Source: Candidatus Rifleibacteriota bacterium
GTDB lineage: Bacteria; Muiribacteriota; Ozemobacteria; Ozemobacterales; Ozemobacteraceae
DNA: 63,449 bases
NCBI GenBank assembly: GCA_012520995.1
Contig: JAAYNI010000088.1
Location: 1 to 63,449 of the forward strand
Direction of reading: 5' to 3'
Shown here: one piece after another, positions 1-63,449 of the stretch
Numbering within the stretch: the stretch's first letter is position 1
Layout: each line of letters begins with the position of its first letter
Made by a program: the position numbers and the translations under genes
The notes under the pieces: model-generated
Told to the model about the DNA's origin: nothing
The model's input: only the letters and a program-made list of their open reading frames with translations
The model's database searches: none

Positions 1-1247
1 ATAGGACAGATTATGCTTAGGAAAAAGCTCCTGTTAAGATTGTTTTTTAGAGTAAACGTGGTCTTGATCTTAAAGGAGGGATCGGGAGAAGCGGTTTCTC
101 CTGAGTTGCCTTCTGCGTTTATATCAAGAGTGTATGTGCCAGGTGGAATGTTAAAATAGAAAGTTTCTATTCTTTGCCCTTCTCTCCACCACTCTTCATT
201 TTTGGAAGTATTACAATAATAAGAAATTTCTCTGGAAAATTTGAGATGTTCTATATTTTCTTCATAAAGAAGATATATTTCATAATATGTCCAAGCGTTG
301 ATTAGTTCAGGAATTTCTATGGACAAAGAATAAGCGCCGTTGCTGTGAAAATAGATTGGTTCTGACAAATAAGATGAAAATGAGCTCTCAGGTACCGTAA
401 ATTGTTTGAAAATATGGCCTTTTTTTTGAATTTTATTGAGCAGGAACCAACTTAAAAAGCATGCTAATAAAGCAGCAATACCTATGGCTTTGAGGATAGG
501 ATTGGATGGCTGACAGGCACCTATTGAGAAATGTGAAGGTTGTAAGGTGCGTATCCCAAAAGCTTTGGAGATTTCTGTATGCTTAATATATTCACCGCAA
601 AAGAATTCCATCTCACTGACGTGCCTCTCAATAGAGTAGATATAAGGCGGGGCTATGGCATCTATGTATTCACTGATATCGCCGGTTTTAGCTTGCCAAG
701 TCATTTCGCCTTCTACATAATCAAGCATGCAATGGCTGTGTTCATATACTATGAAATTCTTGCCACTAAAAAAATTTCCGACAAATATTGATATTGGAGG
801 CTGTAGATATCTCTCTTGAGGAAAAGCATAAGGTAAGTTGCGTGGTGTTTCTTTGGTTTCATGCAGCAAAGTCCATTGGTTATTTTCTAAGCAGAGCCAA
901 GCATAGCCGTGAGTATAAGAATAGAGCAGGTGTTCGGTCCAATTGTAACTGCTGTAGATGTTTTCGCAGCATTCTTTATATTCTGCTATGCCTATAACAA
1001 CATAATCTACGCCGTTCAAAGTGCCTTCTGTTCCTATGGGAATCTTTCTTCTATTCTGAGGGCACATTTTGACAGGAGCAATAGGCTTGAAATTGTCTTT
1101 TGTATCTAAGAGCCAGGAACAATACTGACAAACAACAGTTTCTACTTTCTGACCGCCATATAAGGCGACTGAGCCGCCGCAGTTGGGGCATTGTATAGTT
1201 TTCAGCTTAAATTTACTGCTATATTGCAATTTGTTGTCAGTTATCAT
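1..1247 (-). CDS. DUF4178 zinc-ribbon membrane protein, partial (third paralogue)
   Basis: I translated this frame by hand. It starts at ATG 1247 and stays open to the window edge, so at least 415 codons are present and the C-terminus is missing. The N-terminus has a zinc ribbon (CPNCGG, then CQYCS about 20 residues later). A DUF4178-type segment follows (PIGTEGTLNGVDYVVIG, a WTEHLLYSYTHGYAWL stretch), then one membrane span near residue 265 and a beta-rich outer domain. It matches the gene at 4542-5870 almost domain for domain. It lies 160 bases beyond speD and has its own promoter-like element at 1281-1290, so it may be a separate unit. No strong ribosome site is visible. The function of DUF4178 is unknown. 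Confidence 0.85.
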   Translation of the reverse strand, partial: MITDNKLQYSSKFKLKTIQCPNCGGSVALYGGQKVETVVCQYCSWLLDTKDNFKPIAPVKMCPQNRRKIPIGTEGTLNGVDYVVIGIAEYKECCENIYSSYNWTEHLLYSYTHGYAWLCLENNQWTLLHETKETPRNLPYAFPQERYLQPPISIFVGNFFSGKNFIVYEHSHCMLDYVEGEMTWQAKTGDISEYIDAIAPPYIYSIERHVSEMEFFCGEYIKHTEISKAFGIRTLQPSHFSIGACQPSNPILKAIGIAALLACFLSWFLLNKIQKKGHIFKQFTVPESSFSSYLSEPIYFHSNGAYSLSIEIPELINAWTYYEIYLLYEENIEHLKFSREISYYCNTSKNEEWWREGQRIETFYFNIPPGTYTLDINAEGNSGETASPDPSFKIKTTFTLKNNLNRSFFLSIICP

Positions 1248-1280
1248 AAAAGTATTTCTGACTTTTTTGGTTTTTGTTAA

Positions 1281-1290
1281 ATTATAGCAT
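1281..1290 (-). promoter_or_regulatory. Extended -10 promoter element
   Basis: On the minus strand this reads ATGCTATAAT, a perfect TATAAT preceded by TG one base away. It sits 33 bases before the ATG of the partial DUF4178 gene. No -35 hexamer is visible; the corresponding position is A-rich. The identical decamer precedes the genes at 5870 and 48119. Confidence 0.6.
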
Positions 1291-1410
1291 TAGAGAAAAA
1301 AAGTTTTTTCTATGTGTTTTATCCAAATCCCAGATTCATTGCGGTTGCAGTATCCAGATAACCTGAAGACATTGTTGTTTTGCATAGCATCAGAATAGGT
1401 GTTGCAAATA

Positions 1411-1809
1411 TTATTCAGTGCTTGTGATATCCTTAATATCATTTAAAGAGCGTTTCAGAAATTTTTCGGAAATATCAGAGGGAGAAAATATTTCTTTTAA
1501 AAGCGTATAAGCTTTTTTAGTTTTGTTCGGGTCGCCGCATGAGAATATATCTATTTGAACAGCAGCGTGTTCTGGCCAAGAATGAAGAGTAGCATGGGAT
1601 TCCATCAATAAAACTGCTGCTGTATAGCCTTCAGGTTCAAATTGCCAAGAGCAAATTCCTGTGGCTGTCATTCCGGCTTCAGAGATAACTTCTTTGAGTA
1701 TGCGCTCGCCGGTTTCAGCTTTTTTCAGGTTTTCAAGCTTGCAGCCTTGAAAGTCAGCTATTATATGCAGAGATTTGCTGCTGATTTCTTTTTTGCTCAT
1801 ATTGACCAT
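1411..1809 (-). CDS. speD: S-adenosylmethionine decarboxylase proenzyme (SpeD, prokaryotic class 1b)
   Basis: This enzyme makes decarboxylated AdoMet, the aminopropyl donor for polyamine synthesis. It is a pyruvoyl enzyme that cuts itself at a Glu-Ser bond. The sequence shows the hallmark ESH motif (ESHATLHSWPEH, residues 67-78 counted from the second Met), with Ser68 as the predicted pyruvoyl precursor. A later FSCGD supplies the conserved cysteine. The length of about 130 residues fits the small bacterial class. Two in-frame ATGs exist, at 1809 and 1800. The one at 1800 forms an ATGA overlap with the stop of the upstream aminopropyltransferase-like gene and is slightly preferred. Overlap and order imply co-translation with that gene, which would use the product. 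Confidence 0.92.
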   Translation of the reverse strand: MVNMSKKEISSKSLHIIADFQGCKLENLKKAETGERILKEVISEAGMTATGICSWQFEPEGYTAAVLLMESHATLHSWPEHAAVQIDIFSCGDPNKTKKAYTLLKEIFSPSDISEKFLKRSLNDIKDITSTE

Positions 1810-3338
1810 TTGTTCCAGCCTTTTTCGTAATAAACCTTTATGATATGGGTATCTATAGTGTTGGGTTCTGTTTTTTCATAGGCGATATCCGGAGGAAAGT
1901 CGTTCATGCCTTGCAGAGTCTTGGTGTCCAAATATCTGCCTGGATTTGCAACTTTAATTTGATCCCATTCAAAAGGCACGTTGGAGGCCATAACAAATCC
2001 CCATTCGCCAAAAGATGGAACGTAGGATCTGTAGCCTTCTGCAAAGAGTTTGGGGCGATTTTCGTCTTTTTCGTCAAAAAACAAAGGATTATCTACAGCT
2101 TTGAAAGTATTTAGAATGCACCAGAAGGCTGTTGTGGAATAGACTGGAGAGGTAGCTTGTGTAACTATTTTGCCGCCAGCATTCAGCTTTTTTGATAACA
2201 GCCTGTAAAAAGTCGTGGAATAAAGCCTGCTCAGGCTAATATTGTCAGGGTCGGGAAGGTCTATTATTATGACATCATAAGTGCCTTTGTCATTTTCGAG
2301 ATATTTCCAAGCATCATCATTTACAATCGTGACTTTTGGATTGCTCATAGCTCCTTTGTTAATCAGTTTCATCATAGGGTTGTTCTTTGCGAAATCAGTT
2401 ATAGCCGGATCTATGTCAACTATTTTGATTCTCTCGGTATCGGAAAATTTCAAAACTTCCCTTGCTGCTATTCCATCGCCTCCGCCGATTATAAGAACAT
2501 CTTTTCTGGAATGGGCAGAGCTCATAGCTGGAATAACCAATGCTTCATGGTAACGGTGTTCATCCATGCTGCTGAATTGTATGCTGCCGTTTATATACAT
2601 TCGAAGGTCATTTTTTCCCTTGGTAACCACAACTCTTTGATAAGGAGAATTGGTTGTGTATATGATTTCGTCTTTGTACAGAGTGTCTTCTGTCAGCGAG
2701 GTGATGATATCTGAACGGACGAACAGAACTGTGAGAAGGGCAAGCCCGGCAAGTGCCAAGGCGGTAAGTGGTTTTGGTTCCTCAATTTGTTTTTTAAATA
2801 CCTTGATCACCGAGAGCGCAACCAAAATATTCAGGATACCAAAGAGAAGACTTGTCCTTATTAGTCCTAAGCGAGGAACTAAAACAAGCGGAAACAGCAG
2901 CGAGGCAAAGAGAGCGCCTGCGTAGTCAGCTGTCATCACATTTGATACCGCTGATCTTAGTGTTTCTTTGTCCTTCATTATTCTTATTATCAGGGGCAGT
3001 TCCAAGCCTATGAAGGTGCCAGTGACAACACAAACTAAAACAAGTATAGATGTGTAGTCGCTCAGTTTGGCGAAAGCGAAAAACAGCAGAATAGAACTGA
3101 GTCCGCCAGCTATGCCTGTCATGACTTCCACAAAAGCGAACCAGTCGTATAGGCGCTTTTTGATATAGCGGGAAAGGAAAGAACCAAAACCCATGGATGT
3201 CATAAACATACCCATCACCAGCGAGAACTGGTAAACGGAGTCGCCGACCAGATAGCTTGATACCGTGCCTGCAAGAAGCTCGTAGACCAAGCCGCAGACT
3301 GCTATTATAAAAACTGAGGCTAATAAAAATAATTTCAT
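1797..3338 (-). CDS. speE: Membrane-bound spermidine synthase-like aminopropyltransferase
   Basis: The N-terminal half (about residues 1-210) is a multi-span membrane domain with roughly seven hydrophobic helices. The C-terminal half is a spermidine-synthase fold. Visible family motifs are SSMDEHRYHEALV, LIIGGGDGIAAREVLKF (AdoMet-site glycines), KIVDIDPAITDFAK and VIIIDLPDPDN, which keeps the catalytic-loop aspartates. Soluble SpeE is near 290 residues; the fused membrane domain explains the 513. It would transfer an aminopropyl group from the product of SpeD, encoded immediately downstream with overlap. The acceptor is not known for this membrane class and may be a membrane or exported molecule rather than free putrescine. 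The upstream neighbour is DUF350. Confidence 0.88.
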   Translation of the reverse strand: MKLFLLASVFIIAVCGLVYELLAGTVSSYLVGDSVYQFSLVMGMFMTSMGFGSFLSRYIKKRLYDWFAFVEVMTGIAGGLSSILLFFAFAKLSDYTSILVLVCVVTGTFIGLELPLIIRIMKDKETLRSAVSNVMTADYAGALFASLLFPLVLVPRLGLIRTSLLFGILNILVALSVIKVFKKQIEEPKPLTALALAGLALLTVLFVRSDIITSLTEDTLYKDEIIYTTNSPYQRVVVTKGKNDLRMYINGSIQFSSMDEHRYHEALVIPAMSSAHSRKDVLIIGGGDGIAAREVLKFSDTERIKIVDIDPAITDFAKNNPMMKLINKGAMSNPKVTIVNDDAWKYLENDKGTYDVIIIDLPDPDNISLSRLYSTTFYRLLSKKLNAGGKIVTQATSPVYSTTAFWCILNTFKAVDNPLFFDEKDENRPKLFAEGYRSYVPSFGEWGFVMASNVPFEWDQIKVANPGRYLDTKTLQGMNDFPPDIAYEKTEPNTIDTHIIKVYYEKGWNKWSI

Positions 3339-3391
3339 GACAAAAGCAGTGTCAGAGCAATGAAGAACAATGGTTTAAAATTTGATTTGTT

Positions 3392-3607
3392 TTAGCGAAT
3401 TACAGCAGAAATTATAATAGAAAGACCGATCATGACGGAACCTATTATGATTCCGAGAGAGGTGTTTTGGTCGATTTCTATTTCTTTTCTGATTGAAAAG
3501 GGTGATATTTTGCATATGAGCCAGAAAGCGACCACATACAAAATAAGTCCTATGAAGGCATAAAGGAAAGTAGATATTACTTGAGCTTTGGTGAGATCGA
3601 AATCCAT
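3392..3607 (-). CDS. DUF350 family small membrane protein
   Basis: A 71-residue protein with two clear membrane helices (FLYAFIGLILYVVAFWLIC and LGIIIGSVMIGLSIIISAVI). A charged linker between them contains the DUF350-type segment KEIEIDQNTSLG. I chose ATG 3607 over the longer reading to 3640 because GGAG lies seven bases before it and the family begins at about this point. DUF350 proteins are found beside DUF4178, spermidine-synthase-like and AdoMet decarboxylase genes in many bacteria, which is the arrangement seen here. The biochemical role is unknown. It lies between the small secreted protein and the membrane aminopropyltransferase, all on the same strand. Confidence 0.82.
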   Translation of the reverse strand: MDFDLTKAQVISTFLYAFIGLILYVVAFWLICKISPFSIRKEIEIDQNTSLGIIIGSVMIGLSIIISAVIR

Positions 3608-3649
3608 TGATATACTCCGTATGTTAAATTGAAAAGGCAAATATCATTA

Positions 3650-3823
3650 TCATTTGCCTGGTCTGTAACCTGTTCTAAGAACAACTCCGCCAGCACTTTG
3701 CTCTCTTACGCTTTTTACAGCTGTTGTAGTGCCAAGACCTTCGGGTTTTGCCACGTCAGCGATTGCCGCAGTGATCGTAAGAAAGATAAATATGGCAAAA
3801 AACGTAAATATGGCATTTCTCAA
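3650..3823 (-). CDS. Small secreted protein of the DUF350/SpeE locus (57 aa, TTG start)
   Basis: This short gene was found by reading the gap between its neighbours. It starts at TTG 3823 behind a strong AAGGAG six bases upstream and stops with TGA at 3650-3652. The first 22 residues form a signal peptide (MRNAIFTFFAIFIFLTITAA, then IAD). The mature part of about 35 residues is glycine- and basic-rich and ends in LRTGYRPGK. No domain is recognised. Its position between short DUF4178 and DUF350 corresponds to that of small secreted DUF4247-type proteins in related loci of other phyla, but I cannot claim homology. It could be an exported partner or a substrate of the membrane aminopropyltransferase; that is speculation. 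Confidence 0.72.
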   Translation of the reverse strand: MRNAIFTFFAIFIFLTITAAIADVAKPEGLGTTTAVKSVREQSAGGVVLRTGYRPGK

Positions 3824-3854
3824 GGTGTTTTCTCCTTTCCTTGGAAATACTTTG

Positions 3855-4481
3855 TCAGTATTTCTTAGCGAAATCCTTTATTTCATAAGGGTCGATCCAA
3901 TGACCTTTGAAGAGTTTTATTCCGTCCTCTTCATATTCAATTGTATACATTTCTTTTCGTGTTCCTAAGAGATCCGCGTAATTATAAGTGTCATTTTCCT
4001 CAATTACGAACGGAAGCATTCCTTCACAACCGATCATGGTGCAGGTTCCGAGTTCGGCTACCATGAAGTTTTTTCTGTTCATCAATATTTTCATGCCTAC
4101 TTTCAGATTTTCAAAAGCAGGCAAAGGAGTGGAAGGAAGGGGTTCAGATACTTCTACGGCTATGTCGCCTTCGTCAACGGAAATCCATGAGGCTTTTCCG
4201 TTAGAGCTTATGACATACCACTCGTCCCAAAAACCTCTGCCTTTGTCGTAGGTGTATCTGACTCTTCCTCTTGGAGTAAAGTCCCAGCCTTTGTGGCTGT
4301 ATAAATGGTCTAGTGTGAATATGCTGGGAGTTTCTGTGAGGATAGCCAATTTGCCAATATCTTTCCATGATTCCCCTTCGAGAATGCTGGTGCTTGAGCA
4401 GTAATTGCAGGTTATCATGTGCGGCGATCTGATTTTAAGATGGATCAGTGAGCCGCAAGAGGGGCATGTCAGTTCCAGCAT
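3855..4481 (-). CDS. Short DUF4178 protein with zinc ribbon
   Basis: A 208-residue protein with no membrane span. Residues 1-40 form a zinc ribbon (LTCPSCGSLIHLK, then ITCNYCSS). The rest resembles the DUF4178 unit of the longer paralogues: an LENL-type strand, a KVGMKILMNRKNFMVAELG core and a final strand with YTIEYEEDGIKLFKGHWI. The ATG at 4481 follows AAGGAGG about 11 bases upstream. It sits 60 bases after the long DUF4178 gene and 31 bases before the secreted small protein, so it belongs to the same transcript. It may be a cytoplasmic, non-anchored version of the paralogues. DUF4178 function is unknown. Confidence 0.8.
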   Translation of the reverse strand: MLELTCPSCGSLIHLKIRSPHMITCNYCSSTSILEGESWKDIGKLAILTETPSIFTLDHLYSHKGWDFTPRGRVRYTYDKGRGFWDEWYVISSNGKASWISVDEGDIAVEVSEPLPSTPLPAFENLKVGMKILMNRKNFMVAELGTCTMIGCEGMLPFVIEENDTYNYADLLGTRKEMYTIEYEEDGIKLFKGHWIDPYEIKDFAKKY

Positions 4482-4541
4482 AAGCGTAAGGTTCCTCCTT
4501 GAAAATCATTGAAAAAGTTTTTAATGATAGGGCACATGAGA

Positions 4542-5870
4542 TCAATCATCGTCATACTCTATTACCTGTCCCCATCGTCGGCTGTCAAAGGAGTGTTTGT
4601 ATATGAAATAGGGTGTGGATAGTAGAAAGAGGAAAATCATATATCGGAATAGAAAGTATCCTCTTCTGGCATTTCTTTTTAAAGTTATTGAGCTGTCCAA
4701 GGCGAATTTTGGATCAGGTGTGCTGCTTTCTCCACGATTTCCTTCTGCCATTATTTCAAGAGTATATGTGCCCGGATCAGGGACGTGGAAATAGAGCACT
4801 CCATATTTTTTGCCTTCAGACCAGCTTTCTCCGCCTTCTCTTCCATAGTAATAGGAAATTTCTTTGGAGATGTTCAAATACTCAGATTCTCCGTCTTCGT
4901 CTAGAAGAGCCACTTCATAGTAAGTCCAAGCGTTGCTTAAACCCGGGGTTCTTATGGTTAGTGAATAATAACCGTTGCCGTCAAAATTAATGGGCTCAGA
5001 GACAAAAGAGGAAAAGGATGTGTGAGGTACAGAGAAAAATTTGAGCTCTGTGCCGTCTGTTGAGATCATGAAATAGAGAACAAGGGCTAAAAACGCGGTC
5101 GTTAAACCTGCTATTGAGAAGGCTCTAACCGTGGGATTATCCTTGACGGGCTGATTCGCTCCTATGCCAACCGGTTTTTCGGTTGTAATTCTGAAGGCTT
5201 CGGCAATTTTTGTATGCTCTATATATTCGCCATAAAAAAATTCTATTTCGTTATTTCGTTTTTCAATGGAATAGAGATAGGGAGGATCTATGGCATCTAT
5301 ATACATGCTTGTTTCGCCTACTTTCGCTTCCCAAGTCATTTCACCTGAAACATAAATAAGCCTGCAGAAAGCGTTCTCGTATACTTTGAAAACTTTGTTT
5401 CCTACGTATATAGGAGTTTTTGGATCAATGTAGGCGCCTGAAAAGAAGCTGTCGGAAAGTCTGTCAAAGTCAGGAAGATCTTTTACTTCGCGTAATAAAG
5501 TCCAGTGACCGTTTTCCAAGCAGAGCCAAACGTATCCGTGCGTGTAAGAATAAAGAAGATGTTCAACCCAATAATAGTAACCGTCTTCATCTACTTCTTC
5601 ATACTCGGTTATTCCTATAACAACATAATCTATGCCGTCTAAGGTGCCTTCGGCTCCAATAGGAATGCTGCCATAGGGAATCTTGCCCATTTTGAGAACG
5701 CATATGAGGCTGTTGTCGTTCTTGGTGTCTATTAGTGAAGAACAGTATTGGCAAACGACAGTTTCTACTGAGTGTCCGCCGCGCATGGTAACTGAGCCGC
5801 CGCAGTTTGGACATTGTATCGTTCTCAGCTTGAATTTCCGGGAAGTTGTGAAGGCGGATTGTTTTGCCAT
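4542..5870 (-). CDS. Long DUF4178 protein: zinc ribbon, DUF4178, two membrane spans, outer beta domain
   Basis: The order of parts is: zinc ribbon at residues 15-45 (CPNCGG, CQYCSS), DUF4178 region to about 230, membrane span near 265 (AGLTTAFLALVLYFMIS), a beta-rich domain of about 130 residues that probably faces outward, and a final span (YMIFLFLLSTPYFIY) with a short acidic tail. I start it at ATG 5870 (MAKQSAF); the frame can be read to 5897 only through a TTG, and the paralogue at 1-1247 also begins here. It is the first gene of the DUF4178-DUF350-speE-speD operon and has an extended -10 at 5910-5919. It probably senses or organises something at the membrane, but this is inference. Confidence 0.83.
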   Translation of the reverse strand: MAKQSAFTTSRKFKLRTIQCPNCGGSVTMRGGHSVETVVCQYCSSLIDTKNDNSLICVLKMGKIPYGSIPIGAEGTLDGIDYVVIGITEYEEVDEDGYYYWVEHLLYSYTHGYVWLCLENGHWTLLREVKDLPDFDRLSDSFFSGAYIDPKTPIYVGNKVFKVYENAFCRLIYVSGEMTWEAKVGETSMYIDAIDPPYLYSIEKRNNEIEFFYGEYIEHTKIAEAFRITTEKPVGIGANQPVKDNPTVRAFSIAGLTTAFLALVLYFMISTDGTELKFFSVPHTSFSSFVSEPINFDGNGYYSLTIRTPGLSNAWTYYEVALLDEDGESEYLNISKEISYYYGREGGESWSEGKKYGVLYFHVPDPGTYTLEIMAEGNRGESSTPDPKFALDSSITLKRNARRGYFLFRYMIFLFLLSTPYFIYKHSFDSRRWGQVIEYDDD

Positions 5871-5909
5871 GAAAAAAACCCCGTTGCTTTCTCTCAATTT
5901 CTCACTTTT

Positions 5910-5919
5910 ATTATAGCAT
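5910..5919 (-). promoter_or_regulatory. Extended -10 promoter for the DUF4178/speED operon
   Basis: The minus strand reads ATGCTATAAT, 39 bases before the start codon at 5870. The TG is placed as in extended -10 promoters and no good -35 is present. It is identical to the elements at 1281 and 48161. Confidence 0.6.
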
Positions 5920-5948
5920 TTATTTTTATGGCTGGTTTAAGTTTGTTT

Positions 5949-5975
5949 GACTGAAGGGTTAAACACCCCTCAGTC
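5949..5975 (-). terminator. Hairpin after efp, possible terminator
   Basis: A ten-pair stem (GACTGAGGGG pairing with CCCTTCAGTC through one G-U pair on the minus-strand RNA) with a seven-base loop lies nine bases past the efp stop. The T-run follows on the opposite side, so it is not a textbook terminator for efp. Read on the plus strand it has one mismatch but is followed by GTTTTT. Confidence 0.4.
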
Positions 5976-5984
5976 GTTTTTATA

Positions 5985-6551
5985 TCATTTTTTGGTTCTT
6001 TCCAGATAAACACCGGTTCTTGTGTCGACTTTGATATATTCTCCTGCTTCTATGAACATCGGAACGTTTACGACATGTCCTCCTTCACAGGTTACAGGTT
6101 TTGTCGAGCTGGTTGCTGAGTTGCCTCTTACGTTGGGAGGGGCTTCCTCTACGAGAAGATCCACTGAAGTCGGCATATCAACTGAGATGGGGGTTTTTTC
6201 GTGGAACTTTACGTAAATCTCCATCTGTTCTTTCAAAAACTTTGTTTGATCGCCTAATACTTCCGAGGAAAGAGCAATTTGTTCATAAGTGTTCAAATCC
6301 ATGAAGTGCAGTTGGTCGCCGGAAGCGTATAGAAATTGCATGAGTTTGGTTTCCAGCTGAACGTCTTCAACTTTCTCAGTTGTTGCATACCTTTGCATGA
6401 AGGTGGAGCCGGTTTTAAGGTTTTTTAATTTGGCTTGTGCCATGGCTCTCCAGTTGCCAGGTCTTACAAATTCTATGTCTACGACTTCACACAGTTCATC
6501 ATTAACGAGAACTATAGAGCCTTTGCGTAAATCATTAGCAATTATTGTCAC
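5985..6551 (-). CDS. efp: Translation elongation factor P
   Basis: EF-P rescues ribosomes stalled at polyproline. This protein of 188 residues matches the usual length and has the three-barrel pattern (ANDLRKGSIVLVNDELCEVVDIEFV at the start and EAGEYIKVDTRTGVYLERT at the end). I chose GTG 6551 because AAGGAG sits seven bases before it and the family begins exactly there. The functional loop tip is odd: the usual PGKG (modified Lys) or PGRG (rhamnosylated Arg) is PGNW here, with Asn at the modified position. None of the genes for known EF-P modification enzymes is in the window. It stands alone between the DUF4178 operon and a 600-base gap. Confidence 0.95.
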   Translation of the reverse strand: MTIIANDLRKGSIVLVNDELCEVVDIEFVRPGNWRAMAQAKLKNLKTGSTFMQRYATTEKVEDVQLETKLMQFLYASGDQLHFMDLNTYEQIALSSEVLGDQTKFLKEQMEIYVKFHEKTPISVDMPTSVDLLVEEAPPNVRGNSATSSTKPVTCEGGHVVNVPMFIEAGEYIKVDTRTGVYLERTKK

Positions 6552-6596
6552 AGTTTTACTCCTTAAGTTTGGAAAGTGTCTCAAACAAACAAAAGC

Positions 6597-6606
6597 ATTC
6601 TAGCAT
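6597..6606 (-). promoter_or_regulatory. Extended -10 promoter for efp
   Basis: The minus strand reads ATGCTAGAAT, one base different from the element at 1281, 5910 and 48161, and lies 45 bases before the GTG of efp. No clear -35 is visible. Confidence 0.5.
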
Positions 6607-7224
6607 ATTTGCTCTGCGTCCGCATTACAAAGAATGTGTTTTTATTTTGATAATGTTGTATTATTAATTTTATTATTATATTTTAAAATATTCTAATTAT
6701 CTTTTATCTGATATAATTTTTTTTCTTCTCTTTTGTGGTAATAATATTAAAAAAGACTTTTTTGACAACTGTTTTTTTTGAGGGGACAATGCGAAGCAGT
6801 TGCTTGATTTTATTCTTTTTTTTTAATTTTATATGCTCGGTGTTAGGAGAGTATTTTGAGGTTTATTGCTGGCTGCTCATCCTCGAGGCTTCTTCCTGCT
6901 TCCTGCTTTCTGCTATGCAACTGCAAAATTCTTAGCAATTAATTATTTTCCTGTCTGATATGGTTTTTTTTATTGTTTTTGCTCTTGAGTGTCATTGAAT
7001 AAGTGATGCTGATATTTTGGCAGATGTTTTTTGTCTTTTTCGGCTCTTGCTTTGTGCAGTATTTTAAGGATGGGATGTTTCTTTTTAAGAGTTTGGCTTT
7101 TTAGCTCTTTCTTTTTGCAGGCTATTCTCTCAGAAGAATCTTCCCAAAGATTTTGTTAAGCATTTTTCCGAGTCTTTCCGATATGAGAGGCATATCAGAA
7201 ATAAATAAAAACAGGAGGCGTTTT
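6607..7224. other. Intergenic region of about 620 bases between divergent efp and uppP
   Basis: Very T-rich on the plus strand, with long T and A runs. A 66-codon open frame at 6735-6935 has low-complexity Phe/Leu content and no ribosome site, so I do not call it. There is no tRNA, no strong hairpin and no clear promoter pair. It must hold the uppP promoter, but I cannot place it. Confidence 0.5.
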
Positions 7225-8040
7225 GTGCTGAACAGCATTTTTCAAGGCATAATTCAGGGTGTTAGCGAATTTTTGCCTGTTTCCAGCTCCGGTCATCTTG
7301 TCCTTTTTCAGCATTTTACTAAGAGCGCTTCCACCGAAAGCAATTTGCTGATGACGGTAATGCTTCACTTGGCGACTCTTTTGGCCGTAATCTATTACTA
7401 CCGAGCCACATTGAAAAAGTTCGTCACGCCTTCCGGTTGGAAAGAGCCTCAGACCAGAAGACTTGCTTTGTTGATTGTTTTTTCAAGTGTTCCTACGGCT
7501 CTGATTGGTTTGTTCTTTCAGGATTACTTTGAGTCTCTTTTTTCCAGTCCTTTGGTGGTTTCGGTAGCTCTTTTTATTACTGGACTTTTGTTGATGTTGG
7601 CTGAAAAAATGTCTGCCAAACTTTCAGCTCAGGAAACTGTTTCGCTTGAAAATATGCCTTTTTGGAAAGGTCTTTTGGTGGGTGTGGCTCAAGGATTGGC
7701 TATTACTCCCGGTATTTCAAGATCAGGTTCCACTCTTTCAGCTGGCTTGTTGCTTAAACTTGATAAAGAGGATGCCGGAAATTTTGCTTTTTTGCTTATG
7801 ATCCCTTCTGTGGGAGGAGCGGCTTTGTTGAAGGGCTTGGCTTTGTTTAATGAGTCTCAGGCGCTTCCTGTTCCCCTCTCTCATCTTTTGGCAGGAATGT
7901 TAGCAGCTGCGGTGAGCGGTTTTTTCTCTTTGAAATTATTGATGCTGTTTATAAAAAAACAGAATCTATCTTATTTTTCTTATTATTTGTTCGCGGTTTC
8001 AACCGTTTCGTTCATATTGATAAAGTTTATGGGGAAGTAA
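7225..8040 (+). CDS. uppP: Undecaprenyl-diphosphatase (UppP/BacA)
   Basis: This integral membrane enzyme dephosphorylates undecaprenyl diphosphate, recycling the lipid carrier for peptidoglycan and other envelope polymers. The family motifs are present: QGVSEFLPVSSSGHLVL near the N-terminus and PGISRSGSTLSAG in the second repeat. About eight hydrophobic helices span the 271 residues, the usual length. The start is GTG 7225, six bases after AGGAGG; a longer in-frame reading from 7153 has no ribosome site and adds an untypical tail. It is followed after four bases by ftsK, so the two are probably co-transcribed. That links carrier recycling to division genes. Confidence 0.95.
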   Translation: MLNSIFQGIIQGVSEFLPVSSSGHLVLFQHFTKSASTESNLLMTVMLHLATLLAVIYYYRATLKKFVTPSGWKEPQTRRLALLIVFSSVPTALIGLFFQDYFESLFSSPLVVSVALFITGLLLMLAEKMSAKLSAQETVSLENMPFWKGLLVGVAQGLAITPGISRSGSTLSAGLLLKLDKEDAGNFAFLLMIPSVGGAALLKGLALFNESQALPVPLSHLLAGMLAAAVSGFFSLKLLMLFIKKQNLSYFSYYLFAVSTVSFILIKFMGK

Positions 8041-8044
8041 AAAC

Positions 8045-10897
8045 ATGGATAACGCAAAGATATTGTTGCCAAGCACTAAAGTGAGAGGCAGAGGTAAAAG
8101 CACTCCCAAAAACCGTAATATTGCCAAAAAAACTAACGGAAACCGACGTAAAAACATTCCGGCGTCCGTTGTAGTGGCGGATGAGAAGCAACGCAATGAA
8201 GCTCTTGGGCTTATTCTCATTGGGTTAAGCGCATTTTCTTTGGCTCTTTTGCATTATATTAGCTCTTCCAAGATTTCTTCATTGGTTAACTTCTTTATAG
8301 TCTACTTTGGCATGGGAGTTTATATATTGCCCTTGCTTGCGTGCATGTTTGGTATTCAAAAGTTTTTCGATCGTGAGTTTGCCAATTTGCCTTGGCGCAT
8401 TCTTGGTATCATAGGAACTATGGTTTCCGGTTTGGCCTTGCTTGGATTGGAAGGCGGAAAATTGGGTGTTTACACCTTTAGATCAGCGGAAAATCTTTTT
8501 GGGGTTATTCCTAGTAAAATTCTGTTTTTTACTCTTTTGACAGCTTCTTTGATATTCGCTTTGGATCTTCTGTATAAAGATGTTTTGGCTTTTCTTGCTA
8601 TGGCAGCCGGCATAGCTATGAGAGTTTTCGTTTTTCTTTGGGAAATGACAATATCTCTTGTCAGCATGACCATAAATGCTACGAAAACAACCGCGGCTTT
8701 TGTTTGTGCCATCTATAATAAGACAAAAGAAGTCTATATGGAGTACAGAGAAGCAAAAATAGCTGAAGAGGCAGAAAAAGCCGAGCAACTTCTCTCTTCT
8801 CCGGCTCCGGCTTTTATGAAAAAACGGGAAGAAGCTAAAACTTCTGTGGAAACATTGAAGGAAAAAGCTTTAAAGAATATGCCTGAAGAAGAGGATGCCA
8901 CAATAGTTGAAGCTTCTCATTCGGATGAAGTTTCTGTTTGTTCAGTTTGTGCTGCTGAGGCTGCTGCTGCGGAAAGCATACCCGAGCCGGAAATTATTCT
9001 TGGAGGGGTTCCGGTTGAGACTCTAATTGCGGCTGAAGCCGAATCTGAAGCCGAGTATGATGAAGATGAGGATGAGGATAGCGGAGAACGTTTGGATGTG
9101 ATGGTTACTTTGGATGAGCGCACTGCTAATCCCATGTTCCTTCGCAAAGAGGTTCTTTCTTCAAAAACGGAATCTTCTCAAAACATGAAAGCTGTAAGCT
9201 TGCCTGTTTCTTCTTCTCATCAAACTTGGAGTGATGAAGTTGCATTGCCTCAAGAAACAACTTCTGTGGAGACTACTCGGAAAGCTGAGGCAGTTAATAA
9301 GTCCGAGGATGTTGTACCAAAAGTTGAACCTCTCAGAAAAATTAGTGAAAGTGAAGATGAAACTGTATATTTGGACGACAACCTTATAGATCTTGAGCTG
9401 AAGAATTTGCCTCAGTCGCCTTCTGAAGAACTTCCCGAAGAGGCTTATGTGAAAGAAGTTATGCTTCCGCCATTGGAACTTTTGATGGTTCCGCCTCCTC
9501 CTAAAGACACGAATGAAGCTAAGTCGGAGCTTTCCGAACAGTCGGCTGCTCTGTTGAAAACTCTTGACGATTTTGGAATTAAAGCTTCAGTGACTGCGAT
9601 AGTTCAGGGGCCGGCTGTTTCGAGATTTGAGTTGAGGCCCGCTCCTGGGGTCAAAGTGAGCAAAATAACCTCTTTGGCGGATGACATAGCTTTGTCATTG
9701 GCTGCGGCTTCAATCAGAATTGAGGCGCCTATTCCTGGTAAGTCCGCTCTTGGAATTGAAATACCAAATAAAAAACCAACTCCGGTTTACTTCTATGATC
9801 TGGTCAAAAATGAAAAATTTTACAATGAGAATGTATTGCTCAATTTGGCTTTGGGAGTAACTATAAACGGCCAGCCTGTATATGCTGATTTGTCAGATAT
9901 GCCGCACTTGCTTATAGCTGGTTCGACAGGCTCCGGAAAGTCTGTTTGCGTTAATACGATAATAGCGAGTATCTTGTTCAGGGCTAGACCTGATGAAGTC
10001 AAATTTATAATGATAGACCCGAAGATGGTTGAGCTTTCCAGTTATAACGGAATACCTCATCTCATATCGCCTGTAGTAACAGATCCCGCGAAAGCTTCCT
10101 CGGCTTTGATGTGGGCGGTGGAGGAAATGACACGCAGATATGAGCTCTTGGCTATGTGTGGCTGTAAAAAGCTTTCAGCTTTTAATGAGCAGATAGACCG
10201 TATAAGAGCCGAAGTGGATCCTGAGCTGAATCCTTTGCCTTACATTGTAATAGTTATTGATGAGCTTGCGGACTTGATGATGACCGCTTCAGCAGAAGTG
10301 GAAAGCTCTATTTGCCGTTTGGCACAGATGGCGAGAGCGGTGGGAATGCATCTGATTATAGCCACTCAGCGGCCTTCTGTTAACGTTCTTACTGGGTTGA
10401 TCAAGGCTAACTTGCCGACAAGAATAGCGTTTTCTGTAACTTCGGTTGTGGACTCCAAAACCATTTTGGATGCAAAGGGTGCCGAAAAGCTTTTGGGCAA
10501 AGGAGATATGCTGTTCATTCCTAAGGGACGCAATAAGCCTTTGAGACTGCAGGGAGCATTTGTTTCCGACAGGGAGCTTATGGATTTGGTAAACTTTGTA
10601 AAAGAGCAAGCTGATCCTGAATATCTGGATATTGAACCCGAAGCTGTAGAGAGCGAGAACGAAGACGATGAAGTCTTGGATGATATGGATCCTGATGAAG
10701 CGCTTGTAATGAAAATCAAGAATTATTTGAGCACTGAAGAAAAAACTTCTACCAGCATGCTACAAAGAAAGTTCAGAATAGGATATAATAGAGCCGCAAG
10801 AATAATGGATAGACTTGAGGAAGAGGGCTTAGTCGCCCCCTCGGACGGTTCTAACAGACGACAGGTTCTTATGGGAAGGAGCAACAGCCAGATATGA
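8045..10897 (+). CDS. ftsK: DNA translocase FtsK/SpoIIIE
   Basis: FtsK pumps chromosomal DNA through the closing division septum. The 950 residues show four N-terminal membrane helices (about residues 55-195), a long acidic and Glu/Ser-rich linker (residues 200-480, including an EYDEDEDEDSGE stretch), and the alpha/beta motor. The motor has Walker A AGSTGSGKS (residues 625-633) and Walker B VIVIDELAD (Asp739-Glu740). The C-terminal gamma winged helix (YNRAARIMDRLEEEGLV) reads polar DNA motifs. The ATG at 8045 follows GGGGAAG. The stop overlaps the start of the giant TPR gene as ATGA, which indicates translational coupling. It is a complete, intact protein. Confidence 0.96.
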   Translation: MDNAKILLPSTKVRGRGKSTPKNRNIAKKTNGNRRKNIPASVVVADEKQRNEALGLILIGLSAFSLALLHYISSSKISSLVNFFIVYFGMGVYILPLLACMFGIQKFFDREFANLPWRILGIIGTMVSGLALLGLEGGKLGVYTFRSAENLFGVIPSKILFFTLLTASLIFALDLLYKDVLAFLAMAAGIAMRVFVFLWEMTISLVSMTINATKTTAAFVCAIYNKTKEVYMEYREAKIAEEAEKAEQLLSSPAPAFMKKREEAKTSVETLKEKALKNMPEEEDATIVEASHSDEVSVCSVCAAEAAAAESIPEPEIILGGVPVETLIAAEAESEAEYDEDEDEDSGERLDVMVTLDERTANPMFLRKEVLSSKTESSQNMKAVSLPVSSSHQTWSDEVALPQETTSVETTRKAEAVNKSEDVVPKVEPLRKISESEDETVYLDDNLIDLELKNLPQSPSEELPEEAYVKEVMLPPLELLMVPPPPKDTNEAKSELSEQSAALLKTLDDFGIKASVTAIVQGPAVSRFELRPAPGVKVSKITSLADDIALSLAAASIRIEAPIPGKSALGIEIPNKKPTPVYFYDLVKNEKFYNENVLLNLALGVTINGQPVYADLSDMPHLLIAGSTGSGKSVCVNTIIASILFRARPDEVKFIMIDPKMVELSSYNGIPHLISPVVTDPAKASSALMWAVEEMTRRYELLAMCGCKKLSAFNEQIDRIRAEVDPELNPLPYIVIVIDELADLMMTASAEVESSICRLAQMARAVGMHLIIATQRPSVNVLTGLIKANLPTRIAFSVTSVVDSKTILDAKGAEKLLGKGDMLFIPKGRNKPLRLQGAFVSDRELMDLVNFVKEQADPEYLDIEPEAVESENEDDEVLDDMDPDEALVMKIKNYLSTEEKTSTSMLQRKFRIGYNRAARIMDRLEEEGLVAPSDGSNRRQVLMGRSNSQI

Positions 10898-13800
10898 TGA
10901 AAGAAATGTGTCCTTTTTTGAAATTGGACAAGACCCTGGACGCTAAGGAGAGCAACTGCTTGGAAGACAAGTGCATGTTCTATGACAGCATGGACTCAGT
11001 CTGTCTTTTCAATACAATAGGAATAGCTTCCAAGCAGTATCTTGAATCTCTTAAGAAAATGGCTGTGACCAATGAGTTGCTTGCCTTTAAAGAGCGCTGT
11101 GCGGATTACAGTGAAAAAGAAAAGCGCGAGTCACTCAATATTTTCAGAAGCCGAGCTTTTATCAAAAAGAATGCAGGGCAGCTGGAAGAAGCTTTGATTG
11201 ACTATCGCAAGGCTTTATTGTTGGCTCCAAATGATCCTGAGCTCAACAGCTCTCTTGGTGAAATATATGGTATGAGAGAGCACTCTGACGAAGCTATAGC
11301 TTCCTATAGGCATGCAATAGAGGCTGATAAAAGGAATGTGGAAAATTGGATTCGCCTTATATTGCAATACAAGCATTTTAATAATACTTTTCCTGACGCT
11401 GCGGAACGAAACAAAAACTTTATGGAATCACTTTATCTGGAACTTGAAGAGTGCCAAGATGAAGAGCTGGAAAAGTGTGTCAAGGCTTATGCGATTCTAA
11501 TTCTTCATTCTCTGGATGAAGAAGCTTTCAAAAAAGAGCGAGCAGAAGCAAAGAAGCTTTTGGACGAAATTCTTAAGAAAAATGAGGCTCACATTTTCGC
11601 TGCTTTGGCTTTGAAAGACATTTTTCTTTATGAAGGGAACTTCAAGTCTGCAGTCAAGGTTCTCGAAAAGTCCTTGGTTCTCAACAAAGATAATACACGT
11701 CTTAGCTTTGAGTTGGGAGAGTGTTATCTTATAGATTATATAACCGGGAAAAACACTTCAAAAGATTCGCTTTCAGCAGCCAAACGTTATTATAATGATG
11801 TTTTGTCGCAAGATAAAAGTCATGCGTTGGCTTACTTCAGACTTGCTTATATCAACGAACAGAACGCTCTTTATACTGATGCGGTCGATTACTATTCCAA
11901 GGGACTTGCGATTAATCCTATAAACTCATTTGCTGTTTTCAGGCTTGGGAAAATCCACAAGCTGATGGGGGTGAGCGAGGTTGCTGTAAAATATTTTAAA
12001 CAGGTTATTGAGCTTTCTAAGAATCATTTGACCTCCCTTTATCAAGAAGGCTATCTGTTTAATAAAACTGAGTTTTTCAGGAATACGGCAGTTTTGGATG
12101 CTTGGCTTGAACTAGGCGAAATTTATGAGAGAAAAAGACAGTATTCGTTGGCTGGCGAAGCCTACGACAACGCATTGCTGATTGACAAGAAAAGCACTGC
12201 CGCAACTGTGCGAAAGATCTCTTTGTTTAAACTTAACAACGAAACAAAGCTGGACGCTGAAGATATTTTTGATTCTTTCATAGATAAATATCGCAATATT
12301 GCTATGACTGATTTTCAAAATCCTATGGCTCATTTTGCTCATGCCTACGCATGTCAGATTTTCCCGACAACTGTTGCCGCAAAAAAAGAAGAGCGTGTCG
12401 AAGAAGCTATGAGCGGTTATCAGATGGCAATCAACCTTGATGCTTCTTTTAAACAGGCTTATTGGGGATTAAAAGACACCTATATGCAGATTCTTGAAGA
12501 GGGCGAGCCTCTTTATGAGCAGGCTCTTTCGATAGCTTCTCAAGCCATAAATTTAGACCCGGCAGATCCGCAGGGGTATTATGAGTTAGGCGACGTGTAT
12601 TGCAAAATGGGCGATATTGACAAGGCTGCGGAATACATGAAGCAGGCTATTGATAAAGATCAAGGATATATTAAGGCTTACTTCATGCTCGCTTCTTTCA
12701 AGAGGAAGCAAGGTGAGTTGCGAGATGCCATACGTTTGTATCAAGAAGTTATACGTATCAATCCCAACTTGGCTAAGGCATACTCAAAGCTTGGTTTGCT
12801 GTATGTTGATTTGAATGAAGATGATAAGGCTAATGCTAATCTTCAAAAGGCTGTGGAGCTGGACTTTGAATTAGCGGAAGCTCACTTGGCTATAGGCAAG
12901 CTGGCTTTTGATAATCAAGATAATGATTTGGCTAAACTCAGATTTGAGAAAGCCGCGGAACTGGATCCTGATTCATCTGAACCCCTCAGATACTTAGGCT
13001 TGATAGCATGGAGAAAGTTTGACCTTCCTCTTGCGGAGTCCTATTTGAAAAAGGCGATCGGGCTTGCTAAAAATCCAGCGGAAGCTCAATATGAATTGGC
13101 TGAGATTTATGTGGAATCTGAAAAATGGTTGCCTGCTAAAGAACTTTTGATTGACTTGCTTGAGCTTGAGCCTGAAAACTTGGATGCTCTTTTGCTTGCC
13201 GCAAAAGTAGCAGAAGAACTTTCTGAACATTCAGAAGCGGAAGCTTTCTATATGAGAGCTACAAACGCAGACAGCTCGTGCGCAAGAGCTCATGAAGGTT
13301 TGGCTAAGCTCTATGATGCAACTTCGCAATTCTATAAGGCTGAAGAAGAATACTCGAAACTCTTGGAAATTGAGCCGCAAAATATTGATGCTTATATGTC
13401 CTTGGCGAGAATCTATCTCAGCAGAGACTTGCGGGATAAAGCGGAAAGAGTTCTTAAAGCCGCTTTGCGTCAAGATGAAACTGTTTTTGAAGCTTATCTT
13501 GAACTTGCAAGAATTAATTCTGCTAGCGACTTTCTTGAAGATGCGGTTGAAAACTATGTTAAGGCAGCTGCTCTCAGAGACGGCGCGCCTCAGGTGCACC
13601 TCGAACTTGGAAATGTCTATAAACGTTTGGATGATACCCAAAAAGCGGCTGAATCCTATGAGAAAGCTTTGGAGCTGGATCCTTCAATGGTCGAGGCTCT
13701 CTCAAATCTTTCTGAAATTTACATTTACAATGAGCGCACGACAGAAGCCGCTTCTTGCTTGAAAAAGCTTCTTGAACTGGAGCCTTCTGATTCTATCGCA

Positions 13801-15738
13801 AGATTCAGGTTGGCAGAAACCTACTATAGAAGCGGGCAACTAGAAATGGCTATCGACGAATATCTCAAAGTTGCTGAAATGGATCCCGACAGAAGCGATG
13901 CTTTCGCGAGACTTGGTTCCATATACTTCTCCTTGGAAGAATGGGAAAATGCCGCTTTGTACTATGGCAAACTGCTAGAGACCGATCCTGGCAATGCTTC
14001 CGTGCGCTTTGAGCTGGGTAAAGTTTATGATCATCTTAATCGCTTGACGGACGCTCTTAAAGAATTTGAGTTGGCTCTCAAGCATGAACCCGGAAATGCT
14101 CAGATACTAACTCAGATCGGCTTGATATACAGAAAACAGGGCGATCCTGATATGGCTATTACCAAGTTCTTGCAATCAATTAAGTTGGATGCTTCCGATC
14201 CTCTGCCTCATATGGAACTGGGAATGGCTTATATAAACAAGGGCAGAGTCGATAAGGCTATTTCCGCTTTCAAAGATGCTTTAAAACATGATCCTGATAA
14301 TATGCAGGTTACTTCAGAGCTTGCAAAAGCCTATTCGGGGCAGGGTATGATCGATGAGGCTATAGAAGCTTATAAAAAGCTTATTGCTTTGGATCCTCAA
14401 AATGCTGCTGCTCATTATGAGTTTGGCTTAGTCTGCTCTTCCAGAGGACTCTATGATGAAGCGATAGAAGAGTTCAGAAAAGTAATCTCAATAGATGAAA
14501 AACATGACAGGGCTCGTCTGGAGCTTGCTCGTTTGTTGAGAAATACTGGTGAGACGGATGAAGCTATCAAAGAATACAGAGAAGCTATCAATTTAGCTCC
14601 TGAGAAAGTTTCCGCTTATTATGAGCTCGGCGATGTCTATTTCAACATGGAAAAAGACGAAGAAGCTCAGGAAATGTTTGAAAAGACCTTGGAGCTTGAA
14701 GAAGACTATGTGGATGCGTATAGCAAGCTTGCTAAGATTTACCACAACTTTGAAAAGTGGGAAGAAGCAGAGCAATATTTCTCCAAAGCAGTCGATGCAG
14801 GGGTTGGCAACTACGATATCTATAAGCTGCTGGGCGAAGCCAGTGAAAACCTTGGTCAGTCGGAGAAAGCTATAAAGGCGTTTGAAGCGGCTTTGTCCTA
14901 TAAGCCTGGTGACTTGAGCATAATCTATAAACTGGGCGCTCAATATAAGACAGCAGGCAGCTATGATAAGATGATCGATATGTACAAAGCGGCTATTAAG
15001 GATTCTCCTCAGAATGCTCTCTTCAACTTTGAATTGGGAGAAGCATACAGAGGCAAGGGTGAAATTGATAAGGCAATAGCCAGTTATGAGGCGGCTTTAA
15101 GGCTTAATGAGAACCTCTTGGAGTGCATTTACAATCTCGGCGAACTTCTCTGGGAAAATAATGACTATGACAAGATTATAAGTCTCTACAAACGGGCAAT
15201 TAACAGATATCCTACAAATGCCAAAGCTCACTTTGAACTTGGCAAAGCGTACTATAAAAAACTTTCAGTTTCTGATGCGATAGATGAATTCAAAAAAGTA
15301 ATCAATCTTGACTCTAATCATAAAGAGGTTTACTTTGAGCTAGGCAAACTGTATTCTGAGAATGGAATGTTTGAAGAGGCTGTACCCGTTTTACGTAAAT
15401 CAGTTAAAAAAGATCCTGATAACGGCGAGGCTTACTTCATGCTCGCAAAGGCTCTCGAGTCGTCTGGCAAAGCAAATGAAGCCACAGAGGCTTATCTCAT
15501 GGCAAAGGGCAGAATGGAAGAAGCTAACTATGACATACTCCTGAGGGTAGGCGAGGATCATCTGAACAAAGAAGAGTATAATGAAGCCGTGAAGGAATTG
15601 GAAAAAGCGGCTACATTTGAAGAGGCCACTTCCGTTGTTTATTTCCTTTTGGGAAAAGCTTACAGAGCAATAGGCGAAACAGAAAAAGCTATAGAAGCTT
15701 TGGATAAAGCTGACAAAATGCTTGAAGTGGGTAAGTGA
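10894..15738 (+). CDS. Giant TPR protein with N-terminal four-cysteine cluster (1614 aa)
   Basis: From about residue 85 to the end the protein is an almost unbroken array of tetratricopeptide repeats, roughly forty by length. Recurrent units resemble AIxAYKKAIxLDPxNAxAHYELGxVY. TPR arrays bind partner proteins. There is no signal peptide or membrane span, so it should be cytoplasmic. The first 40 residues are different and hold four cysteines at 6, 22, 27 and 37, a possible Zn or Fe-S site. The start ATG overlaps the ftsK stop (ATGA), with AAGGAG about 14 bases upstream; an ATG one codon on is equally possible. The next gene encodes a second giant TPR protein. No function can be assigned; a scaffold for division or envelope assembly is a guess from context. 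Confidence 0.9.
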   Translation: MMKEMCPFLKLDKTLDAKESNCLEDKCMFYDSMDSVCLFNTIGIASKQYLESLKKMAVTNELLAFKERCADYSEKEKRESLNIFRSRAFIKKNAGQLEEALIDYRKALLLAPNDPELNSSLGEIYGMREHSDEAIASYRHAIEADKRNVENWIRLILQYKHFNNTFPDAAERNKNFMESLYLELEECQDEELEKCVKAYAILILHSLDEEAFKKERAEAKKLLDEILKKNEAHIFAALALKDIFLYEGNFKSAVKVLEKSLVLNKDNTRLSFELGECYLIDYITGKNTSKDSLSAAKRYYNDVLSQDKSHALAYFRLAYINEQNALYTDAVDYYSKGLAINPINSFAVFRLGKIHKLMGVSEVAVKYFKQVIELSKNHLTSLYQEGYLFNKTEFFRNTAVLDAWLELGEIYERKRQYSLAGEAYDNALLIDKKSTAATVRKISLFKLNNETKLDAEDIFDSFIDKYRNIAMTDFQNPMAHFAHAYACQIFPTTVAAKKEERVEEAMSGYQMAINLDASFKQAYWGLKDTYMQILEEGEPLYEQALSIASQAINLDPADPQGYYELGDVYCKMGDIDKAAEYMKQAIDKDQGYIKAYFMLASFKRKQGELRDAIRLYQEVIRINPNLAKAYSKLGLLYVDLNEDDKANANLQKAVELDFELAEAHLAIGKLAFDNQDNDLAKLRFEKAAELDPDSSEPLRYLGLIAWRKFDLPLAESYLKKAIGLAKNPAEAQYELAEIYVESEKWLPAKELLIDLLELEPENLDALLLAAKVAEELSEHSEAEAFYMRATNADSSCARAHEGLAKLYDATSQFYKAEEEYSKLLEIEPQNIDAYMSLARIYLSRDLRDKAERVLKAALRQDETVFEAYLELARINSASDFLEDAVENYVKAAALRDGAPQVHLELGNVYKRLDDTQKAAESYEKALELDPSMVEALSNLSEIYIYNERTTEAASCLKKLLELEPSDSIARFRLAETYYRSGQLEMAIDEYLKVAEMDPDRSDAFARLGSIYFSLEEWENAALYYGKLLETDPGNASVRFELGKVYDHLNRLTDALKEFELALKHEPGNAQILTQIGLIYRKQGDPDMAITKFLQSIKLDASDPLPHMELGMAYINKGRVDKAISAFKDALKHDPDNMQVTSELAKAYSGQGMIDEAIEAYKKLIALDPQNAAAHYEFGLVCSSRGLYDEAIEEFRKVISIDEKHDRARLELARLLRNTGETDEAIKEYREAINLAPEKVSAYYELGDVYFNMEKDEEAQEMFEKTLELEEDYVDAYSKLAKIYHNFEKWEEAEQYFSKAVDAGVGNYDIYKLLGEASENLGQSEKAIKAFEAALSYKPGDLSIIYKLGAQYKTAGSYDKMIDMYKAAIKDSPQNALFNFELGEAYRGKGEIDKAIASYEAALRLNENLLECIYNLGELLWENNDYDKIISLYKRAINRYPTNAKAHFELGKAYYKKLSVSDAIDEFKKVINLDSNHKEVYFELGKLYSENGMFEEAVPVLRKSVKKDPDNGEAYFMLAKALESSGKANEATEAYLMAKGRMEEANYDILLRVGEDHLNKEEYNEAVKELEKAATFEEATSVVYFLLGKAYRAIGETEKAIEALDKADKMLEVGK

Positions 15739-15778
15739 TTGTTGTATATAAATAAGACAAATTTAAGGAGTCAGCTGG

Positions 15779-18700
15779 ATGGTTAATCGCTGGGAGATTC
15801 TCTTTGAAAAGGGACAGGCTCTCTACGAGATGGGAGTGTATGAGAAGGCTTGCAATACCTTTGAAGAGGTTTTGCAAGAAAAGCCTGACAGCCTCAAAGT
15901 GCTGAACCTGCTTGTTTCTTGCTATGAAAACATGGGTGATACTGAGAGGGCTCTCGGCTGTCTCCAAAAGATGTCCGACTTGGCTCCTGACAACGCAGAG
16001 TATCCCGTTGCTTTGGCAGATATGGCTATTGCTGCAGGTGACAAAGAAAGCGCAGCCAGCGCCTATGAAAAGGTTTTGGAGCTGGAGCCAGCCAACAACG
16101 ATATAAGATATAAACTTGCTGTTATGTACAGTGAGATGAGTCTTTATGACAATGCGGAGAGACACTTTGCGGCAATTTTGGAGAAAGATGCTGAAAACTC
16201 TAAGGCTTTAAGAGCTTTAGGACAAATTGAAGCTTCTTCCGGAGACGTAGAGAAGGCGATAGAACTTTATACCAAAGCTTTGGAGACTGATCCGGATAAT
16301 GCTTCCTTGCACATTGAACTGGCCGATGTTTATGAGCTTGCTGGCCGTTACAATGATGCTATGATGGAATACAAAAAGGCGGAATATCTTGATCCTGACA
16401 ATGCGGATGTGCATTTTAAACTCGCTAAAGATCTTGAAGCCAAGGGAAAGTTTTCTGAAGCCTTAGAAAAATATCAAGCGATCAAAGAGCTGGATCCTGA
16501 CAATGTAGAGCTTTATTACAGGTGCGGACAGCTTTATAAGCGTCTGGGGAAAAATTCTGAAGCTCAGGCTGAATTTGAGCGGATTGTTACAATGAAACCG
16601 GATTGGCTTGAGATACGCTATGAATTGGCTGGTTTTTACGGAGAAAACGGTCAATATGACCTCCAGCTTAAAGAATATGAAGCCATAGCTAAGCAAGGAA
16701 CGCCTTCGCCAGATATTCTGATGAATTTGGCAGCTTCATATGCGGCAAACGGTGAACTAGACACAGCTATAGAATCCTATAAGCGTGTTCTTGAAAGCGA
16801 ACCTGAAAACTTTGAGGTTTATGAGCAAATCTATCAGATTGTTCAAGCCGGCGGTGATATTAATCTCTGCTTCGATGTTGTTGAGGCACTTCATGAGATG
16901 AATCCTGAAGACGAGGATGTGATTCTGCTTCTGGCTCGCAGCTATGCAGCCAATGGTATGACAGAGGAAGCTAATGCTTACTATGCGAAGCTTTTGGAAA
17001 TATCTCCGAACCGAACTGACATAAAAGGCGAAATGCGCGAAATCTACAGGCGCAAAAATATGCCTCATGAAGAATTGCAAGCAGTAAAAGCTATTCTCGA
17101 AACCGATCCTGATAACATTGAAATGCTTGAGGAGCAGATGGGTCTTGAAGTCAGGCTTGGCAGGGAAAGAGAAGCCTTGGTTACCGCAAACCGTCTGATT
17201 TCCTTAGATGAAACTGCTGCAAGATACGTGGATCTTGGAAAGCTTTATCTTAAGCTTTCTATGTTTCAAGATTCTGAAAATGTTCTTAAACAGGCCTTAC
17301 GTGTTGATCCCGACGATTTATCGCCTCACTTTTTATTGGCTGACATATTTAAACGTTCAGGGAAAATCGAAGAAGCCCAAAATTCTTATGAAATAATTAC
17401 TAAGACTAATCCAGATGACATAAAAGCTTATGTAGAGTTGGGCAAAATTTATAAAAATGCCGGCAGAGTCAGAGACTATATAGACACTTTGCAGAAAGCT
17501 GCTGATTTGGGTTCTACCTCTCCGCAAATTTATTTGGAGCTTGGCAGCCAGTTGCTTTTCACTGGAGATGAAGCGGAAGGTTTGGCTGCTATAGAGAAAG
17601 CCAAGGAGCTTGGCGAAAATTCTGCCGAAATTTTGCGACAAGCTGTTGATGTTTATTTGCTTCGCAGACATCCGCAAGAAGCCTTGAACGATTTAGGTAT
17701 GCTTTTGCAGGAAGATCCGACAAATATAACTGTATATTTGAAAATAGCCGAAGTTTACAAAAATAACGGCATGACGGATGAATCCATGCAAATCTTGGAG
17801 AGAGCCAAAGAAATTGAGCCCGGAAACAGAGACGTTCTTCTCTGTATTGCTCGTTTGCATATTGACAGCGGAAATCATAACGAAGCTATTGACCTTCTGA
17901 AGAGCATGCGTCAGACTCAAGAGTCAGACAACCGTATCGATATTCTGGTTTCCAAGGCTTATGTGGGCTTGGGCGATCACGAAATGGCTATAATGGAACT
18001 TAAAAATCTGATTGCCAAAGATGAAAACGATCTTGATGCCAAATTAGAACTGGGAAGAGTTTATTCTATTTGCAATATGGCTGACCAAGCCATAATGGCT
18101 TTCAAGTCCATTATCGAAGAACAGAACGACTACGCAGCCGCATATGTGGAGTTGGGCAAAGTTCATTTGAAAATGGCCAACGACTATGATGACCAGACTG
18201 TTTTGCAGACTGCCATTGAAGATTTCAGAACTGCGATTTCTCTCGATCCTGAAGCTGTAGAGGCTTATTTTAATCTCGGTGTTATTCACTATGACATGCA
18301 AGATATAGATAAATCTCTCGAAGCTTTTAACAAGGTTTTGGAACTGGATCCTTTCAATGAAGAAGCCAACGATTATGCAGGAAGACTTATTGCTTCCAAG
18401 ACTGAAAGCCAAGTTAATTACTCTATTAAGCAGGCAAGGCTTTGCGTTGAGCGCGGCATGATGAAGAATGCCATACTTGAATATGAAAATGCCTTGAGAT
18501 TGCAGCCGGAAAATCACATAGCATGGTTTGAACTTGGCACTACCAAAATGCAATTGCAAGAGTATGATGCTGCCGTAGAAGATCTCCAGAAATCTAAAGA
18601 GCTCAATTCTGAGCAGCCGGAGACATATGTTTGTCTCGCTCAGATCTACAGGGAAACAGACAGAGTCGATGAGGCTGCTATGGAACTTCAAGACTTGCTT

Positions 18701-20386
18701 GCTATGCATCCTGATCATTACTTGGGTCTTTGCATGCTCGGCAAGATATTCAAAGAAAAAGAATGGGCTGATGAAGCTATAGAGAAATATGAAATGGCTC
18801 ACCAAGCTATGCCTGATGAACTTGAACCGGTTCTTCAGCTTGGAATGATAACACGCGACAAAGGCGATAACGAAGCGGCCAAGGGCTGGTTCCAGAAGGT
18901 CTTGAACGCTGATGCCGGAAACGAAACAGCCACAGATTTCTTCGCCACTCTTTCTTACAATGAAAGAAAGAATGAAATAGAAACATCCCTTGCAAATGCA
19001 GCTCAAGCTGAAGAAAATGGCGATATAGACGCAGCTATTATGCATTATGACAACGTAATAGAACTGGATAACAGACATTTGCTCTCCAGATATAAGCTTG
19101 GCACTCTCTATGAAGCCAAAAATATGCTGAATGAAGCCGCCTTTGAATATGAACAGGCTCTTAACAATGACAAAGATGCCGTTTATAAAGAATTGCCTTT
19201 GAAGTTGGCGGAATTGAATATAATCAAGGGCAATCTTGTCGAAGCTGTTGATATGTTTAAGCTCGCCAAAAAGTATGAGCCTGATGATATTAAGATTCGC
19301 TATGACATAATTCAGAATTTGAAGTTCAAACAGTTGGAAGGGAAAACATCCCTTGAAGAGCTTTCCGATATGAATGCTGAACTCAGGAGCAATGTTGAGT
19401 CAGATCCTTCTGTTTGCAACCTTTTTGAACTTGGATTCTTTATATCCAAAAACTTGGATAAATCTCTAACGGAAGAAGAGACCATAGATCAATCTATAGA
19501 CATCTTAAACAAGTGTCTTGCGCTTGAACCATCCAATACTATGGTTATTACTGCGATAGCTCTTTCATATCACAGGAAAAATATGCTTCCTGAAGTTGAG
19601 CAATGCTATCGAAAGGTTCTTGAGCTGGAACCTGAAAATATTTTGGTTAACACCAGACTTGCAGAACTTTTACATCAGCTTGGCAGATTTGAAGAAACTA
19701 TATCAATTATGCGTCAGCTGACAGAGCTTGATCCTGAAAATGGAGAGCACTATATGAAGCTCATAGATGTTCAGAAAGAAAATCTGGCATCAGCTCCGAA
19801 CCGTGAAGAAGCTTTGACTGCTGTTTTGGCAGAATATCAAAATAAAGCGGAATTCGCTCCGCAAGATGTTATGGCGAATTTTGCTCTTGGATATGCGCAC
19901 GTCACATTAGGACTGGGCTTTACTCCGACAGAGGAAGAACAGCAGAGAGCTGTTTATTATTTCAAGCTGGCAAACAGCTTGCAGCCTGAAAACCTCTGGC
20001 CTTATTGGGGACTCAAACTTGTCTACTCTAAACAGTCTATAAGCGGCAAGAAGATGTATGCAGAAGCTATAGCTATATGCAAAAAGGCTGTTAAAATTAA
20101 TGAAAACTCTCCTCGAGCCCACTTTGAGTTGGGTGAGGCCTATAACGAAAACTATGAAGCCAATATGAAAAATGATGCAATGGCCTCATATCGCCGGGCA
20201 ATACAGTTAGAGCCCTCTTACGTAGAGGCGCACTTCAGACTTGCGAGCATATATAGAGTCAAAAATATGTATGATAAAGCTCTGGAGGAATACAACATAG
20301 TTATAGAATTGGCGCCTACTTCGGCATTGGCAAAAGACGCAAAACGCTCTCTGATACATATAGAAAGATCGAAAGGCGAATTTTGA
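15779..20386 (+). CDS. Giant TPR protein (1535 aa)
   Basis: The gene starts at ATG 15779 behind AAGGAG, 40 bases after the previous TPR gene. The whole chain is TPR, again roughly forty units, beginning within the first 15 residues (WEILFEKGQALYEMGVYEKA). No signal peptide, membrane segment or enzyme domain is visible. Repeat units have the LDPDNxxxHxxLAxxYexxG pattern, and the acidic residue content is high. Unlike its neighbour it lacks the N-terminal cysteine cluster. Its place between ftsK and rimO suggests one long operon, though the 40-base gap could hold regulation. The pair probably arose by duplication and expansion of repeats; function is unknown. Confidence 0.9.
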   Translation: MVNRWEILFEKGQALYEMGVYEKACNTFEEVLQEKPDSLKVLNLLVSCYENMGDTERALGCLQKMSDLAPDNAEYPVALADMAIAAGDKESAASAYEKVLELEPANNDIRYKLAVMYSEMSLYDNAERHFAAILEKDAENSKALRALGQIEASSGDVEKAIELYTKALETDPDNASLHIELADVYELAGRYNDAMMEYKKAEYLDPDNADVHFKLAKDLEAKGKFSEALEKYQAIKELDPDNVELYYRCGQLYKRLGKNSEAQAEFERIVTMKPDWLEIRYELAGFYGENGQYDLQLKEYEAIAKQGTPSPDILMNLAASYAANGELDTAIESYKRVLESEPENFEVYEQIYQIVQAGGDINLCFDVVEALHEMNPEDEDVILLLARSYAANGMTEEANAYYAKLLEISPNRTDIKGEMREIYRRKNMPHEELQAVKAILETDPDNIEMLEEQMGLEVRLGREREALVTANRLISLDETAARYVDLGKLYLKLSMFQDSENVLKQALRVDPDDLSPHFLLADIFKRSGKIEEAQNSYEIITKTNPDDIKAYVELGKIYKNAGRVRDYIDTLQKAADLGSTSPQIYLELGSQLLFTGDEAEGLAAIEKAKELGENSAEILRQAVDVYLLRRHPQEALNDLGMLLQEDPTNITVYLKIAEVYKNNGMTDESMQILERAKEIEPGNRDVLLCIARLHIDSGNHNEAIDLLKSMRQTQESDNRIDILVSKAYVGLGDHEMAIMELKNLIAKDENDLDAKLELGRVYSICNMADQAIMAFKSIIEEQNDYAAAYVELGKVHLKMANDYDDQTVLQTAIEDFRTAISLDPEAVEAYFNLGVIHYDMQDIDKSLEAFNKVLELDPFNEEANDYAGRLIASKTESQVNYSIKQARLCVERGMMKNAILEYENALRLQPENHIAWFELGTTKMQLQEYDAAVEDLQKSKELNSEQPETYVCLAQIYRETDRVDEAAMELQDLLAMHPDHYLGLCMLGKIFKEKEWADEAIEKYEMAHQAMPDELEPVLQLGMITRDKGDNEAAKGWFQKVLNADAGNETATDFFATLSYNERKNEIETSLANAAQAEENGDIDAAIMHYDNVIELDNRHLLSRYKLGTLYEAKNMLNEAAFEYEQALNNDKDAVYKELPLKLAELNIIKGNLVEAVDMFKLAKKYEPDDIKIRYDIIQNLKFKQLEGKTSLEELSDMNAELRSNVESDPSVCNLFELGFFISKNLDKSLTEEETIDQSIDILNKCLALEPSNTMVITAIALSYHRKNMLPEVEQCYRKVLELEPENILVNTRLAELLHQLGRFEETISIMRQLTELDPENGEHYMKLIDVQKENLASAPNREEALTAVLAEYQNKAEFAPQDVMANFALGYAHVTLGLGFTPTEEEQQRAVYYFKLANSLQPENLWPYWGLKLVYSKQSISGKKMYAEAIAICKKAVKINENSPRAHFELGEAYNENYEANMKNDAMASYRRAIQLEPSYVEAHFRLASIYRVKNMYDKALEEYNIVIELAPTSALAKDAKRSLIHIERSKGEF

Positions 20387-20409
20387 TGCCGTGATTTCAT
20401 CCTGTCGCC

Positions 20410-21714
20410 ATGATTAAGTTTCATATTGTCACATTAGGCTGTTCTAAAAATACAGCAGATTCAGAGTATGTTGCCAATTTTCTTCAAAATGCAGGTTTAA
20501 AATGGACTGACAAGCCTAATGAAGCTGACTTGCTTATGTTGAATACTTGCGGCTTTATTAATGATGCTAAAGAACAGTCTTTGAATACTTTGTTTACCCT
20601 CGCGGAATATAAAGAAAAAAATAAAGCTCAGAAACTTTTGGTTTATGGCTGTTTGGTAAAAAGATACGAAGAGCAACTCAAAGCTGATATTCCCGAAATA
20701 GACTATTTTTTCAAGTTCTTTGATGATAAATCTTTGTCTCTGCTTCTAAAGGAACTGACTGTTTCTAAAGCTCCCAAAAAGAACTGTGCTGATTTTTCGG
20801 CGATAACTAAACGTTTCTTTACTCCGCCACATATAGGCTTGCTTAAAATAGCGGAAGGTTGTGATAACTGGTGCAGTTATTGTGCTATCCCTAAGATACG
20901 GGGATCTTTTCGCTCTCTTCCTGAAGAGGAAATTTTAAGGACTGCTGAAAATTTGGCGAAAACTGGATCAAAAGAACTTTCTGTTATAGCTCAAGATACA
21001 ACTGCCTATGGCAAAGATACTGATACATCACTAGAAGAGCTTTTGTCCAAAATTTCCCAAATTGACGGGATAGAGTGGATCAGGCTTCACTATCTGCATC
21101 CTAAAAGGCTTACCCCTGACTTTATTGACAGAGTTTTCTCAATAAAGAAAGTCCTTCCTTATTTTGATATTCCTCTTCAACATATAGACGATACTGTATT
21201 GAATAAGATGAATCGGCATACTGATTCTAATCAGATAAAGCAGCTGATTTCTCACATTAGAACTAATTATCAGAATTCTGTTATAAGATCAACCTTTATT
21301 GTTGGTTTTCCTGGCGAGACAGATAAACGCTTTGAACGTTTGCTGACTTTTCTTGAAGAATATCCAATTGACAGACTCGGAGCCTTTGTTTTCTCTCCTG
21401 AAGAAGGAACAAGAGGTGCGGAGATGACTCCGAAAGTAAGCAAAAGAAAAGCGGCCGAACGCTTGGATAAGCTGATGACTTTTCAGCAATTAATACTTGG
21501 CGAAACTGCTGAAAAATGGGTGGGACGAGAATTGGAACTTATGGCTGACGCTGTTGAAAATGGTAAGATTTTGGCAAGAACTGTATATGATGCTTATGAA
21601 GTGGATAATCAAACAATTTTGGAAGATACCGGGAATATCAAACCTGGTGATATTTTTAAGGGAGTTATCACTGAAGCGGGATTATACGATTTTAAAGCGA
21701 GACCTCTGAAATGA
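20410..21714 (+). CDS. rimO: Ribosomal protein S12 methylthiotransferase RimO
   Basis: This radical SAM enzyme adds a methylthio group to an aspartate of ribosomal protein S12. The N-terminal MTTase domain has the three cluster cysteines (Cys11 in VTLGCSKNTADSE, Cys47 in NTCGF, Cys81 in YGC). The radical SAM domain has Cys151, Cys155 and Cys158 (CDNWCSYC) followed by IPKIRGSFRS. A C-terminal TRAM domain ends the protein. The VTLGCSKNTxDSE signature and 434-residue length favour RimO over MiaB. The ATG at 20410 has no obvious Shine-Dalgarno but matches the family start. Its stop overlaps pgsA by four bases (ATGA). Confidence 0.94.
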   Translation: MIKFHIVTLGCSKNTADSEYVANFLQNAGLKWTDKPNEADLLMLNTCGFINDAKEQSLNTLFTLAEYKEKNKAQKLLVYGCLVKRYEEQLKADIPEIDYFFKFFDDKSLSLLLKELTVSKAPKKNCADFSAITKRFFTPPHIGLLKIAEGCDNWCSYCAIPKIRGSFRSLPEEEILRTAENLAKTGSKELSVIAQDTTAYGKDTDTSLEELLSKISQIDGIEWIRLHYLHPKRLTPDFIDRVFSIKKVLPYFDIPLQHIDDTVLNKMNRHTDSNQIKQLISHIRTNYQNSVIRSTFIVGFPGETDKRFERLLTFLEEYPIDRLGAFVFSPEEGTRGAEMTPKVSKRKAAERLDKLMTFQQLILGETAEKWVGRELELMADAVENGKILARTVYDAYEVDNQTILEDTGNIKPGDIFKGVITEAGLYDFKARPLK

Positions 21715-22322
21715 CCTTAGCTACTAAATTGACAGTTGGAAGAATTATAGCTATTCCCTTTTTTGTCATAGCTTTTTGCTGGCGTCCGGAAGGCGCTTCT
21801 CTTGCAGGAGATTGGGGCAAGGTTGTGGCAGCGGTAATTTTTATTATAGCTTCTATAACCGATTACTATGACGGATATTTGGCACGTCGCTTTCAGGAAG
21901 TCACTGCCATGGGAAAATTTCTTGACCCTATAGCTGATAAACTTCTTGTAACAGCTGCTTTGGTCTGCATGGTGCAATATAAAAGTCTTACTTATGTTTC
22001 TGCTTGGATGGCTATTCTCATTATCGCCAGAGAGTTTGCTGTAACAGGTTTGAGACTGATAGCGATTGAACATGGTGAAGTTATAGCAGCTTCCAAGGCT
22101 GGCAAATGGAAGACTGGTTTTCAGCTTACAGCTATAATAACATCTCTCTGCCTTATGAGTTTGCAAGTAATCTTCAATGCTTTTGCTTGGAAACCTGGAG
22201 AACTTTTTGTTGAGAAAGTATCTCCTTCTGTGAATATTATATTGATGCTGCTTGCCGTTTTTGCTACTATATATTCAGGTTATGACTACTTTAAACAGAA
22301 CAGAGACTTTTTGGCAAAATAA
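21711..22322 (+). CDS. pgsA: CDP-diacylglycerol-glycerol-3-phosphate 3-phosphatidyltransferase
   Basis: This membrane enzyme makes phosphatidylglycerophosphate, the committed step to phosphatidylglycerol. The CDP-alcohol phosphatidyltransferase motif is complete: DYYDGYLARR, then GKFLDPIADK, giving the metal-binding D-D-G-R-G-D-D pattern. Several hydrophobic helices fill the 203 residues, a normal length. It overlaps rimO by four bases at its start. The next gene, pgpA, begins inside its last 41 bases and supplies the following phosphatase step, so the two lipid genes are translationally coupled. Confidence 0.95.
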   Translation: MTLATKLTVGRIIAIPFFVIAFCWRPEGASLAGDWGKVVAAVIFIIASITDYYDGYLARRFQEVTAMGKFLDPIADKLLVTAALVCMVQYKSLTYVSAWMAILIIAREFAVTGLRLIAIEHGEVIAASKAGKWKTGFQLTAIITSLCLMSLQVIFNAFAWKPGELFVEKVSPSVNIILMLLAVFATIYSGYDYFKQNRDFLAK

Positions 22323-22785
22323 ATCCGGAACCGAAAACTTCTATAGATTTTTGGGTTCCTTTGGCAATTTGGGCTATGTAAAAACTCTTCATCCTTTGCA
22401 CAGCTCTTTACCTGGGATATTGCTGTATTTTATGACCCGGAATTTGCACTGGTTCCTTCAGTTGTCTTTGCTGGTTTTGTTCATACTTGTAGCTGTAGCT
22501 GTTTCAGAAAAGCTTGAACAGATCGAAAAAACTAAAAATCCCAAAGAAGTCATTTTAGATGACATTGCAGGTATGTGGATTTCTTTATTTGCCATACAAA
22601 ATCCCACTTGGAAAATTATTTTGCTGGCCTTTTTGATTTATCGGGCTTTGGATACTGTAAAACCATTCCCTATAAGTATTTTTAAGACTTTTAAAGGCGG
22701 GCGGGGCATGCTGGCGGATGATTTGGCTGCAGGTATGTTAACCAGTCTCATTATACGCTATATTATTTTTCACGAAATCATTTAA
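22282..22785 (+). CDS. pgpA: Phosphatidylglycerophosphatase A
   Basis: PgpA removes the phosphate from phosphatidylglycerophosphate to give phosphatidylglycerol. Family landmarks are visible: VILDDIAGMWISL (the usual DExxG segment), RALDTVKPFPI, and GGRGMLADDLAAG near the C-terminus. Three to four membrane helices are present and the length of about 167 residues is normal. I take ATG 22282 as the start; the frame extends to 22252 but that adds only pgsA-overlapping sequence. The gene overlaps the end of pgsA by 41 bases in another frame. This is the last gene of the rimO-pgsA-pgpA set. Confidence 0.9.
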   Translation: MTTLNRTETFWQNKSGTENFYRFLGSFGNLGYVKTLHPLHSSLPGILLYFMTRNLHWFLQLSLLVLFILVAVAVSEKLEQIEKTKNPKEVILDDIAGMWISLFAIQNPTWKIILLAFLIYRALDTVKPFPISIFKTFKGGRGMLADDLAAGMLTSLIIRYIIFHEII

Positions 22786-23329
22786 TACAACCCGTAAAGT
22801 GGTCAGTTCTGGAATTGTTTGGCAACACTCCTGAAAAATATAGCTTTATTAATATGTTTATAGATAGTGTGAGGATTCCTTAATAGACGAATTCCCAGTG
22901 CTTTGTCTTTACCTGCTTTTATTCCTTGAATTGTTTTATATATATTATAGAGCTGTCATCATATGCAGGCAGAAATTCTTACTTTTCATTTGCATTTCCA
23001 TTTATTTTGCTCTGATTTTATATGTATTTCCTATTATCTAAGCAATTGCCTCTTTTAAATCAAATCTGCGTAAAAACTTATCCTGATTTATTGATTGCTA
23101 TGCAATATGTGTAAGGCTGCAAGCCTTTTTTATCTTTTCAGACTTAGGTAATATTTCAGCTTTCTAATCTCTGGAGTTTCCTCTTGAAATATATGGATTT
23201 TTCTTTCTTTTTTCTTGACAAATTCATATTGAGAGGAGTAGTTGACTTTTAATTATTTTGCTAAAACTTTCAAACTTAAAAAGGAGAGAAAAAAATATTA
23301 AAAAAAGTCAATTTTTTTTTGTATTTCTA
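22786..23329. other. Intergenic region between pgpA and the first C25 protease
   Basis: About 540 bases without a convincing gene. It is AT-rich with T runs. One compact hairpin with a T-run (23113-23131) may end the upstream operon, and A/T tracts just before 23330 could act as an UP-type element for the downstream promoter. Nothing else is recognised. Confidence 0.5.
23113..23131 (+). terminator. Small hairpin with T-run, possible terminator
   Basis: AAGGCT and AGCCTT form a six-pair stem around a GCA loop and are followed by TTTT. It is about 330 bases past pgpA, so it may end a long untranslated tail or be fortuitous. Confidence 0.4.
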
Positions 23330-23358
23330 TTGCGTAATGATTGAACTGTACGTATAAT
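23330..23358 (+). promoter_or_regulatory. Sigma70-type promoter of the first C25 protease
   Basis: A TTGCGT -35, exactly 17 bases and a perfect TATAAT -10 (23353-23358) lie 42 bases before the TTG start. A nine-T tract lies just upstream of the -35. Confidence 0.6.
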
Positions 23359-23400
23359 AGTAAGACGCTTAAAAAAGAAAACCATGTAGGAGGAATAAGC

Positions 23401-25356
23401 TTGAAAAGAAGAATAGCACTACTTTTAGCCCTAGGCATGCTCGCAGCAACATCATCTTTTGCTGCCGGTATCAGTGTTTCTGCAACCAGAGGAGTAAATA
23501 CCTCTTTTTTAGTGGAATGTCCGAAAATAGAACTTTCATCTTCACAGACAATTGATGGACAAGAAACAGTTTCAATTTCTGCTCCTGAAGCATCTGTAAC
23601 CTTTGATAAAGGTGCTCCTGAGCTCCCCATGTATTCAGCCCTTGTTATGCTGGAACCCAATACACGCCCTGTGTTCTCTGTAAAGAGCCTTGAAAGCGTT
23701 GTGTCTGATGTTGAACTTCCCATAGTTCCCAGCAGAGGTCACTTCACAAGAAATATTGACCCCGCAACAGTTCCTTATGAATTCGGTTCTGTTTATGGAA
23801 AAGATGCTTGGTATCCTGCCGAAAAAGACATGGTCAAAATTGGCAAACCCTTTATTTTCCGTGAAATTCGCGGTGCTAACCTTTCTGTTTTCCCTGTGCA
23901 GTATAACCCTGTAAAGAAACAGATCAAAGTTCACACCAAAATCCAGGTGACTGTTTCTTATGAAAAGAAAAATTCTCCCAATACAATTCGCAGAAGTCAG
24001 TCTATCAGCAGCGTTTTTGAGCCTATCTACAAAAGCACTTTCATCAACTATGAACAGGCTTCCAGCAGATTGCCAAAACTCAAAGAAACTGGCCGACTTC
24101 TTATCATAACTGCTGACAAGTTCGCTTCTGCTATGAAACCTTTCGTAGCTTGGAAAAAGAAAATCGGCATTAAAGTCGACATGGTTCCTCTGAGCAAAGT
24201 TGGAAAAACCAATACTGATATCAAAGCTTATATTCAGGCTGAATATGACAAAGGCGGACTTACAAATATTCTGCTTGTTGGCGATGCTCAGCACATTCCT
24301 ACCAACAAGGGTGTAAACGAAAGAGCCGATTCAGACCCCTGCTATACCAAACTTGCTGGCGATGACCACGTCCCCGATGCAATGATAAGCAGAATTTCTG
24401 CTGAAGACGAAGCAGGCGTTGCATACCAAGTAGCCAAGATCATTAACTACGAAGCTTATCCTACACAAAATAAATCTTGGTATACCAGACTTCTTGGAGT
24501 AGGTTCCGCTGAAGGCAGACCCGCTGACTACACCTACATTGATGATATAAAGAAAACTCTGATTGCTAAAGGTATTATGACCGATGGCTTCAATGCCTAT
24601 GATCCAGGTGCTAAAGCACAGCAGGTTACCGATGCTGTTAACGAAGGCGTTGCTCTTATCAACTACCTCGGACACGGTTCAGGCACTTCATGGGGCACAA
24701 CCAGATTCAGCAACCGCGATATGTCAAGCCTCAAAAATGGCAACATGCTTCCTATTATATTTGACGTAGCTTGCGTTAACGGCAGATTCGTTAACTTTAC
24801 AGGCTTCGGCGAAGCTTGGATGAGAGCTGGCAATATTGACAACCCTGCTGGAGCAGTCGGTTACTGTGGTTCTACCACTAATATGGCTTGGATTCCCCCC
24901 ATCCATGTTCAGGCTGAAATCAATAAAGTCTTCATAGCTGACAAAGCTTATAAGACTTTCGGCGGTCTCTTCTTCAACGGTATCATCAAAGGGCTTGAGC
25001 TCTATACAGCAAATGCTAAAGGTCAAGGCGTAATGATGATGGAACAGTGGCACATGTTCGGCGACTCCACAATGCAAGTTCGCTTCGCTCCTCCTGCAAC
25101 TGTCAAATCTACATCCAAATCTGTTAGAAGCGAAGATGGCGTGACTGTTAACATTAAGGTCGCAGATGAAGAAGGCAAACCTGTAGAAAATGCAAGAGTA
25201 ACTGTTTATACTCCTGGCGTTGAAAACGTAAGAGTTTCCTACTCCAACGTTGACGGCGATGTAACTGTTACAATGCCTGCAGGCACAACAGAAGCTTACT
25301 ACACCGTAGTAGGTGCAGAAGTAGCTCCTATAGTTGACGCTGCTGTAAAACTCTGA
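23401..25356 (+). CDS. Secreted C25 (gingipain-type) cysteine protease, paralogue A
   Basis: The start is TTG 23401, seven bases after AGGAGG; it opens a signal peptide ending near SSFAAG. The 651 residues contain a pro-region with beta-strand pattern (to about 210), the C25 caspase-like catalytic domain, and a C-terminal Ig-like domain (about 560-651). The catalytic pair is clear: His425 in NYLGHGSG and Cys458 in FDVACVNGRF, as in gingipains. No sorting domain of the type IX secretion kind is seen at the C-terminus. Its paralogue at 27533-29617 is strongly similar over the whole length. It has a matched promoter (23330) and a strong terminator (25383), so it is a single-gene unit, probably well expressed. 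The substrate is unknown. Confidence 0.92.
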   Translation: MKRRIALLLALGMLAATSSFAAGISVSATRGVNTSFLVECPKIELSSSQTIDGQETVSISAPEASVTFDKGAPELPMYSALVMLEPNTRPVFSVKSLESVVSDVELPIVPSRGHFTRNIDPATVPYEFGSVYGKDAWYPAEKDMVKIGKPFIFREIRGANLSVFPVQYNPVKKQIKVHTKIQVTVSYEKKNSPNTIRRSQSISSVFEPIYKSTFINYEQASSRLPKLKETGRLLIITADKFASAMKPFVAWKKKIGIKVDMVPLSKVGKTNTDIKAYIQAEYDKGGLTNILLVGDAQHIPTNKGVNERADSDPCYTKLAGDDHVPDAMISRISAEDEAGVAYQVAKIINYEAYPTQNKSWYTRLLGVGSAEGRPADYTYIDDIKKTLIAKGIMTDGFNAYDPGAKAQQVTDAVNEGVALINYLGHGSGTSWGTTRFSNRDMSSLKNGNMLPIIFDVACVNGRFVNFTGFGEAWMRAGNIDNPAGAVGYCGSTTNMAWIPPIHVQAEINKVFIADKAYKTFGGLFFNGIIKGLELYTANAKGQGVMMMEQWHMFGDSTMQVRFAPPATVKSTSKSVRSEDGVTVNIKVADEEGKPVENARVTVYTPGVENVRVSYSNVDGDVTVTMPAGTTEAYYTVVGAEVAPIVDAAVKL

Positions 25357-25382
25357 TCCTCCCTAAAAGCACGTAATAAAAG

Positions 25383-25416
25383 GCCGTCTGAGCAATAAAG
25401 CCCAGGCGGCTTTTTT
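25383..25416 (+). terminator. Rho-independent terminator of C25 protease A
   Basis: An eight-pair stem (GCCGTCTG with CAGGCGGC, one G-U) around a 12-base loop is followed by six Ts. It lies 27 bases after the stop. The CCGTCTGAGC core also occurs in the hairpin at 27458. Confidence 0.85.
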
Positions 25417-25517
25417 ACACATATTTTTAGATCTTATCGTGAAATCTCCTTTTGTTCCGAATGAAGTTAATTTAAATAAAAAGAGATTAACAGCACAACA
25501 CAGCACTTGGAGTTAAT

Positions 25518-26285
25518 ATGATTCTATGCTTCTCTGGCACAGGAAACAGTCTCTTTGTTGCCGAAAAACTTTCGCAAGCCTTGGCTCAATCCTCTATTAT
25601 TTCGTTAAATGAGCTTATTAAGCTGGAAAACTATAATCCGATACAAGCGGATGATGATAGATATATAGTTTTTGTTCTTCCTGCTTACAGCTGGAGAATA
25701 CCCCGAATAGTTGAGGAATACATCGTTAAAACCGACTTTCCTGAAGGTCTCAAAGCCTATTTTGTAATGACTTGCGGAAGCGATATAGGCAATGCTCAAA
25801 AGTATGCCGAGAGCCTATGCCGGAAGAAAAAGTTCATTTTTGGCGGATGTGCTGAAATAAAGATGCCTGAAAACTATATAGCAATGTTTCCTGTTCCCTC
25901 GAAACCTAAGTCTGATTTGATAGTAAAAGAGGCCATGCCGCAGATTGTTCGGACAGCGGAAATAATAAAAGCGGGAAAAGATTTGGAACAGAAGGCAATT
26001 TCGCTCTTTGATCTTCTTAAAAGCGGGATAATAAACGAAATATTCTACAGATTTTGCGTCAAGGCAAAAGAATTTTATGTGAAAGATACTTGTATCTCAT
26101 GCGGACTTTGTGCGGAGGTTTGTCCTTTGAACAATGTTGCAATTTCGCAAAATAAGCCCATTTGGGGCGATAGTTGCACCCATTGCATGGCTTGCATATG
26201 CAGATGCCCTAAAGAGGCCATAGAATACGGCAGAATTACCAAAAAGAAAAGACGCTACCTTTTTCAAAAACCTGCTGACCTTTAA
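25518..26285 (+). CDS. EFR1-type flavodoxin-ferredoxin protein
   Basis: The N-terminal part is flavodoxin-like, with an FMN phosphate loop FSGTGNSLF (residues 5-13). The C-terminal 70 residues carry two 4Fe-4S sites: CISCGLCAEVCP and CTHCMACICRCP. This is the layout of EFR1 family ferrodoxins, common in anaerobes and thought to move electrons between a flavin and iron-sulfur partners. The ATG at 25518 has GGAG six bases upstream. At 255 residues the length is normal. It stands alone between the C25 protease and a methyltransferase remnant, so its partner is not evident. Confidence 0.88.
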   Translation: MILCFSGTGNSLFVAEKLSQALAQSSIISLNELIKLENYNPIQADDDRYIVFVLPAYSWRIPRIVEEYIVKTDFPEGLKAYFVMTCGSDIGNAQKYAESLCRKKKFIFGGCAEIKMPENYIAMFPVPSKPKSDLIVKEAMPQIVRTAEIIKAGKDLEQKAISLFDLLKSGIINEIFYRFCVKAKEFYVKDTCISCGLCAEVCPLNNVAISQNKPIWGDSCTHCMACICRCPKEAIEYGRITKKKRRYLFQKPADL

Positions 26286-26309
26286 CTATTTATAGCTATT
26301 ATACATGTT

Positions 26310-26341
26310 AAGAAGCGACAAACTGTTCTTTGTCGCTTCTT
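26310..26341. terminator. Long inverted repeat between convergent genes
   Basis: A perfect 13-pair stem (AAGAAGCGACAAA and its complement) with a six-base loop lies 25 bases after the ferredoxin gene and 60 bases before the end of the opposing methyltransferase remnant. It has no strong T-run but fits a two-way transcription block. Confidence 0.6.
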
Positions 26342-26400
26342 AATTAGCTAGAAATTATCTGCATTCAGCGATAGCAATATGAACCTGTCTAACTGGTCTA

Positions 26401-27043
26401 TTACAATTTGTTTTTCAGTATGACAATTTGTTTGTTCTTAGTATTAAGAGATTCAAAGACAATTTCTTTACCTTTGACAATTTCATGAATCATCTTAGCA
26501 TCATAAGGACGAAAAATCATACCAGCTCTGTTGGTATTGTCTGAATATAATATACTCCCGTCTTCTAATATGCTGTGCTCTATTTCATAATCGAAATCTT
26601 CCGGAGTATCAAAAGAAAGAAGAATCAAACCATCAGGACGAACAATTCGGCACAGCTCCTGTAATGCGATTTTTGCATCTGAATAAGTCAGATGGTCAAT
26701 AACCGAATGTGCAAAGACCCCATCAAATTCTCCAGTGTTGTATCCGGTATTGCAAATATCAGCGACTTTAAGATCTAAATCATAACCATATTTCATCAAG
26801 CCCGATTTGGCAATTTCTACAGCCTCCTGAGAAATGTCAAAGCCTTTTACTTTAAGCCCGTTTGAAGCCAATGCCAGAGTGTATGCACCAAAACCGCAGG
26901 CAGCATCACATACATAGTGCATCCCAGATTTAATGAAAAAAATCAATTTCTTCGCAATGACAATTATTATAGCTGTCCAAATACCGATTTAGCTCAGCAC
27001 GATTCTCAGATTTCCAGCATTTCTCCCAATAGTTGTTCTCTAT
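26401..27043 (-). pseudogene. Class I SAM-dependent methyltransferase, frameshifted
   Basis: The intact part (to 26946) has a Rossmann methyltransferase core: DAACGFGAYTLAL (motif I), GFDISQEAVEIA, FDGVFAHSVIDHL and VRPDGLILLSF. The missing N-terminus is encoded upstream in another frame (YWEKCWKSENRAELNRY), which ends in a run of seven As (plus strand 26936-26942). Six As there would join the two frames into one protein of about 213 residues. The upstream frame also begins with ATA rather than ATG, eight bases after GGAG. So the gene has two lesions, or one sequencing error plus an unusual start. If real, it is a recent pseudogene. Substrate unknown. Confidence 0.7.
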
Positions 27044-27457
27044 TCTACTTTCTCCTCAAGTCTGCATTTCAAAATTCAATAATTGCTTCTTGTTAATTTA
27101 CTTTTTGAATTATGATAGTGTTTATACTTAAATTCATATAACAATGTTTATAAAAAACATCGGTGACTTATCCTCTTGCATTGGTTATCAGCATTTCTTC
27201 TAGCCTCTGATTAAAAAAATACCTGAAAGTGCTAGGTGAGCCTTTGGCACTGAAGGGATACAGGTTTGAATCTTTTAAAAATATTTGATTTTTTATACTG
27301 TTAATGAAGAGACTTCCAGCGTGAATATTCACAGAATCCTTTATGTTAGACTTAATTGAATGTCTATTTTTAGATAGCGACATTAAGGGGAAGATAAAAT
27401 AAAATGTATGGAGCCCTTTTATAAAAGAAGTTTACTTGCCCTTAGGGAAAATAAAAA
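27044..27457. other. Gap between the methyltransferase remnant and C25 protease B
   Basis: About 410 AT-rich bases. A 71-codon open frame on the minus strand (27168-27383) has no ribosome site and no recognisable family, so I leave it uncalled. No tRNA or mobile element end is seen. Confidence 0.45.
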
Positions 27458-27491
27458 GACCGTCTGAGCGTTTAGCCTAGACGGTCTTTTT
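27458..27491. terminator. Bidirectional terminator downstream of C25 protease B
   Basis: GACCGTCT and AGACGGTC form an eight-pair stem, with As before and Ts after, so it can end transcripts in both directions. It lies 42 bases past the stop of the protease. Its core resembles the hairpin at 25383. Confidence 0.8.
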
Positions 27492-27532
27492 GTGGACGCT
27501 AGTAACGTTAAGTTAAAGTGCTAATACTCTTT

Positions 27533-29617
27533 TTATATATCAGTATTTGGCCTGACCTGCTTGTCCAGCCTGTCCAGCTTGTCCAGCCTGACCTGCTTGT
27601 CCAGCCTGACCTGAGCCTGACCTGCTTGTCCTGTTTCGTTTGCGTTAGCTGGAGTAACGGAAATTTTAATAGGTTCGTCTATTATGGGGGTTATACCATT
27701 ACCTGTAACCGTATAATAAAGTTCTGAGTGTTTGGCAGGAATAGTAACGGCAGCTTCGCCTTCTATGTTTGTATAGGCGAGTCTGAGCATTTTCAGTGTG
27801 GGTTCGTATACGGTAACTATAGCGTTTTCAACAGGATTGTTATCTTCATCTGCAACTTGAATTTTCACTGTTAAAGCGTCTTCACTTCTGGCAGTTGTAT
27901 TTCTTGATTTCACAGAAGCGGGAGGTCTGAAGTTAACTCTCATTGTTGAATCACCGAACATATGCCATTGTTCCATCATCATAACGCCATCACCGTGCGG
28001 GTCGGTTGAATATATCTCAAGACCTCTGATAATACCGTTAAAGAATAGACCGCCAAAAGTTTTATAAACCTTGTTTCCTATGAAGACATTATTGATCTCT
28101 TTTTGTACATAGATTGGGGGAACCCATTCCATACTAGTAGTGGAACCGCAGTAACCCACAGCGCCTGCAGGGTTCTTAATTGAGCCCGCTCTCATCCATG
28201 CTTCACCGAAGCCTGTGAATTTAACGAATCTTCCGTTTAAGCAAGCAACGTCAAAGATAATAGGCATCTTGAGACCGTTTGAAAGTTTGCTCATGTGGTC
28301 GTTGCTGAATTCCGATGTGTACCATTCTGTGCCTGTGCCGTGCCCAAGGTAGTTGATGAGCGAGACGCCTTTGTTGACGCCATCAATAACTTGCTGGGCT
28401 TTTGCACGTGGGTCATAAACTTTTATGGCATCTTTCATTATGCCCTTTTCTTCTACAAGGGTTTTTCTGATGTTGTCAATATACTCATAGTCTGGCTGCT
28501 CGCCTTCATCAGAGGCCACACCCATCATTCTCGTGTACCAAGACTTGTCTTGTGTTGGATAAGCTTCGTAGTTGATTATTTTGGAAAGCTGATAAGCAAC
28601 GCCTTCTTCATTATTGGCAGATATTCTGCTTATCATGGCATCGGGTACATGATCATCGCCTGCGAGTTTGGTATAGCATGGGTCTGAATCGGCTCCTTCG
28701 TTTACGCCTTTGTTGGTGGGAATGTGCTCGGAGTCTCCAATCAGGAGTATATTTGTGAGTCCGCCTTTGTTATACAGATTTTGAATATAAGTTTTAAGAC
28801 CCTTGCTTGTATTGCTTACGTTGCTCATAGAAACGATGCTGACTTTAATGCCACATTTCTTTTTCCAATCGACAAAGGGCTTTATAGTACGCATGAATCT
28901 GTCTGGCGTAACTATAAGCAAACGACCTGTTTCTTTGAGTTTTGGCAATCTGCTGGAAGCCTGAGCGTAGTTGATAAAGGCATTTTTATAGAGAGGTTCA
29001 AATACTGAGCTGATAGGAGTGTTTCTTCTGATTCTGTTGGGTGATTCTTTTTTCTCATAAGAAAGAGCTATTTGGATCTTGTTGTGAACCTTTATCTGGT
29101 TTTTGACCGGATTATACTGAACTGGAAAAACTCTGAGGTTTGCTCCGCGAACTTCACGGAATATGAAAGGTTCTCCCATTTTGACCATATCGTTGTCAGC
29201 GGGGTACCATTCGTCTTTTTCATAAACAGAACCAAATTCATAAGGAACAGTTGAAGGATCAATACTTCTTTTAAAGTTGCCTCTGCTTGGAACTATAGGA
29301 GAGTCAAGATCTAATATGTTACTCTCAAGACTCCTTACATTAAAAACCGGCTTGGTTGTCGGATCAAGCATGACAAGAGCTGAATAAAAAGGCAGAGCTG
29401 GAGCTCCTTTTATATAGGACTGGGTGGTATTTTCAGTTGATATTGCCACTGTCTGTTGTGAATCGATAGTCTGGGAAGGGATAATTTTAATTTCAGGACA
29501 CTCAACTATAAAAGAAGTGTTGGGTCCTCTGGTTCCGGCAACACGTATTCCAGCAGCAAAGGACGATGTCGCTGCAAGCATAAGAACTAGTAATGCTAAG
29601 GATGTTTTCCTCTTCAT
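27533..29617 (-). CDS. Secreted C25 cysteine protease, paralogue B, with repeat-encoded tail
   Basis: This 694-residue protein has the same order as paralogue A: signal peptide (LALLVLMLAATSSFAAG), pro-region, C25 catalytic domain and Ig-like domain. The catalytic residues are intact: His426 in NYLGHGTG and Cys459 in FDVACLNGRF. The ATG at 29617 has AGGAG upstream. It differs from A in a C-terminal tail of about 40 residues encoded by 18-bp repeats (27549-27631). The tail begins as GQAGQA, then shifts to QVRLDKQVRLDK because one repeat lacks seven bases; the unshifted frame would give a Gly-Gln-Ala array ending in KY. The gene has a promoter at 29662 and a terminator at 27458. Its function is probably extracellular proteolysis. 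Confidence 0.92.
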   Translation of the reverse strand: MKRKTSLALLVLMLAATSSFAAGIRVAGTRGPNTSFIVECPEIKIIPSQTIDSQQTVAISTENTTQSYIKGAPALPFYSALVMLDPTTKPVFNVRSLESNILDLDSPIVPSRGNFKRSIDPSTVPYEFGSVYEKDEWYPADNDMVKMGEPFIFREVRGANLRVFPVQYNPVKNQIKVHNKIQIALSYEKKESPNRIRRNTPISSVFEPLYKNAFINYAQASSRLPKLKETGRLLIVTPDRFMRTIKPFVDWKKKCGIKVSIVSMSNVSNTSKGLKTYIQNLYNKGGLTNILLIGDSEHIPTNKGVNEGADSDPCYTKLAGDDHVPDAMISRISANNEEGVAYQLSKIINYEAYPTQDKSWYTRMMGVASDEGEQPDYEYIDNIRKTLVEEKGIMKDAIKVYDPRAKAQQVIDGVNKGVSLINYLGHGTGTEWYTSEFSNDHMSKLSNGLKMPIIFDVACLNGRFVKFTGFGEAWMRAGSIKNPAGAVGYCGSTTSMEWVPPIYVQKEINNVFIGNKVYKTFGGLFFNGIIRGLEIYSTDPHGDGVMMMEQWHMFGDSTMRVNFRPPASVKSRNTTARSEDALTVKIQVADEDNNPVENAIVTVYEPTLKMLRLAYTNIEGEAAVTIPAKHSELYYTVTGNGITPIIDEPIKISVTPANANETGQAGQAQVRLDKQVRLDKLDRLDKQVRPNTDI
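27549..27631 (-). repeat. 18-bp tandem repeat encoding the C25 B tail, with a 7-bp deletion
   Basis: On the coding strand the unit is GGACAAGCAGGTCAGGCT. There are four full copies (one with two changes) and one truncated 11-base copy at 27603-27613 that lacks the first seven bases. Since 18 is a multiple of three, only the truncated copy changes the frame. Confidence 0.9.
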
Positions 29618-29661
29618 CTTATTTCTCCTGCTTATTTTCTTTTGAAGTATTCTTCATTTTA

Positions 29662-29690
29662 CGTATAGTTTTACAAATTAGCAATGGCAA
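29662..29690 (-). promoter_or_regulatory. Sigma70-type promoter of C25 protease B
   Basis: On the minus strand TTGCCA, 17 bases and TATACG lie 45 bases before the ATG. The -35 matches five of six bases and the -10 four of six. Layout and distance mirror the promoter of paralogue A. Confidence 0.5.
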
Positions 29691-29728
29691 AAAAAAATAA
29701 ATCAACTCTATATATTTGGCGGAGTTGG

Positions 29729-30526
29729 TCAGTTTTCAGTAGAGGGGCATGGAACACATGTCATTATATTGCCTTGAGATGTATCGGGATTCTGAAGAAT
29801 TATTATACGTTCACCGTATAGTTCCGAGAGAGAGGTTTCAGTAAGAGTTGACTGAGTGGAGCCGTAAGCTTTGATCTGTCCATTTTTTAGAAGCATGGTG
29901 TTGTCTGCTGTCCAAAGAGCATGTTCAGGACTATGAGTTGTAAAAATAACTGTTTTTCCTATAGACTTCAGTTTTTGAATGCTTTTTAATAATTTAATTC
30001 TGTTGCCGTAATCCAAACCTGTTTCTGGCTCATCTAATATAAGCAGCTCGCTGTCTTGAGCTATAGCTCTTGCAATTAGAACCAGCTGTTTTTCGCCTCC
30101 GCTCAGCTCAGTATAATATCTGGAAGCCAGGTGGGAGGCTCCCATTACCTCTAAGCTCTCAGCTGCTATTTGATAGTCTTTTTTTGAAAGCTTGGCGAAA
30201 AAACCTGTATATGGAGTTCTGCCCATAGCTGTCATTTCAATTACCGGAAAAGCAAAAGTGTCTCGTTTTTCTTGAGGCACAAAAGCTATTTTAGCCGCCA
30301 GTTCTTTTTTGCTGAACTCTTTTATTTGCTTTCCATTGAAAGATATTGTTCCTGATTCAGGCAAAAGAGCTCCCGCTATAAGCTTTAAAAGAGTGGTTTT
30401 GCCGCTTCCGTTTGAGCCCAAAAGGGCTGTTATGTGATTTCGGTTTATATCGAAAGAGAGATTTTCTATGATTTTACGAGAGCCATATGCAAAATTCAAG
30501 TTTTCAGCTTTGACTATTATACTCAT
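29729..30526 (-). CDS. ABC transporter ATP-binding protein (iron-siderophore/cobalamin type)
   Basis: This protein drives import through the adjacent FecCD permease. It has Walker A GSNGSGKTTLL (residues 35-45), the Q-loop FVPQEKR, the signature LSGGEKQLV and Walker B LLILDEPETGLDYG, followed by the H-loop TTHSPEHAL. The 265-residue length and the Q-loop sequence fit the FecE/BtuD/FhuC group. Its ATG overlaps the permease stop (ATGA), so the two are coupled. The C-terminal tail contains a CVPC motif that is not part of the family core. The substrate (ferric chelate, haem or corrinoid) cannot be told from sequence. No substrate-binding protein is encoded next to it. Confidence 0.9.
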   Translation of the reverse strand: MSIIVKAENLNFAYGSRKIIENLSFDINRNHITALLGSNGSGKTTLLKLIAGALLPESGTISFNGKQIKEFSKKELAAKIAFVPQEKRDTFAFPVIEMTAMGRTPYTGFFAKLSKKDYQIAAESLEVMGASHLASRYYTELSGGEKQLVLIARAIAQDSELLILDEPETGLDYGNRIKLLKSIQKLKSIGKTVIFTTHSPEHALWTADNTMLLKNGQIKAYGSTQSTLTETSLSELYGERIIILQNPDTSQGNIMTCVPCPSTEN

Positions 30527-31566
30527 GCTTGCTCTCTGTTAGTGGTTTTGAAGAGCACAAAAATAAGAAATGGAATGCCAAAGGCGGAGGTGATTAAGTT
30601 TAAAGGCAATTCGCCTGCCGTAAAACTTCTGGCTATGATATCTGCGGCTATTAAATAGCTTCCTCCAATTAAAGCGGCTACAGGTATAAGTTTTCTATTA
30701 TCGGAGCCGGCAAGCATTCTTGCCATGTGAGGTATCATCATTCCGACCCAAGAAATGGCTCCGCCCAGATAGACGGCTGCTGAAGAAATTAGGGTGGCTC
30801 CCATGATAAGAACTGTTCTAGAAAAAGTTGCATTAATTCCTAATGAAGATGCGGTTTCCTCTCCGAGGCTCAGGAGATTCACATGATTTGCCATAAGAAA
30901 AAGAAAAATGGAACCAAGTAAAATTAGAAAAGCCGCATAAGCCACTGTTTGAGGTTGGACAGTTGCTAAGCCTCCCATCATGAAGTGAAGTATGGAAGAG
31001 AGCTCGTGAGACTTTGCCAGCCAATTGGATAAAGATAATAGGGAACCGAAGAGGGAGGAACTTATCATACCTGACATCATAAGCATTATAAGGCGATCGC
31101 CTTTAAATTGTTTGGCTAATGTCACTGCGAAAAACACTGCTGCGAGTCCGAAAAGAAAAGCGCTTGTCTGAACTGTCATGAAACTGCCGGAAATAAGTAT
31201 GCCTACTGCAGCCCCAAAGGAAGAACCTGCTGTGACTCCCAGCAGATCTGGTGAAACTAGCGGGTTTATAAAAATGCTCTGATAGATAACGCCAGCTATT
31301 GAAAGAGCTATTCCTGCTAATGCTGCTGCTGCCGTGCGATAGACTCTCAGTTTGAGAACTGATTGTTCCCCGGGTGTGAAAACTTCCTGTTTTTCAGAAA
31401 AAATTGAGAAGAAGTTTCTAATTATTTTGAAAGGTGAAATTTTCATTTGTCCCGCTGTCATTGAAGCTGCAATTGCGGTCAGTAATAGAAGCGTAAGAGC
31501 TAATATCAGCAGTTTTACGCTTCTTGGTTTAGACAAAGGGGATGCAGGTGAAGTTTTTGGGGACAT
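30523..31566 (-). CDS. FecCD-family ABC transporter permease
   Basis: A membrane protein of 347 residues with about ten hydrophobic helices, the size expected for FecCD/BtuC permeases. Typical segments are ALAGIALSIAGVIYQSIFINPLVSPDLLGVTAGSSFGAA in the first half and GAISWVGMMIPHMARMLAG, the coupling region, in the second. It imports iron chelates or cobalamin with the ATPase encoded immediately downstream. The start is 18 bases after the stop of the FmdB-like gene and lacks a clear Shine-Dalgarno, so it may depend on upstream translation. No binding protein or outer-membrane receptor is nearby. Confidence 0.9.
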   Translation of the reverse strand: MSPKTSPASPLSKPRSVKLLILALTLLLLTAIAASMTAGQMKISPFKIIRNFFSIFSEKQEVFTPGEQSVLKLRVYRTAAAALAGIALSIAGVIYQSIFINPLVSPDLLGVTAGSSFGAAVGILISGSFMTVQTSAFLFGLAAVFFAVTLAKQFKGDRLIMLMMSGMISSSLFGSLLSLSNWLAKSHELSSILHFMMGGLATVQPQTVAYAAFLILLGSIFLFLMANHVNLLSLGEETASSLGINATFSRTVLIMGATLISSAAVYLGGAISWVGMMIPHMARMLAGSDNRKLIPVAALIGGSYLIAADIIARSFTAGELPLNLITSAFGIPFLIFVLFKTTNREQA

Positions 31567-31584
31567 TGGAAAGGAATAATTTTG

Positions 31585-31803
31585 TTAGCAGCAGCCTGAA
31601 GAGCAGGTTGAACAGGTTCCGCCAGAGCAAGAATGAGAGTGCGAAGAATTATTCTTGCCTGAATTGGAAATAACGGAAAACTGCTTTTTTACATGCGTGC
31701 CTTTGCAGTTTGTACATTCAACTTTTGAAAGGTCATCTTTTATTGAGCAGAGTTTTTCAAATTTAGTATTGCAGTCATTGCAAACAAATTCATACATAGG
31801 CAT
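31585..31803 (-). CDS. FmdB-type zinc ribbon protein with Cys/His-rich tail
   Basis: A 72-residue protein. The N-terminal MYEFVCNDCNTKFE and later VECTNCKG form the FmdB/CxxC_CxxC zinc ribbon seen in many small regulatory proteins. The last 20 residues are rich in His, Ser and Cys (HSHSCSGG, CSTCSSGCC), a possible extra metal site. The start ATG follows AAGGAG. It is the first gene of a three-gene set with the iron/cobalamin-type ABC transporter and has a good promoter at 31835. A metal-linked regulatory role is plausible but inferred. Confidence 0.85.
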   Translation of the reverse strand: MPMYEFVCNDCNTKFEKLCSIKDDLSKVECTNCKGTHVKKQFSVISNSGKNNSSHSHSCSGGTCSTCSSGCC

Positions 31804-31834
31804 GTGTTTTTTTCTCCTTGTTGTAAATCGGAGA

Positions 31835-31864
31835 ATTCTAACACTTATTCAAGGGTCTTGGCAA
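31835..31864 (-). promoter_or_regulatory. Sigma70-type promoter of the FmdB-ABC set
   Basis: The minus strand shows TTGCCA, 18 bases and TAGAAT, with TG one base before the -10, placed 31 bases before the ATG. Transcription would start about 24 bases upstream of the gene. Confidence 0.55.
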
Positions 31865-31899
31865 TTGGTTGCTTTTGCTAAGAAAGAGGGTTGGAGTTC

Positions 31900-34800
31900 T
31901 CACATAAGAGGAGCTCCGCAGCTTGAGCAATAATATTCTCTGACGCTGTTGTTTGCTCCGCATTTGGGGCAGTTTTTGCCTTTTACGGCAGAAGACGAAG
32001 AAGTTGTCTTTAAAGCAGGAACGGAGGGGGTAGAATTTGTCGAGGCGGAAGGTGTCGTTGGCTGTTGGGAGAAGTCTAGAGATGGCAAGGAAGGAAGTCC
32101 TTGGGTGAAGGATGGAGCAGCGTATGGATCAGCAGCCGGCATGGCGTATGGATCGGAAGAGGGAGCAGCGTATGGATCAGCAGCCGGCATGGCATATGGA
32201 TCGGAAGATGGAGCAGCGTATGGATCAGCAGCCGGCATGGCATATGGATCGGAAGATGGAGCAGCGTATGGATCTGCAGCCGGCATGGCATATGGATCTG
32301 AAGATGGAGCAGCGTATGGATCTGCCGCAGGCATTGCATATGGATCAGGTGGCGAATCTAATGAAGGCATGCCGAAGTTTTGATTGGAAGGCTGTGCCGA
32401 AGATGAATTATAATCAGAGTCTTGGGCAGCCTGGGAAGGTTGGTTTCCTCCTTTGCTGAGGAGATCTTGGAAATAAGAAAAATTGTTTGATGCTCCTCCT
32501 CCTCCGAATGGGGATGATGGCTTCGAGGACTGTTGAGTGTGTTTAAAAGCCGCAAAGTCGGGGAACTGCTCGTTTGCAAGGTTTTTCCAGCGTTCGGCTT
32601 CTTCACGGTTTCCCATTGCTGTGTGAGCGTCTATAAGTGTTTTATAGTATTTGGGTTCTTGAGGGAAAGCTCTTATTGCTTTTTCAAGCATGACAGCTGA
32701 GTTTTGAGTGTAAAGAGTTCTTTTATTTATGAGATCGGCCATATAAGCCAGAGCTTCTGTATCGTTAGGGTTTTGCACGATATAGTCAGCTATAGCTTCT
32801 TGAGCAACCTTGTGATCATTATTGTTTTTCATATAAGCTTTGGCTATGAAGGCTGTGACATCAGTTCTGGTTTCATTGAACTTGAGAAGCTCTTTTGCAG
32901 CTTCTAAGCCAGCTGTAGAGGTGTCGCCTATTTGCAATGCCGCTTCACCGGCTATTTTTTTCGCTATTGGGCTTCTGCGATCTTTTTTCAGATATTCATT
33001 GATGTATTTATAGGCTTCTTCAGGGTTGCCGTTGTTTAACATTGCGCCGGCATAACATAATTTAAGAGAATTGTTGTTTTTAATATTGTCGTCTTTCAGG
33101 CATTTCTCGATAAAGGAAAGGTTTTCTACGAATTTGCCTGACTGTTTTATTTCTTCTATCTTTCTTATGGTTCTATCGCCCGCAGTATTTCTTAAATGCT
33201 TCTTAAGTTGTTTTGCTACGGGAATTCCCAGTAAGATTAATATAACAATGATAAAGGCTATCAAGACGTGCTTAAATAGAATTATATTCATAAACGAAGG
33301 CTTAGGAAGGTTTTCTCTGAAGCCTTTCTCAGGAGTAACTCCTTTTGTTGCTCCATTCACTGTTGCATACTGAATCCATTTTTTATAGCCTGCTGCATAG
33401 AGTTTGCTGGCTTTGATATTCTCGCCTTTGGCTCTGGCTATAAGATAATCCAGATAGGCGACCAAGTTGTCAATGTAATTCTTTGTGAGCTCTTCATGGA
33501 GTGGTTCATTGTCTTTGGGTTTCTTTTCACTGGGCTTTGCTGTTCTGAGCTCTTCAAGAAGTTTTTCGGCAGTTGCTGTTTGCCCCAGCATTGCTGCAGC
33601 TTCTGCACGGTATATGTTTGCAAAAAGCTTCATATCCTCAGAGTCTTGATAGGTAGTTTTAAGCTCTTGAGAGGCGACCATTATCTCTTCATATTTTTTC
33701 TCGTTGAAGAGGCTTTTTAGGCGTGCGATGAGCATATTCCTCTGGTTTTCTTTTTTTGCTTTGCGTTTCAAAGATTCTTCAAAGGAATTTATTTTATTGC
33801 TCATAAAAGCAGGATCATCGGAGAATTCCGCTTCCAATATTTCAATGTTTGAATTGTAATAGGTTATTAAGTTTTTATATAAGGTTATTGCATTGGCTTC
33901 TGATTTAGATTCTTCTGCGGCAGCCTCAAATTTTCTTTTGATATATTCGTTTCTGATATTTGTTTTTGCTAAGAGCTCTCTGCTTTTTTCAGTTTTTATT
34001 CGCTCCGCTTCTTCAAGCCGCTCGGTTATAGAGTTCTTTATAGCATTTATTTCGTCAGTGTGATAATCGGGTTCAATCTGTTCGTATATATAGTCCAAGG
34101 CTTCGTGCAATTTTCCGGCACTCTCGAGTTTCTTGACTTCATTAAGGTGACGTCCTTTCTTTATCGAGATTTTATAGCTTGCAAGCTCGCTATATCTTGA
34201 ACTGGACAAAGTAGACTCGAGCTCTTTAAGAAGAGATTCGGCAAAGTCAAAGTTTTCGGCATCGATAGCATCTTTGAGATTTCTTATTTTGCTGTCTGCT
34301 GCCTTTTGTAGTATGTCGTCAACCTGTTTCTCAATATTTTCTATTCTGGAATCTTTTCCGTGACGCTTGGCAGCTATGGCAAGGGATTTTGCTGTTTCAT
34401 AGTCTCGGTGTTTGAATGCTGCGTCAGCGGCAGTTGCCAGCACATCAGAAATTACATCTTGGGGAGCGTTTCTTTCCAATCTTGACAGGTTGGATTTGAT
34501 GAACGGTGCTTCATCGGCGATTTTTTTTATTTCGCCTTTTTCTGTCCAGTAGTTAAATATTGTTTGCCAGATTTTTGGTACAGCAGGATAAGCTCGGGCT
34601 CCTTTTAAAAGCATTTCTATCATGCCTCTTTCATCGCCCTTCTCTTGCAGTTGTTTTGCTTTGCTGACAGAGTAGGCTCCGAGCGCCTTCAAATAAGAAG
34701 GATGGTTAGTGCTTATTTCCAAGGCTTTTTCTATTGAATAAATTGCTTGATCGAAATCTCCCATCTTGGAGTAAGAGTAAGAGGCATTCGCCCATGCAGA

Positions 34801-35019
34801 GTGATTCCTGGGATTTATAGTTGTTGCTTGGTTAAAAGCAGCTATAGCTTCTTGAAATTTTCCGATTGAATGAAGTTCTGAACCGCGTTTTGCAAATGCG
34901 TTAGAATCGCCCTGCTCCTGTGAAAAAATAGGCGCAGAGGCAAGAATTAGCACGAAAATCGCTAGCAGATATAAAAAACGTTTGTAACTGAGTAACATCC
35001 CGCTATATGATACTTGCAA
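31900..35019 (-). CDS. Secreted/membrane TPR protein with repeat-rich region and C-terminal zinc ribbon
   Basis: The 1039 residues contain a signal sequence or anchor (FLYLLAIFVLILASAPIFS), an N-terminal TPR block, a long charged coiled-coil-like stretch (200-500), a membrane helix near 580 (HVLIAFIIVILILLGIPV), and further TPR units. A Pro/Ala/Tyr-rich tandem repeat (five copies of DPYAMPAADPYAAPS) follows, and the C-terminus is a zinc ribbon (CPKCGANNS, YCSSCGAPL). If the first segment is exported, the ribbon after the membrane helix lies in the cytoplasm. The start may be TTG 35019 (AGAGG five bases upstream) or the ATG seven codons on. It is divergent from secD. Function unknown. Confidence 0.85.
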   Translation of the reverse strand: MQVSYSGMLLSYKRFLYLLAIFVLILASAPIFSQEQGDSNAFAKRGSELHSIGKFQEAIAAFNQATTINPRNHSAWANASYSYSKMGDFDQAIYSIEKALEISTNHPSYLKALGAYSVSKAKQLQEKGDERGMIEMLLKGARAYPAVPKIWQTIFNYWTEKGEIKKIADEAPFIKSNLSRLERNAPQDVISDVLATAADAAFKHRDYETAKSLAIAAKRHGKDSRIENIEKQVDDILQKAADSKIRNLKDAIDAENFDFAESLLKELESTLSSSRYSELASYKISIKKGRHLNEVKKLESAGKLHEALDYIYEQIEPDYHTDEINAIKNSITERLEEAERIKTEKSRELLAKTNIRNEYIKRKFEAAAEESKSEANAITLYKNLITYYNSNIEILEAEFSDDPAFMSNKINSFEESLKRKAKKENQRNMLIARLKSLFNEKKYEEIMVASQELKTTYQDSEDMKLFANIYRAEAAAMLGQTATAEKLLEELRTAKPSEKKPKDNEPLHEELTKNYIDNLVAYLDYLIARAKGENIKASKLYAAGYKKWIQYATVNGATKGVTPEKGFRENLPKPSFMNIILFKHVLIAFIIVILILLGIPVAKQLKKHLRNTAGDRTIRKIEEIKQSGKFVENLSFIEKCLKDDNIKNNNSLKLCYAGAMLNNGNPEEAYKYINEYLKKDRRSPIAKKIAGEAALQIGDTSTAGLEAAKELLKFNETRTDVTAFIAKAYMKNNNDHKVAQEAIADYIVQNPNDTEALAYMADLINKRTLYTQNSAVMLEKAIRAFPQEPKYYKTLIDAHTAMGNREEAERWKNLANEQFPDFAAFKHTQQSSKPSSPFGGGGASNNFSYFQDLLSKGGNQPSQAAQDSDYNSSSAQPSNQNFGMPSLDSPPDPYAMPAADPYAAPSSDPYAMPAADPYAAPSSDPYAMPAADPYAAPSSDPYAMPAADPYAAPSSDPYAMPAADPYAAPSFTQGLPSLPSLDFSQQPTTPSASTNSTPSVPALKTTSSSSAVKGKNCPKCGANNSVREYYCSSCGAPLM
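32111..32350 (-). repeat. 48-bp tandem repeat, five copies
   Basis: Five head-to-tail units of 48 bases, nearly identical except in the outermost copies, encode DPYAMPAADPYAAPSS. The unit length is a multiple of three, so copy changes keep the frame. All shadow frames across it are open for the same reason. Confidence 0.92.
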
Positions 35020-35047
35020 GAGAGCCTCTTGTAAACATAAAATTTAA

Positions 35048-35076
35048 TTGACTTGCAAAGTTCTCTTATCTATAAT
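35048..35076 (+). promoter_or_regulatory. Sigma70 promoter of secD-secF-dtd
   Basis: TTGACT, exactly 17 bases and a perfect TATAAT. It lies 56 bases before the secD ATG. This is the clearest consensus promoter in the window. Confidence 0.75.
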
Positions 35077-35132
35077 ATGCAATCTACAATTGCATCAATA
35101 TTGATGACACCTTGCTAATGGAGATTTAGTAA

Positions 35133-36833
35133 ATGAAGTTTAAACACTCAACTGCTCTAGTTATCTCGCTACTCATTTTTCTAGTAGCGATAGCTTACAC
35201 TTTACCTTCTCTCCCGTTGTGGAGAACCTCTTTCGGCTCTTTGCCTAAGGATTTGCAGGAAGCTGTTCCTATACAGCTCTTTTCATTTAGAAACTCGGAC
35301 CCCTTTGATGCCAACAAGCCGGTTTCTTATGTTTCAGTCACAGCTGACGTGCAGAGCAACTATATAGCTCGTGCTGGTCAAGACACTGCCAGAGGACGCT
35401 CGGAAAACGCTCTTTTAAGCGTTGTTTCAGCTCTGAGAAATGCTCTTGTGGACAAAGGCTATACTGCAAGAATTATAGAGTTTTCCAAAGATGGCGATAT
35501 CTACAAGAAAGAAGTGATGGTTGAAGGGCTTGACGCACTGGGATTGGAAAAAGAAATCGCATCTTCCAAACTTTATGCAAAACTTCCTCTCCAATTGACT
35601 CTCTTGTTCCCCACTTCCAAGATTACTTTGGGTCTGGACCTCAAGGGTGGCGTGGATCTGCTTTATCAGGTAGCTCCAGTTGAGAGACAAACTATGAGCG
35701 AAACAGTATCTTCAACTATATCTGTTTTGAGAAACCGCATGGATATGTATGGCATAGCTGAACCCTTGATTGTGTCTCAAGGCAACGATCAAATCAGAGT
35801 CCAGCTTCCTGGAGTCAGGGATATTGAAACTGTTAAGAGAAGCGTTCAAAGTACAGCTATGTTGGAATTTTATTTGGTAGACGCTCCCGCTCCTTATGCC
35901 ACATATGAAGAAGCTTCACGCTTCGCGTTTGGCGATCAGAAAATCATGCATGAAGAAACAGAAGGCGGCAGAAGATATTATGTCGTTCCAAAAACTCCTG
36001 CTCTCACAGGGCGTGACTTGCGTTTCGCAGAAGTAGGTTATGACCAGTATGCTAAGCCTTGCGTTAACATCAGGTTTAATGATGAAGGCGCGCATACCTT
36101 TGCGGACTTGACAGGCAACAATATCAATAGGCCTATGGCTATAGCTCTTGACGGCCGCGTTTATTCAGCGCCTGTTATACAAGACAAAATTACAGGCGGC
36201 CAGGCAATTATCAGCGGCAGATTTACTATGGATGAAGCCAAGTATCTTGCTAAGATTCTGCAAGGCGGAGCTTTGCCCACAACTCTTACATTGCTTGAAA
36301 GCACATTCGTTGGACCTAGTCTCGGTAAACAATCCATCGAAGCAGGTTTTAAAGCAGGACTCTTTGGATTCTTTTTGGTCATAGTTTACATGGTTTTTGC
36401 ATACAAATTCTTGGGAGTTGTAGCTTCTGTAGCTGTTATTTTCAACACTCTGATAGTTTTCTCGGTTCTTGTAATGTTTGGCGGCACCTTGACAATGCCT
36501 GGTATAGCTGGTCTTGTTCTTTCGGTTGGCATGGCTGTTGACGCAAACGTTGTTATCTTTGAGCGTATCAAGGAAGAATATAAATCTGGGAAGACTCCTA
36601 GAATGGCTGTTGAAGCTGGTTTTGATAGAGCTTTTGCATGTATACTTGACTCCAACGTTACCACTTTGTTGACGGTTATCATACTCTATTTGTTCAACTC
36701 AGGACCTATAAGAGGCTTTGCAACCACCTTAGGAGTGGGATTGGTTTCCAACCTCTATACGGCAGTTGCCTTTACCAAGATGATTTTGAGCTCTTGGTAC
36801 AGCAATCCTGAACGCAAGACTCTGAGCTTCTGA
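35133..36833 (+). CDS. secD: Protein translocase subunit SecD
   Basis: SecD works with SecF to pull exported proteins through SecYEG using the ion gradient. The 566 residues show an N-terminal membrane helix, the large periplasmic P1 domain (about 30-390) with LGLDLKGGVDLLYQV near 170, and five C-terminal helices including FGGTLTMPGIAGLVLSVGMAVDANVVIFERIKEE, the RND-type motif with a membrane aspartate. The ATG at 35133 has GGAG nine bases upstream. The preceding TPR gene is divergent and secF follows after 15 bases. The protein is complete. Confidence 0.96.
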   Translation: MKFKHSTALVISLLIFLVAIAYTLPSLPLWRTSFGSLPKDLQEAVPIQLFSFRNSDPFDANKPVSYVSVTADVQSNYIARAGQDTARGRSENALLSVVSALRNALVDKGYTARIIEFSKDGDIYKKEVMVEGLDALGLEKEIASSKLYAKLPLQLTLLFPTSKITLGLDLKGGVDLLYQVAPVERQTMSETVSSTISVLRNRMDMYGIAEPLIVSQGNDQIRVQLPGVRDIETVKRSVQSTAMLEFYLVDAPAPYATYEEASRFAFGDQKIMHEETEGGRRYYVVPKTPALTGRDLRFAEVGYDQYAKPCVNIRFNDEGAHTFADLTGNNINRPMAIALDGRVYSAPVIQDKITGGQAIISGRFTMDEAKYLAKILQGGALPTTLTLLESTFVGPSLGKQSIEAGFKAGLFGFFLVIVYMVFAYKFLGVVASVAVIFNTLIVFSVLVMFGGTLTMPGIAGLVLSVGMAVDANVVIFERIKEEYKSGKTPRMAVEAGFDRAFACILDSNVTTLLTVIILYLFNSGPIRGFATTLGVGLVSNLYTAVAFTKMILSSWYSNPERKTLSF

Positions 36834-36848
36834 GAAAGGAGAAGAAAC

Positions 36849-37784
36849 ATGAAATTAAGCGTAATGAAGAATAAAACAGCTTCTTATGTGGTTTCTATAA
36901 CTTTAGTTATACTTTCATTGTTCTTCATGTTCAAAAATGGTTTTGAATGGGGAATTGAATTCAGAGGCGGAACCTCTGTTCAACTTATATTTGCTGAACA
37001 AGCAGATGAAGGCAAAATCCGTAATGCTTTTGACAAAGTTGCAGCGGCTATTGAACAAAAGACTGGACACCAGCATGCGCACTTGGCTTCCGGTAAAATA
37101 GTTATTCAGCCTGTTGAAGGTGAACACAAACAACAGGAATTTATAGTCAAATATCCATTGCCTGTAATTTTGGAAGCAGTAAACGATGATGAGGTTTTAA
37201 ATGAACTCAACAAAGAATTGCCTCATGAAGTTGTAAGCACTTCCAATATAGGTGCGGCAGTCGGTGATAAGATGAAATCTGACGGACTCGTAGCTGCTGC
37301 TTTTTCCATCATAGGTATGCTTGTATATCTTGCTTGGAGATTCAACTTTGATGATGCTGTGGGAGTAATTGCAGCTGTCACACAAGACTTCATAATAATG
37401 CTCGGTTTTATTTCATTCACTAAAATGACTTTTGATACGACTATTTTGGCAGCTCTTTTGACACTCTTGGGTTACTCTGTTAATAACTCTATTGTTATAT
37501 TCGACAGAATTAGAGAAAACAGGAGATTGATGAAAGCTGGAACTCCTCCGGAAGAGCTTATAGATCTTTCTGTAAATCAGAGTTTGATCAGAGCTTTCAA
37601 TACTACCTTTACTACTTTGCTTGCTCTTATGGCTCTTACTTTATTCGGCGGCGATTCTATCCACGGATTTGCTGTTTCGCTTGTATTCGGTAACCTTGTC
37701 GGTACTCTTTCTTCTATTTTCTTGGCTTCTCCTATTGCTTATGAAACCATGAAAATAAGAGGCGCCAAAAAGAAAGCTGCCTGA
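36849..37784 (+). CDS. secF: Protein translocase subunit SecF
   Basis: The partner of SecD in the translocase. The 311 residues begin with a membrane helix and the family FEWGIEFRGGTSVQ segment. A short periplasmic domain follows, then five helices including TLLGYSVNNSIVIFDRIRENRR, the conserved region matching that of SecD. The ATG at 36849 follows AAGGAG. Its TGA overlaps the start of dtd (TGATG). Separate secD and secF genes are the most common arrangement. Confidence 0.96.
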   Translation: MKLSVMKNKTASYVVSITLVILSLFFMFKNGFEWGIEFRGGTSVQLIFAEQADEGKIRNAFDKVAAAIEQKTGHQHAHLASGKIVIQPVEGEHKQQEFIVKYPLPVILEAVNDDEVLNELNKELPHEVVSTSNIGAAVGDKMKSDGLVAAAFSIIGMLVYLAWRFNFDDAVGVIAAVTQDFIIMLGFISFTKMTFDTTILAALLTLLGYSVNNSIVIFDRIRENRRLMKAGTPPEELIDLSVNQSLIRAFNTTFTTLLALMALTLFGGDSIHGFAVSLVFGNLVGTLSSIFLASPIAYETMKIRGAKKKAA

Positions 37785-38239
37785 TGAAGACTGTAGTTCA
37801 GCGTGTTTCCAATGCTTCGCTTCGAGTAGACGGCCAGTTGATTTCCTCCATTAGCAAGGGATTGGTCTGCTACCTTGGAGTGGGCAAAGGAGATACTGAA
37901 GACACTGTTAAGCGTATGGCCCGCAAAGTTGCGGGCCTTCGCATTTTTTCTGACAATGAAGGAAAGATGAATCTTTCCGCCAAAGACTGTTCTTATGAAA
38001 TTATGGCGGTTTCACAGTTCACTCTTTATGGAGATGTCAAAAAAGGTTTTAGGCCTAGTTTTATTGGAGCCGAGGAACCTGAGCAGGCAAAGCTTCTTTA
38101 TGAATGCTTTTGTAAAGAGCTTGAATCCTTAGGTATTCAAAAAGTTGCTCGCGGTATTTTTGGTGCGGATATGCACATTGAACAGAATAACTCTGGTCCT
38201 GTGACTATAATCATAGAAATGCCCGCAGCTGATAACTAG
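37784..38239 (+). CDS. dtd: D-aminoacyl-tRNA deacylase
   Basis: Dtd hydrolyses D-amino acids (and glycine on tRNA-Ala) from mischarged tRNA. The two cross-subunit motifs are present: AVSQFTLYGDVKKGFRPSF around residue 85 and NSGPVTIIIE (GP motif) at the C-terminus. The length of 151 residues is standard. The ATG shares its last base arrangement with the secF stop (TGATG), so it is translated from the secDF transcript. There is no functional link to export beyond the shared operon. Confidence 0.95.
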   Translation: MKTVVQRVSNASLRVDGQLISSISKGLVCYLGVGKGDTEDTVKRMARKVAGLRIFSDNEGKMNLSAKDCSYEIMAVSQFTLYGDVKKGFRPSFIGAEEPEQAKLLYECFCKELESLGIQKVARGIFGADMHIEQNNSGPVTIIIEMPAADN

Positions 38240-38342
38240 TGCTTTGTTTTGTCTAAAACTGTTCCTAACAGCTATTCAAACTTCACAAGACAACCGCTTC
38301 TTATACATAATGCCGCCGCACTGTCCACTATTCACTGTTTTA

Positions 38343-38783
38343 TCAGAATAGGTTTTTTTTGATTCTTTTAATTGATGCTAAGCTGACGGTGCGTTTTATA
38401 TCGTTTCTGACTTTGGCTTCCAACTCTTCAAAATCCTGCTTTTTCAGGAAAACTTTTAAGGGATCCAGCTCATAAGTATTGGCCAGTTGAAAAAGACTGT
38501 CTCTTTCAGTTTCAGAGAGTCCGCGCATTAGGGCGATATCTTTGATGGCGTCTTTTTTTATATCCTTTTCTTTTTTTTCTTCAGCTTTTTTTATGCTTTT
38601 ACCAGGAATGTAAAATATGTAGACAAAGGTAGAGAGAGCCAATATCAGCATTACAAAAATTAAAATATCCAGAAATATAGAGAGATTGTCGCTGACAGGT
38701 GCAGAAAAATGTTTGCTTATGGCATCTAGAGCCTCTTGTCCTCTTATTTTCATCTTGGCTGTTCCTTCAAAATTAGATGTCAT
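38343..38783 (-). CDS. Unknown one-span membrane protein, PilZ-protein-like N-terminal architecture
   Basis: A 146-residue protein with one membrane helix near residue 45 (IFLDILIFVMLILALSTFVYIFYI), a Lys/Glu-rich stretch, and a helical C-terminal part (LMRGLSETERDSLFQLANTY, LDPLKVF). That last part resembles the helical segment that precedes PilZ domains in some membrane-anchored c-di-GMP receptors, but no PilZ domain follows here; the chain ends at 146. It is the last gene of the minus-strand operon, 14 bases after the HEAT protein stop, with AAAAGGATA upstream of the ATG. I do not know its function. Confidence 0.72.
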   Translation of the reverse strand: MTSNFEGTAKMKIRGQEALDAISKHFSAPVSDNLSIFLDILIFVMLILALSTFVYIFYIPGKSIKKAEEKKEKDIKKDAIKDIALMRGLSETERDSLFQLANTYELDPLKVFLKKQDFEELEAKVRNDIKRTVSLASIKRIKKNLF

Positions 38784-38797
38784 ATCTTATATCCTTT

Positions 38798-41299
38798 TTA
38801 AAAGGGGAGCTTTTTGGAAAGTTCTATTAAGAGCTCTTTCACAGCAGACGAAGGGTCTTTTCGGAGAGAAGGGATATATTGGTTAAGCAGGATAGGGTTG
38901 AGTTCCATGATTGTTTTGATTGCATTAAGCCGTACTAGCTCGCTGCTGTCAAAAAGCATTGCGGTTGTCTGTGGCAAGAAGATGTTTAAGTTTGTGACCT
39001 TTATTACCCACAAGGCAGTTGCTCGCATTTTTTCATTAGAGTCAGTCAACATTATGCTAACTGCTGGCACAATATCTCTGTTTCCGTATTGTTTCAAGCC
39101 TACAAGAGCATTTCCTCTGACTCTGTTGTCTTTGTCATCTGCAAATGGCAAGAGCATATGAACAACATTTTCTTCGCCCAGGTTTGCTATTGTTTCAACG
39201 GTGTTTGCTCTTACTCTTGCATCAGGATCTCTGAGGCATTCAGTTAAGCTATATATAGCCTCTTTGTCGCCTATGGCTCCAATGGTTCGCACTACAGCAG
39301 AGCGTACAAGGTTTGAAGGATCTTTCATAGCTTGGACCAATACTTTTTTAGTTTCTCCGCTGATACGCAGATGTTCTAAGAGGATCGCAGCTTGAAGCCT
39401 TACTTGCGGATCGGAAGATGTCAGCTCTTCTGTAAGATCCTTGGTGAAACCGCCGTCAAGTTTTTGCAGAGCTTGCCCTGCTATTTTTCTGGTTTCTGGA
39501 GGCATATCAGCATAGGTTTTTCTGAACCTTTGTTGAGCCAAGTCTGCGAATTTTTCGGTAGCATATTCTCTTATGAGAGGATCTGAAGAATGGAGGAAAC
39601 TTGCCAAAACTTTAGCTAGTTCCGTATCATCTGGAGTGAATGTCGTATTTGTAAGGGCAAAAAAAGCTACTTTTTCATCAGGGTCTTTAAGAGCTTGTCT
39701 AAAGCGTTTCTCCGCATTGGGAAGTCGTTTTTGCTTAAAAAGTTTAAGAGCTTGCAATCTGAGATTTCCTTCGGGATCTTCCAATGCGTTTGTTAACAAA
39801 TCTGATGGGTTGCGGGATTCTGCAACCGCCAGTTCCAAAGCTGAAGCTCTGATATCAGGATCTTTATCTTTGAAGTGATGCTCAAAGGACATGCCTGAAA
39901 AGCGGTCTAGAAAGTTTTTTATAAAAGCGGTTTTGTCTTCTTTGTCTGTAACGTTGCTGAAGAGCTTCAGCAGAAGTCTCCATAGATTTTCATCAGCATG
40001 GGGCGTTATGGTTGTTAAAAGAACGGATAAAATAGCCGGTTCTTCTTTTTGAATGATAGAAAGCTCTTTGGTTTGGTTTTCAAAAGGCCATGTTTTCAAA
40101 GCCTGATATGTTTCATTAAAATGTTTTGTTATCAGGTTAAATCCGAAAGGTCTGAAAAGTTCGGAATTATTTTTTGCGAATATAAAGAATAGTTTTCTTA
40201 TATATTTCACTTCTTCTGGAGAGAGTTTTGAATCCTGCATGTAGTTTTGAACAGTGTTTTCCCAATTTGTATAAAGAGTAGCCAAGTCTTCCCTAGTAAG
40301 CTCATTTTGGTTTTGTATTCGTTTATAAGTGGTTTCAACTAAATTTTCCAAAACTGGAAATATTTTTTCTGCCATCTCGGGTTGTTTCATGGACTGTTTG
40401 AAAAGAAAGTCAAAGCAATAGGGATCAGCTTTTTCGAGCAATTTAGACATAGTTTTTGCTGCGTAGGCTTTGTTTGGCAGAGCTGAAACGAATTTTAAAA
40501 AAGCTTCTTTGTGTCCTTTTGGAAAGTGTTTTTCTAGTAATTCGTCTATTAGAGGGATTAGGCTGGAAAAAGAGCTGTGAAACTCCTTTGAGTCTTCAAG
40601 AGCAGTTATAATATCAGGAGATGGATATTCAAAAATTGCCTTTAAAATAGCATCTTTTTGTGAAGCTTCTGCTTCTGTATAATAGTTGATATAGAGAGGT
40701 ATAAAATCAGGGCGGTTGAATTTTCTTATGAAAGGAAAATAAAAGTCTTTTAGCATGAGATCGCTCTTAAGGAAGTTTTCCTTAAGATAAGCGAAGAGAT
40801 TCATTTCCTCCATCAAAAGATTCAATTCCAGATAATAAAGGCTTTCTTCAGAGGAGCCTGAAAGCAGTTTCAATATAGAAGGCAAGATATCTTTGCCATA
40901 CTCTGTTTTTATTGTTTTACGTGCTTTTTCTTTTAGATTGTCATCAGAGTCTTCTCCTATGATTTTGAGAAGAAAAGTGGCGGCATCGGCTGTCTTTATT
41001 ACTCCTGTCGCTTCTATAATATTTTCACGAAACTCAGGATTTCCCATTTCAAATATGTCAATCAGAAGCGGGATGGCATCATTTATTTGTCTTTTTCCTG
41101 CTATTCCTATCAAAGCAAGAGTTACTGTCGGAAGCAAGCTTTCGTATTGAGCCAAAGATTCAATAATAAGCTGATCGGTGTCTTCGTTAGAAGATTTAGC
41201 AAGCTCGTTGTATGCAGAGCGTCTAACAGAAATATCGGGATTGGAGAGATCTGCCAGAGCTTCTTTTGGGTTTCTTTTGCTTTTAAAAGACCATTTCAT
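38798..41299 (-). CDS. HEAT-repeat protein (833 aa)
   Basis: The chain is built of HEAT or PBS-lyase-type helical repeats. The C-terminal third is most regular (DPDARVRANTVETIANLGE, then DNRVRGNALVGLKQYG). The N-terminus already shows NPKEALADLSNPDISVRRSAYNELAK. No signal peptide, membrane span or catalytic motif is visible, so it is a cytoplasmic binding scaffold by structure. The ATG overlaps the stop of the preceding HEAT gene (ATGA). The two share repeat style but not overall alignment in the middle, so they are distant paralogues. Function unknown. Confidence 0.85.
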   Translation of the reverse strand: MKWSFKSKRNPKEALADLSNPDISVRRSAYNELAKSSNEDTDQLIIESLAQYESLLPTVTLALIGIAGKRQINDAIPLLIDIFEMGNPEFRENIIEATGVIKTADAATFLLKIIGEDSDDNLKEKARKTIKTEYGKDILPSILKLLSGSSEESLYYLELNLLMEEMNLFAYLKENFLKSDLMLKDFYFPFIRKFNRPDFIPLYINYYTEAEASQKDAILKAIFEYPSPDIITALEDSKEFHSSFSSLIPLIDELLEKHFPKGHKEAFLKFVSALPNKAYAAKTMSKLLEKADPYCFDFLFKQSMKQPEMAEKIFPVLENLVETTYKRIQNQNELTREDLATLYTNWENTVQNYMQDSKLSPEEVKYIRKLFFIFAKNNSELFRPFGFNLITKHFNETYQALKTWPFENQTKELSIIQKEEPAILSVLLTTITPHADENLWRLLLKLFSNVTDKEDKTAFIKNFLDRFSGMSFEHHFKDKDPDIRASALELAVAESRNPSDLLTNALEDPEGNLRLQALKLFKQKRLPNAEKRFRQALKDPDEKVAFFALTNTTFTPDDTELAKVLASFLHSSDPLIREYATEKFADLAQQRFRKTYADMPPETRKIAGQALQKLDGGFTKDLTEELTSSDPQVRLQAAILLEHLRISGETKKVLVQAMKDPSNLVRSAVVRTIGAIGDKEAIYSLTECLRDPDARVRANTVETIANLGEENVVHMLLPFADDKDNRVRGNALVGLKQYGNRDIVPAVSIMLTDSNEKMRATALWVIKVTNLNIFLPQTTAMLFDSSELVRLNAIKTIMELNPILLNQYIPSLRKDPSSAVKELLIELSKKLPF

Positions 41300-43752
41300 T
41301 GCAATTTTGCTTTCTTTTTCGGTTTAAGCAGATTATCTACTTCGTTGCGTACTGATTCATCAGGATCAATCCTCATAGGTTTTATGTAAAACGCTAGTAA
41401 ATTAGGATCGACAATCTTTCCTAAAGCTTTTACCACATTTCTTCGAACATCGGGAGATTTATCTCTGGCTGCTTGCAGAAGAGTTTGAAAATAAATAGGT
41501 TCTCCCAGCTCTCCAAGCGCATAGACAGCGGAAGCTCTCATCCAAGGATCCTGATCTGTCAGCATAGCGGCTATTTCTTTGAAGATATCCGTATAACCCA
41601 ACTTTCGCAAGGTTATTATAGCATTTGCCCTGACACGGTTGTTGGAGTCTTCCAAGGTGGGTAAAATGCGTTCAATATAAGTATAGTCGGCCAAGTTTCC
41701 TAAAGCTTCTACTGCGTTTGCTCTTACGCGACTGTCTTCATCAGCTAAAAATGAAGACAATAAGTCAGCGACCGAGGGGCCGCCTATTTTCCCCAGTCCC
41801 ATTATTACAACTGCTCTGACACGGGGATCTGAGTCTTTTATAGAGACTATGAGGTTGGTTTTCAACTCAGGTGTCATATACTCATGTAAAACTTCAAGTA
41901 TTTGAGCGGCTTTAACGCGTTTATTCAAGTCCGCGGAGGTGAGTTGTTCGGTTATTTCTTCCATAAAATCCGGCAGAGCATGGACAAGATATATTCCGAC
42001 TTTGAGTTTAGCTTCTTCCGGCATTTTATTAAAACCGGCCAGATATTTTCGCTTGGTAATCTCTAATACTGCTCTGCTAGCCGCTGTTTTTATTTCTGGA
42101 TTTTCGGCATTGAGCAGCGGAGAGACATTCATTATAATTTCAGGATGATCAGATTTTCCTAAGGCTTTGAGTAGAGGAACGGCGACTGAGGGGGCAGGGT
42201 CAGTTATCATAGCCAAAGATGTTTCCAAACTGTAGTCTTCAGGAAACTTGCCTGATATCACGGCCTTTACTATGGCTTCTCTGACAGATGTTGCCGCATC
42301 TTGCCGTTTTTCCTTAATCAGATCGCGTGCGGTTTGAGTGTCAGATTCTGCAAGTATATTGATGATTGTAGCTCTGAGTTCTGTATCTTGGTGGTAGAGA
42401 ACTTCTTTAATAAATTTGCTGAGATTCGGTTGAAGCAATAGATTTATAAAAGACTTTTGAGTATCTCTAGATAAGAATTTGAAGTGATCCAACATAATAG
42501 TATTTAAGGTGTCTATTATATATTTTTCTGAGGGATCGCTTAAAATTTCCAGAACAGTTTCAACTGTTAATATATCCGGATATTTGGCTCCTTCTATTAG
42601 CAAAAGCTTTCGCTCTTCAATGGGCAAGCCTGAAAGAAAGCTTGTTAAATAGGTTTTGTTATGCTGATAAATTTTTGCGAAGTTACGAAGTATTATGTCC
42701 CGATCGAAGTGTCCCAATATCAATAAACATTCTGTAAAAAGTTTGCTTCCGGTAAAGTTTTGTTTTGAGAGATTTTCTTCTATGGGGCGAGTGAGAAAGT
42801 GCAAATTTTCGAGTTCGCCTGGCTCATTTATGTCAAAGTTTTTATTTGAGTCAGCATCGTCCCGGTAGTTACGTACAATTCTGGAAATAATATTAGCGGC
42901 GCTTTGAGCTACAGAGGGATTGGGTTCTTGTAAATAAGAAAAAACATAGGGGTAAGAATTAATATCAGCAAGCTGTTCAACCAATTTCATTATCAGATGT
43001 TTTTGCTGTTCGTTTCTGAGAAGAAACTTATCGAAAAGCAGGTCGTAAAATTCGTTTCCAAACTTTTTAAAGCTGGAAAAAATTGGGGCTCTCAAAGTTG
43101 TGTCTATCAGATCAAAAGCCTGAATGGTTTCTGTCATGAAGCGTTTGTCTAGTATTTGAGGCAAATACTTCAGGAACTTTACTTGGAGAACCCGTTTTTC
43201 TTCTTTTACTTCTTCTAGCGTCTCTTCTTTTATTATTTCTTGGAAAATAGCGTATACTTCGTCAGATTTGAAAAAGATTATTTCATCCAAGTGAATAATT
43301 TTTTCTTTTGAGTTGTATTCTTTCCAGCGACTAAGAATTTTCTCCAAAATTCCGGAAGCTTGTACTATTGCATGAATTAAGCTTTTTTCATCTTCGCTCT
43401 TGGTTTTTGCCAAATAGGCTGTAACTGCCGCAAGATTATTATCGTTGATCGCTGACAAAATATTTTTAAAACTTTTACGTATGAGAAGATCTTCATAAGA
43501 AATCAGAGGCATAATCTTGCCAAGAGCCTCTGTGTCAAGGATATCTTTAACTTGCTCAAAGATATCCAAAATGAGCAGTCTTATGCGTTGATCATCATTT
43601 GTCTTAAAACAGTGAATTAAAAAATCTATTATGTCATATGAAATGTACGCAACAAAACGTTCTTTCGCCTTAGCCGATTCTTTTATATCAATAGAAATCA
43701 GCTGTTGAAAGGTTTCTTCTAGGTCAGTAATTTTTTTTACAAACCATGACAT
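41296..43752 (-). CDS. HEAT-repeat protein (818 aa)
   Basis: Residues 1-500 are helical and less regular, with clear HEAT units from about residue 560 (SDPRVRAVVIMGLGKIGG, DEDSRVRANAVEALGNLAD, DQDPWMRASAVYALGELGE). It ends in a short basic tail (LLKPKKKAKLQ). There is no signal peptide. It is translationally coupled to the following HEAT gene and lies 55 bases after an SH3/TPR gene in the same direction. Repeats of this form bind proteins or nucleic acid; the basic tail could favour the latter, but that is only a hint. Confidence 0.85.
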   Translation of the reverse strand: MSWFVKKITDLEETFQQLISIDIKESAKAKERFVAYISYDIIDFLIHCFKTNDDQRIRLLILDIFEQVKDILDTEALGKIMPLISYEDLLIRKSFKNILSAINDNNLAAVTAYLAKTKSEDEKSLIHAIVQASGILEKILSRWKEYNSKEKIIHLDEIIFFKSDEVYAIFQEIIKEETLEEVKEEKRVLQVKFLKYLPQILDKRFMTETIQAFDLIDTTLRAPIFSSFKKFGNEFYDLLFDKFLLRNEQQKHLIMKLVEQLADINSYPYVFSYLQEPNPSVAQSAANIISRIVRNYRDDADSNKNFDINEPGELENLHFLTRPIEENLSKQNFTGSKLFTECLLILGHFDRDIILRNFAKIYQHNKTYLTSFLSGLPIEERKLLLIEGAKYPDILTVETVLEILSDPSEKYIIDTLNTIMLDHFKFLSRDTQKSFINLLLQPNLSKFIKEVLYHQDTELRATIINILAESDTQTARDLIKEKRQDAATSVREAIVKAVISGKFPEDYSLETSLAMITDPAPSVAVPLLKALGKSDHPEIIMNVSPLLNAENPEIKTAASRAVLEITKRKYLAGFNKMPEEAKLKVGIYLVHALPDFMEEITEQLTSADLNKRVKAAQILEVLHEYMTPELKTNLIVSIKDSDPRVRAVVIMGLGKIGGPSVADLLSSFLADEDSRVRANAVEALGNLADYTYIERILPTLEDSNNRVRANAIITLRKLGYTDIFKEIAAMLTDQDPWMRASAVYALGELGEPIYFQTLLQAARDKSPDVRRNVVKALGKIVDPNLLAFYIKPMRIDPDESVRNEVDNLLKPKKKAKLQ

Positions 43753-43807
43753 AATTAAAACTTATCAAAAAACACGATAAGAGCAAGACGAATGAGTTAA
43801 GAAGCGA

Positions 43808-44725
43808 TTATTTAGTGAAGGTTTGTCTGCTTTGTTGTTTGCAAAAATCTATACGAGATTCCGCTATTTTTCTTAACTTGCTGTCAGGAGAAAAGGACAA
43901 GAATTTGTTGTAGTTTTCTATTGCCAAATCATATTTTCCCATAAAGCCGTAAGCTCCTGCAAGATTGTAATAGGCATCTGCAAAATCAGGATCCTTTTCA
44001 ATGGCTTGTTTGTAATATTCAATGGCATCATTGTTGCGGTTTAGTCTGTAGCTGGCTATTCCAAGATTGTTTGCGACCGCTGAAGAATTTTTGTCGATCG
44101 AGTAGGCTGTTTTCCAGTATTTAAGAGCTTCTTCATATTTTCCCAAGTGGAATGCGGCAGCGCCCATGTTGTTGTAAATATCAGCATTTTGGGGCGCATC
44201 AACTGCGGCTTTTTTGTTCAACTCGAGCGCATCTGAATATCTGCCTTTTTCAAACATTTCTAATGCATTGTTGTACAGTTTGGCAGGAGTCATAGTAGTA
44301 TCTTCCAGTAATGGATTTCGGGCTGAAGCTGTTTCATTTTTTGAAGAAGGTTGTTGCTGAAGCTGTTTTGATTTTACTGGCAGGTCAACCTCAGATTGTT
44401 TTTGTACAGGTTTTTCTTGGACAGGTGTATATTCTTCTTGCGAGGGGGTAACAAGAGAAACAAGAGTTTTGAAAATCCAGCCTTCTGTTTGATCTTCAAA
44501 CCTTATTTTGCACCAACTGTCTTCAGACAAGATTATTTTGTAGGTTTCCCCTCGCAGTTTTTTGGCTATCAAGGGAGAGTTGAACTTAGGTTCCAGACGC
44601 AGATTGACATAGTTCGCTTTAACTATGCCTTGTTCATAAGGTTCGAAGGAAAAACAAGGTATAGCGGCAAAGAAGGAAAAAAACAATGTCATGCAGATCA
44701 GTTGTCTAGAGGCCTTATTAAGCAA
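43808..44725 (-). CDS. Exported SH3b-TPR protein
   Basis: A signal peptide (MTLFFSFFAAIPCFSFE) is followed by a bacterial SH3 domain at about residues 33-95 (GIVKANYVNLRLEPKFNSP, WCKIRFEDQTEGWIF). A Gln/Pro/Ser linker comes next, then at least four TPR units (AALNxLG-type, SAVANNLGIASYRLN) to residue 300. The layout resembles periplasmic proteins of aerotolerance or cell-wall clusters, where SH3b binds wall peptides. It lies 10 bases after a secreted zinc-ribbon protein gene and before two HEAT genes on the same strand. Confidence 0.85.
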   Translation of the reverse strand: MLNKASRQLICMTLFFSFFAAIPCFSFEPYEQGIVKANYVNLRLEPKFNSPLIAKKLRGETYKIILSEDSWCKIRFEDQTEGWIFKTLVSLVTPSQEEYTPVQEKPVQKQSEVDLPVKSKQLQQQPSSKNETASARNPLLEDTTMTPAKLYNNALEMFEKGRYSDALELNKKAAVDAPQNADIYNNMGAAAFHLGKYEEALKYWKTAYSIDKNSSAVANNLGIASYRLNRNNDAIEYYKQAIEKDPDFADAYYNLAGAYGFMGKYDLAIENYNKFLSFSPDSKLRKIAESRIDFCKQQSRQTFTK

Positions 44726-44734
44726 AGTTGTCTC

Positions 44735-45211
44735 CTATAGTTTTTTTGTTGGCTTGGAAGCCGTATCAGAGGCGCTGCTTGGCTTTGGACCGTAGAAAGT
44801 CAGATTGGACAATGGAATATCTGCTATCAGATCCTCATTGCCATCCAGTTCAGTCGGTTCTAAAGGATTTTGCGTTTTAGCAAAGGTTTTTAAAAGGTCA
44901 GAAAAGGGGTGATCAGGACATTTTCCTGGAATATCCTGCTCATAACCGCATTCAGGGCATCTGTATATGTCAGGGAAGAAAATACGTTTTTTCTCTGTTT
45001 GAGCTTGTTTTTGTTGAGCCAATTCTTGTTCTTGCTTGCGTTCTCTGGCCTCTTTTTTCTTTTGTTTACGCTTTTGAGCTTCAGTTAATTGAGGAGTTTC
45101 AGTGTCAGAAACTGGTTCATTGGCATGGCAAAAAAGCGGCAGATAAAAAGATAAACAAATACAAATTGCTAAGATTGATTTTTTTTTAACCGGAGACAAA
45201 AGCTCAGTCAT
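44735..45211 (-). CDS. Small exported protein with charged helix and zinc-ribbon-like motif
   Basis: The 158 residues begin with a signal sequence (SILAICICLSFYLPLFCHANE), followed by a very charged Lys/Glu/Gln helix (residues 45-75). A motif YRCPECGYEQDIPGKCPDH then resembles a zinc knuckle. The C-terminus is Ser/Pro-rich. No family is recognised. The ATG lies inside the last eight bases of the ptsN-like gene, so it is coupled to it. The cysteines, if outside the membrane, could instead be oxidised or bind metal or haem. Confidence 0.7.
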   Translation of the reverse strand: MTELLSPVKKKSILAICICLSFYLPLFCHANEPVSDTETPQLTEAQKRKQKKKEARERKQEQELAQQKQAQTEKKRIFFPDIYRCPECGYEQDIPGKCPDHPFSDLLKTFAKTQNPLEPTELDGNEDLIADIPLSNLTFYGPKPSSASDTASKPTKKL

Positions 45212-45656
45212 TGTCTTTAATGATCTGAATTATGTCGTTTTTGGTCTTGGCTTTTAGAAGCGACGCTCTGAAATCTTCCATTCTTAGAAGCTTGGATATC
45301 TTAGCCAAAAGTTTAAGATAGGGACCGCTGGAAGAAATGGGAGCCAAGAGCAGAAAAACTATATGTACTGGCTCATTGTCGATGGCTTTAAAATCGAAAC
45401 CTTTTTCAGATCTGAAAAAAGCTACAGTCAAATCTTTTATGGCACCAGAGCGGGCGTGAGGGATAGCACAACCGTCACCGACACCTGTAGTTCCGAGCTT
45501 TTCTCTCTCAAAAAGTGCATCTTTGAGGACCGCGGGTTCTTTCACTGCTCCTGTGTTTTCTATCAAAGATATGAATTGCTCTATGGCTGCTTCTTTTGTT
45601 GTAGCGTCAAAGTTGAGGAAAACCATGTTTTCCTTCAAATAGTCCAATAATTGCAT
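45204..45656 (-). CDS. ptsN: PTS EIIA-type domain protein (PtsN-like)
   Basis: A single EIIA (mannitol/fructose/nitrogen type) domain of 150 residues. The phosphorylatable His67 sits in the motif GCAIPHARSGAI. These proteins either carry phosphate to a sugar permease or, as PtsN, regulate potassium and nitrogen metabolism. No EIIB or EIIC is near, so a regulatory PtsN role is more likely. It leads an operon of exported and HEAT repeat proteins, which is an unusual context. The next start codon overlaps its stop by eight bases. Confidence 0.85.
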   Translation of the reverse strand: MQLLDYLKENMVFLNFDATTKEAAIEQFISLIENTGAVKEPAVLKDALFEREKLGTTGVGDGCAIPHARSGAIKDLTVAFFRSEKGFDFKAIDNEPVHIVFLLLAPISSSGPYLKLLAKISKLLRMEDFRASLLKAKTKNDIIQIIKDND

Positions 45657-45809
45657 TTTTGTCTCCCGAGAAAGTAAAGGTATCCAGTTATATATACAAT
45701 CTTAATTTTAAAAAAACAAGCATAATAGTTTAGTAGAGAATAATTTAAAGAGTCAAAGAAAATGATCTGCCTTAAAGTTGCATAAGGCGAGTGGGGGCGT
45801 AGAGCAGCT

Positions 45810-47177
45810 TTATAATTTCAGAAGCAGAAGGTGGAATCTTCGTCCTCTTAAAATCTTTAAGATAATTTTGTCTGAACTTTTTAGATTTTCACAGGCTTTT
45901 TCATAAGCTTCTTTGCTGCGAATGCTAATGTTGTTTATATTTAAAATGACATCTCCAGGTTTTAAACCTGCTTTTTCCGCAGGTGAGAGAGGTTCTACGC
46001 TTTCAATAACAAGACCTGCTTTTGTGTAAAGGCTATATTTATCTATCAGTTCTTGCGTTATATTGCTTATTTCTACGCCAAGAAGGCTGGTTGGCGAAAA
46101 TTCTGAAAGCAGTATGACAAAATTATGTTCTTTGTTTTTACGCAAGATTTTCAATTTGGCCGAACTTCCAACACTTTCATCACTGATAATAGCTTTGAAT
46201 TCTGTTGCAGAGTTTACAGGTCTTGAGTTTACTTCCAGAATTATGTCTCCGGGAACTATTCCTGCCTTGCTTGCGGAAGAGTTTTTTTCTACTCCGGAAA
46301 TAATTACTCCTCGCTTTGGAACGTTGAACCATTGAGCCAAGTCCTCTGTTATATCCTGTACGGACAGATGCGATGTAGCCGTTCTTACCTTGCCGTATTC
46401 CAGTAAATCTTTGACTATTCTTACAGAGCGATTTACAGGTATGGCAAAGCCTATACCTCTTCCGTTTGGCATTATTGCGGAGTTTATTCCTATTAGCTCG
46501 CCTTTGGCGTTTATCAGAGGGCCGCCTGAGTTGCCTGGATTGATAGAGGCGTCAGTTTGTATCAAGTTTGTATAGTTTTTTCCGTCTCCGACAGTGAGGT
46601 CTCTATGAATAGCGGAAACTATGCCTGAGGTGACAGTTATGCCGAGGCCAAAAGGATTGCCTATAGCTATGGCCCAGTCGCCAACGCGGAGTTTAGAAGA
46701 GTCTCCTGCTGTGATATACGGAAATGGTTTATTGCCGTCTATTTTTAAAACAGCCAAATCAGATTTATAATCTTGCCCTACGAGCTTGGCTTTATGTACC
46801 GAGCGATCATTCAGTTTTACGATTATCTCGTCAGCTCCTGATATTACATGCTCGTTTGTTAGCAAGTGCCCGTCAGGAGATATTATTACGCCTGAGCCGT
46901 TGCCCTTTTTGGGAATAACGTTGTTATAGCCTCTAAATCCGTCTTCAAAAAGGTGTCCCCAGATAGAGTCGAAGAAAGGGTCGCCTGTTCCGGAAAAAGA
47001 AGCTCGTTTTACATAATACACAGATTCTATAGAAACAACGGCAGGGGTAACTTTTTCTACCGTGTCTGCTATGAGTGATGTGCCGAAAAGCTGTTCTGGA
47101 GCAGCTTGAGCACTTAAGGGGAAAAGGATTGGGAAAACGGCTAAATAAATAATAACCGTTATATACTTTTTAATCAT
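45810..47177 (-). CDS. htrA: HtrA/DegQ-type serine protease with two PDZ domains
   Basis: A periplasmic protease and chaperone for misfolded envelope proteins. It has a signal peptide (residues 1-25) and the trypsin-like triad His110 (LTNEHV), Asp140 (KSDLAVL) and Ser217 (NPGNSGGP). Two PDZ domains follow, at about 270-350 and 365-450. The length of 455 matches DegP/DegQ. Its first codon overlaps the stop of the anti-sigma-like gene. The order sigma factor, anti-sigma, protease is the classic envelope stress module, in which the protease is both target and output. Confidence 0.95.
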   Translation of the reverse strand: MIKKYITVIIYLAVFPILFPLSAQAAPEQLFGTSLIADTVEKVTPAVVSIESVYYVKRASFSGTGDPFFDSIWGHLFEDGFRGYNNVIPKKGNGSGVIISPDGHLLTNEHVISGADEIIVKLNDRSVHKAKLVGQDYKSDLAVLKIDGNKPFPYITAGDSSKLRVGDWAIAIGNPFGLGITVTSGIVSAIHRDLTVGDGKNYTNLIQTDASINPGNSGGPLINAKGELIGINSAIMPNGRGIGFAIPVNRSVRIVKDLLEYGKVRTATSHLSVQDITEDLAQWFNVPKRGVIISGVEKNSSASKAGIVPGDIILEVNSRPVNSATEFKAIISDESVGSSAKLKILRKNKEHNFVILLSEFSPTSLLGVEISNITQELIDKYSLYTKAGLVIESVEPLSPAEKAGLKPGDVILNINNISIRSKEAYEKACENLKSSDKIILKILRGRRFHLLLLKL

Positions 47178-47587
47178 TTATCTATAACCGCCTTGATGGG
47201 TATTTTGATTTCTTGTATTTGATTAGCTGGATGTCGTTTGTTGTATTCTTTTAATTGTTTCAGGAATTCAGCTACTTCTTCTTCGGTGACTTCCTCTGGA
47301 GATTTTTCCAAAACTGGAGGCAGTTCTTCCTCTATCATAGCTGACTGGAGCGAGTTTTGGGAAGGCGGAGTTATAGAGGGGGAGGTTTGAAGAAATGAAA
47401 GTAAAAAGATTGTTGATAAAGCTGCAACGGCACCAGAAGCAAACCACCAAGCAGGTGAAAACGACGATTTGGCGGAAGGGAGTTCGGATGCTTTGAGCTC
47501 ATGATTCCTGACTGCATGCATTATTGAGGCATGCAAGTTCTCAGGATATTCAGGTTCCTGCAGTTTGTAAATGTTTTTTGTTTTCAA
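47174..47587 (-). CDS. Probable anti-sigma factor (single-span)
   Basis: The 137 residues have one membrane helix near residue 55 (WWFASGAVAALSTIFLLSFL), a short cytoplasmic N-terminus with YPENLHASIMHAVRNHE, and an outer part with Glu- and Pro-rich sequence. The start is TTG 47587, after AAGGTG, and lies 38 bases inside the sigma gene. The N-terminus is too short to show a full zinc anti-sigma domain. The call rests on size, topology and position between an ECF sigma factor and HtrA. Confidence 0.7.
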   Translation of the reverse strand: MKTKNIYKLQEPEYPENLHASIMHAVRNHELKASELPSAKSSFSPAWWFASGAVAALSTIFLLSFLQTSPSITPPSQNSLQSAMIEEELPPVLEKSPEEVTEEEVAEFLKQLKEYNKRHPANQIQEIKIPIKAVIDK

Positions 47588-48119
47588 TTTGTTTCACCTT
47601 GCTTTGTACGGCTGATTCAAGCATTTTTCTGCCTCGGTTGAGACGGGATTTAACGGTTCCTTGCGGCAGATTTAAAGCTTCTGCTGTTTCTTCTATAGTC
47701 ATGTCTTCCAAATCCTTTAAAATTATAGGGGCCGAGTAGCGAGCTGGGAGAGCTGAGAGCTCTTGGGCCGCTATTTTGGCTCTTGCCTCTTCAAGAGCTT
47801 TATCCATTAGAATTTCTTCCGGGGTTTCTTGCCTGAAAGAACTCAGCCAGAGCAAAGCGTTCTTGGTCAGAGCAGCTTTTTTTTTCTTGGCTCTGGAGGA
47901 CAAATTTATGCAAGTGTTCATAGCTATTCTGTAGATCCATGTTTTTAGCGAAGAGTCGCCTCTGAAAGTTTTCAGATTTTTATAGACTCTAATAAAGACT
48001 TCTTGAGCTGCATCCATTGCATCTTCAGGATTATTAAAAAAACGGTAGCAAATTCTGTATACAGTTTTTTCGTGCTCAAAAACTAGCTGTTCGAAATTCT
48101 TGTCAAAATGTTTAGACAT
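47550..48119 (-). CDS. ECF-type RNA polymerase sigma factor
   Basis: Region 2 is clear (FEQLVFEHEKTVYRICYRFF, DAAQEVFIRVYKNL, TWIYRIAMNTCIN), as is region 4 with its helix-turn-helix (LSALPARYSAPIILKDLEDMTIEETAEALNLPQGTVKSRLNRGR). The region 3 linker is short and Lys-rich, as in group 4 (SigE/SigW) factors. The 189-residue length fits. It is followed by an overlapping anti-sigma-like gene and HtrA, so it likely controls envelope stress. A promoter element sits at 48161; self-activation is likely, but no sigma-specific motif could be identified. Confidence 0.92.
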   Translation of the reverse strand: MSKHFDKNFEQLVFEHEKTVYRICYRFFNNPEDAMDAAQEVFIRVYKNLKTFRGDSSLKTWIYRIAMNTCINLSSRAKKKKAALTKNALLWLSSFRQETPEEILMDKALEEARAKIAAQELSALPARYSAPIILKDLEDMTIEETAEALNLPQGTVKSRLNRGRKMLESAVQSKVKQIENKKHLQTAGT

Positions 48120-48160
48120 AGGGAGATCAGCGAAAGTTCCATTTTTTTTATTTATATTGG

Positions 48161-48170
48161 ATTATAGCAT
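48161..48170 (-). promoter_or_regulatory. Extended -10 promoter for the sigma/anti-sigma/htrA operon
   Basis: The minus strand reads ATGCTATAAT, 41 bases before the sigma start. It is identical to the elements at 1281 and 5910. The -35 position is an A-run. Confidence 0.55.
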
Positions 48171-48267
48171 TCTGCCGCTGTATTTTTTTCTAAAAGTTTC
48201 TTTATCACAATAAAAAAATATTATCTACAGCTGGACACAGATAGGCTTTTTAAGCTAGCTTAAAAAT

Positions 48268-49581
48268 CTAGCGTATTGTTACGTTGAGGTCAGAAGGCAC
48301 TGCATAGGATTTAATATATAGTTTGTTTTCTTTTGCCAGATCAAATATTTTTCGTTCTTTGATTCTGCGTCCAGCTTTATCTGCTATAAGCTTGATTTCA
48401 GGTCGAATAAGAGATGTCTGGTTGTTTCTCAAAATTAGAGCTATTGAGTCATCGTTTAGTCTTACCAAGCTTCCTGGAGGGTAGAGAGATGTTTTTCTTA
48501 TAAAAGCTTGCAGCACTTCTGGAGAGAATGCTGTGTTTACCATAGAGTTTAGAATTCTGACAGCTTCATATGGTGTTTTGGCGACTCTGTATGGTCTTTC
48601 GCTGGTCAAAGCGTCAAATACGTCTGCAAGAGAGCAAATTTGAGCATAGAGGGAAATTTCTATATCCTTAAGGCTTTCAGGGTAACCTGAGCCATCATAT
48701 TTTTCATGATGCTGTAATATGAGAGTTTTCGAGGCGGCAGGTATGTCTGGATTATCCTTGAAAATTTCGTATCCGTAACGAGGATGCTGCTTCATCTCTT
48801 CAAACTCTTCATCTGAAAGTTTGCTGTCTTTCGAAATGATGGTATCAGCTATTTTTAATTTGCCCATATCATGAAGCAAGGCGCCAATAGTAACTTCCAA
48901 AAGCGCTTTTTCATGAAGTTTGAGAGCGCTTCCTATGTAGGCTGACAAAATACCGACGTTGTAATTATGTGTGAGATGGTAGCCGGAGAAGCTGCGAAGT
49001 TCCATGAGATTGAGTATGGCTCCTTCGGATTCTTGTATGTCGCTTACTATTTTTTTAGCAGCTTCTTTGATATCTAATAATTCAAAGGACTTTGAGAACT
49101 TTATAGCTTCTATGATGCCAGTAAGAGCTTTGAGAGTTTCAGATTGTGTTTCCTTGGATATAACAACTTTTTCGCCGTCTGTCATAGACTTCATTTCAGG
49201 AAATTTTTCGAAAAGCAGCTCAATGCTTTGAGCTGTTCCTGTAACCAAGTCTGAGACGCCTTCTATTTGAAAATTCTTTGCTATATATTCTTTTTCGCCG
49301 GCTCTTAGATAAATATCTTTGCGTACCAGCAAAGCTTCCATGTCATATTCGCAATTTAATCCAGCAATTGAGAAGTGGCAAGGAAGACCTGTTTCAGATT
49401 GGCATTTCCAAGAAAAGGTTGAACAGTTTCCTATAAGGTTATATCCGCTGTATATATCGGCGTTTTTTAGCTCGTGTCTCTGCATAATTATCTGCTTAAT
49501 GAATCTAAACTTCAGTTTACCATCATTGCTTTTGCCTTTCAAGCTGGCTGTATTATAAGCACCAACTTTTGTTAAGAACAT
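48268..49581 (-). CDS. HD-GYP domain protein (probable cyclic-di-GMP phosphodiesterase)
   Basis: The C-terminal half has the HD-GYP signature: HLTHNYNVGILSAYIG, LLHDMGKLKI, HPRYGYEIF and HHEKYDGSGYP, with the CSLADVFDALTSERPYR helix. The HD pair and the GYP are intact, so it should hydrolyse c-di-GMP. The N-terminal 150 residues hold no recognised sensor. The ATG at 49581 has no ribosome site; ATG 49485 (MQRHELKN) is an alternative, and a TATAAT at 49552-49557 would favour that shorter form. It is transcribed away from the DUF805 gene. Confidence 0.9.
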   Translation of the reverse strand: MFLTKVGAYNTASLKGKSNDGKLKFRFIKQIIMQRHELKNADIYSGYNLIGNCSTFSWKCQSETGLPCHFSIAGLNCEYDMEALLVRKDIYLRAGEKEYIAKNFQIEGVSDLVTGTAQSIELLFEKFPEMKSMTDGEKVVISKETQSETLKALTGIIEAIKFSKSFELLDIKEAAKKIVSDIQESEGAILNLMELRSFSGYHLTHNYNVGILSAYIGSALKLHEKALLEVTIGALLHDMGKLKIADTIISKDSKLSDEEFEEMKQHPRYGYEIFKDNPDIPAASKTLILQHHEKYDGSGYPESLKDIEISLYAQICSLADVFDALTSERPYRVAKTPYEAVRILNSMVNTAFSPEVLQAFIRKTSLYPPGSLVRLNDDSIALILRNNQTSLIRPEIKLIADKAGRRIKERKIFDLAKENKLYIKSYAVPSDLNVTIR

Positions 49582-49702
49582 TTTAGTGAAATTTTGTTTC
49601 TCTTGTAGAAAGAGTTAAAAAAAACTTTTTTCTCTTTAAAAAAGATGTTATCCTTAAAAGAGTCTTTTTAGAGGTTCATTCCAAAAATTGGGAGGTTTTT
49701 TT

Positions 49703-50227
49703 GTGGATTGGCAGACTAAAGTTAAAGATTCCTTTTTAAGATACTTTAAAAATGGCTATAATAAAGAGAAAGGCATTAAGGGTATTTTTACAGAAGGCTA
49801 TGATGGCAGAATTTCTGTAGCTGATTTTTGGTGGAGCATGGCAATACCTGTAGCTATTAATATTGTGTTTGTAATTGCTTCTTCTCTTCTTAATGTTCTT
49901 CCTTCTGGCATGTTTAAGCTTATTCTTTTAGTGACATTCTATCTTGCAAGCTTTGTAGTAAATAGTGTTTTCATACTTCCCAGTATTAAGCTGACGGCCA
50001 AAAGACTTCATGATTTGAATCTCTCTGGCTATTGGCAACTTGCTTTTTTTGTTTGCTGTATAGGATGGATTTTTGCTCTGTATGTGTTTTTCATGCCAGG
50101 CAAAGATGAAGAGAATCAGTATGGTTCTGCTCCAGGAAGAGCGAGTGCCTCTGATGAGGAATCAGAACAGATTGAAATGCAATCTGAAGACGTTGAAGCA
50201 ACACCAGAACAAGAGCCTCAGGCTTGA
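49703..50227 (+). CDS. DUF805 family membrane protein
   Basis: The start is GTG 49703, seven bases after GGGAGG; a longer reading from TTG 49688 covers the ribosome site itself. The protein shows the DUF805 pattern: GRISVADFWWSM, three to four helices, KRLHDLNLSGYW and a final GKDEENQYG. The last 30 residues are acidic (about ten Glu) and extend past the usual family end. DUF805 proteins are membrane proteins of unknown role. It is followed 60 bases later by a secreted protein gene in the same direction. Confidence 0.85.
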   Translation: MDWQTKVKDSFLRYFKNGYNKEKGIKGIFTEGYDGRISVADFWWSMAIPVAINIVFVIASSLLNVLPSGMFKLILLVTFYLASFVVNSVFILPSIKLTAKRLHDLNLSGYWQLAFFVCCIGWIFALYVFFMPGKDEENQYGSAPGRASASDEESEQIEMQSEDVEATPEQEPQA

Positions 50228-50289
50228 GAGCTTTAAATATTGTTCTAAGATAGTAAAAAAAATAGAGTTCTGCGAATTAGGAGGATGGA

Positions 50290-50925
50290 ATGTCTAAATA
50301 TTTAAGAGTAATGATGTTGATTTCTCTGATGCTTTTGACGGCAGTTTCTGTACAGGCAGCGGTTTATGGCTATGTAAATATGACAGGCAAAAACGAAGAG
50401 CGCTTGAAGCGAGAGCTCAATACTTTGGAAAAATTAATAAATACTTGGAAAAATGGTAAAGTGCTTTATGTTCACAAAGTCGAGAGAAATTACATATTGA
50501 CTAAGAACTTTGCTTATACAGTAATTTTCTCCGGCGATAGAGCTAATATCTCCAAATTTTTGACTTCAGGCAACTATGAAGGCGATTTTCTTAAGGATAT
50601 AATCGTTCATTTCCGTTTTACAAGCGATGCGTATTGTTACTGCGGCAATCCTGGACCGGATATTGCTCCTTATACGACAACATTTGAGAGAAAATATTCC
50701 AATCCGGCGCAAGCTCTGGAAGTAATAAAGAACAAGGATCTTACTGGTTTGTGGTTAGATTTCTCTAAGACACGCAAGAGAGATTATGAAAAACACCTGA
50801 TTGATGGCAAACTTGTAAAACCTTCAGCTGACATAGTTTTCTATAGTTTGATGTTTACCGAAGGCAACAGGCTTTTTGGCACAAGTTATACTGAAAAGAA
50901 AATTAAGCCCTACAGAGCAGAATAA
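50290..50925 (+). CDS. Unknown exported protein (211 aa)
   Basis: A strong AGGAGG precedes the ATG. A signal peptide (VMMLISLMLLTAVSVQA) is followed by a mature protein of about 185 residues of mixed alpha/beta character, with a YCYCGNPGPD motif (two cysteines) near residue 120 and aromatic-rich strands. I recognise no family. A near-perfect terminator follows at 50941. Co-transcription with DUF805 is likely from the 60-base gap. Confidence 0.8.
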   Translation: MSKYLRVMMLISLMLLTAVSVQAAVYGYVNMTGKNEERLKRELNTLEKLINTWKNGKVLYVHKVERNYILTKNFAYTVIFSGDRANISKFLTSGNYEGDFLKDIIVHFRFTSDAYCYCGNPGPDIAPYTTTFERKYSNPAQALEVIKNKDLTGLWLDFSKTRKRDYEKHLIDGKLVKPSADIVFYSLMFTEGNRLFGTSYTEKKIKPYRAE

Positions 50926-50940
50926 CAAATAACAAATTAA

Positions 50941-50977
50941 AAAACAGGCTTGGAAATTCCAAGCCTGTTTTTTTTAT
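50941..50977 (+). terminator. Rho-independent terminator
   Basis: A 15-base arm (AAAACAGGCTTGGAA) and its exact complement are separated by a single A and followed by Ts. In RNA the loop would open to about five bases. It lies 15 bases after the stop of the exported protein. As precede it, so it can also serve the convergent gene at 50994. Confidence 0.9.
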
Positions 50978-50993
50978 TTAGTGTTTATTCGTT

Positions 50994-51239
50994 TTAGTCT
51001 TTAGAGCAGCGGAAGGGGAGTCTGACAAATGTTTCTTTTGAGTCGAAAATGTTAATCAGATGGACTGTAGCGAAAATAAAGACCACTAAACCTAGTTTCA
51101 TCAAGGTCTTCTTTGCCGGCAAATCAACTAAATCTTTTTTGAATTCACGCATTTCTTCAGGGAAAGCAAATGTCATCATACCGATAACTGCTACTAATGG
51201 CAGAAACATCAAATAAAATATTTTCTTAAAAATCCACAC
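50994..51239 (-). CDS. Small two-span membrane protein (81 aa)
   Basis: Two hydrophobic helices (YLMFLPLVAVIGMMTFAF and LVVFIFATVHLINIF) flank a charged loop (EEMREFKKDLVD). The GTG at 51239 has GGAG about ten bases upstream. The C-terminus has one Cys in a basic segment. No family is recognised. It lies between an exported protein terminator and the cyclase gene; coding status rests on a clean frame, a ribosome site and amphipathic layout. Confidence 0.6.
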   Translation of the reverse strand: MWIFKKIFYLMFLPLVAVIGMMTFAFPEEMREFKKDLVDLPAKKTLMKLGLVVFIFATVHLINIFDSKETFVRLPFRCSKD

Positions 51240-51342
51240 TGTGTTAGTTCTCCTATAGCTAGGTGTTATCTATCTTTCTGAATGATACCGGACTTCAATG
51301 GAATTGTAAACTTTGGAGTTGGAATAAAAAGACTCAATAGAA

Positions 51343-53436
51343 TTATTTAAAGACTTGAATTATAAGACCTGTCCAGTCAGGAGGAGGCGGAACAAGAGCA
51401 TAGCCTGTCGCTCTTTCAAGCAAAAAAGCAGCCAAAGAATCGTCTGTATTTTCTTTTACATAGTTTTCCAATATGCTTTTGCTTTCTTCGAATTCTCTTT
51501 GCATATAGCAAAACAAGGCTTTTTCATAGACTTCTTTAGCTCTCAAGGCTTTACCAAGAGCTTGAGCATCCTGTGAGTCTTTTTCTATGAGGAGTTCATA
51601 AACAGTTGTGGGTTCATTTTTGCCAAGAAGGCGGAAGCTGCCGATCTTACGGCTTACAATTCCTGAGTCTACAGCTAGTGCAGTTGTTTCAGAGACAAGG
51701 ATTTTTGTGTTGAATATCTTGTTCGCTGTCTCAAGTCTTGCGGCAACGTTTACAGCATCTCCTACAACAGTATAGTCAAAGCGCATGGTGGAGCCCATGT
51801 TGCCTACAACCGCCATGCCTGTGTTTATTCCTATCCTGACTTTTACTTCCGGTTTGCCTTCTTGTTTCCAGCGGGCGGAAAGCTTTTCTGCAGCTCTTTG
51901 GTTTTCTAATGCACACAAACAGGCTTTCATGGGGTGATCCCATTGGTCGATCGGAGCACCGAAAATAGCCATTATAGCGTCACCTTCATATTTGTCTAAT
52001 AGACCGTTATGTTTAAGAACTATTTCAGTCATTTCTGTCAAATATTCGTTGAGAAGCGCAACAACTTCAAGAGGAGTCAGATGTTCGGATATGGCGGTAA
52101 AGCCCTCAATATCAGAGAAAAATATAGAAACTTCACGCTCTTCTCCGTGCAAATTTAGCTTAGAAGGATTTTTCAAAATTTCATTTACTACCGCTGGGCT
52201 TATGTAGTGCTGAAAAGCTTCTTTAATTTTGTTCTTCTCACTTGCTTCAGTATAGTATCTGACTGTGATTGCATAGATTGCCGAAAATATAATTGAAAAT
52301 ATGGGCATTGCGGCTTGAATGGGAGCTTGCAAGTATATCGTAGCTATAAAAGAGAGGGCAAGGAAAGCTGCAACAAAGAGCAGTGAGAAAATGACTGTTT
52401 TTGTGATCGAAGTTTTCGGAAAATAGAAGTATATAAGTAAAAATGGAAGGAGAATTGTAAGAAAAGCGGTTAGATATTTGTTTGGAGGTTTGAGCCAGTC
52501 ACTGTTAAAAAGGTTGTTTAGAGTAAGAGCCAAGAGATAGTCAGATTTTACATTGCCAAGAGCAGGCACGTAATAATCTTCTGTATCCATACTGTGACTA
52601 TGAGATATTATGACAGTTTTGCCCTTGAGAGCTTCTTGGGGAATTTGCCCAAAATAAAGCTGTAAAAATGAATAGGTTTGGAAGTCTTTGGGCAAAACAT
52701 TATAGTTTAGAAGCATGAACTCATTGTCAATTAAGGGAATATAGGCTTTTTTTCCGTTAATTTCAAAGTTCATTTTATCTTTTTCAAATAGAATGTCATC
52801 AGTCGGTATGTTTTTTTGGTGAGCATAAATAAGAGTTGGCATTGCGGGCATGTCATCGCCGTTTGCTGAGTGGAAAACAAGGGAGGAGGCTCTAACTGCC
52901 TTATCTTCAAAGTTTTTGAAAAAATATGGAGCTTGAGTTGTCAGTTTTGCTAGGGCTGGATAGGGGGGCAATAGAGTTTTATCGTCTCTTCTTGAAGCTC
53001 TGACTATGACTCTGGGATCTTTATACAGTCTGAAACTTTGGTGAAAGAGTTCCGTATAGGTTGAGTATTCAGCATTTATACTAGGGAAATATATATCCAT
53101 TACAGGCAATGACACTTCATATCTCTCAAGGTTTATAAGAGCTGTTGCTAAGAGATCCGGTTTATCTTTCAGGATATCTGGGAGTGCTAGAGCTGTCTCA
53201 TCGTCGATCTTTACACAAACCAAGTCTTCAGAAGCTTTGCTCAGAGGCATTAGCGGGCTAAGAAAGCTTAGCCAAGAGCCTTCTTTGTGTGTGTAAAACC
53301 TAAGTTTGAACCAGAGATCTTCAATGTCCCTGTCAGCATCTGTCAAGTAATTGATCGAAAAGGCCAAAAGAACAATAAAAATGCAGCTCACAAGGTGCTG
53401 CATTTTGTCAAATCCGGATTTTTTTTGTTTTATCAC
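51343..53436 (-). CDS. CHASE2-class III adenylate cyclase
   Basis: The N-terminal region (residues 20-320) is a CHASE2-type extracellular sensor (LWFKLRFY, CVKIDDETALALPDI) bounded by a first helix. Three more helices follow near 320-400, then a class III cyclase domain (about 430-620). Metal aspartates lie in FFSDIEGFTAISEHL and YEGDAIMAIFG; the Lys in LDKYEGD favours ATP, and DYTVVGDAVNVAARLE gives the catalytic Asn/Arg helix. A TPR-like tail ends the 697 residues. It would make cAMP in response to an outer signal. It is the last gene after a secreted unknown, 18 bases away. Confidence 0.9.
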   Translation of the reverse strand: MIKQKKSGFDKMQHLVSCIFIVLLAFSINYLTDADRDIEDLWFKLRFYTHKEGSWLSFLSPLMPLSKASEDLVCVKIDDETALALPDILKDKPDLLATALINLERYEVSLPVMDIYFPSINAEYSTYTELFHQSFRLYKDPRVIVRASRRDDKTLLPPYPALAKLTTQAPYFFKNFEDKAVRASSLVFHSANGDDMPAMPTLIYAHQKNIPTDDILFEKDKMNFEINGKKAYIPLIDNEFMLLNYNVLPKDFQTYSFLQLYFGQIPQEALKGKTVIISHSHSMDTEDYYVPALGNVKSDYLLALTLNNLFNSDWLKPPNKYLTAFLTILLPFLLIYFYFPKTSITKTVIFSLLFVAAFLALSFIATIYLQAPIQAAMPIFSIIFSAIYAITVRYYTEASEKNKIKEAFQHYISPAVVNEILKNPSKLNLHGEEREVSIFFSDIEGFTAISEHLTPLEVVALLNEYLTEMTEIVLKHNGLLDKYEGDAIMAIFGAPIDQWDHPMKACLCALENQRAAEKLSARWKQEGKPEVKVRIGINTGMAVVGNMGSTMRFDYTVVGDAVNVAARLETANKIFNTKILVSETTALAVDSGIVSRKIGSFRLLGKNEPTTVYELLIEKDSQDAQALGKALRAKEVYEKALFCYMQREFEESKSILENYVKENTDDSLAAFLLERATGYALVPPPPDWTGLIIQVFK

Positions 53437-53454
53437 TGTAACTAGGCTTTAAAT

Positions 53455-55050
53455 TCAGAAGGCATCTAAGGGTGAGTAATCTTTTACGCATTCTTTGAGC
53501 TTGTTTGAAATTTTATTCACGGCTATAGTTGCATTAAAGATATCATCGCTGGCTGCAAGGACTTCATCCATTGTTGCTGAGAGAACCTTTCCGTATTTTT
53601 CACGGGCTTCTTTTTTTAACAGCGGATTGTCCCTTTGCAAAATATAGCTGGACCCCATGCTTTTGCTTTGTCCTTTCTCTTGAAAGTAGGACATGGACTC
53701 TTTTTTGGACATAGCTCGTCTTTTTTCTAGGCCGCTTCTTTCAGCAGGAGTAGGAACCTGAATTCCTGCGAGAGTAACATAATACATGAACAGTTTTCTT
53801 TCTTCTTCGGTGAGAGCTATAGTATTTTTTATCTTTTCTCTGGTTGGAAATTGCTCAAAAATATAGTTCATCTTTTTATGTCCGCCGCCAGGATACTGCG
53901 TATCGATATATTCATAGTCGGAAAGTGTGCTGCTGGTAGTGTCTGTAGATGAAATATAAGGATTGTTAAAAGTGATATTCATTTCTTCTATTCCTAAGGA
54001 ATAATTTTTAGGGGACTTTAAAAAGTTGGGCAAGATAACTACAGCATCTTTCGATTGTTCTTTAGCTTGTTCTTGTTTTTTATTAGAGACACTTGAGGTT
54101 ATTATTGGTTCATAGGTTGAGAGTTGAGTTTTGTCAAGCTCGTCTAAGAAGACAAAGTCATCATCATCTTCCCAGCCGCCAAAGTGTTCTTTTTTTCCTC
54201 CAAAGATTATATTACCTGTGGGAAAACCGAAAGGTCGGTTTTGGGTGTTTTGGCGACTGGAACCTTTAGGTTGCATTAAATCTTGAGTTGGTTTACGAGC
54301 AGAGCCATACGTTTTATAGTTTCTTCGCGGCACTCTTAATTTTTTGGATAGATCCTTTGTATTAACTTTGTACGGGAAGGCTTCAAAAAAACTGGGATCC
54401 CAAACTAAGACATATTCTCCATCTTCAGTTTTTAGCGGTTTGGCTAATTCTGTTAGAACATCGTTGATGTTCATAGTTGCCACTTTTCTTATCATGTCTT
54501 CTTTTGTTTGGAAGTTTGTTTTAATTATGTCAAAGATCTTTATGGTTCTATCTTCGCAGTCAGAAAGCCATTCATCATCGGGATTTTCATTTTTTAATTT
54601 TTGCATTTCAGAGCTGAAATTTAGTTCAGCTCTTTCGACTGTATTTTTGATATCTGTTATCATGTCTGTCCATTTTTGAGCCAACATTTGGACTATATCG
54701 TCAGCTAAGATCCCGACAGCAACGCTATAAGGATCCATGAAACCGGTTTGTGGATCATACATGCCTTTTTCTTTCAATAAAGCAATATAAGCAAAGTAGG
54801 CTTCTCGGTATTCTTGATTCAGTCTTGGCAAAATGGCTTCATATTTTTCTTTGTCGAGCGAGCCAGTTGATTTTGTTCTGCATCTAACAACATTGTCATA
54901 AGCGAGAATATAACGTAAAGTGGCTTTTTCCAAGCTTACTATATGAGATTGCTCTACAGTGAAGCGGGAAACTCTATCATTGTTAGCATTTAAATTTAAA
55001 GTCACGGCAAAAAACATCATGAGTAGAGCGTAAGTATATTTCCTTTTCAT
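53455..55050 (-). CDS. Unknown exported protein (531 aa)
   Basis: A signal peptide (YALLMMFFAVTLNLNA) starts the protein, and a good GGGAGG precedes the ATG. The N-terminal 200 residues look helical; a Gly/Phe/Asp patch near 290 (FGGWEDDDDFVFLDEL) and a Ser/Thr-rich stretch follow, then a helical C-terminus. No domain is recognised. It sits between the pseudopilin genes and a cyclase, all on the same strand with gaps under 30 bases, so it may be part of the secretion module or a cargo. I assign no function. Confidence 0.8.
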   Translation of the reverse strand: MKRKYTYALLMMFFAVTLNLNANNDRVSRFTVEQSHIVSLEKATLRYILAYDNVVRCRTKSTGSLDKEKYEAILPRLNQEYREAYFAYIALLKEKGMYDPQTGFMDPYSVAVGILADDIVQMLAQKWTDMITDIKNTVERAELNFSSEMQKLKNENPDDEWLSDCEDRTIKIFDIIKTNFQTKEDMIRKVATMNINDVLTELAKPLKTEDGEYVLVWDPSFFEAFPYKVNTKDLSKKLRVPRRNYKTYGSARKPTQDLMQPKGSSRQNTQNRPFGFPTGNIIFGGKKEHFGGWEDDDDFVFLDELDKTQLSTYEPIITSSVSNKKQEQAKEQSKDAVVILPNFLKSPKNYSLGIEEMNITFNNPYISSTDTTSSTLSDYEYIDTQYPGGGHKKMNYIFEQFPTREKIKNTIALTEEERKLFMYYVTLAGIQVPTPAERSGLEKRRAMSKKESMSYFQEKGQSKSMGSSYILQRDNPLLKKEAREKYGKVLSATMDEVLAASDDIFNATIAVNKISNKLKECVKDYSPLDAF

Positions 55051-55075
55051 CTTCTGCCTCCCATATTCCTCATAT

Positions 55076-55774
55076 TTAATTATAATGTTCTATCTTATTC
55101 TTGACAAGGACATGCTTGGCTTGATTCCACTTGGAATGCAGTTGAGGCGGAAGATCCTTGGCTGCTTTGTCAAGCTGTTGTTCGTATGCGTAGTGAGATT
55201 GGACAATCTCTGAGGTCATGAGATCCTCGTAGGTCATCAAATCTGCTCCTCGAGAGTTTATTAAGGCAATTTTACCTTTTACTTGATTTAAATCCATGGA
55301 TTCTTTTGTGATCCAATAGTCGGAAACTATTATGGTGTTATTTTCCGGCAAAAGAGAGATTTCGTTATTTTCGTCAAGCACTAGAAAATGCTCAGCTTTG
55401 GCAGCAAAAATATAGTTGCTATTTTCAGTTTCCTGCTTTGAAGCCAAGGTTGCTATAAACTGACTGAATAGACCTACACCCATGTAATACGAGTGAATTT
55501 CTGATGGCAAAGCATTTAGTTCGTCTCTTGCTTGGATATTGTTGTAATTGGGAATAAAGTGATGCAGAGCATAGAGTGTGTAGTTGAAGTCAGCAATAGC
55601 GATTCCTTGAGCATCTATTTCGGTTCTGAGTCTGATTACTTCCCGAGTTCTGGCTGAAGCTGTTGAGGAAAGAAATAGGATTACAGGAAACATTATTGCT
55701 ATCAAGCCCAAGGCTACGAAAAGTATCATTCCGCTTCTGGAATTTCTTGCTAAGCTTGCTTTTGAATTTTTCAT
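55076..55774 (-). CDS. GspK-like pseudopilin
   Basis: I start it at ATG 55774, nine bases after GGGAG; the longer frame to 55798 has no ribosome site. The N-terminus has a prepilin-type segment SRSGMILFVALGLIAIMFPVI with a Gly before the hydrophobic helix and no Glu at position 5, as in GspK. The soluble part of about 200 residues is mixed helix and strand and shorter than classical GspK (about 300). It is the third of three pseudopilin genes here, which together match the I-J-K tip complex of type II secretion. Confidence 0.65.
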   Translation of the reverse strand: MKNSKASLARNSRSGMILFVALGLIAIMFPVILFLSSTASARTREVIRLRTEIDAQGIAIADFNYTLYALHHFIPNYNNIQARDELNALPSEIHSYYMGVGLFSQFIATLASKQETENSNYIFAAKAEHFLVLDENNEISLLPENNTIIVSDYWITKESMDLNQVKGKIALINSRGADLMTYEDLMTSEIVQSHYAYEQQLDKAAKDLPPQLHSKWNQAKHVLVKNKIEHYN

Positions 55775-55817
55775 CTTTATTAGCTCCCGATTATACATAC
55801 AAGTCAGCTGTATGGCA

Positions 55818-56375
55818 TCAGCTGTTTAAGAGATAAGCACTGTCCAGCAAGGGATAACCGTTTGATTCCATGTAGATTTTTACAAAACTTGGTTTGTCAA
55901 TAAGAATTGTAAAAAGAACCTTGTCTATGTCTTTGGCTAAAATGGTTTTCTTTATATTTGCAGTGGATGATATGCCGCTGGAGAAGGCGATCACATGTCT
56001 CTTGAGAGTTCGAGTGCCTTTGTCGTAATAATAGAAGATTATGTCTCCAGTGAAGTTTCTGAAGATCAATACATTTGAAGTAAAGCAGGTTTGCTCTGGA
56101 GCGTCGGGATCAGAAGAAGGCATGGCGAGTGGATCCGGATGAAGAATGTCTCTGGCGGTTTGAAGCTCTGTCTGCATATGTGCTGCTGCGAAACCCATAG
56201 TTTGCTGAGCAGCTGAGAGAGCGGTAACTTTTTTTTGCTGGCGGGAATTGAAGTGAATCCATGTGCCGAAAGCGAGAAAAACAAAAGTTGACAGAGTAAG
56301 AGCTATCATCAGCTCTATCATTGTGAAAGCTGAGTTTTTCTTTTTGCCGTTGTTGTTAAAGTGAGCGTCGTACAT
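55818..56375 (-). CDS. GspJ-like minor pseudopilin
   Basis: The prepilin signal is clear: KKKNSA then FTMIELMIALTLSTFVFLAFG, with Phe at +1, Glu at +5 and Ala (not Gly) at the -1 position. The 185 residues fit GspJ/PulJ. The soluble domain has the ALSAAQQTMGFAAAHMQTELQTAR helix common in this group. The ATG lies 20 bases inside the gspI-like gene. The product would be a tip pseudopilin acting with its neighbours. Confidence 0.82.
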   Translation of the reverse strand: MYDAHFNNNGKKKNSAFTMIELMIALTLSTFVFLAFGTWIHFNSRQQKKVTALSAAQQTMGFAAAHMQTELQTARDILHPDPLAMPSSDPDAPEQTCFTSNVLIFRNFTGDIIFYYYDKGTRTLKRHVIAFSSGISSTANIKKTILAKDIDKVLFTILIDKPSFVKIYMESNGYPLLDSAYLLNS

Positions 56376-56934
56376 AGCTTTCCAAGGGGTATACCATGGG
56401 TGTGTTTTGGTAAACCCAGGTTATTCTAATCATTACATACTTAATTTTAGGTTTTAAGGCTAGATATTTATTGTCTACAAGAATACTGTCAGATTTGTCT
56501 TTCATGACAATCTCAAAACGGTAATCGTATATCTCAAGAAAGTCGTTCAGGTTTTGGACAGGGAGCGGGGGAGGATTCGAATCGTCATATGCTGTTGATT
56601 CTCCGGCGGCAGCGAATAAAGCCGGATATTTATGAAAGAGGTTTTGGTCATACAGGTCGGCAAAATAACAGAATTTGCCATGTGAGACGGCGGTTTCGTT
56701 TTGAGGTTTTGTGGGAGGTACGGAAACTATTTCGTCAAAGTTCATCGCATACATTTGTTGGCGAATATATCTGGCCATAGATGCTGCGAAGAGAGCATGA
56801 TTTGCTTTGCCTATCTGTTTGGTTGAATTAGTGTAGCTAATCATTGCGGGAGTCATAAAAAGAGATATTATAGCTATAGCTATCACAACCTCTGCTAAGC
56901 TCATAGCTGTCTTTTGGGTTCTTTGCTCTTTCAT
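56356..56934 (-). CDS. GspI-like minor pseudopilin
   Basis: The N-terminus has a prepilin signal, RTQKTA then MSLAEVVIAIAIISLFM, with Met at +1 and Glu at +5, as in GspI/PilV proteins; the -1 residue is Ala. The rest is a helix followed by a strand-rich domain of about 140 residues. The ATG is in the ATGA overlap with the TPR gene stop, behind GGGAG. The order I, J, K after a TPR membrane protein suggests the tip of a type II or type IV-like pilus. The ATPase, platform and major pilin genes are not in the window. Confidence 0.8.
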   Translation of the reverse strand: MKEQRTQKTAMSLAEVVIAIAIISLFMTPAMISYTNSTKQIGKANHALFAASMARYIRQQMYAMNFDEIVSVPPTKPQNETAVSHGKFCYFADLYDQNLFHKYPALFAAAGESTAYDDSNPPPLPVQNLNDFLEIYDYRFEIVMKDKSDSILVDNKYLALKPKIKYVMIRITWVYQNTPMVYPLESYVRRSL

Positions 56935-58415
56935 GCGCCTTCTCCCTCATTAAGCCTGATCTTTGCATTGGGGAACTTCTTTGCCAAATCTTCTGCTAGA
57001 TTTTTGGCTTCTTTGATTTTTCCTACGGATTGCAGATATCTCAAATATTCTTCTCCTGTTCCAGGGTTGGGATGGAGAACATATTCTTTGTCATAGTAAG
57101 CTATAGCTTCCTTTTCTTTTCCTTGCATCTGCATCGATTTTGCCATATAGAAGTTCAAGTTGTGCATTTCAGGATCAATGTCGCTGAGCTCGTTAAGAAC
57201 CTTTTCTGCCTCTTTTGGGCTTTCCAGCTTTAGATAGCAATATGCCAGTTGCAGTTTAGCCGTGACGTGGCGCGGGTTGTTCGTAAGCGCCTTTTCAAAC
57301 TCGCTCAATGCACCGTGGTAATCACCTGTAGCTCTGTAAAGTTCGCCAAGCTTGTAGAGGGCTTGAGATTCCAGTTCGGCAAGGGTTACAGCTTGTCCGG
57401 TTATTACGTTGATATATGTCTGAGGCGGCACATAAGAGTCATGCTCCTTTTGAGCCTCTTGGCGTTTGCGAGTCTGGAATGTATCGCTTGTGACGTCTAC
57501 AATCTGTTTGTCGGGTTTAAGAGAGAGCAGAACAAGTACTGCGATCAATAAAAAAATAACTCCTGCCAAACTATACTTTGTTGTATCTGAAATGTTTTTA
57601 AGTTTCTCTGAGAGGTTGTCAAATAAATGTGAAAAATAATCTTTCGCTTTGTCAGAAAAACTTGCGGTTTCCTTGCTTTGTTTCTTATAAACAGGAGTAG
57701 TGTTGACTACTACTTTGGTTGGAGTCTTTAAAGTTTCTTGGGGATATTTTGACTCGATTGCTTTTATAAGCTGACGCGGGATATTTAGCTCATTTATGAT
57801 TCCTTGGTTGGCGCCAGCAGGATTAGGCGGTATTGGCATATAATCCTTGGCGGAGAGCAGAAGAGATTGGAAATTGCTTATTGATTGGTTTTCCCCAGTC
57901 TCATTGATTTTCTTGAGAGCATTATAAATGTCTAGAGCTTGTCTTGGTTGAACCATGCAGAATAGATTGACCAAGGATACGGTAGACCAGTTTTTGCTTT
58001 GCAAAAAGTGCGGGAAAGATTCTGTCCGCAGTGACAATTTTAGTTCTGCAGCTAAGTAACAGGCGACATCGCCGCTATAGGATTGCTTGTAGATATGTGG
58101 CAATAGATTAGACTTGATATCTTCAATTGGAAATTGATTTAGAAGTCCTAAAGTTTGCAATGAGGGAAGTTCTCTTATGATGTTCTCTACAAGAGGTGGA
58201 AACAGAAGCTGGTAGACAGACTGATCGAAGGAGCGGGTTATAAGCGTGAAAGCAGCAAAGTCTGTAGGAGTCATATCCTTAGTCAGGTCGCCAATGAATG
58301 GCAAAGCTTGAGGAAGAATGCGGCATAGTTCTTCGTAGCCTGCTTTTGATGACAAGTCACCGCTGCTTTCGTAAAGATGCCTGATATTGTTTATAAAAGC
58401 TGTTTTGTCAAACAA
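56931..58415 (-). CDS. One-span TPR membrane protein of the pseudopilin operon
   Basis: I place the start at TTG 58415, seven bases after GAGGAG; the frame extends to TTG 58430 but that would put the ribosome site inside the gene. Residues 1-265 are mostly helical with no recognised domain. One membrane helix follows near 290 (YSLAGVIFLLIAVLVLLSL), then at least three TPR units (YKLGELYRATGDYHGALSEFEKAL) to the end. It is coupled to the gspI-like gene by ATGA. Its topology suggests an assembly or adaptor protein of the pilus or secretion system; that is inference. Confidence 0.8.
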   Translation of the reverse strand: MFDKTAFINNIRHLYESSGDLSSKAGYEELCRILPQALPFIGDLTKDMTPTDFAAFTLITRSFDQSVYQLLFPPLVENIIRELPSLQTLGLLNQFPIEDIKSNLLPHIYKQSYSGDVACYLAAELKLSLRTESFPHFLQSKNWSTVSLVNLFCMVQPRQALDIYNALKKINETGENQSISNFQSLLLSAKDYMPIPPNPAGANQGIINELNIPRQLIKAIESKYPQETLKTPTKVVVNTTPVYKKQSKETASFSDKAKDYFSHLFDNLSEKLKNISDTTKYSLAGVIFLLIAVLVLLSLKPDKQIVDVTSDTFQTRKRQEAQKEHDSYVPPQTYINVITGQAVTLAELESQALYKLGELYRATGDYHGALSEFEKALTNNPRHVTAKLQLAYCYLKLESPKEAEKVLNELSDIDPEMHNLNFYMAKSMQMQGKEKEAIAYYDKEYVLHPNPGTGEEYLRYLQSVGKIKEAKNLAEDLAKKFPNAKIRLNEGEGA

Positions 58416-58501
58416 GCAAAGGCTCCTCAAAAGTTATCTGACCAATAGGAAATGTGAGAGGTAAATTTACTTCGAATATCCTACCAGAAAAATCAGATAA
58501 T

Positions 58502-59119
58502 TTAAACGCTTTTTTGCGATGGTTTAAAAAACCTTGCTACTAAATAAAGTTCTCTGCTGGAAGCTAGAGAGGCTTTAGGATTATACGATTTTGCAAAGTC
58601 AAAGTTTTTTTTAGTTTGTCTGAGGAGCTCTGAGTAGCCTTCTCCCTCAAATACCTTAGCTACAAAAGAACCGCCAGGCTTTAGGAGCTCATAGGAAAGA
58701 TTCAAGGCGGCTGTAACCAGTTCTATGGAGTTATCCGCGTCAGCGTAGTGTATTCCTGTCGTATCAGGCGCCATGTCGCTGAGAACCAGATCCAGTCCTT
58801 TTGGAGCTAATTTTCTGATTTCGTCCTGTTTTTCCTTGCTTCTTAAATCGCCTTGCAGAATTGTGACCTGTTCAATCGGTTCTATAGGGAGAAGATCTAT
58901 AGCGATCACAGATGACTTGCCGCCTGTTTTTCTGGCGATGTATTGAGACCAGCTGCCTGGAGCCGCGCCTAAGTCGAGTATTTTCATGCCTGGCTTTATC
59001 AGAGAATATTTTTTGTCTATTTCTTCCAGCTTGTATGCGGCTCTAGATCTGAAGCTGTCAATGCGGGACTGTTTCAGATAATGGTCGTTGAGCCTTTTTT
59101 TAAACCAAGCTTTAGTCAT
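58502..59119 (-). CDS. rlmE: 23S rRNA (uridine-2'-O-) methyltransferase RlmE (FtsJ)
   Basis: RlmE methylates U2552 of 23S rRNA. The catalytic tetrad K-D-K-E is present: Lys30 (AAYKLEEI), Asp115 (LSDMAP), Lys155 (FVAKVFEG) and a Glu near 190 (SSRELYLVA). The AdoMet site is LDLGAAPGSWSQY. The 205-residue length matches. The ATG lies four bases after the stop of the ushA-like gene, so it shares its transcript, an association with no obvious functional reason. Confidence 0.95.
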   Translation of the reverse strand: MTKAWFKKRLNDHYLKQSRIDSFRSRAAYKLEEIDKKYSLIKPGMKILDLGAAPGSWSQYIARKTGGKSSVIAIDLLPIEPIEQVTILQGDLRSKEKQDEIRKLAPKGLDLVLSDMAPDTTGIHYADADNSIELVTAALNLSYELLKPGGSFVAKVFEGEGYSELLRQTKKNFDFAKSYNPKASLASSRELYLVARFFKPSQKSV

Positions 59120-59123
59120 TCTG

Positions 59124-60773
59124 CTATTCCAGTGTTTTTTCAGACAGGCGTATATTGTTAATTCTAGGCTCAGGTTTTGTATTTATTGCTTTCTGTTTCT
59201 CTAAATACCAGAGCATAGCGTCTCTTACTTTTATATCTGTTTTCTCATGTCTTTTGTAATTTTTAAGGTTTGAGAAACCATCGCCGCCGCTAGCTATAAA
59301 ATCGTTAAATACTACCTTGTAGGTTTTGTCCATGCGAAGAGGTGTTTTGTCGTCCATTGTGACTTTCAATACTCTTGACATAGGGGGCAGATGGAGGTCG
59401 AATTCTATGTAAAGACCCGCCGGAATCAAGAAGCCGTAGTCTCCGCCAGCTACAAGAGCTGTGCCGTCAACTAATAGATTGTAGGTGGAGAGGGCTGTTT
59501 CTTTATCTTCTCTGCTAAGGGTTTTGGTAGGGTTGGAAAGAGATCTTTCTATAGTATCCAGAATATCTTTGCCTTGCATATAGAGAGTTTCTATTGCGTT
59601 GTCAAAGGGCTGAACTACGAACACGTTTTCAACAGTTATGTTGCCTTTGAAAAGAGATTGTCTTACTCCGCCGTAATTGGCAAAGGCAATGTCTCCATTT
59701 GCTCTTTCCCTCATAGCTTCTGCCATTATGTACCCTGCGTCGGAATTTCCCGAGAGAATTCCTCTGTAAAGGTTTACCTTGCTTGTGGCAATTACTTTGC
59801 TCATTTCTGCTTCAAGCTCTTTAAGATAAGAGTCGGCGACTCTTTGCAAATCTATGTTTTCGCCTATTTCGTCGAAAAGCAAAGGAACAGAAGTAGCTGC
59901 TACGTAAGGAAATCTGCCTTTTTGAAGGTTTATGTGAATTATTCCTGCATTTTTGAAGGAGCTGCCGCTATGAATTATGGGAACTCGTTTTTTGGGAGAA
60001 TATTCAAACTCTTTCCTTAGCATGTGACTGTGTCCGCCAAGTATCAGATCCAAGCCTTCCAGCTGGTCTGCTATGACAAGATCTTTATCTAAACCCAGAT
60101 GGGAAAGCAGAATTATAAAATCTACGCCATGTCTTTTCAGCTTGTTTATATTGTCTTGGACTATAGGCACCGGATCTTTGAAAATAACGTCTTTTACATT
60201 TTTTTCGAAAGATATTGTAGCTGTGGTCGGAGTATTTATCCCGACTACACCGATTCTCATGCCTTCATGAGTGTAAACGGCGTAGTTTTCTGTGAAGGAT
60301 AAAGGTCTGCCTGTAAACTTGTCATAAACGTTGCAACATAGAACTCTGAAGTTGCGCTTTGTCATCTGAGTGACAAGATTGTCATAGGAATAGTCGAATT
60401 CATGATTGCCAAGTGTGACAGCATCAACACCTATACGGTTTAGCATGTCTATCATGACGCCGCCTCTTGTTTTGTCTACTATAGGTGTGCCTTGAAAGAA
60501 GTCTCCGCAATCAAAGTATAAAAATCTTGCACCATTTTTTGTTAAATCCTGTCTGTATTTGTCTACCAGGTTTTGCAAGATGGCGTAGCCGCCTTGTAAT
60601 AGTCTCTCGTTTGTATTTCCTTGTTTTACCAGAGTTTTGCTAATGGCTCCGTGAACATCGCTGGTATGGAAAATATAAAAATCTGCTGCAAAGAGTTCTC
60701 CGGCAATCAAGAGGAGTATTGCGAGAGAGAACAGCAGAGATAGCCTTGTCTTGCGGAATTTGTCTGTTATCAT
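59124..60773 (-). CDS. Exported 5'-nucleotidase/2',3'-cyclic phosphodiesterase (UshA family)
   Basis: A signal peptide (LSLLFSLAILLLIAGELFA) leads into a metallophosphatase domain with HTSDVHG, FDCGDFFQGT, TLGNHEFDYS and GGHSHML metal sites. The C-terminal nucleotidase domain shows FANYGGVRQSLFKG and VVQPFDNAIETL, which bind the base. It would hydrolyse extracellular nucleotides for phosphate and nucleoside uptake. I start it at ATG 60773 (AAGGA about ten bases upstream); the longer frame begins with a TTG. At 549 residues it is the usual length. Confidence 0.92.
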   Translation of the reverse strand: MITDKFRKTRLSLLFSLAILLLIAGELFAADFYIFHTSDVHGAISKTLVKQGNTNERLLQGGYAILQNLVDKYRQDLTKNGARFLYFDCGDFFQGTPIVDKTRGGVMIDMLNRIGVDAVTLGNHEFDYSYDNLVTQMTKRNFRVLCCNVYDKFTGRPLSFTENYAVYTHEGMRIGVVGINTPTTATISFEKNVKDVIFKDPVPIVQDNINKLKRHGVDFIILLSHLGLDKDLVIADQLEGLDLILGGHSHMLRKEFEYSPKKRVPIIHSGSSFKNAGIIHINLQKGRFPYVAATSVPLLFDEIGENIDLQRVADSYLKELEAEMSKVIATSKVNLYRGILSGNSDAGYIMAEAMRERANGDIAFANYGGVRQSLFKGNITVENVFVVQPFDNAIETLYMQGKDILDTIERSLSNPTKTLSREDKETALSTYNLLVDGTALVAGGDYGFLIPAGLYIEFDLHLPPMSRVLKVTMDDKTPLRMDKTYKVVFNDFIASGGDGFSNLKNYKRHEKTDIKVRDAMLWYLEKQKAINTKPEPRINNIRLSEKTLE

Positions 60774-60882
60774 TCTTCTATTGTTCCTTGTCAAGCTTAT
60801 ATTTTGTTTCCCGTTTATTGTGAACTTTGAGTATATAACAAGACCTTAGTATTTTCAAGTTTGCGAGTTTGTGAAATGCACT

Positions 60883-62811
60883 TCAGGAAAGGGGAGAGAA
60901 TTTGCTTTCTCCTGTTACCAGAAGCGTTCCGTCCAGAAGACTTATGCTGCTTTCAACAAATGAAAAGCCCATTTTTCTTTTGACGACTTCAGCTGTTACA
61001 TGCAGAAGCATGTTGGTGGGTACGGGTTTGATATATTTCGTTTTGATCTCAGCAGTCATGTATAATGCCTCTGGGTTTTCTCCCATTGCTGCGTAAGCCA
61101 TAGCTTCGTCAAGTAAAAGTGCGGATGCTCCTCCATGTAAAAAGCCGGCATAACTCTGGTATTCAGGCTTAGAAAACCATGTGAAAGAGCATTTGTGTTC
61201 TTTTGTATAAGTTTTCATGGGCAATTTTAGACCTTGATGGTTTTCAATTCCGCATACAAAGCAGGTGTCGTTTGCTAACAGTTCGGCGGGTTTTGTGTTG
61301 GTTCCGCCTTTATTATTAGAGCCTATCGCTTTTTTTAGGTTTTGTGCGGCTGAATTGTGGGTGGAGTGTGAATTGGAATCGGAATTAGTTTTTGAAATTT
61401 CCGAGGTAGCTATTGCTTGGCTATTTTCTAGAAGCTCGTCATCTGTAAACATGACAAAAAACTGAGCTGTGGCTAAAGTGAGAAGGGTTCCGTCATCTAA
61501 TGATATGGTGCATTCAGTAAAGACTCTGCGACGTTTTGTTTCTGTTATGTGAGCTTCTACCTTGAGAGGCACTCCTAATGGAACAGGCTGTATATATCTA
61601 AGTTTGAAATCGGTGGTGACTATATTCATAGCCATGCCCTCTCCCATTGCCGCATAACCCATGGCTTCATCGGAGATGGCAGCTATTATGCCCCCGTGCA
61701 TGATGTCATCATAGCCCTGCAAATAGCTCGGTGCCGTCCAAGCGAATGAACAGCTGTTTCCTCTGACATACTGCTTTACTGGAATATGAAGACCGAAAGG
61801 ATTGTCAGGACTGCAAACAAAACAGCCTCCGTTTTCAATTAAATGCAGCTTTCTTGAGTTGTAGGTATCAGTTTTCTTAATTATTTGGGTTGTTTGAGGA
61901 CTGTTGCTTAAAATTTTTCTGCGGGGAGGTCTTTCGCGCAATGTAGAGCCATTTTGCTCAAGAATTGTTCTAAGGGTTCTGGGGGCTAAAACATGGAAGG
62001 TTGGATTTCGTGGGTCGCCGCCTACCAAATAAATAGAGGAGAAGTCGGAAAGACCGTGTTCTAGAAGTTTTGGAAAAGCTCTGAAAAGATGAGGCGGGAT
62101 TGATATGGGAAAACTGCCGAAAATTTCTTTGGCGGTTTTAAAACGCTCTTTGAATTCTTCAGGGGAAAGGGGAGGGTAATCATTCATTTCACAGAATTGG
62201 GAGGGTTGGAAAGGTGTCAGTATTATTTCTTGCAAATATGGATCTGTTAGGCACAAATCTCTTATTCTCTTTAAAGAGGTTTCAAAGTCTTCGGCTGTTT
62301 CTCCAATTCCGCAATACAGATTGATAGAATAAGAAAGTTTTTTCTCGGACAGTAATTCAATATATCTTTCAGCAGCGGAAATATTTTTACCCGCTACCAT
62401 TTCAAGAGCTTCTCCTTTGCCTCGGAGTGTGGCGGTCGGAACATTTGCTCTGAACATAAAGTCTTTGTTGGAAAGTATATCCAACTGGCAGGCACTTAAT
62501 TCGCCTATGTCAAAGGTTGGCAAAATTCCTCGCTTAAGAGCAGATTTGCCCGCATTCAGAAGATATTCGGCGTAGGAAGCAAAGCCATATGAGGCCAATT
62601 TTAGCTGTATCTGAGGAAATTCTTCCGGATTGTTGCCAGAGAAGAAAACTGCTTCGCTTGAATCTGCTCTGGCGGCTTTTTGGAGTAAAAGTTCTATGTC
62701 TTCTGGTGCTGTAAGATTGTCAGAGTTGTCAGAGAAAGAGCAAAAACGGCAGTTTTTTGTACAGGTTCTCGTTAAAACTATAGCTGTGGACAGAACATGC
62801 TCAATTGTCAT
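60883..62811 (-). CDS. CofG-like radical SAM protein fused to two hotdog thioesterase domains
   Basis: The N-terminal 330 residues are a radical SAM domain with the cluster CTKNCRFCSFSDN (CX3CX2C). Landmarks resemble CofG, the first subunit of FO synthase: FASYAEYLLNAGKSALKRG, INLYCGIGETAEDFE and LQEIILTPFQP. Two hotdog domains of PaaI type follow (about 370-490 and 530-640), each with a CFVC..N..GL entry motif and an HGG(I/A) active segment with a downstream Asp-Glu-Ala helix. A Ser/Asn-rich linker joins them. I start it at ATG 62811, eight bases after GGAG, because upstream codons lack a ribosome site. The substrate is unknown; this fusion is the most unusual protein here. Confidence 0.88.
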   Translation of the reverse strand: MTIEHVLSTAIVLTRTCTKNCRFCSFSDNSDNLTAPEDIELLLQKAARADSSEAVFFSGNNPEEFPQIQLKLASYGFASYAEYLLNAGKSALKRGILPTFDIGELSACQLDILSNKDFMFRANVPTATLRGKGEALEMVAGKNISAAERYIELLSEKKLSYSINLYCGIGETAEDFETSLKRIRDLCLTDPYLQEIILTPFQPSQFCEMNDYPPLSPEEFKERFKTAKEIFGSFPISIPPHLFRAFPKLLEHGLSDFSSIYLVGGDPRNPTFHVLAPRTLRTILEQNGSTLRERPPRRKILSNSPQTTQIIKKTDTYNSRKLHLIENGGCFVCSPDNPFGLHIPVKQYVRGNSCSFAWTAPSYLQGYDDIMHGGIIAAISDEAMGYAAMGEGMAMNIVTTDFKLRYIQPVPLGVPLKVEAHITETKRRRVFTECTISLDDGTLLTLATAQFFVMFTDDELLENSQAIATSEISKTNSDSNSHSTHNSAAQNLKKAIGSNNKGGTNTKPAELLANDTCFVCGIENHQGLKLPMKTYTKEHKCSFTWFSKPEYQSYAGFLHGGASALLLDEAMAYAAMGENPEALYMTAEIKTKYIKPVPTNMLLHVTAEVVKRKMGFSFVESSISLLDGTLLVTGESKFSPLS

Positions 62812-62840
62812 TTGACGTTCTCCGTTTCTTGAGGTCACCC

Positions 62841-62869
62841 TAGATAACACAGACAACAAACTTTTTCAA
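62841..62869 (-). promoter_or_regulatory. Probable promoter of the radical SAM-hotdog gene
   Basis: The minus strand has TTGAAA, exactly 17 bases and TATCTA. Transcription would begin about 23 bases before the ATG. Confidence 0.45.
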
Positions 62870-62964
62870 CTTTCGGCCTTTCCCTTGCGATCTTATTAGC
62901 AAAATGATAATTTATGGAACTTTTTTTGTTTATCTTTGTCTATGGTCTTTTGGAGGAACTAAAA

Positions 62965-63449
62965 GTGAAAATAAGAAAAATACTTTTTTTTGCCGCAGCT
63001 CTATGTTTGTTACAGACTTATGCTCTATATGCGGCATCTCTCAATGCGTATGTAGATAAGAATACTGTGGAATTTGGCGACAACATTACTTTGTCCCTTG
63101 AAATTGAAAGCGAATATGGGAAAATTGGCGACTATTCACCGCTGATGAATATATCTTCTATTCCTGGATTCAGAATAGTCGGAACTTCTCGAAGCAGCAG
63201 CACAAGGATTGTTAATGGCAAAGGTATGAGCTCTGTTCGAATGAATTTAACTCTTACGCCGGAAGACACCGGAGAATTGGAGATTCCTGGATTTTCCGTA
63301 ACCGACAGCGAAGGGAATCCTCAATCCAGCAAACCTATTAAGATAACTGTTAAACCCAGAGAATCTTTGGGGTTGCTTAAAGGCTTGGAAAAATCTGAGA
63401 AACTTCAAAATCTGCAAGAAATTATAGAAAAAGAACAGCTTCCTGCTCC
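62965..63449 (+). CDS. batD: BatD-like oxygen tolerance protein, partial
   Basis: The gene begins at GTG 62965, eight bases after GGAGG, and runs off the window end. A signal peptide (ILFFAAALCLLQTYALYAAS) is followed by an Ig-like domain matching the start of BatD: LNAYVDKNTVEFGDNITLSLEIE, GFRIVGTSRSSS, then MNLTLTPEDTGELEIPGFSV. BatD is a membrane-anchored part of the Bat aerotolerance complex, often with BatA and BatB. Only the first 161 residues are visible, so its anchor and neighbours cannot be checked. The call is based on the repeated pattern and is fairly secure. Confidence 0.8.
   Translation, partial: MKIRKILFFAAALCLLQTYALYAASLNAYVDKNTVEFGDNITLSLEIESEYGKIGDYSPLMNISSIPGFRIVGTSRSSSTRIVNGKGMSSVRMNLTLTPEDTGELEIPGFSVTDSEGNPQSSKPIKITVKPRESLGLLKGLEKSEKLQNLQEIIEKEQLPA

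Follow-up and report, generated by a model that had tools for sequence, protein, structure and literature searches.

A Riflebacteria polyamine-gene cluster with a lysine-tipped exported protein as candidate acceptor of a membrane aminopropyltransferase

The window, positions 1-63,449 of contig JAAYNI010000088.1 from a Candidatus Rifleibacteriota bacterium, begins with a single operon on the minus strand in which two DUF4178 genes are followed by a small exported protein, a DUF350 protein, a SpeE fused to seven transmembrane (TM) helices (7TM-SpeE, here mSpeE) and SpeD, and then by a third DUF4178 gene. The features are as follows:

4542-5870, minus strand: DUF4178 #1, 442 aa; Pfam PF13785, E 8e-19
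3855-4481, minus strand: DUF4178 #2, 208 aa; PF13785, E 1.6e-13; zinc ribbon and DUF4178 domain, no TM helix by hydropathy
3650-3823, minus strand: small exported protein, 57 aa, TTG start, no Pfam family
3650..3655, minus strand: terminal Lys codon plus stop codon of the small-protein gene, the proposed modification site; terminal lysine in 76/76 curated homologues
3392-3607, minus strand: DUF350 protein, 71 aa; PF03994, E 8e-12; two TM helices by hydropathy
1797-3338, minus strand: mSpeE, 513 aa; E 5.5e-34; seven TM helices and a C-terminal aminopropyltransferase domain
1411-1809, minus strand: SpeD, 132 aa; E 1.7e-30; class 1b AdoMet decarboxylase
3-1247, minus strand: DUF4178 #3; PF13785, E 7.5e-16; C-terminus lost at the contig end

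The gaps from DUF4178 #1 through to mSpeE are 60, 31, 42 and 53 nt in turn, and 163 nt separate SpeD from DUF4178 #3. The initial annotation, which spoke of one strand with short gaps and overlaps, was right on strand and gaps, but there is only one overlap, that of the SpeD start with the mSpeE end (13 nt). It had also asked for the gene order to be sought in related genomes: DUF4178-DUF4178-small-DUF350-mSpeE-SpeD was found again in six relatives (G006 lacking DUF4178 #2) and in most of 80 loci outside the host phylum, and therefore the arrangement is not due to chance. The exported small protein that had been placed mid-operon occupies the same slot in the six relatives and in about 70 further loci. 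Three DUF4178 paralogues are indeed present, but the third is a lineage-specific extra outside the recurring cluster; it has a 97%-identical copy at the end of another contig (C59), so that a repeat probably accounts for the break in both.

Clusters of MFS-SpdSyn, AdoMetDC and DUF350 were reported by Li et al. in 2019 (Biochem J 476:2579). Ravi et al. 2024 (PMC11237479) have a related cluster type as their second CesT/Tir-PspA operon group, and both of these, like the window, combine a 7TM-SpdSyn fusion, DUF350, DUF4178, an exported small protein or lipoprotein partner and often SpeD. The Ravi group contains a PspA-CesT dyad, whereas no PspA-CesT/Tir dyad was found among the genes at window positions 1-6600. 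A novel lipoprotein is noted in the same paper (PMC11237479), in whose main text a C-terminal lysine does not appear. The locus is thus a Riflebacteria member of an already published cluster whose product is undefined (Li 2019; Ravi 2024), and the idea of another acceptor had likewise been published before this analysis.

The SpeD protein matches TIGR03330 at 95.5 bits (cut-off 75.65), and its ESHATLHSWPE...IFSCG segments align to 2iii and 1vr7 with the pyruvoyl Ser, catalytic His and Cys in place (reference residues S63, H68 and C83 of T. maritima). The equivalog score and the partner SpeE favour AdoMet over ornithine or arginine as the likely substrate. A re-purposed ornithine/arginine decarboxylase (PMC10407285) was rejected as the default, the AdoMetDC equivalog score being above cut-off and SpeA existing in the genome. 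At 513 aa with seven TM helices, mSpeE is unlike the canonical soluble spermidine synthase of ~280 aa. It matches NCBIfam PRK03612.1 at 597 bits (cut-off 472), with NF037959 also above cut-off, and the family is named polyamine aminopropyltransferase. An AF2 model (pLDDT 90.5) has seven TM helices, and its Foldseek matches are aminopropyltransferases. Soluble spermidine, thermospermine and agmatine aminopropyltransferases share the fold (target TM-score 0.72-0.82) and the catalytic Asp, GGGDG and Gln residues, all of which mSpeE keeps, but mSpeE differs from them in its 7TM fusion and in another C-terminal pocket motif (PSFGEWGF).

The loops after TM helices 2, 4 and 6 of mSpeE are rich in K/R, and the catalytic domain is predicted to lie on the outer face of the membrane. 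The charge of the partner tails gave an N-in orientation in 58 cases against 5. An amine oxidase adjoins mSpeE in 52 loci and carried a twin-basic signal in 38/38 that could be anchored; the host genome itself has no PF01593 amine oxidase, and these oxidase loci belong to other phyla. The seven TM helices, the existence of lipobox and one-TM carriers and the coupling elsewhere of mSpeE to a Tat-type oxidase together argue that the chemistry takes place outside the cytoplasm.

A biosynthetic arginine or ornithine decarboxylase, which the initial annotation had suggested looking for, is present as SpeA, together with SpeB, so that the genome has a separate arginine-agmatine-putrescine route, and it also encodes a DHS-like protein that may act as the triamine enzyme, although it scores far under every NCBIfam cut-off. 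In the host's family SpeD, mSpeE and DUF4178 are inherited on an all-or-none basis (together in 7/7 against 0/9 genomes), whilst SpeA, SpeB and the DHS-like protein occur with or without the cluster. The acceptor is therefore probably something other than free putrescine, as had been proposed. That proposal had been set against a complete conventional pathway with this SpeE as the only spermidine synthase. A putrescine pathway does exist and mSpeE is the only PF01564 protein in the 96%-complete genome, but this falls short of refutation, because the separate DHS-like enzyme is kept in cluster-free relatives.

The small protein has one TM/signal segment (residues 4-22), no lipobox Cys and the tail SVREQSAGGVVLRTGYRPGK, and ends in Gly-Lys (PGK). 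Copies are present in 76 sequenced clusters representing about 17 lineages, largely of Gram-negative-type bacteria, and whilst their sequence is scarcely conserved (median pairwise identity 25%) the end is always lysine, preceded by H in 40, G in 34 and V in 2 ([G/H]K in 74/76). When loci were picked by a selection blind to the C-terminus (n=70), lysine was last in 66 and [GH]K in 65, and the four exceptions were either an adjoining wrong frame (L094, L159) or DUF350 itself (L133, L161). The background over 737 ORFs was 10.9% for K and 1.2% for [GH]K. At each position from -2 to -20 of the tails Lys accounts for 5% or less, Arg taking its place there, yet Arg is never the last residue. Lipobox versions of the partner end GGK, RGK, GHK and SHK, and in plasmid clusters, a fresh test set, the ends were RVK, HGK, SHK, SGK and SGK; no locus of the actinobacterial version (DUF4247 partner) was among the plasmid search results. 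In three Comamonadaceae loci without the small gene, DUF4178 itself ends ...GGYSSGGGHK after a single TM helix. Where DUF4178 is unlinked to mSpeE, a tail gene follows it elsewhere in the genome and is K-terminal in six cases; in G041 no lysine-tipped gene adjoins DUF4178, and in several other loci the partner was not located. The ribosome-binding site of the following gene was rejected as the source of the terminal lysine, since both Lys codons (AAA and AAG) and all three stops occur among the curated homologues, gaps vary and the tail is also found on other genes. No tail protein tested had a Pfam match, and the lysine-tipped partner is proposed here as a feature of the cluster.

There is a parallel in the peptide-spermidine ligases YgiC and YjfC of E. 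coli, whose DUF1190 partners are YgiB and YjfM (Pederick 2023, as cited in PMC12568646). These systems resemble the window in DUF350 (yjf operon), an exported partner whose R/S/G-rich tail has a fixed C-terminus, and polyamine chemistry on peptides, but they pair an ATP-grasp ligase with a Gly-Gly end where the window pairs an aminopropyltransferase with a Lys end. Gene calls and Pfam revealed no ATP-grasp gene in the window's cluster. In DUF350/DUF1190 clusters with the ligase the exported partner ended Gly-Gly in 6/7 and Ala in 1/7. The terminus thus matches the chemistry of its cluster, Gly-Gly with the ligase and Lys with mSpeE, which argues that the terminus is the substrate.

We consider it likely, on balance, that the module aminopropylates a protein, mSpeE modifying the C-terminal lysine of the small exported partner. 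Cytosolic SpeD would decarboxylate AdoMet, the 7TM part of mSpeE might, as a guess, pass the product outward, and the outer-face domain would move the aminopropyl group onto the side-chain amine of that lysine, so that transfer would occur outside the cytoplasm. This would leave the Gly/Ser/Tyr/Arg/His-rich tail tipped with N6-(3-aminopropyl)lysine, a relative of deoxyhypusine shorter by one carbon. Deoxyhypusine synthase likewise attaches an aminoalkyl chain to the side-chain amine of a lysine in a single dedicated protein, but takes an aminobutyl group from spermidine to an internal eIF5A Lys, whereas here an aminopropyl group would pass from decarboxylated AdoMet to a C-terminal Lys. Literature searches yielded no report of an aminopropylated lysine or protein. 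It counts against the proposal that, with the donor made in the cytosol and the active site outside, decarboxylated AdoMet must cross the membrane, and we know of no exporter for it. More tentatively, the whole modification may be extracytoplasmic and widespread in bacteria, with the 7TM part exporting the donor, the outside domain building N6-(3-aminopropyl)lysine at the end of the exported partner and, in many phyla, a Tat flavin amine oxidase converting it to a reactive aldehyde, through which the envelope may become cross-linked.

Lipid, wall and the small protein had all been offered as acceptors; the evidence points to the C-terminal lysine of the last and nothing favours either of the others. 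A reading in which mSpeE passes the aminopropyl group to a lipid or to a component of the cell wall is rather unlikely; the small protein would then be a structural subunit whose terminal lysine serves mSpeE, DUF350 or DUF4178 as a docking signal. The enzyme is membrane-anchored, other clusters have PspA, band-7 and lipoprotein neighbours, and any acceptor is allowed by the published hypothesis, but a docking signal should accept other basic residues, while this Arg-rich tail is never Arg-terminal, and the matching Gly-Gly ends of the ligase clusters again speak for a substrate. Less probable still is a peptidoglycan anchor, with the polyamine genes acting in parallel and unrelated. Braun's lipoprotein does have a functionally essential terminal lysine, lipobox partners exist and the sampled lineages are mostly Gram-negative-type, but linkage to SpeD and mSpeE is strict in about 17 lineages and the partner is lost along with both, the tails, with 25-45 residues, are short for bridging inner membrane and wall, and the cluster includes no L,D-transpeptidase.

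Equally improbable is that mSpeE is a membrane-tethered spermidine (or aminopropylagmatine) synthase finishing the SpeA-SpeB pathway, despite the NCBIfam name and its position as sole PF01564 protein beside SpeA and SpeB. SpeA, SpeB and a DHS-like protein persist in relatives without any SpeD, the cluster of G006 is accompanied by a bona fide homospermidine enzyme (560 bits, cut-off 450), three genomes (G022, G024 and G028) have a soluble SpeE of about 285 aa and no DHS-like protein, and the invariant lysine tip would be left unexplained. Such SpdSyn fusions are also said, in the 2019 work of Li, to fail to complement an E. coli speE deletion. That the tiny exported partner always ends in lysine suggests instead that a polyamine is assembled on a protein's end and that free spermidine is not what is made. 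Many bacterial genomes carry a fused aminopropyltransferase with an AdoMet decarboxylase whose product is undefined, and polyamine pathways deduced from the database name, polyamine aminopropyltransferase, may be mistaken. Should the C-terminal lysine prove to be the acceptor, a system that has long been an orphan would turn into a defined post-translational modification, and would share with the peptide-spermidine ligase systems the principle of placing polyamines at the end of an exported tail.

The DUF350 and DUF4178 proteins would probably be membrane partners or scaffolds. For DUF4178 #1 a confident AF2 model (pLDDT 89.7) gave no meaningful PDB match from which function could be read. DUF4178 #1 comprises in order an N-terminal zinc ribbon, the DUF4178 domain, a TM helix (251-269), a beta-sandwich predicted to lie outside, a second TM helix (405-423) and an acidic end (DDD), and its zinc-ribbon residues C20, C23, C40 and C43 are invariant across 29 homologues.

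The cluster lies on the minus strand of the window, which is an entire contig (C52). The draft genome it belongs to is 96% complete and comprises 2.84 Mb on 101 contigs; Candidatus Rifleibacterium is the closest named relative among the matches listed in a scan of species genomes. Transcription runs in the order DUF4178 #1, DUF4178 #2, a 57-residue exported protein, DUF350, the membrane aminopropyltransferase mSpeE (513 residues), the AdoMet decarboxylase SpeD and DUF4178 #3, the last gene being interrupted by the contig end; apart from a 13-nt overlap between mSpeE and SpeD, the genes are separated by gaps of 31-163 nt. The order DUF4178-small-DUF350-mSpeE-SpeD, which the initial annotation had proposed seeking in related genomes, is kept in six same-family relatives, with a second DUF4178 in front in five of them. 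The scan revealed at least 575 relatives in species genomes, and DUF4178-small-DUF350-mSpeE is the arrangement in most of the best 80 loci, which come from Proteobacteria, Bacteroidota, Acidobacteriota, Campylobacterota, Elusimicrobiota and others.

A 97%-identical copy of DUF4178 #3 (positions 3-1293) terminates another contig of the same genome (C59, 4339-4994), and since both contigs break within this gene, this may reflect either a duplication of the locus or an assembly error. A cytoplasmic acidic run (FExxRW...DDD; 4542-4560 in the window) forms the C-terminus of most DUF4178 proteins of the #1 type, relatives included. Directly upstream of the operon lies EF-P (5985-6584); in relatives other genes, including HflC-like ones, flank the cluster.

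SpeD scores above the AdoMetDC cut-off, and alignment shows that the pyruvoyl Ser, catalytic His and catalytic Cys are retained. mSpeE scores 597 bits against a cut-off of 472, and its modelled structure has an aminopropyltransferase fold nearest to the Thermus agmatine/triamine aminopropyltransferase and plant thermospermine synthase. GGGDG, the catalytic-loop pair D360 and D363, and Q394 are invariant among 44 relatives.

Every sequence in the alignment of the small protein ends in Gly-Lys or His-Lys. When the ORF between DUF4178 and mSpeE was chosen by position and hydrophobicity alone, 66 of 70 picks had a C-terminal Lys and 65 of 70 ended in [GH]K, compared with 10.9% and 1.2% of 737 background ORFs (150 aa or longer). 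The four exceptions were either the wrong frame beside the correct one (L094, L159) or DUF350 itself (L133, L161); the pick at L108 ended in Lys yet was in the wrong frame, and the right frame was substituted. In the curated set of corrected picks and additions the terminal Lys is found in 76 of 76 proteins, drawn from 17 lineages with a median identity of 25% (last two residues left out). Both Lys codons (AAA 61, AAG 15) and all three stops (TAA 43, TGA 17, TAG 16) occur, and the constraint thus acts on the protein. In the last 20 residues, the terminal one aside, Lys nowhere exceeds about 5% and Arg is common.

Clusters with longer partners or lipoproteins have C-termini of GGK, RGK, SGK, GHK or SHK, and in three Comamonadaceae loci without the small gene, DUF4178 lacks its second TM and ends in ...YGGYSSGGGHK. 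Five plasmid clusters beyond the first sample all end in Lys, one being an annotated CDS (WP_193828724). Where mSpeE is solitary, DUF4178 sits at a separate genomic site. Six genomes or records have a lysine-tipped protein after it; in another such genome, G041, none was found there. In an Alteromonas plasmid variant (L175, 6107-10431), mSpeE and SpeD are accompanied by a toxic-anion-resistance (TelA-like) gene, DUF4178, DUF350 and a lipoprotein of 510 aa with the C-terminus SSGK.

The set of genes, the integrity of the catalytic residues, the invariance of the lysine and the pattern of inheritance are established. On the most parsimonious interpretation, mSpeE would transfer an aminopropyl group onto the lysine at the C-terminus of the exported tail; the acceptor, the membrane side and the passage of the donor are what we infer. 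An earlier account of the cluster, with the idea of another acceptor, was reportedly given by Li in 2019. Both are also prior work of Ravi 2024 (PMC11237479), and no mention of an aminopropylated lysine or aminopropylated protein was found in the literature searched.

From the seven TM helices of mSpeE (a confident structure model) and the K/R-rich loops following helices 2, 4 and 6, the catalytic domain is predicted to lie outside. Charge predicts an N-in orientation for the small proteins (58 versus 5), and several partner proteins have a lipobox-like Cys. In 52 loci (e.g. L173, 5942-7558), from most of the phyla sampled, mSpeE is directly followed by a flavin amine oxidase (PF01593), in many cases with an overlap at the mSpeE stop codon, and a twin-basic Tat-like signal is predicted in all 38 oxidases that could be anchored. 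A search of the host genome found no PF01593 amine oxidase, and in the window SpeD occupies the slot held elsewhere by this enzyme.

mSpeE is the only PF01564 protein of the host genome. The initial annotation had proposed looking for a biosynthetic arginine or ornithine decarboxylase elsewhere in the genome, and one biosynthetic arginine decarboxylase, SpeA, is present (895 bits, cut-off 369), together with one agmatinase (259 bits, cut-off 174) and one distant deoxyhypusine-synthase (DHS)-like protein, whose catalytic Lys region is preserved and whose score falls below every NCBIfam cut-off; no OKR-type decarboxylase was found in the genome. In the host's own family SpeD and DUF4178 are present in 7/7 genomes with mSpeE and both are absent from 9/9 without it; with few exceptions, genomes of either group carry SpeA, SpeB and a DHS-family protein. 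Besides the cluster, G006 encodes a homospermidine enzyme that scores above cut-off, and the three members of the phylum with soluble SpeD-SpeE (G022, G024, G028) are without a DHS-family protein. This distribution argues for a triamine route independent of the mSpeE module. The DHS-like protein (C18, 1793-2767; L081) belongs to a distant family, with its active-site Lys region conserved, that is retained in the host's Riflebacteria family and may be a new homospermidine or agmatine-coupling enzyme.

There is a parallel in the peptide-spermidine ligases, which include YgiC and YjfC of E. coli (RefSeq; Pederick 2023 as cited in PMC12568646). The adjacent DUF1190 proteins, YgiB and YjfM, have a Gly-Gly C-terminus, as do those from Rhizobium, Paracoccus, Acinetobacter and Sulfitobacter, but not that from Sphingomonas. 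The ligase requires a carboxylate, which a Gly-Gly tail offers, whereas an aminopropyltransferase requires an amine, which a Lys tail offers; the Gly-Gly tails would be the ligase substrate. Across the ligase loci L169, L168, L197, L198, L200 and L201, the Gly-Gly end is shared by six of seven DUF1190 partners, which are otherwise divergent.

Follow-up and report, generated by a model that had tools for sequence, protein, structure and literature searches.

In the genome of an Ozemobacteraceae bacterium, we identified a gene that joins a radical SAM domain related to CofG with PaaI-type hotdog domains, and found that a core unit of one radical SAM and one hotdog domain recurs as a fusion in 21 of the 24 genomes of this family. 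The fusion is probably an enzyme with a new substrate. Judging from sequence, the explanation we favor (with a probability of roughly 0.45) is a radical SAM enzyme that is active but has a new specificity, which would be coupled to a thioesterase acting on thioesters of CoA or ACP. As fusions hint at linked steps, a radical SAM-thioesterase fusion would point to a so far uncharacterised reaction that an entire bacterial family has kept. If its substrate were found, the fusion would offer a tractable system in which a single polypeptide ties radical chemistry to the hydrolysis of a thioester. The window (the whole stretch of 63,449 nucleotides analysed) is contig C52 of a Riflebacteria MAG (Ozemobacteraceae) of 2.84 Mb and 96% completeness.

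Architecture of the fusion protein

The first-pass annotation had described a CofG-like radical SAM domain with a CX3CX2C motif and two hotdogs, each opened by a CFVC motif. All of these were indeed seen in a single uninterrupted frame (Table 1), with a GGAG sequence 8 nt upstream of the ATG and the two CFVC motifs starting at C330 (hotdog 1) and C517 (hotdog 2). With Pfam, Radical_SAM (PF04055) matched one stretch (2.8e-9, 37.8 bits for a gathering cut-off of 29.5) and 4HBT (PF03061) matched two (whole-protein E-value of 8.3e-25, 87.4 bits for a gathering cut-off of 20.6). As to a stop or frame error separating the domains, no stop was found between the radical SAM domain and the first hotdog in relatives, and since the same family has fused frames in about 20 genomes, a frame error or an assembly chimera is ruled out. 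Moreover, the base composition of all parts of the fusion is similar to that of the neighbouring genes, and so the hotdog tail is not an obvious foreign insertion. An Rfam scan of the window gave no match.

Table 1. Features of the fusion gene and its neighbours (window positions)
Feature	Position	Strand	Basis or remark
Fusion protein, complete ORF	60883..62811	(-)	642 aa, ATG start, TGA stop; N-termini homologous in relatives
Radical SAM barrel domain, residues 1-300, sister of CofG	61912..62811	(-)	Pfam, NCBIfam, alignment, tree, model fold
CX3CX2C [4Fe-4S]/SAM cluster motif, C17/C21/C24	62740..62763	(-)	Invariant in 20/20 aligned family members
GIGE motif, residues 168-171	62299..62310	(-)	GxGE invariant in fusion family and CofG
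Hotdog 1 (PaaI/THEM-type), residues 329-457, the family-wide hotdog	61441..61827	(-)	Pfam, alignment, model fold
Hotdog 1 HGG...DE motif, H372-E382; D381 at the PaaI catalytic Asp position	61666..61698	(-)	Asp48/Asp61 assignment from PMC2698920, PMC516016
Low-complexity Ser/Asn-rich linker, residues 458-516	61264..61440	(-)	Low model confidence
Hotdog 2, residues 517-642, lineage-specific duplicate of fused hotdog	60886..61263	(-)	Pfam, identity, tree
Hotdog 2 HGG...DE motif, H559-E569	61105..61137	(-)	Motif alignment
BatD-like gene start, divergent neighbour, runs off contig	62914..63449	(+)	Divergent Bat operon conserved in relatives
UshA-type 5'-nucleotidase/metallophosphoesterase, conserved downstream neighbour	59124..60794	(-)	Neighbourhood comparison
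RlmE/FtsJ-type methyltransferase, conserved downstream neighbour	58502..59119	(-)	Neighbourhood comparison

For the radical SAM domain, the best NCBIfam models were those of CofG, though none exceeded its cut-off; the window protein scored 137.6 (cut-off 209) and 120.5 (cut-off 213), and a typical family member gave 152.3 and 142.4 with the same two models. The MqnC, MqnE, and BioB models were more distant, at 12-23 bits for cut-offs of 225-435. In a tree with CofH as the outgroup, the radical SAM domains of the family were monophyletic (bootstrap 100) and placed next to CofG (bootstrap 92). Here, our residue comparison of 20 family members with 11 CofG sequences revealed that the cluster cysteines and the GxGE motif are invariant in both sets (20/20 and 11/11), and that D256 and R294 are retained as in CofG. 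Nonetheless, outside the cluster and SAM motifs, about 18 positions that are invariant in CofG (11/11) are changed in the fusion family. The modelled barrel of the single-hotdog orthologue from Candidatus Rifleibacterium amylolyticum CH46 (L059/L087; mean pLDDT of 87) matches MqnE, HydG, BioB, ThiH, HydE, and PylB with Z-scores of 21-24. Of all members, the window copy diverges most; several radical SAM residues conserved in the family are replaced in it (e.g., R176 to F, R245 to A, N255 to S, and T299 to K), and hence its own specificity could have drifted.

The modelled fold of the fused hotdog matches 2OV9, PaaI, and THEM2 with Z-scores of 16-18. A comparison of the hotdog catalytic residues, as proposed at first pass, showed the PaaI motif to be intact, with the HGG and the Asp nine residues after the His kept in all 21 fused hotdogs, both window copies included. 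This Asp is catalytic in Thermus thermophilus PaaI (Asp48; PMC2698920) and is the proposed catalytic residue in Escherichia coli PaaI (Asp61; PMC516016). The motif cannot give the substrate, however, since in one PaaI-like enzyme that has been characterised, Gln32 and Glu47 are the residues used and benzoyl-CoA is the preferred substrate (PMC13114782). A stand-alone hotdog gene (CLLCGxxNPLSM motif) that forms its own clade is also conserved in several Ozemobacteraceae (L107, L111-L115).

The second hotdog is found in the window's genome only. It shares 43.8% identity with the fused hotdog of one family member and 41% with its own hotdog 1, and lies inside the fused-hotdog clade (support of 80-90, with some inner nodes weak). 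It is thus best read as a lineage-specific duplication, and we rejected its acquisition from a stand-alone gene on the basis of this tree position. Accordingly, the tandem hotdogs noted at first pass are real for the window protein, but represent a local duplication rather than the core architecture of the family. In the model of the whole window protein, which is of middling quality (pLDDT of 73, pTM of 0.53), the tandem pair matches the double hotdogs of TesB, ACOT7, ACOT12, and FatA.

For sequence pairs with unsaturated dS, pairwise dN/dS was 0.08-0.12 for the radical SAM domain and 0.02-0.05 for the hotdog, and both domains are thus under purifying selection and are maintained.

Distribution and gene neighbourhood

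A contig scan using the single window protein found no relatives, while an alignment-based scan returned 27 loci, 20 of which are fused; the other seven (L076-L082) are hotdog-only or weak matches, and six of these, L081 excepted, were translated and are stand-alone hotdogs. The fusion's core unit spans about 460-490 aa, and its members are 30-86% identical. Among the 39 genomes of the phylum in which we searched for the architecture, none of the 15 from other families contained the fusion, and the three Ozemobacteraceae genomes without it are 69%, 75%, and 82% complete. The 21 positive genomes include one (G007) in which the radical SAM domain of the fusion contains a TAG codon in frame. Genome titles among the relatives are Candidatus Riflebacteria, Rifleibacterium, Ozemobacter, and Ozemobacteraceae, and a few MAGs are apparently mislabelled. 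In a wider search of 381 genomes, radical SAM matches reached at most 166 bits outside the family versus 357-515 bits inside it. In a separate search, no genome outside the family gave a single match that spans both domains; those outside frames that were read, being part of the outside matches, are CofG proteins with no hotdog. As far as searched, the fusion is confined to the Ozemobacteraceae. The first-pass view that this layout is absent from described enzymes also held, as no NCBIfam model exceeded its cut-off for the radical SAM part and a description of the layout was not found in the open-access papers searched, the latter being weak evidence. Both domain families are known, but within the limits of the search we found no earlier description of the two being combined, of this combination being retained throughout the family, or of the lost CofG determinants.

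In about 17 genomes, the fusion is divergent from a Bat operon (BatD, MoxR, DUF58, and BatA/B), and on its 3' side in relatives (again about 17 genomes) are a DUF6812 protein and then the UshA-type 5'-nucleotidase and RlmE. The DUF6812 protein is missing in the window; its start overlaps the fusion stop in several relatives (L057-L075, e.g., L059:10362-10622). In some relatives' genomes, a DUF6812 protein is fused to TPR repeats. While the gene order is conserved, no metabolic clue emerged over 20 loci. In the relatives examined, we recognised no acyl-CoA ligase, ACP, or biosynthetic operon next to the fusion, and thus neither of the gene types (acyl carrier or CoA ligase) that the first-pass annotation had suggested looking for in conserved neighbourhoods.

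Elsewhere in the window, we noticed two gingipain-like peptidase C25 genes with C25 propeptides about 2 kb apart (23341-25356 (+) and 27533-29617 (-)), two adjoining large HEAT-repeat proteins by an SH3/TPR protein (38798-41299 and 41296-43752 (-)), and a run of pseudopilin-like proteins by a 531-aa protein with no Pfam match (53455-56934 (-)). On contig C70 of genome G000 (L051), a LipS2-type lipoyl synthase gene has an adjacent LipS1-like radical SAM ORF (470-1390 and 1369-2328, with the CX3CX2C ORF at 470-1390).

Proposed function and its alternatives

In the reading we favor, the N-terminal [4Fe-4S] cluster, held by the three cysteines, would cleave SAM to yield a 5'-deoxyadenosyl radical, which would then abstract a hydrogen from a small substrate, as in barrels of the CofG, MqnE, BioB, and HydE type. 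The substrate pocket is presumably remodelled away from that of CofG, such that no FO would be made. Between two hotdogs, the PaaI-type part may bind a CoA or phosphopantetheine thioester, for which the Asp after HGG would act as the hydrolytic residue. For most members of the family, pairing would bring together the single hotdogs of two chains, whereas in the window species the duplicated hotdog could form a double hotdog in one chain. As the likeliest coupling, both domains would serve consecutive steps of one pathway, where either thioester hydrolysis supplies the substrate of the radical reaction or the radical product is freed from CoA or ACP. That both activities persist is suggested by the retained motifs, while it is speculative which thioester is involved and in what order the steps occur. 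A domain fusion alone is no proof that both domains act on one molecule. Here, the first-pass proposal of radical chemistry on an acyl-linked substrate followed by product release was partly borne out: it fits the retained catalytic motifs of both domains, though none of the neighbouring genes recognised in relatives is an acyl ligase or carrier. More tentatively, and with the odds against it, the fusion may represent a new class of radical SAM enzyme, whose barrel, related to CofG, would react with a substrate (perhaps aromatic or cyclic) carried on CoA or ACP, and whose hotdog would then set the product free. Such a protein would catalyse the key step of a cofactor or metabolite pathway that has gone unrecognised and that the Ozemobacteraceae have retained.

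Our preference for a coupled enzyme draws on the computed architecture, conservation, purifying selection, kinship with CofG, loss of CofG residues, motifs, and absence of CofH, against which several other explanations were weighed. Hotdogs generally pair, and a non-catalytic hotdog regulator, FapR, is known (PMC516016); a non-catalytic hotdog could similarly be a dimerisation and CoA- or acyl-binding module, whether regulatory or substrate-tethering, for the radical SAM enzyme. With no recognised acyl-metabolism genes nearby, we grant this a modest chance, although the HGG and catalytic Asp are invariant in the 21 fused hotdogs and purifying selection is even stronger on the hotdog than on the radical SAM domain. 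It is unlikely, instead, that two unlinked activities, a radical SAM enzyme and a general acyl-CoA clean-up thioesterase, were joined in the family ancestor. Such a joining would suit the mixed neighbourhood (Bat operon, DUF6812, 5'-nucleotidase, and RlmE), which has no shared theme, and also the fact that the two fused hotdogs and one protein that is FabZ-like by sequence are the sole PF03061 matches in the window genome, yet a separated pair of the domains was not found in the family despite its diverse members.

It is very improbable that the fusion completes another radical SAM cofactor synthase of this genome as its missing half, whether a lipoyl synthase of the LipS1 type, a biotin synthase, or an enzyme of the futalosine pathway. 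Its modelled fold does resemble BioB and MqnE, and a radical SAM partner is expected given that LipS2 is present and that the scanned radical SAM genes showed no LipA; however, a 306-aa CX3CX2C protein directly adjoins lipS2, where LipS1 is expected, with the fusion on a different contig, and the MqnC, MqnE, and BioB scores fall far below their cut-offs. A LipS1 identity was rejected on account of this separate ORF. We consider it extremely improbable that the protein is CofG, the FO synthase subunit, with a gained accessory domain in an organism that makes deazaflavin, even though CofG provides the best NCBIfam models (137.6-152 bits) and the tree neighbour. CofH was found in none of the six fusion-family genomes tested versus 13 of 15 genomes with CofG-like relatives, and a check for F420 genes in the window's own genome uncovered neither CofH nor CofE. 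Because the substrate of CofG is the product of CofH (PMC8498797), a role in FO synthesis is unlikely with CofH missing. F420 synthesis was thus rejected, and the approximately 18 lost CofG-invariant residues and the CofG scores below the curated cut-offs also speak against an FO synthase. Automatic annotation by best match, which points to CofG, would lead to a false prediction of F420 synthesis here.

Comparison with known enzymes

The coupled enzyme that we favor has recognisable relatives for each of its parts. MqnE, HydE, HydG, ThiH, BioB, and PylB have the same full-barrel radical SAM fold as the fusion, but share only 11-16% identity with it, and scores are far under the family cut-offs where tested. 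The double-hotdog acyl-CoA/ACP thioesterases TesB, ACOT7, ACOT12, and FatA have an in-chain hotdog pair like that of the window model, although the window pair stems from a separate PaaI-type duplication (9-14% identity) and has a linker of about 60 residues with low model confidence. With PaaI/THEM-type thioesterases (PF03061, TIGR00369; E. coli PaaI, T. thermophilus PaaI, THEM2, THEM4, and 2OV9), the fused hotdogs share the fold and the HGG...D motif, as well as the N-terminal CFxCG..N..GL motif that is also found in stand-alone relatives. They differ in being C-terminal to a radical SAM domain and in scoring below the cut-off of the PaaI equivalog (hydroxyphenylacetyl-CoA thioesterase, TIGR02286; 35.9 versus 118.9).

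Closest to the radical SAM domain are CofG and the N-terminal domain of FbiC (7,8-didemethyl-8-hydroxy-5-deazariboflavin synthase; TIGR03550, PRK06245). CofG and the fusion have in common CX3CX2C, GxGE, the overall length, and the barrel, but the fusion carries a hotdog and has no CofH partner. Lost in the fusion family are the CofG-invariant residues at window-protein positions 99 (H), 101 (N), 121 (G), 123 (M), 142 (K), 147 (R), 155 (G), 162 (T), 192 (H), 195 (E), 199 (Q), 237 (Q), 241 (N), 259 (G), 269 (N), 274 (W), and 298 (Y), along with an E after position 124. Conversely, the family has its own fixed set of residues, unlike those of CofG, which comprises C187, D190-P191, F201-Q202-P203, P213-P214-L215, and E293.
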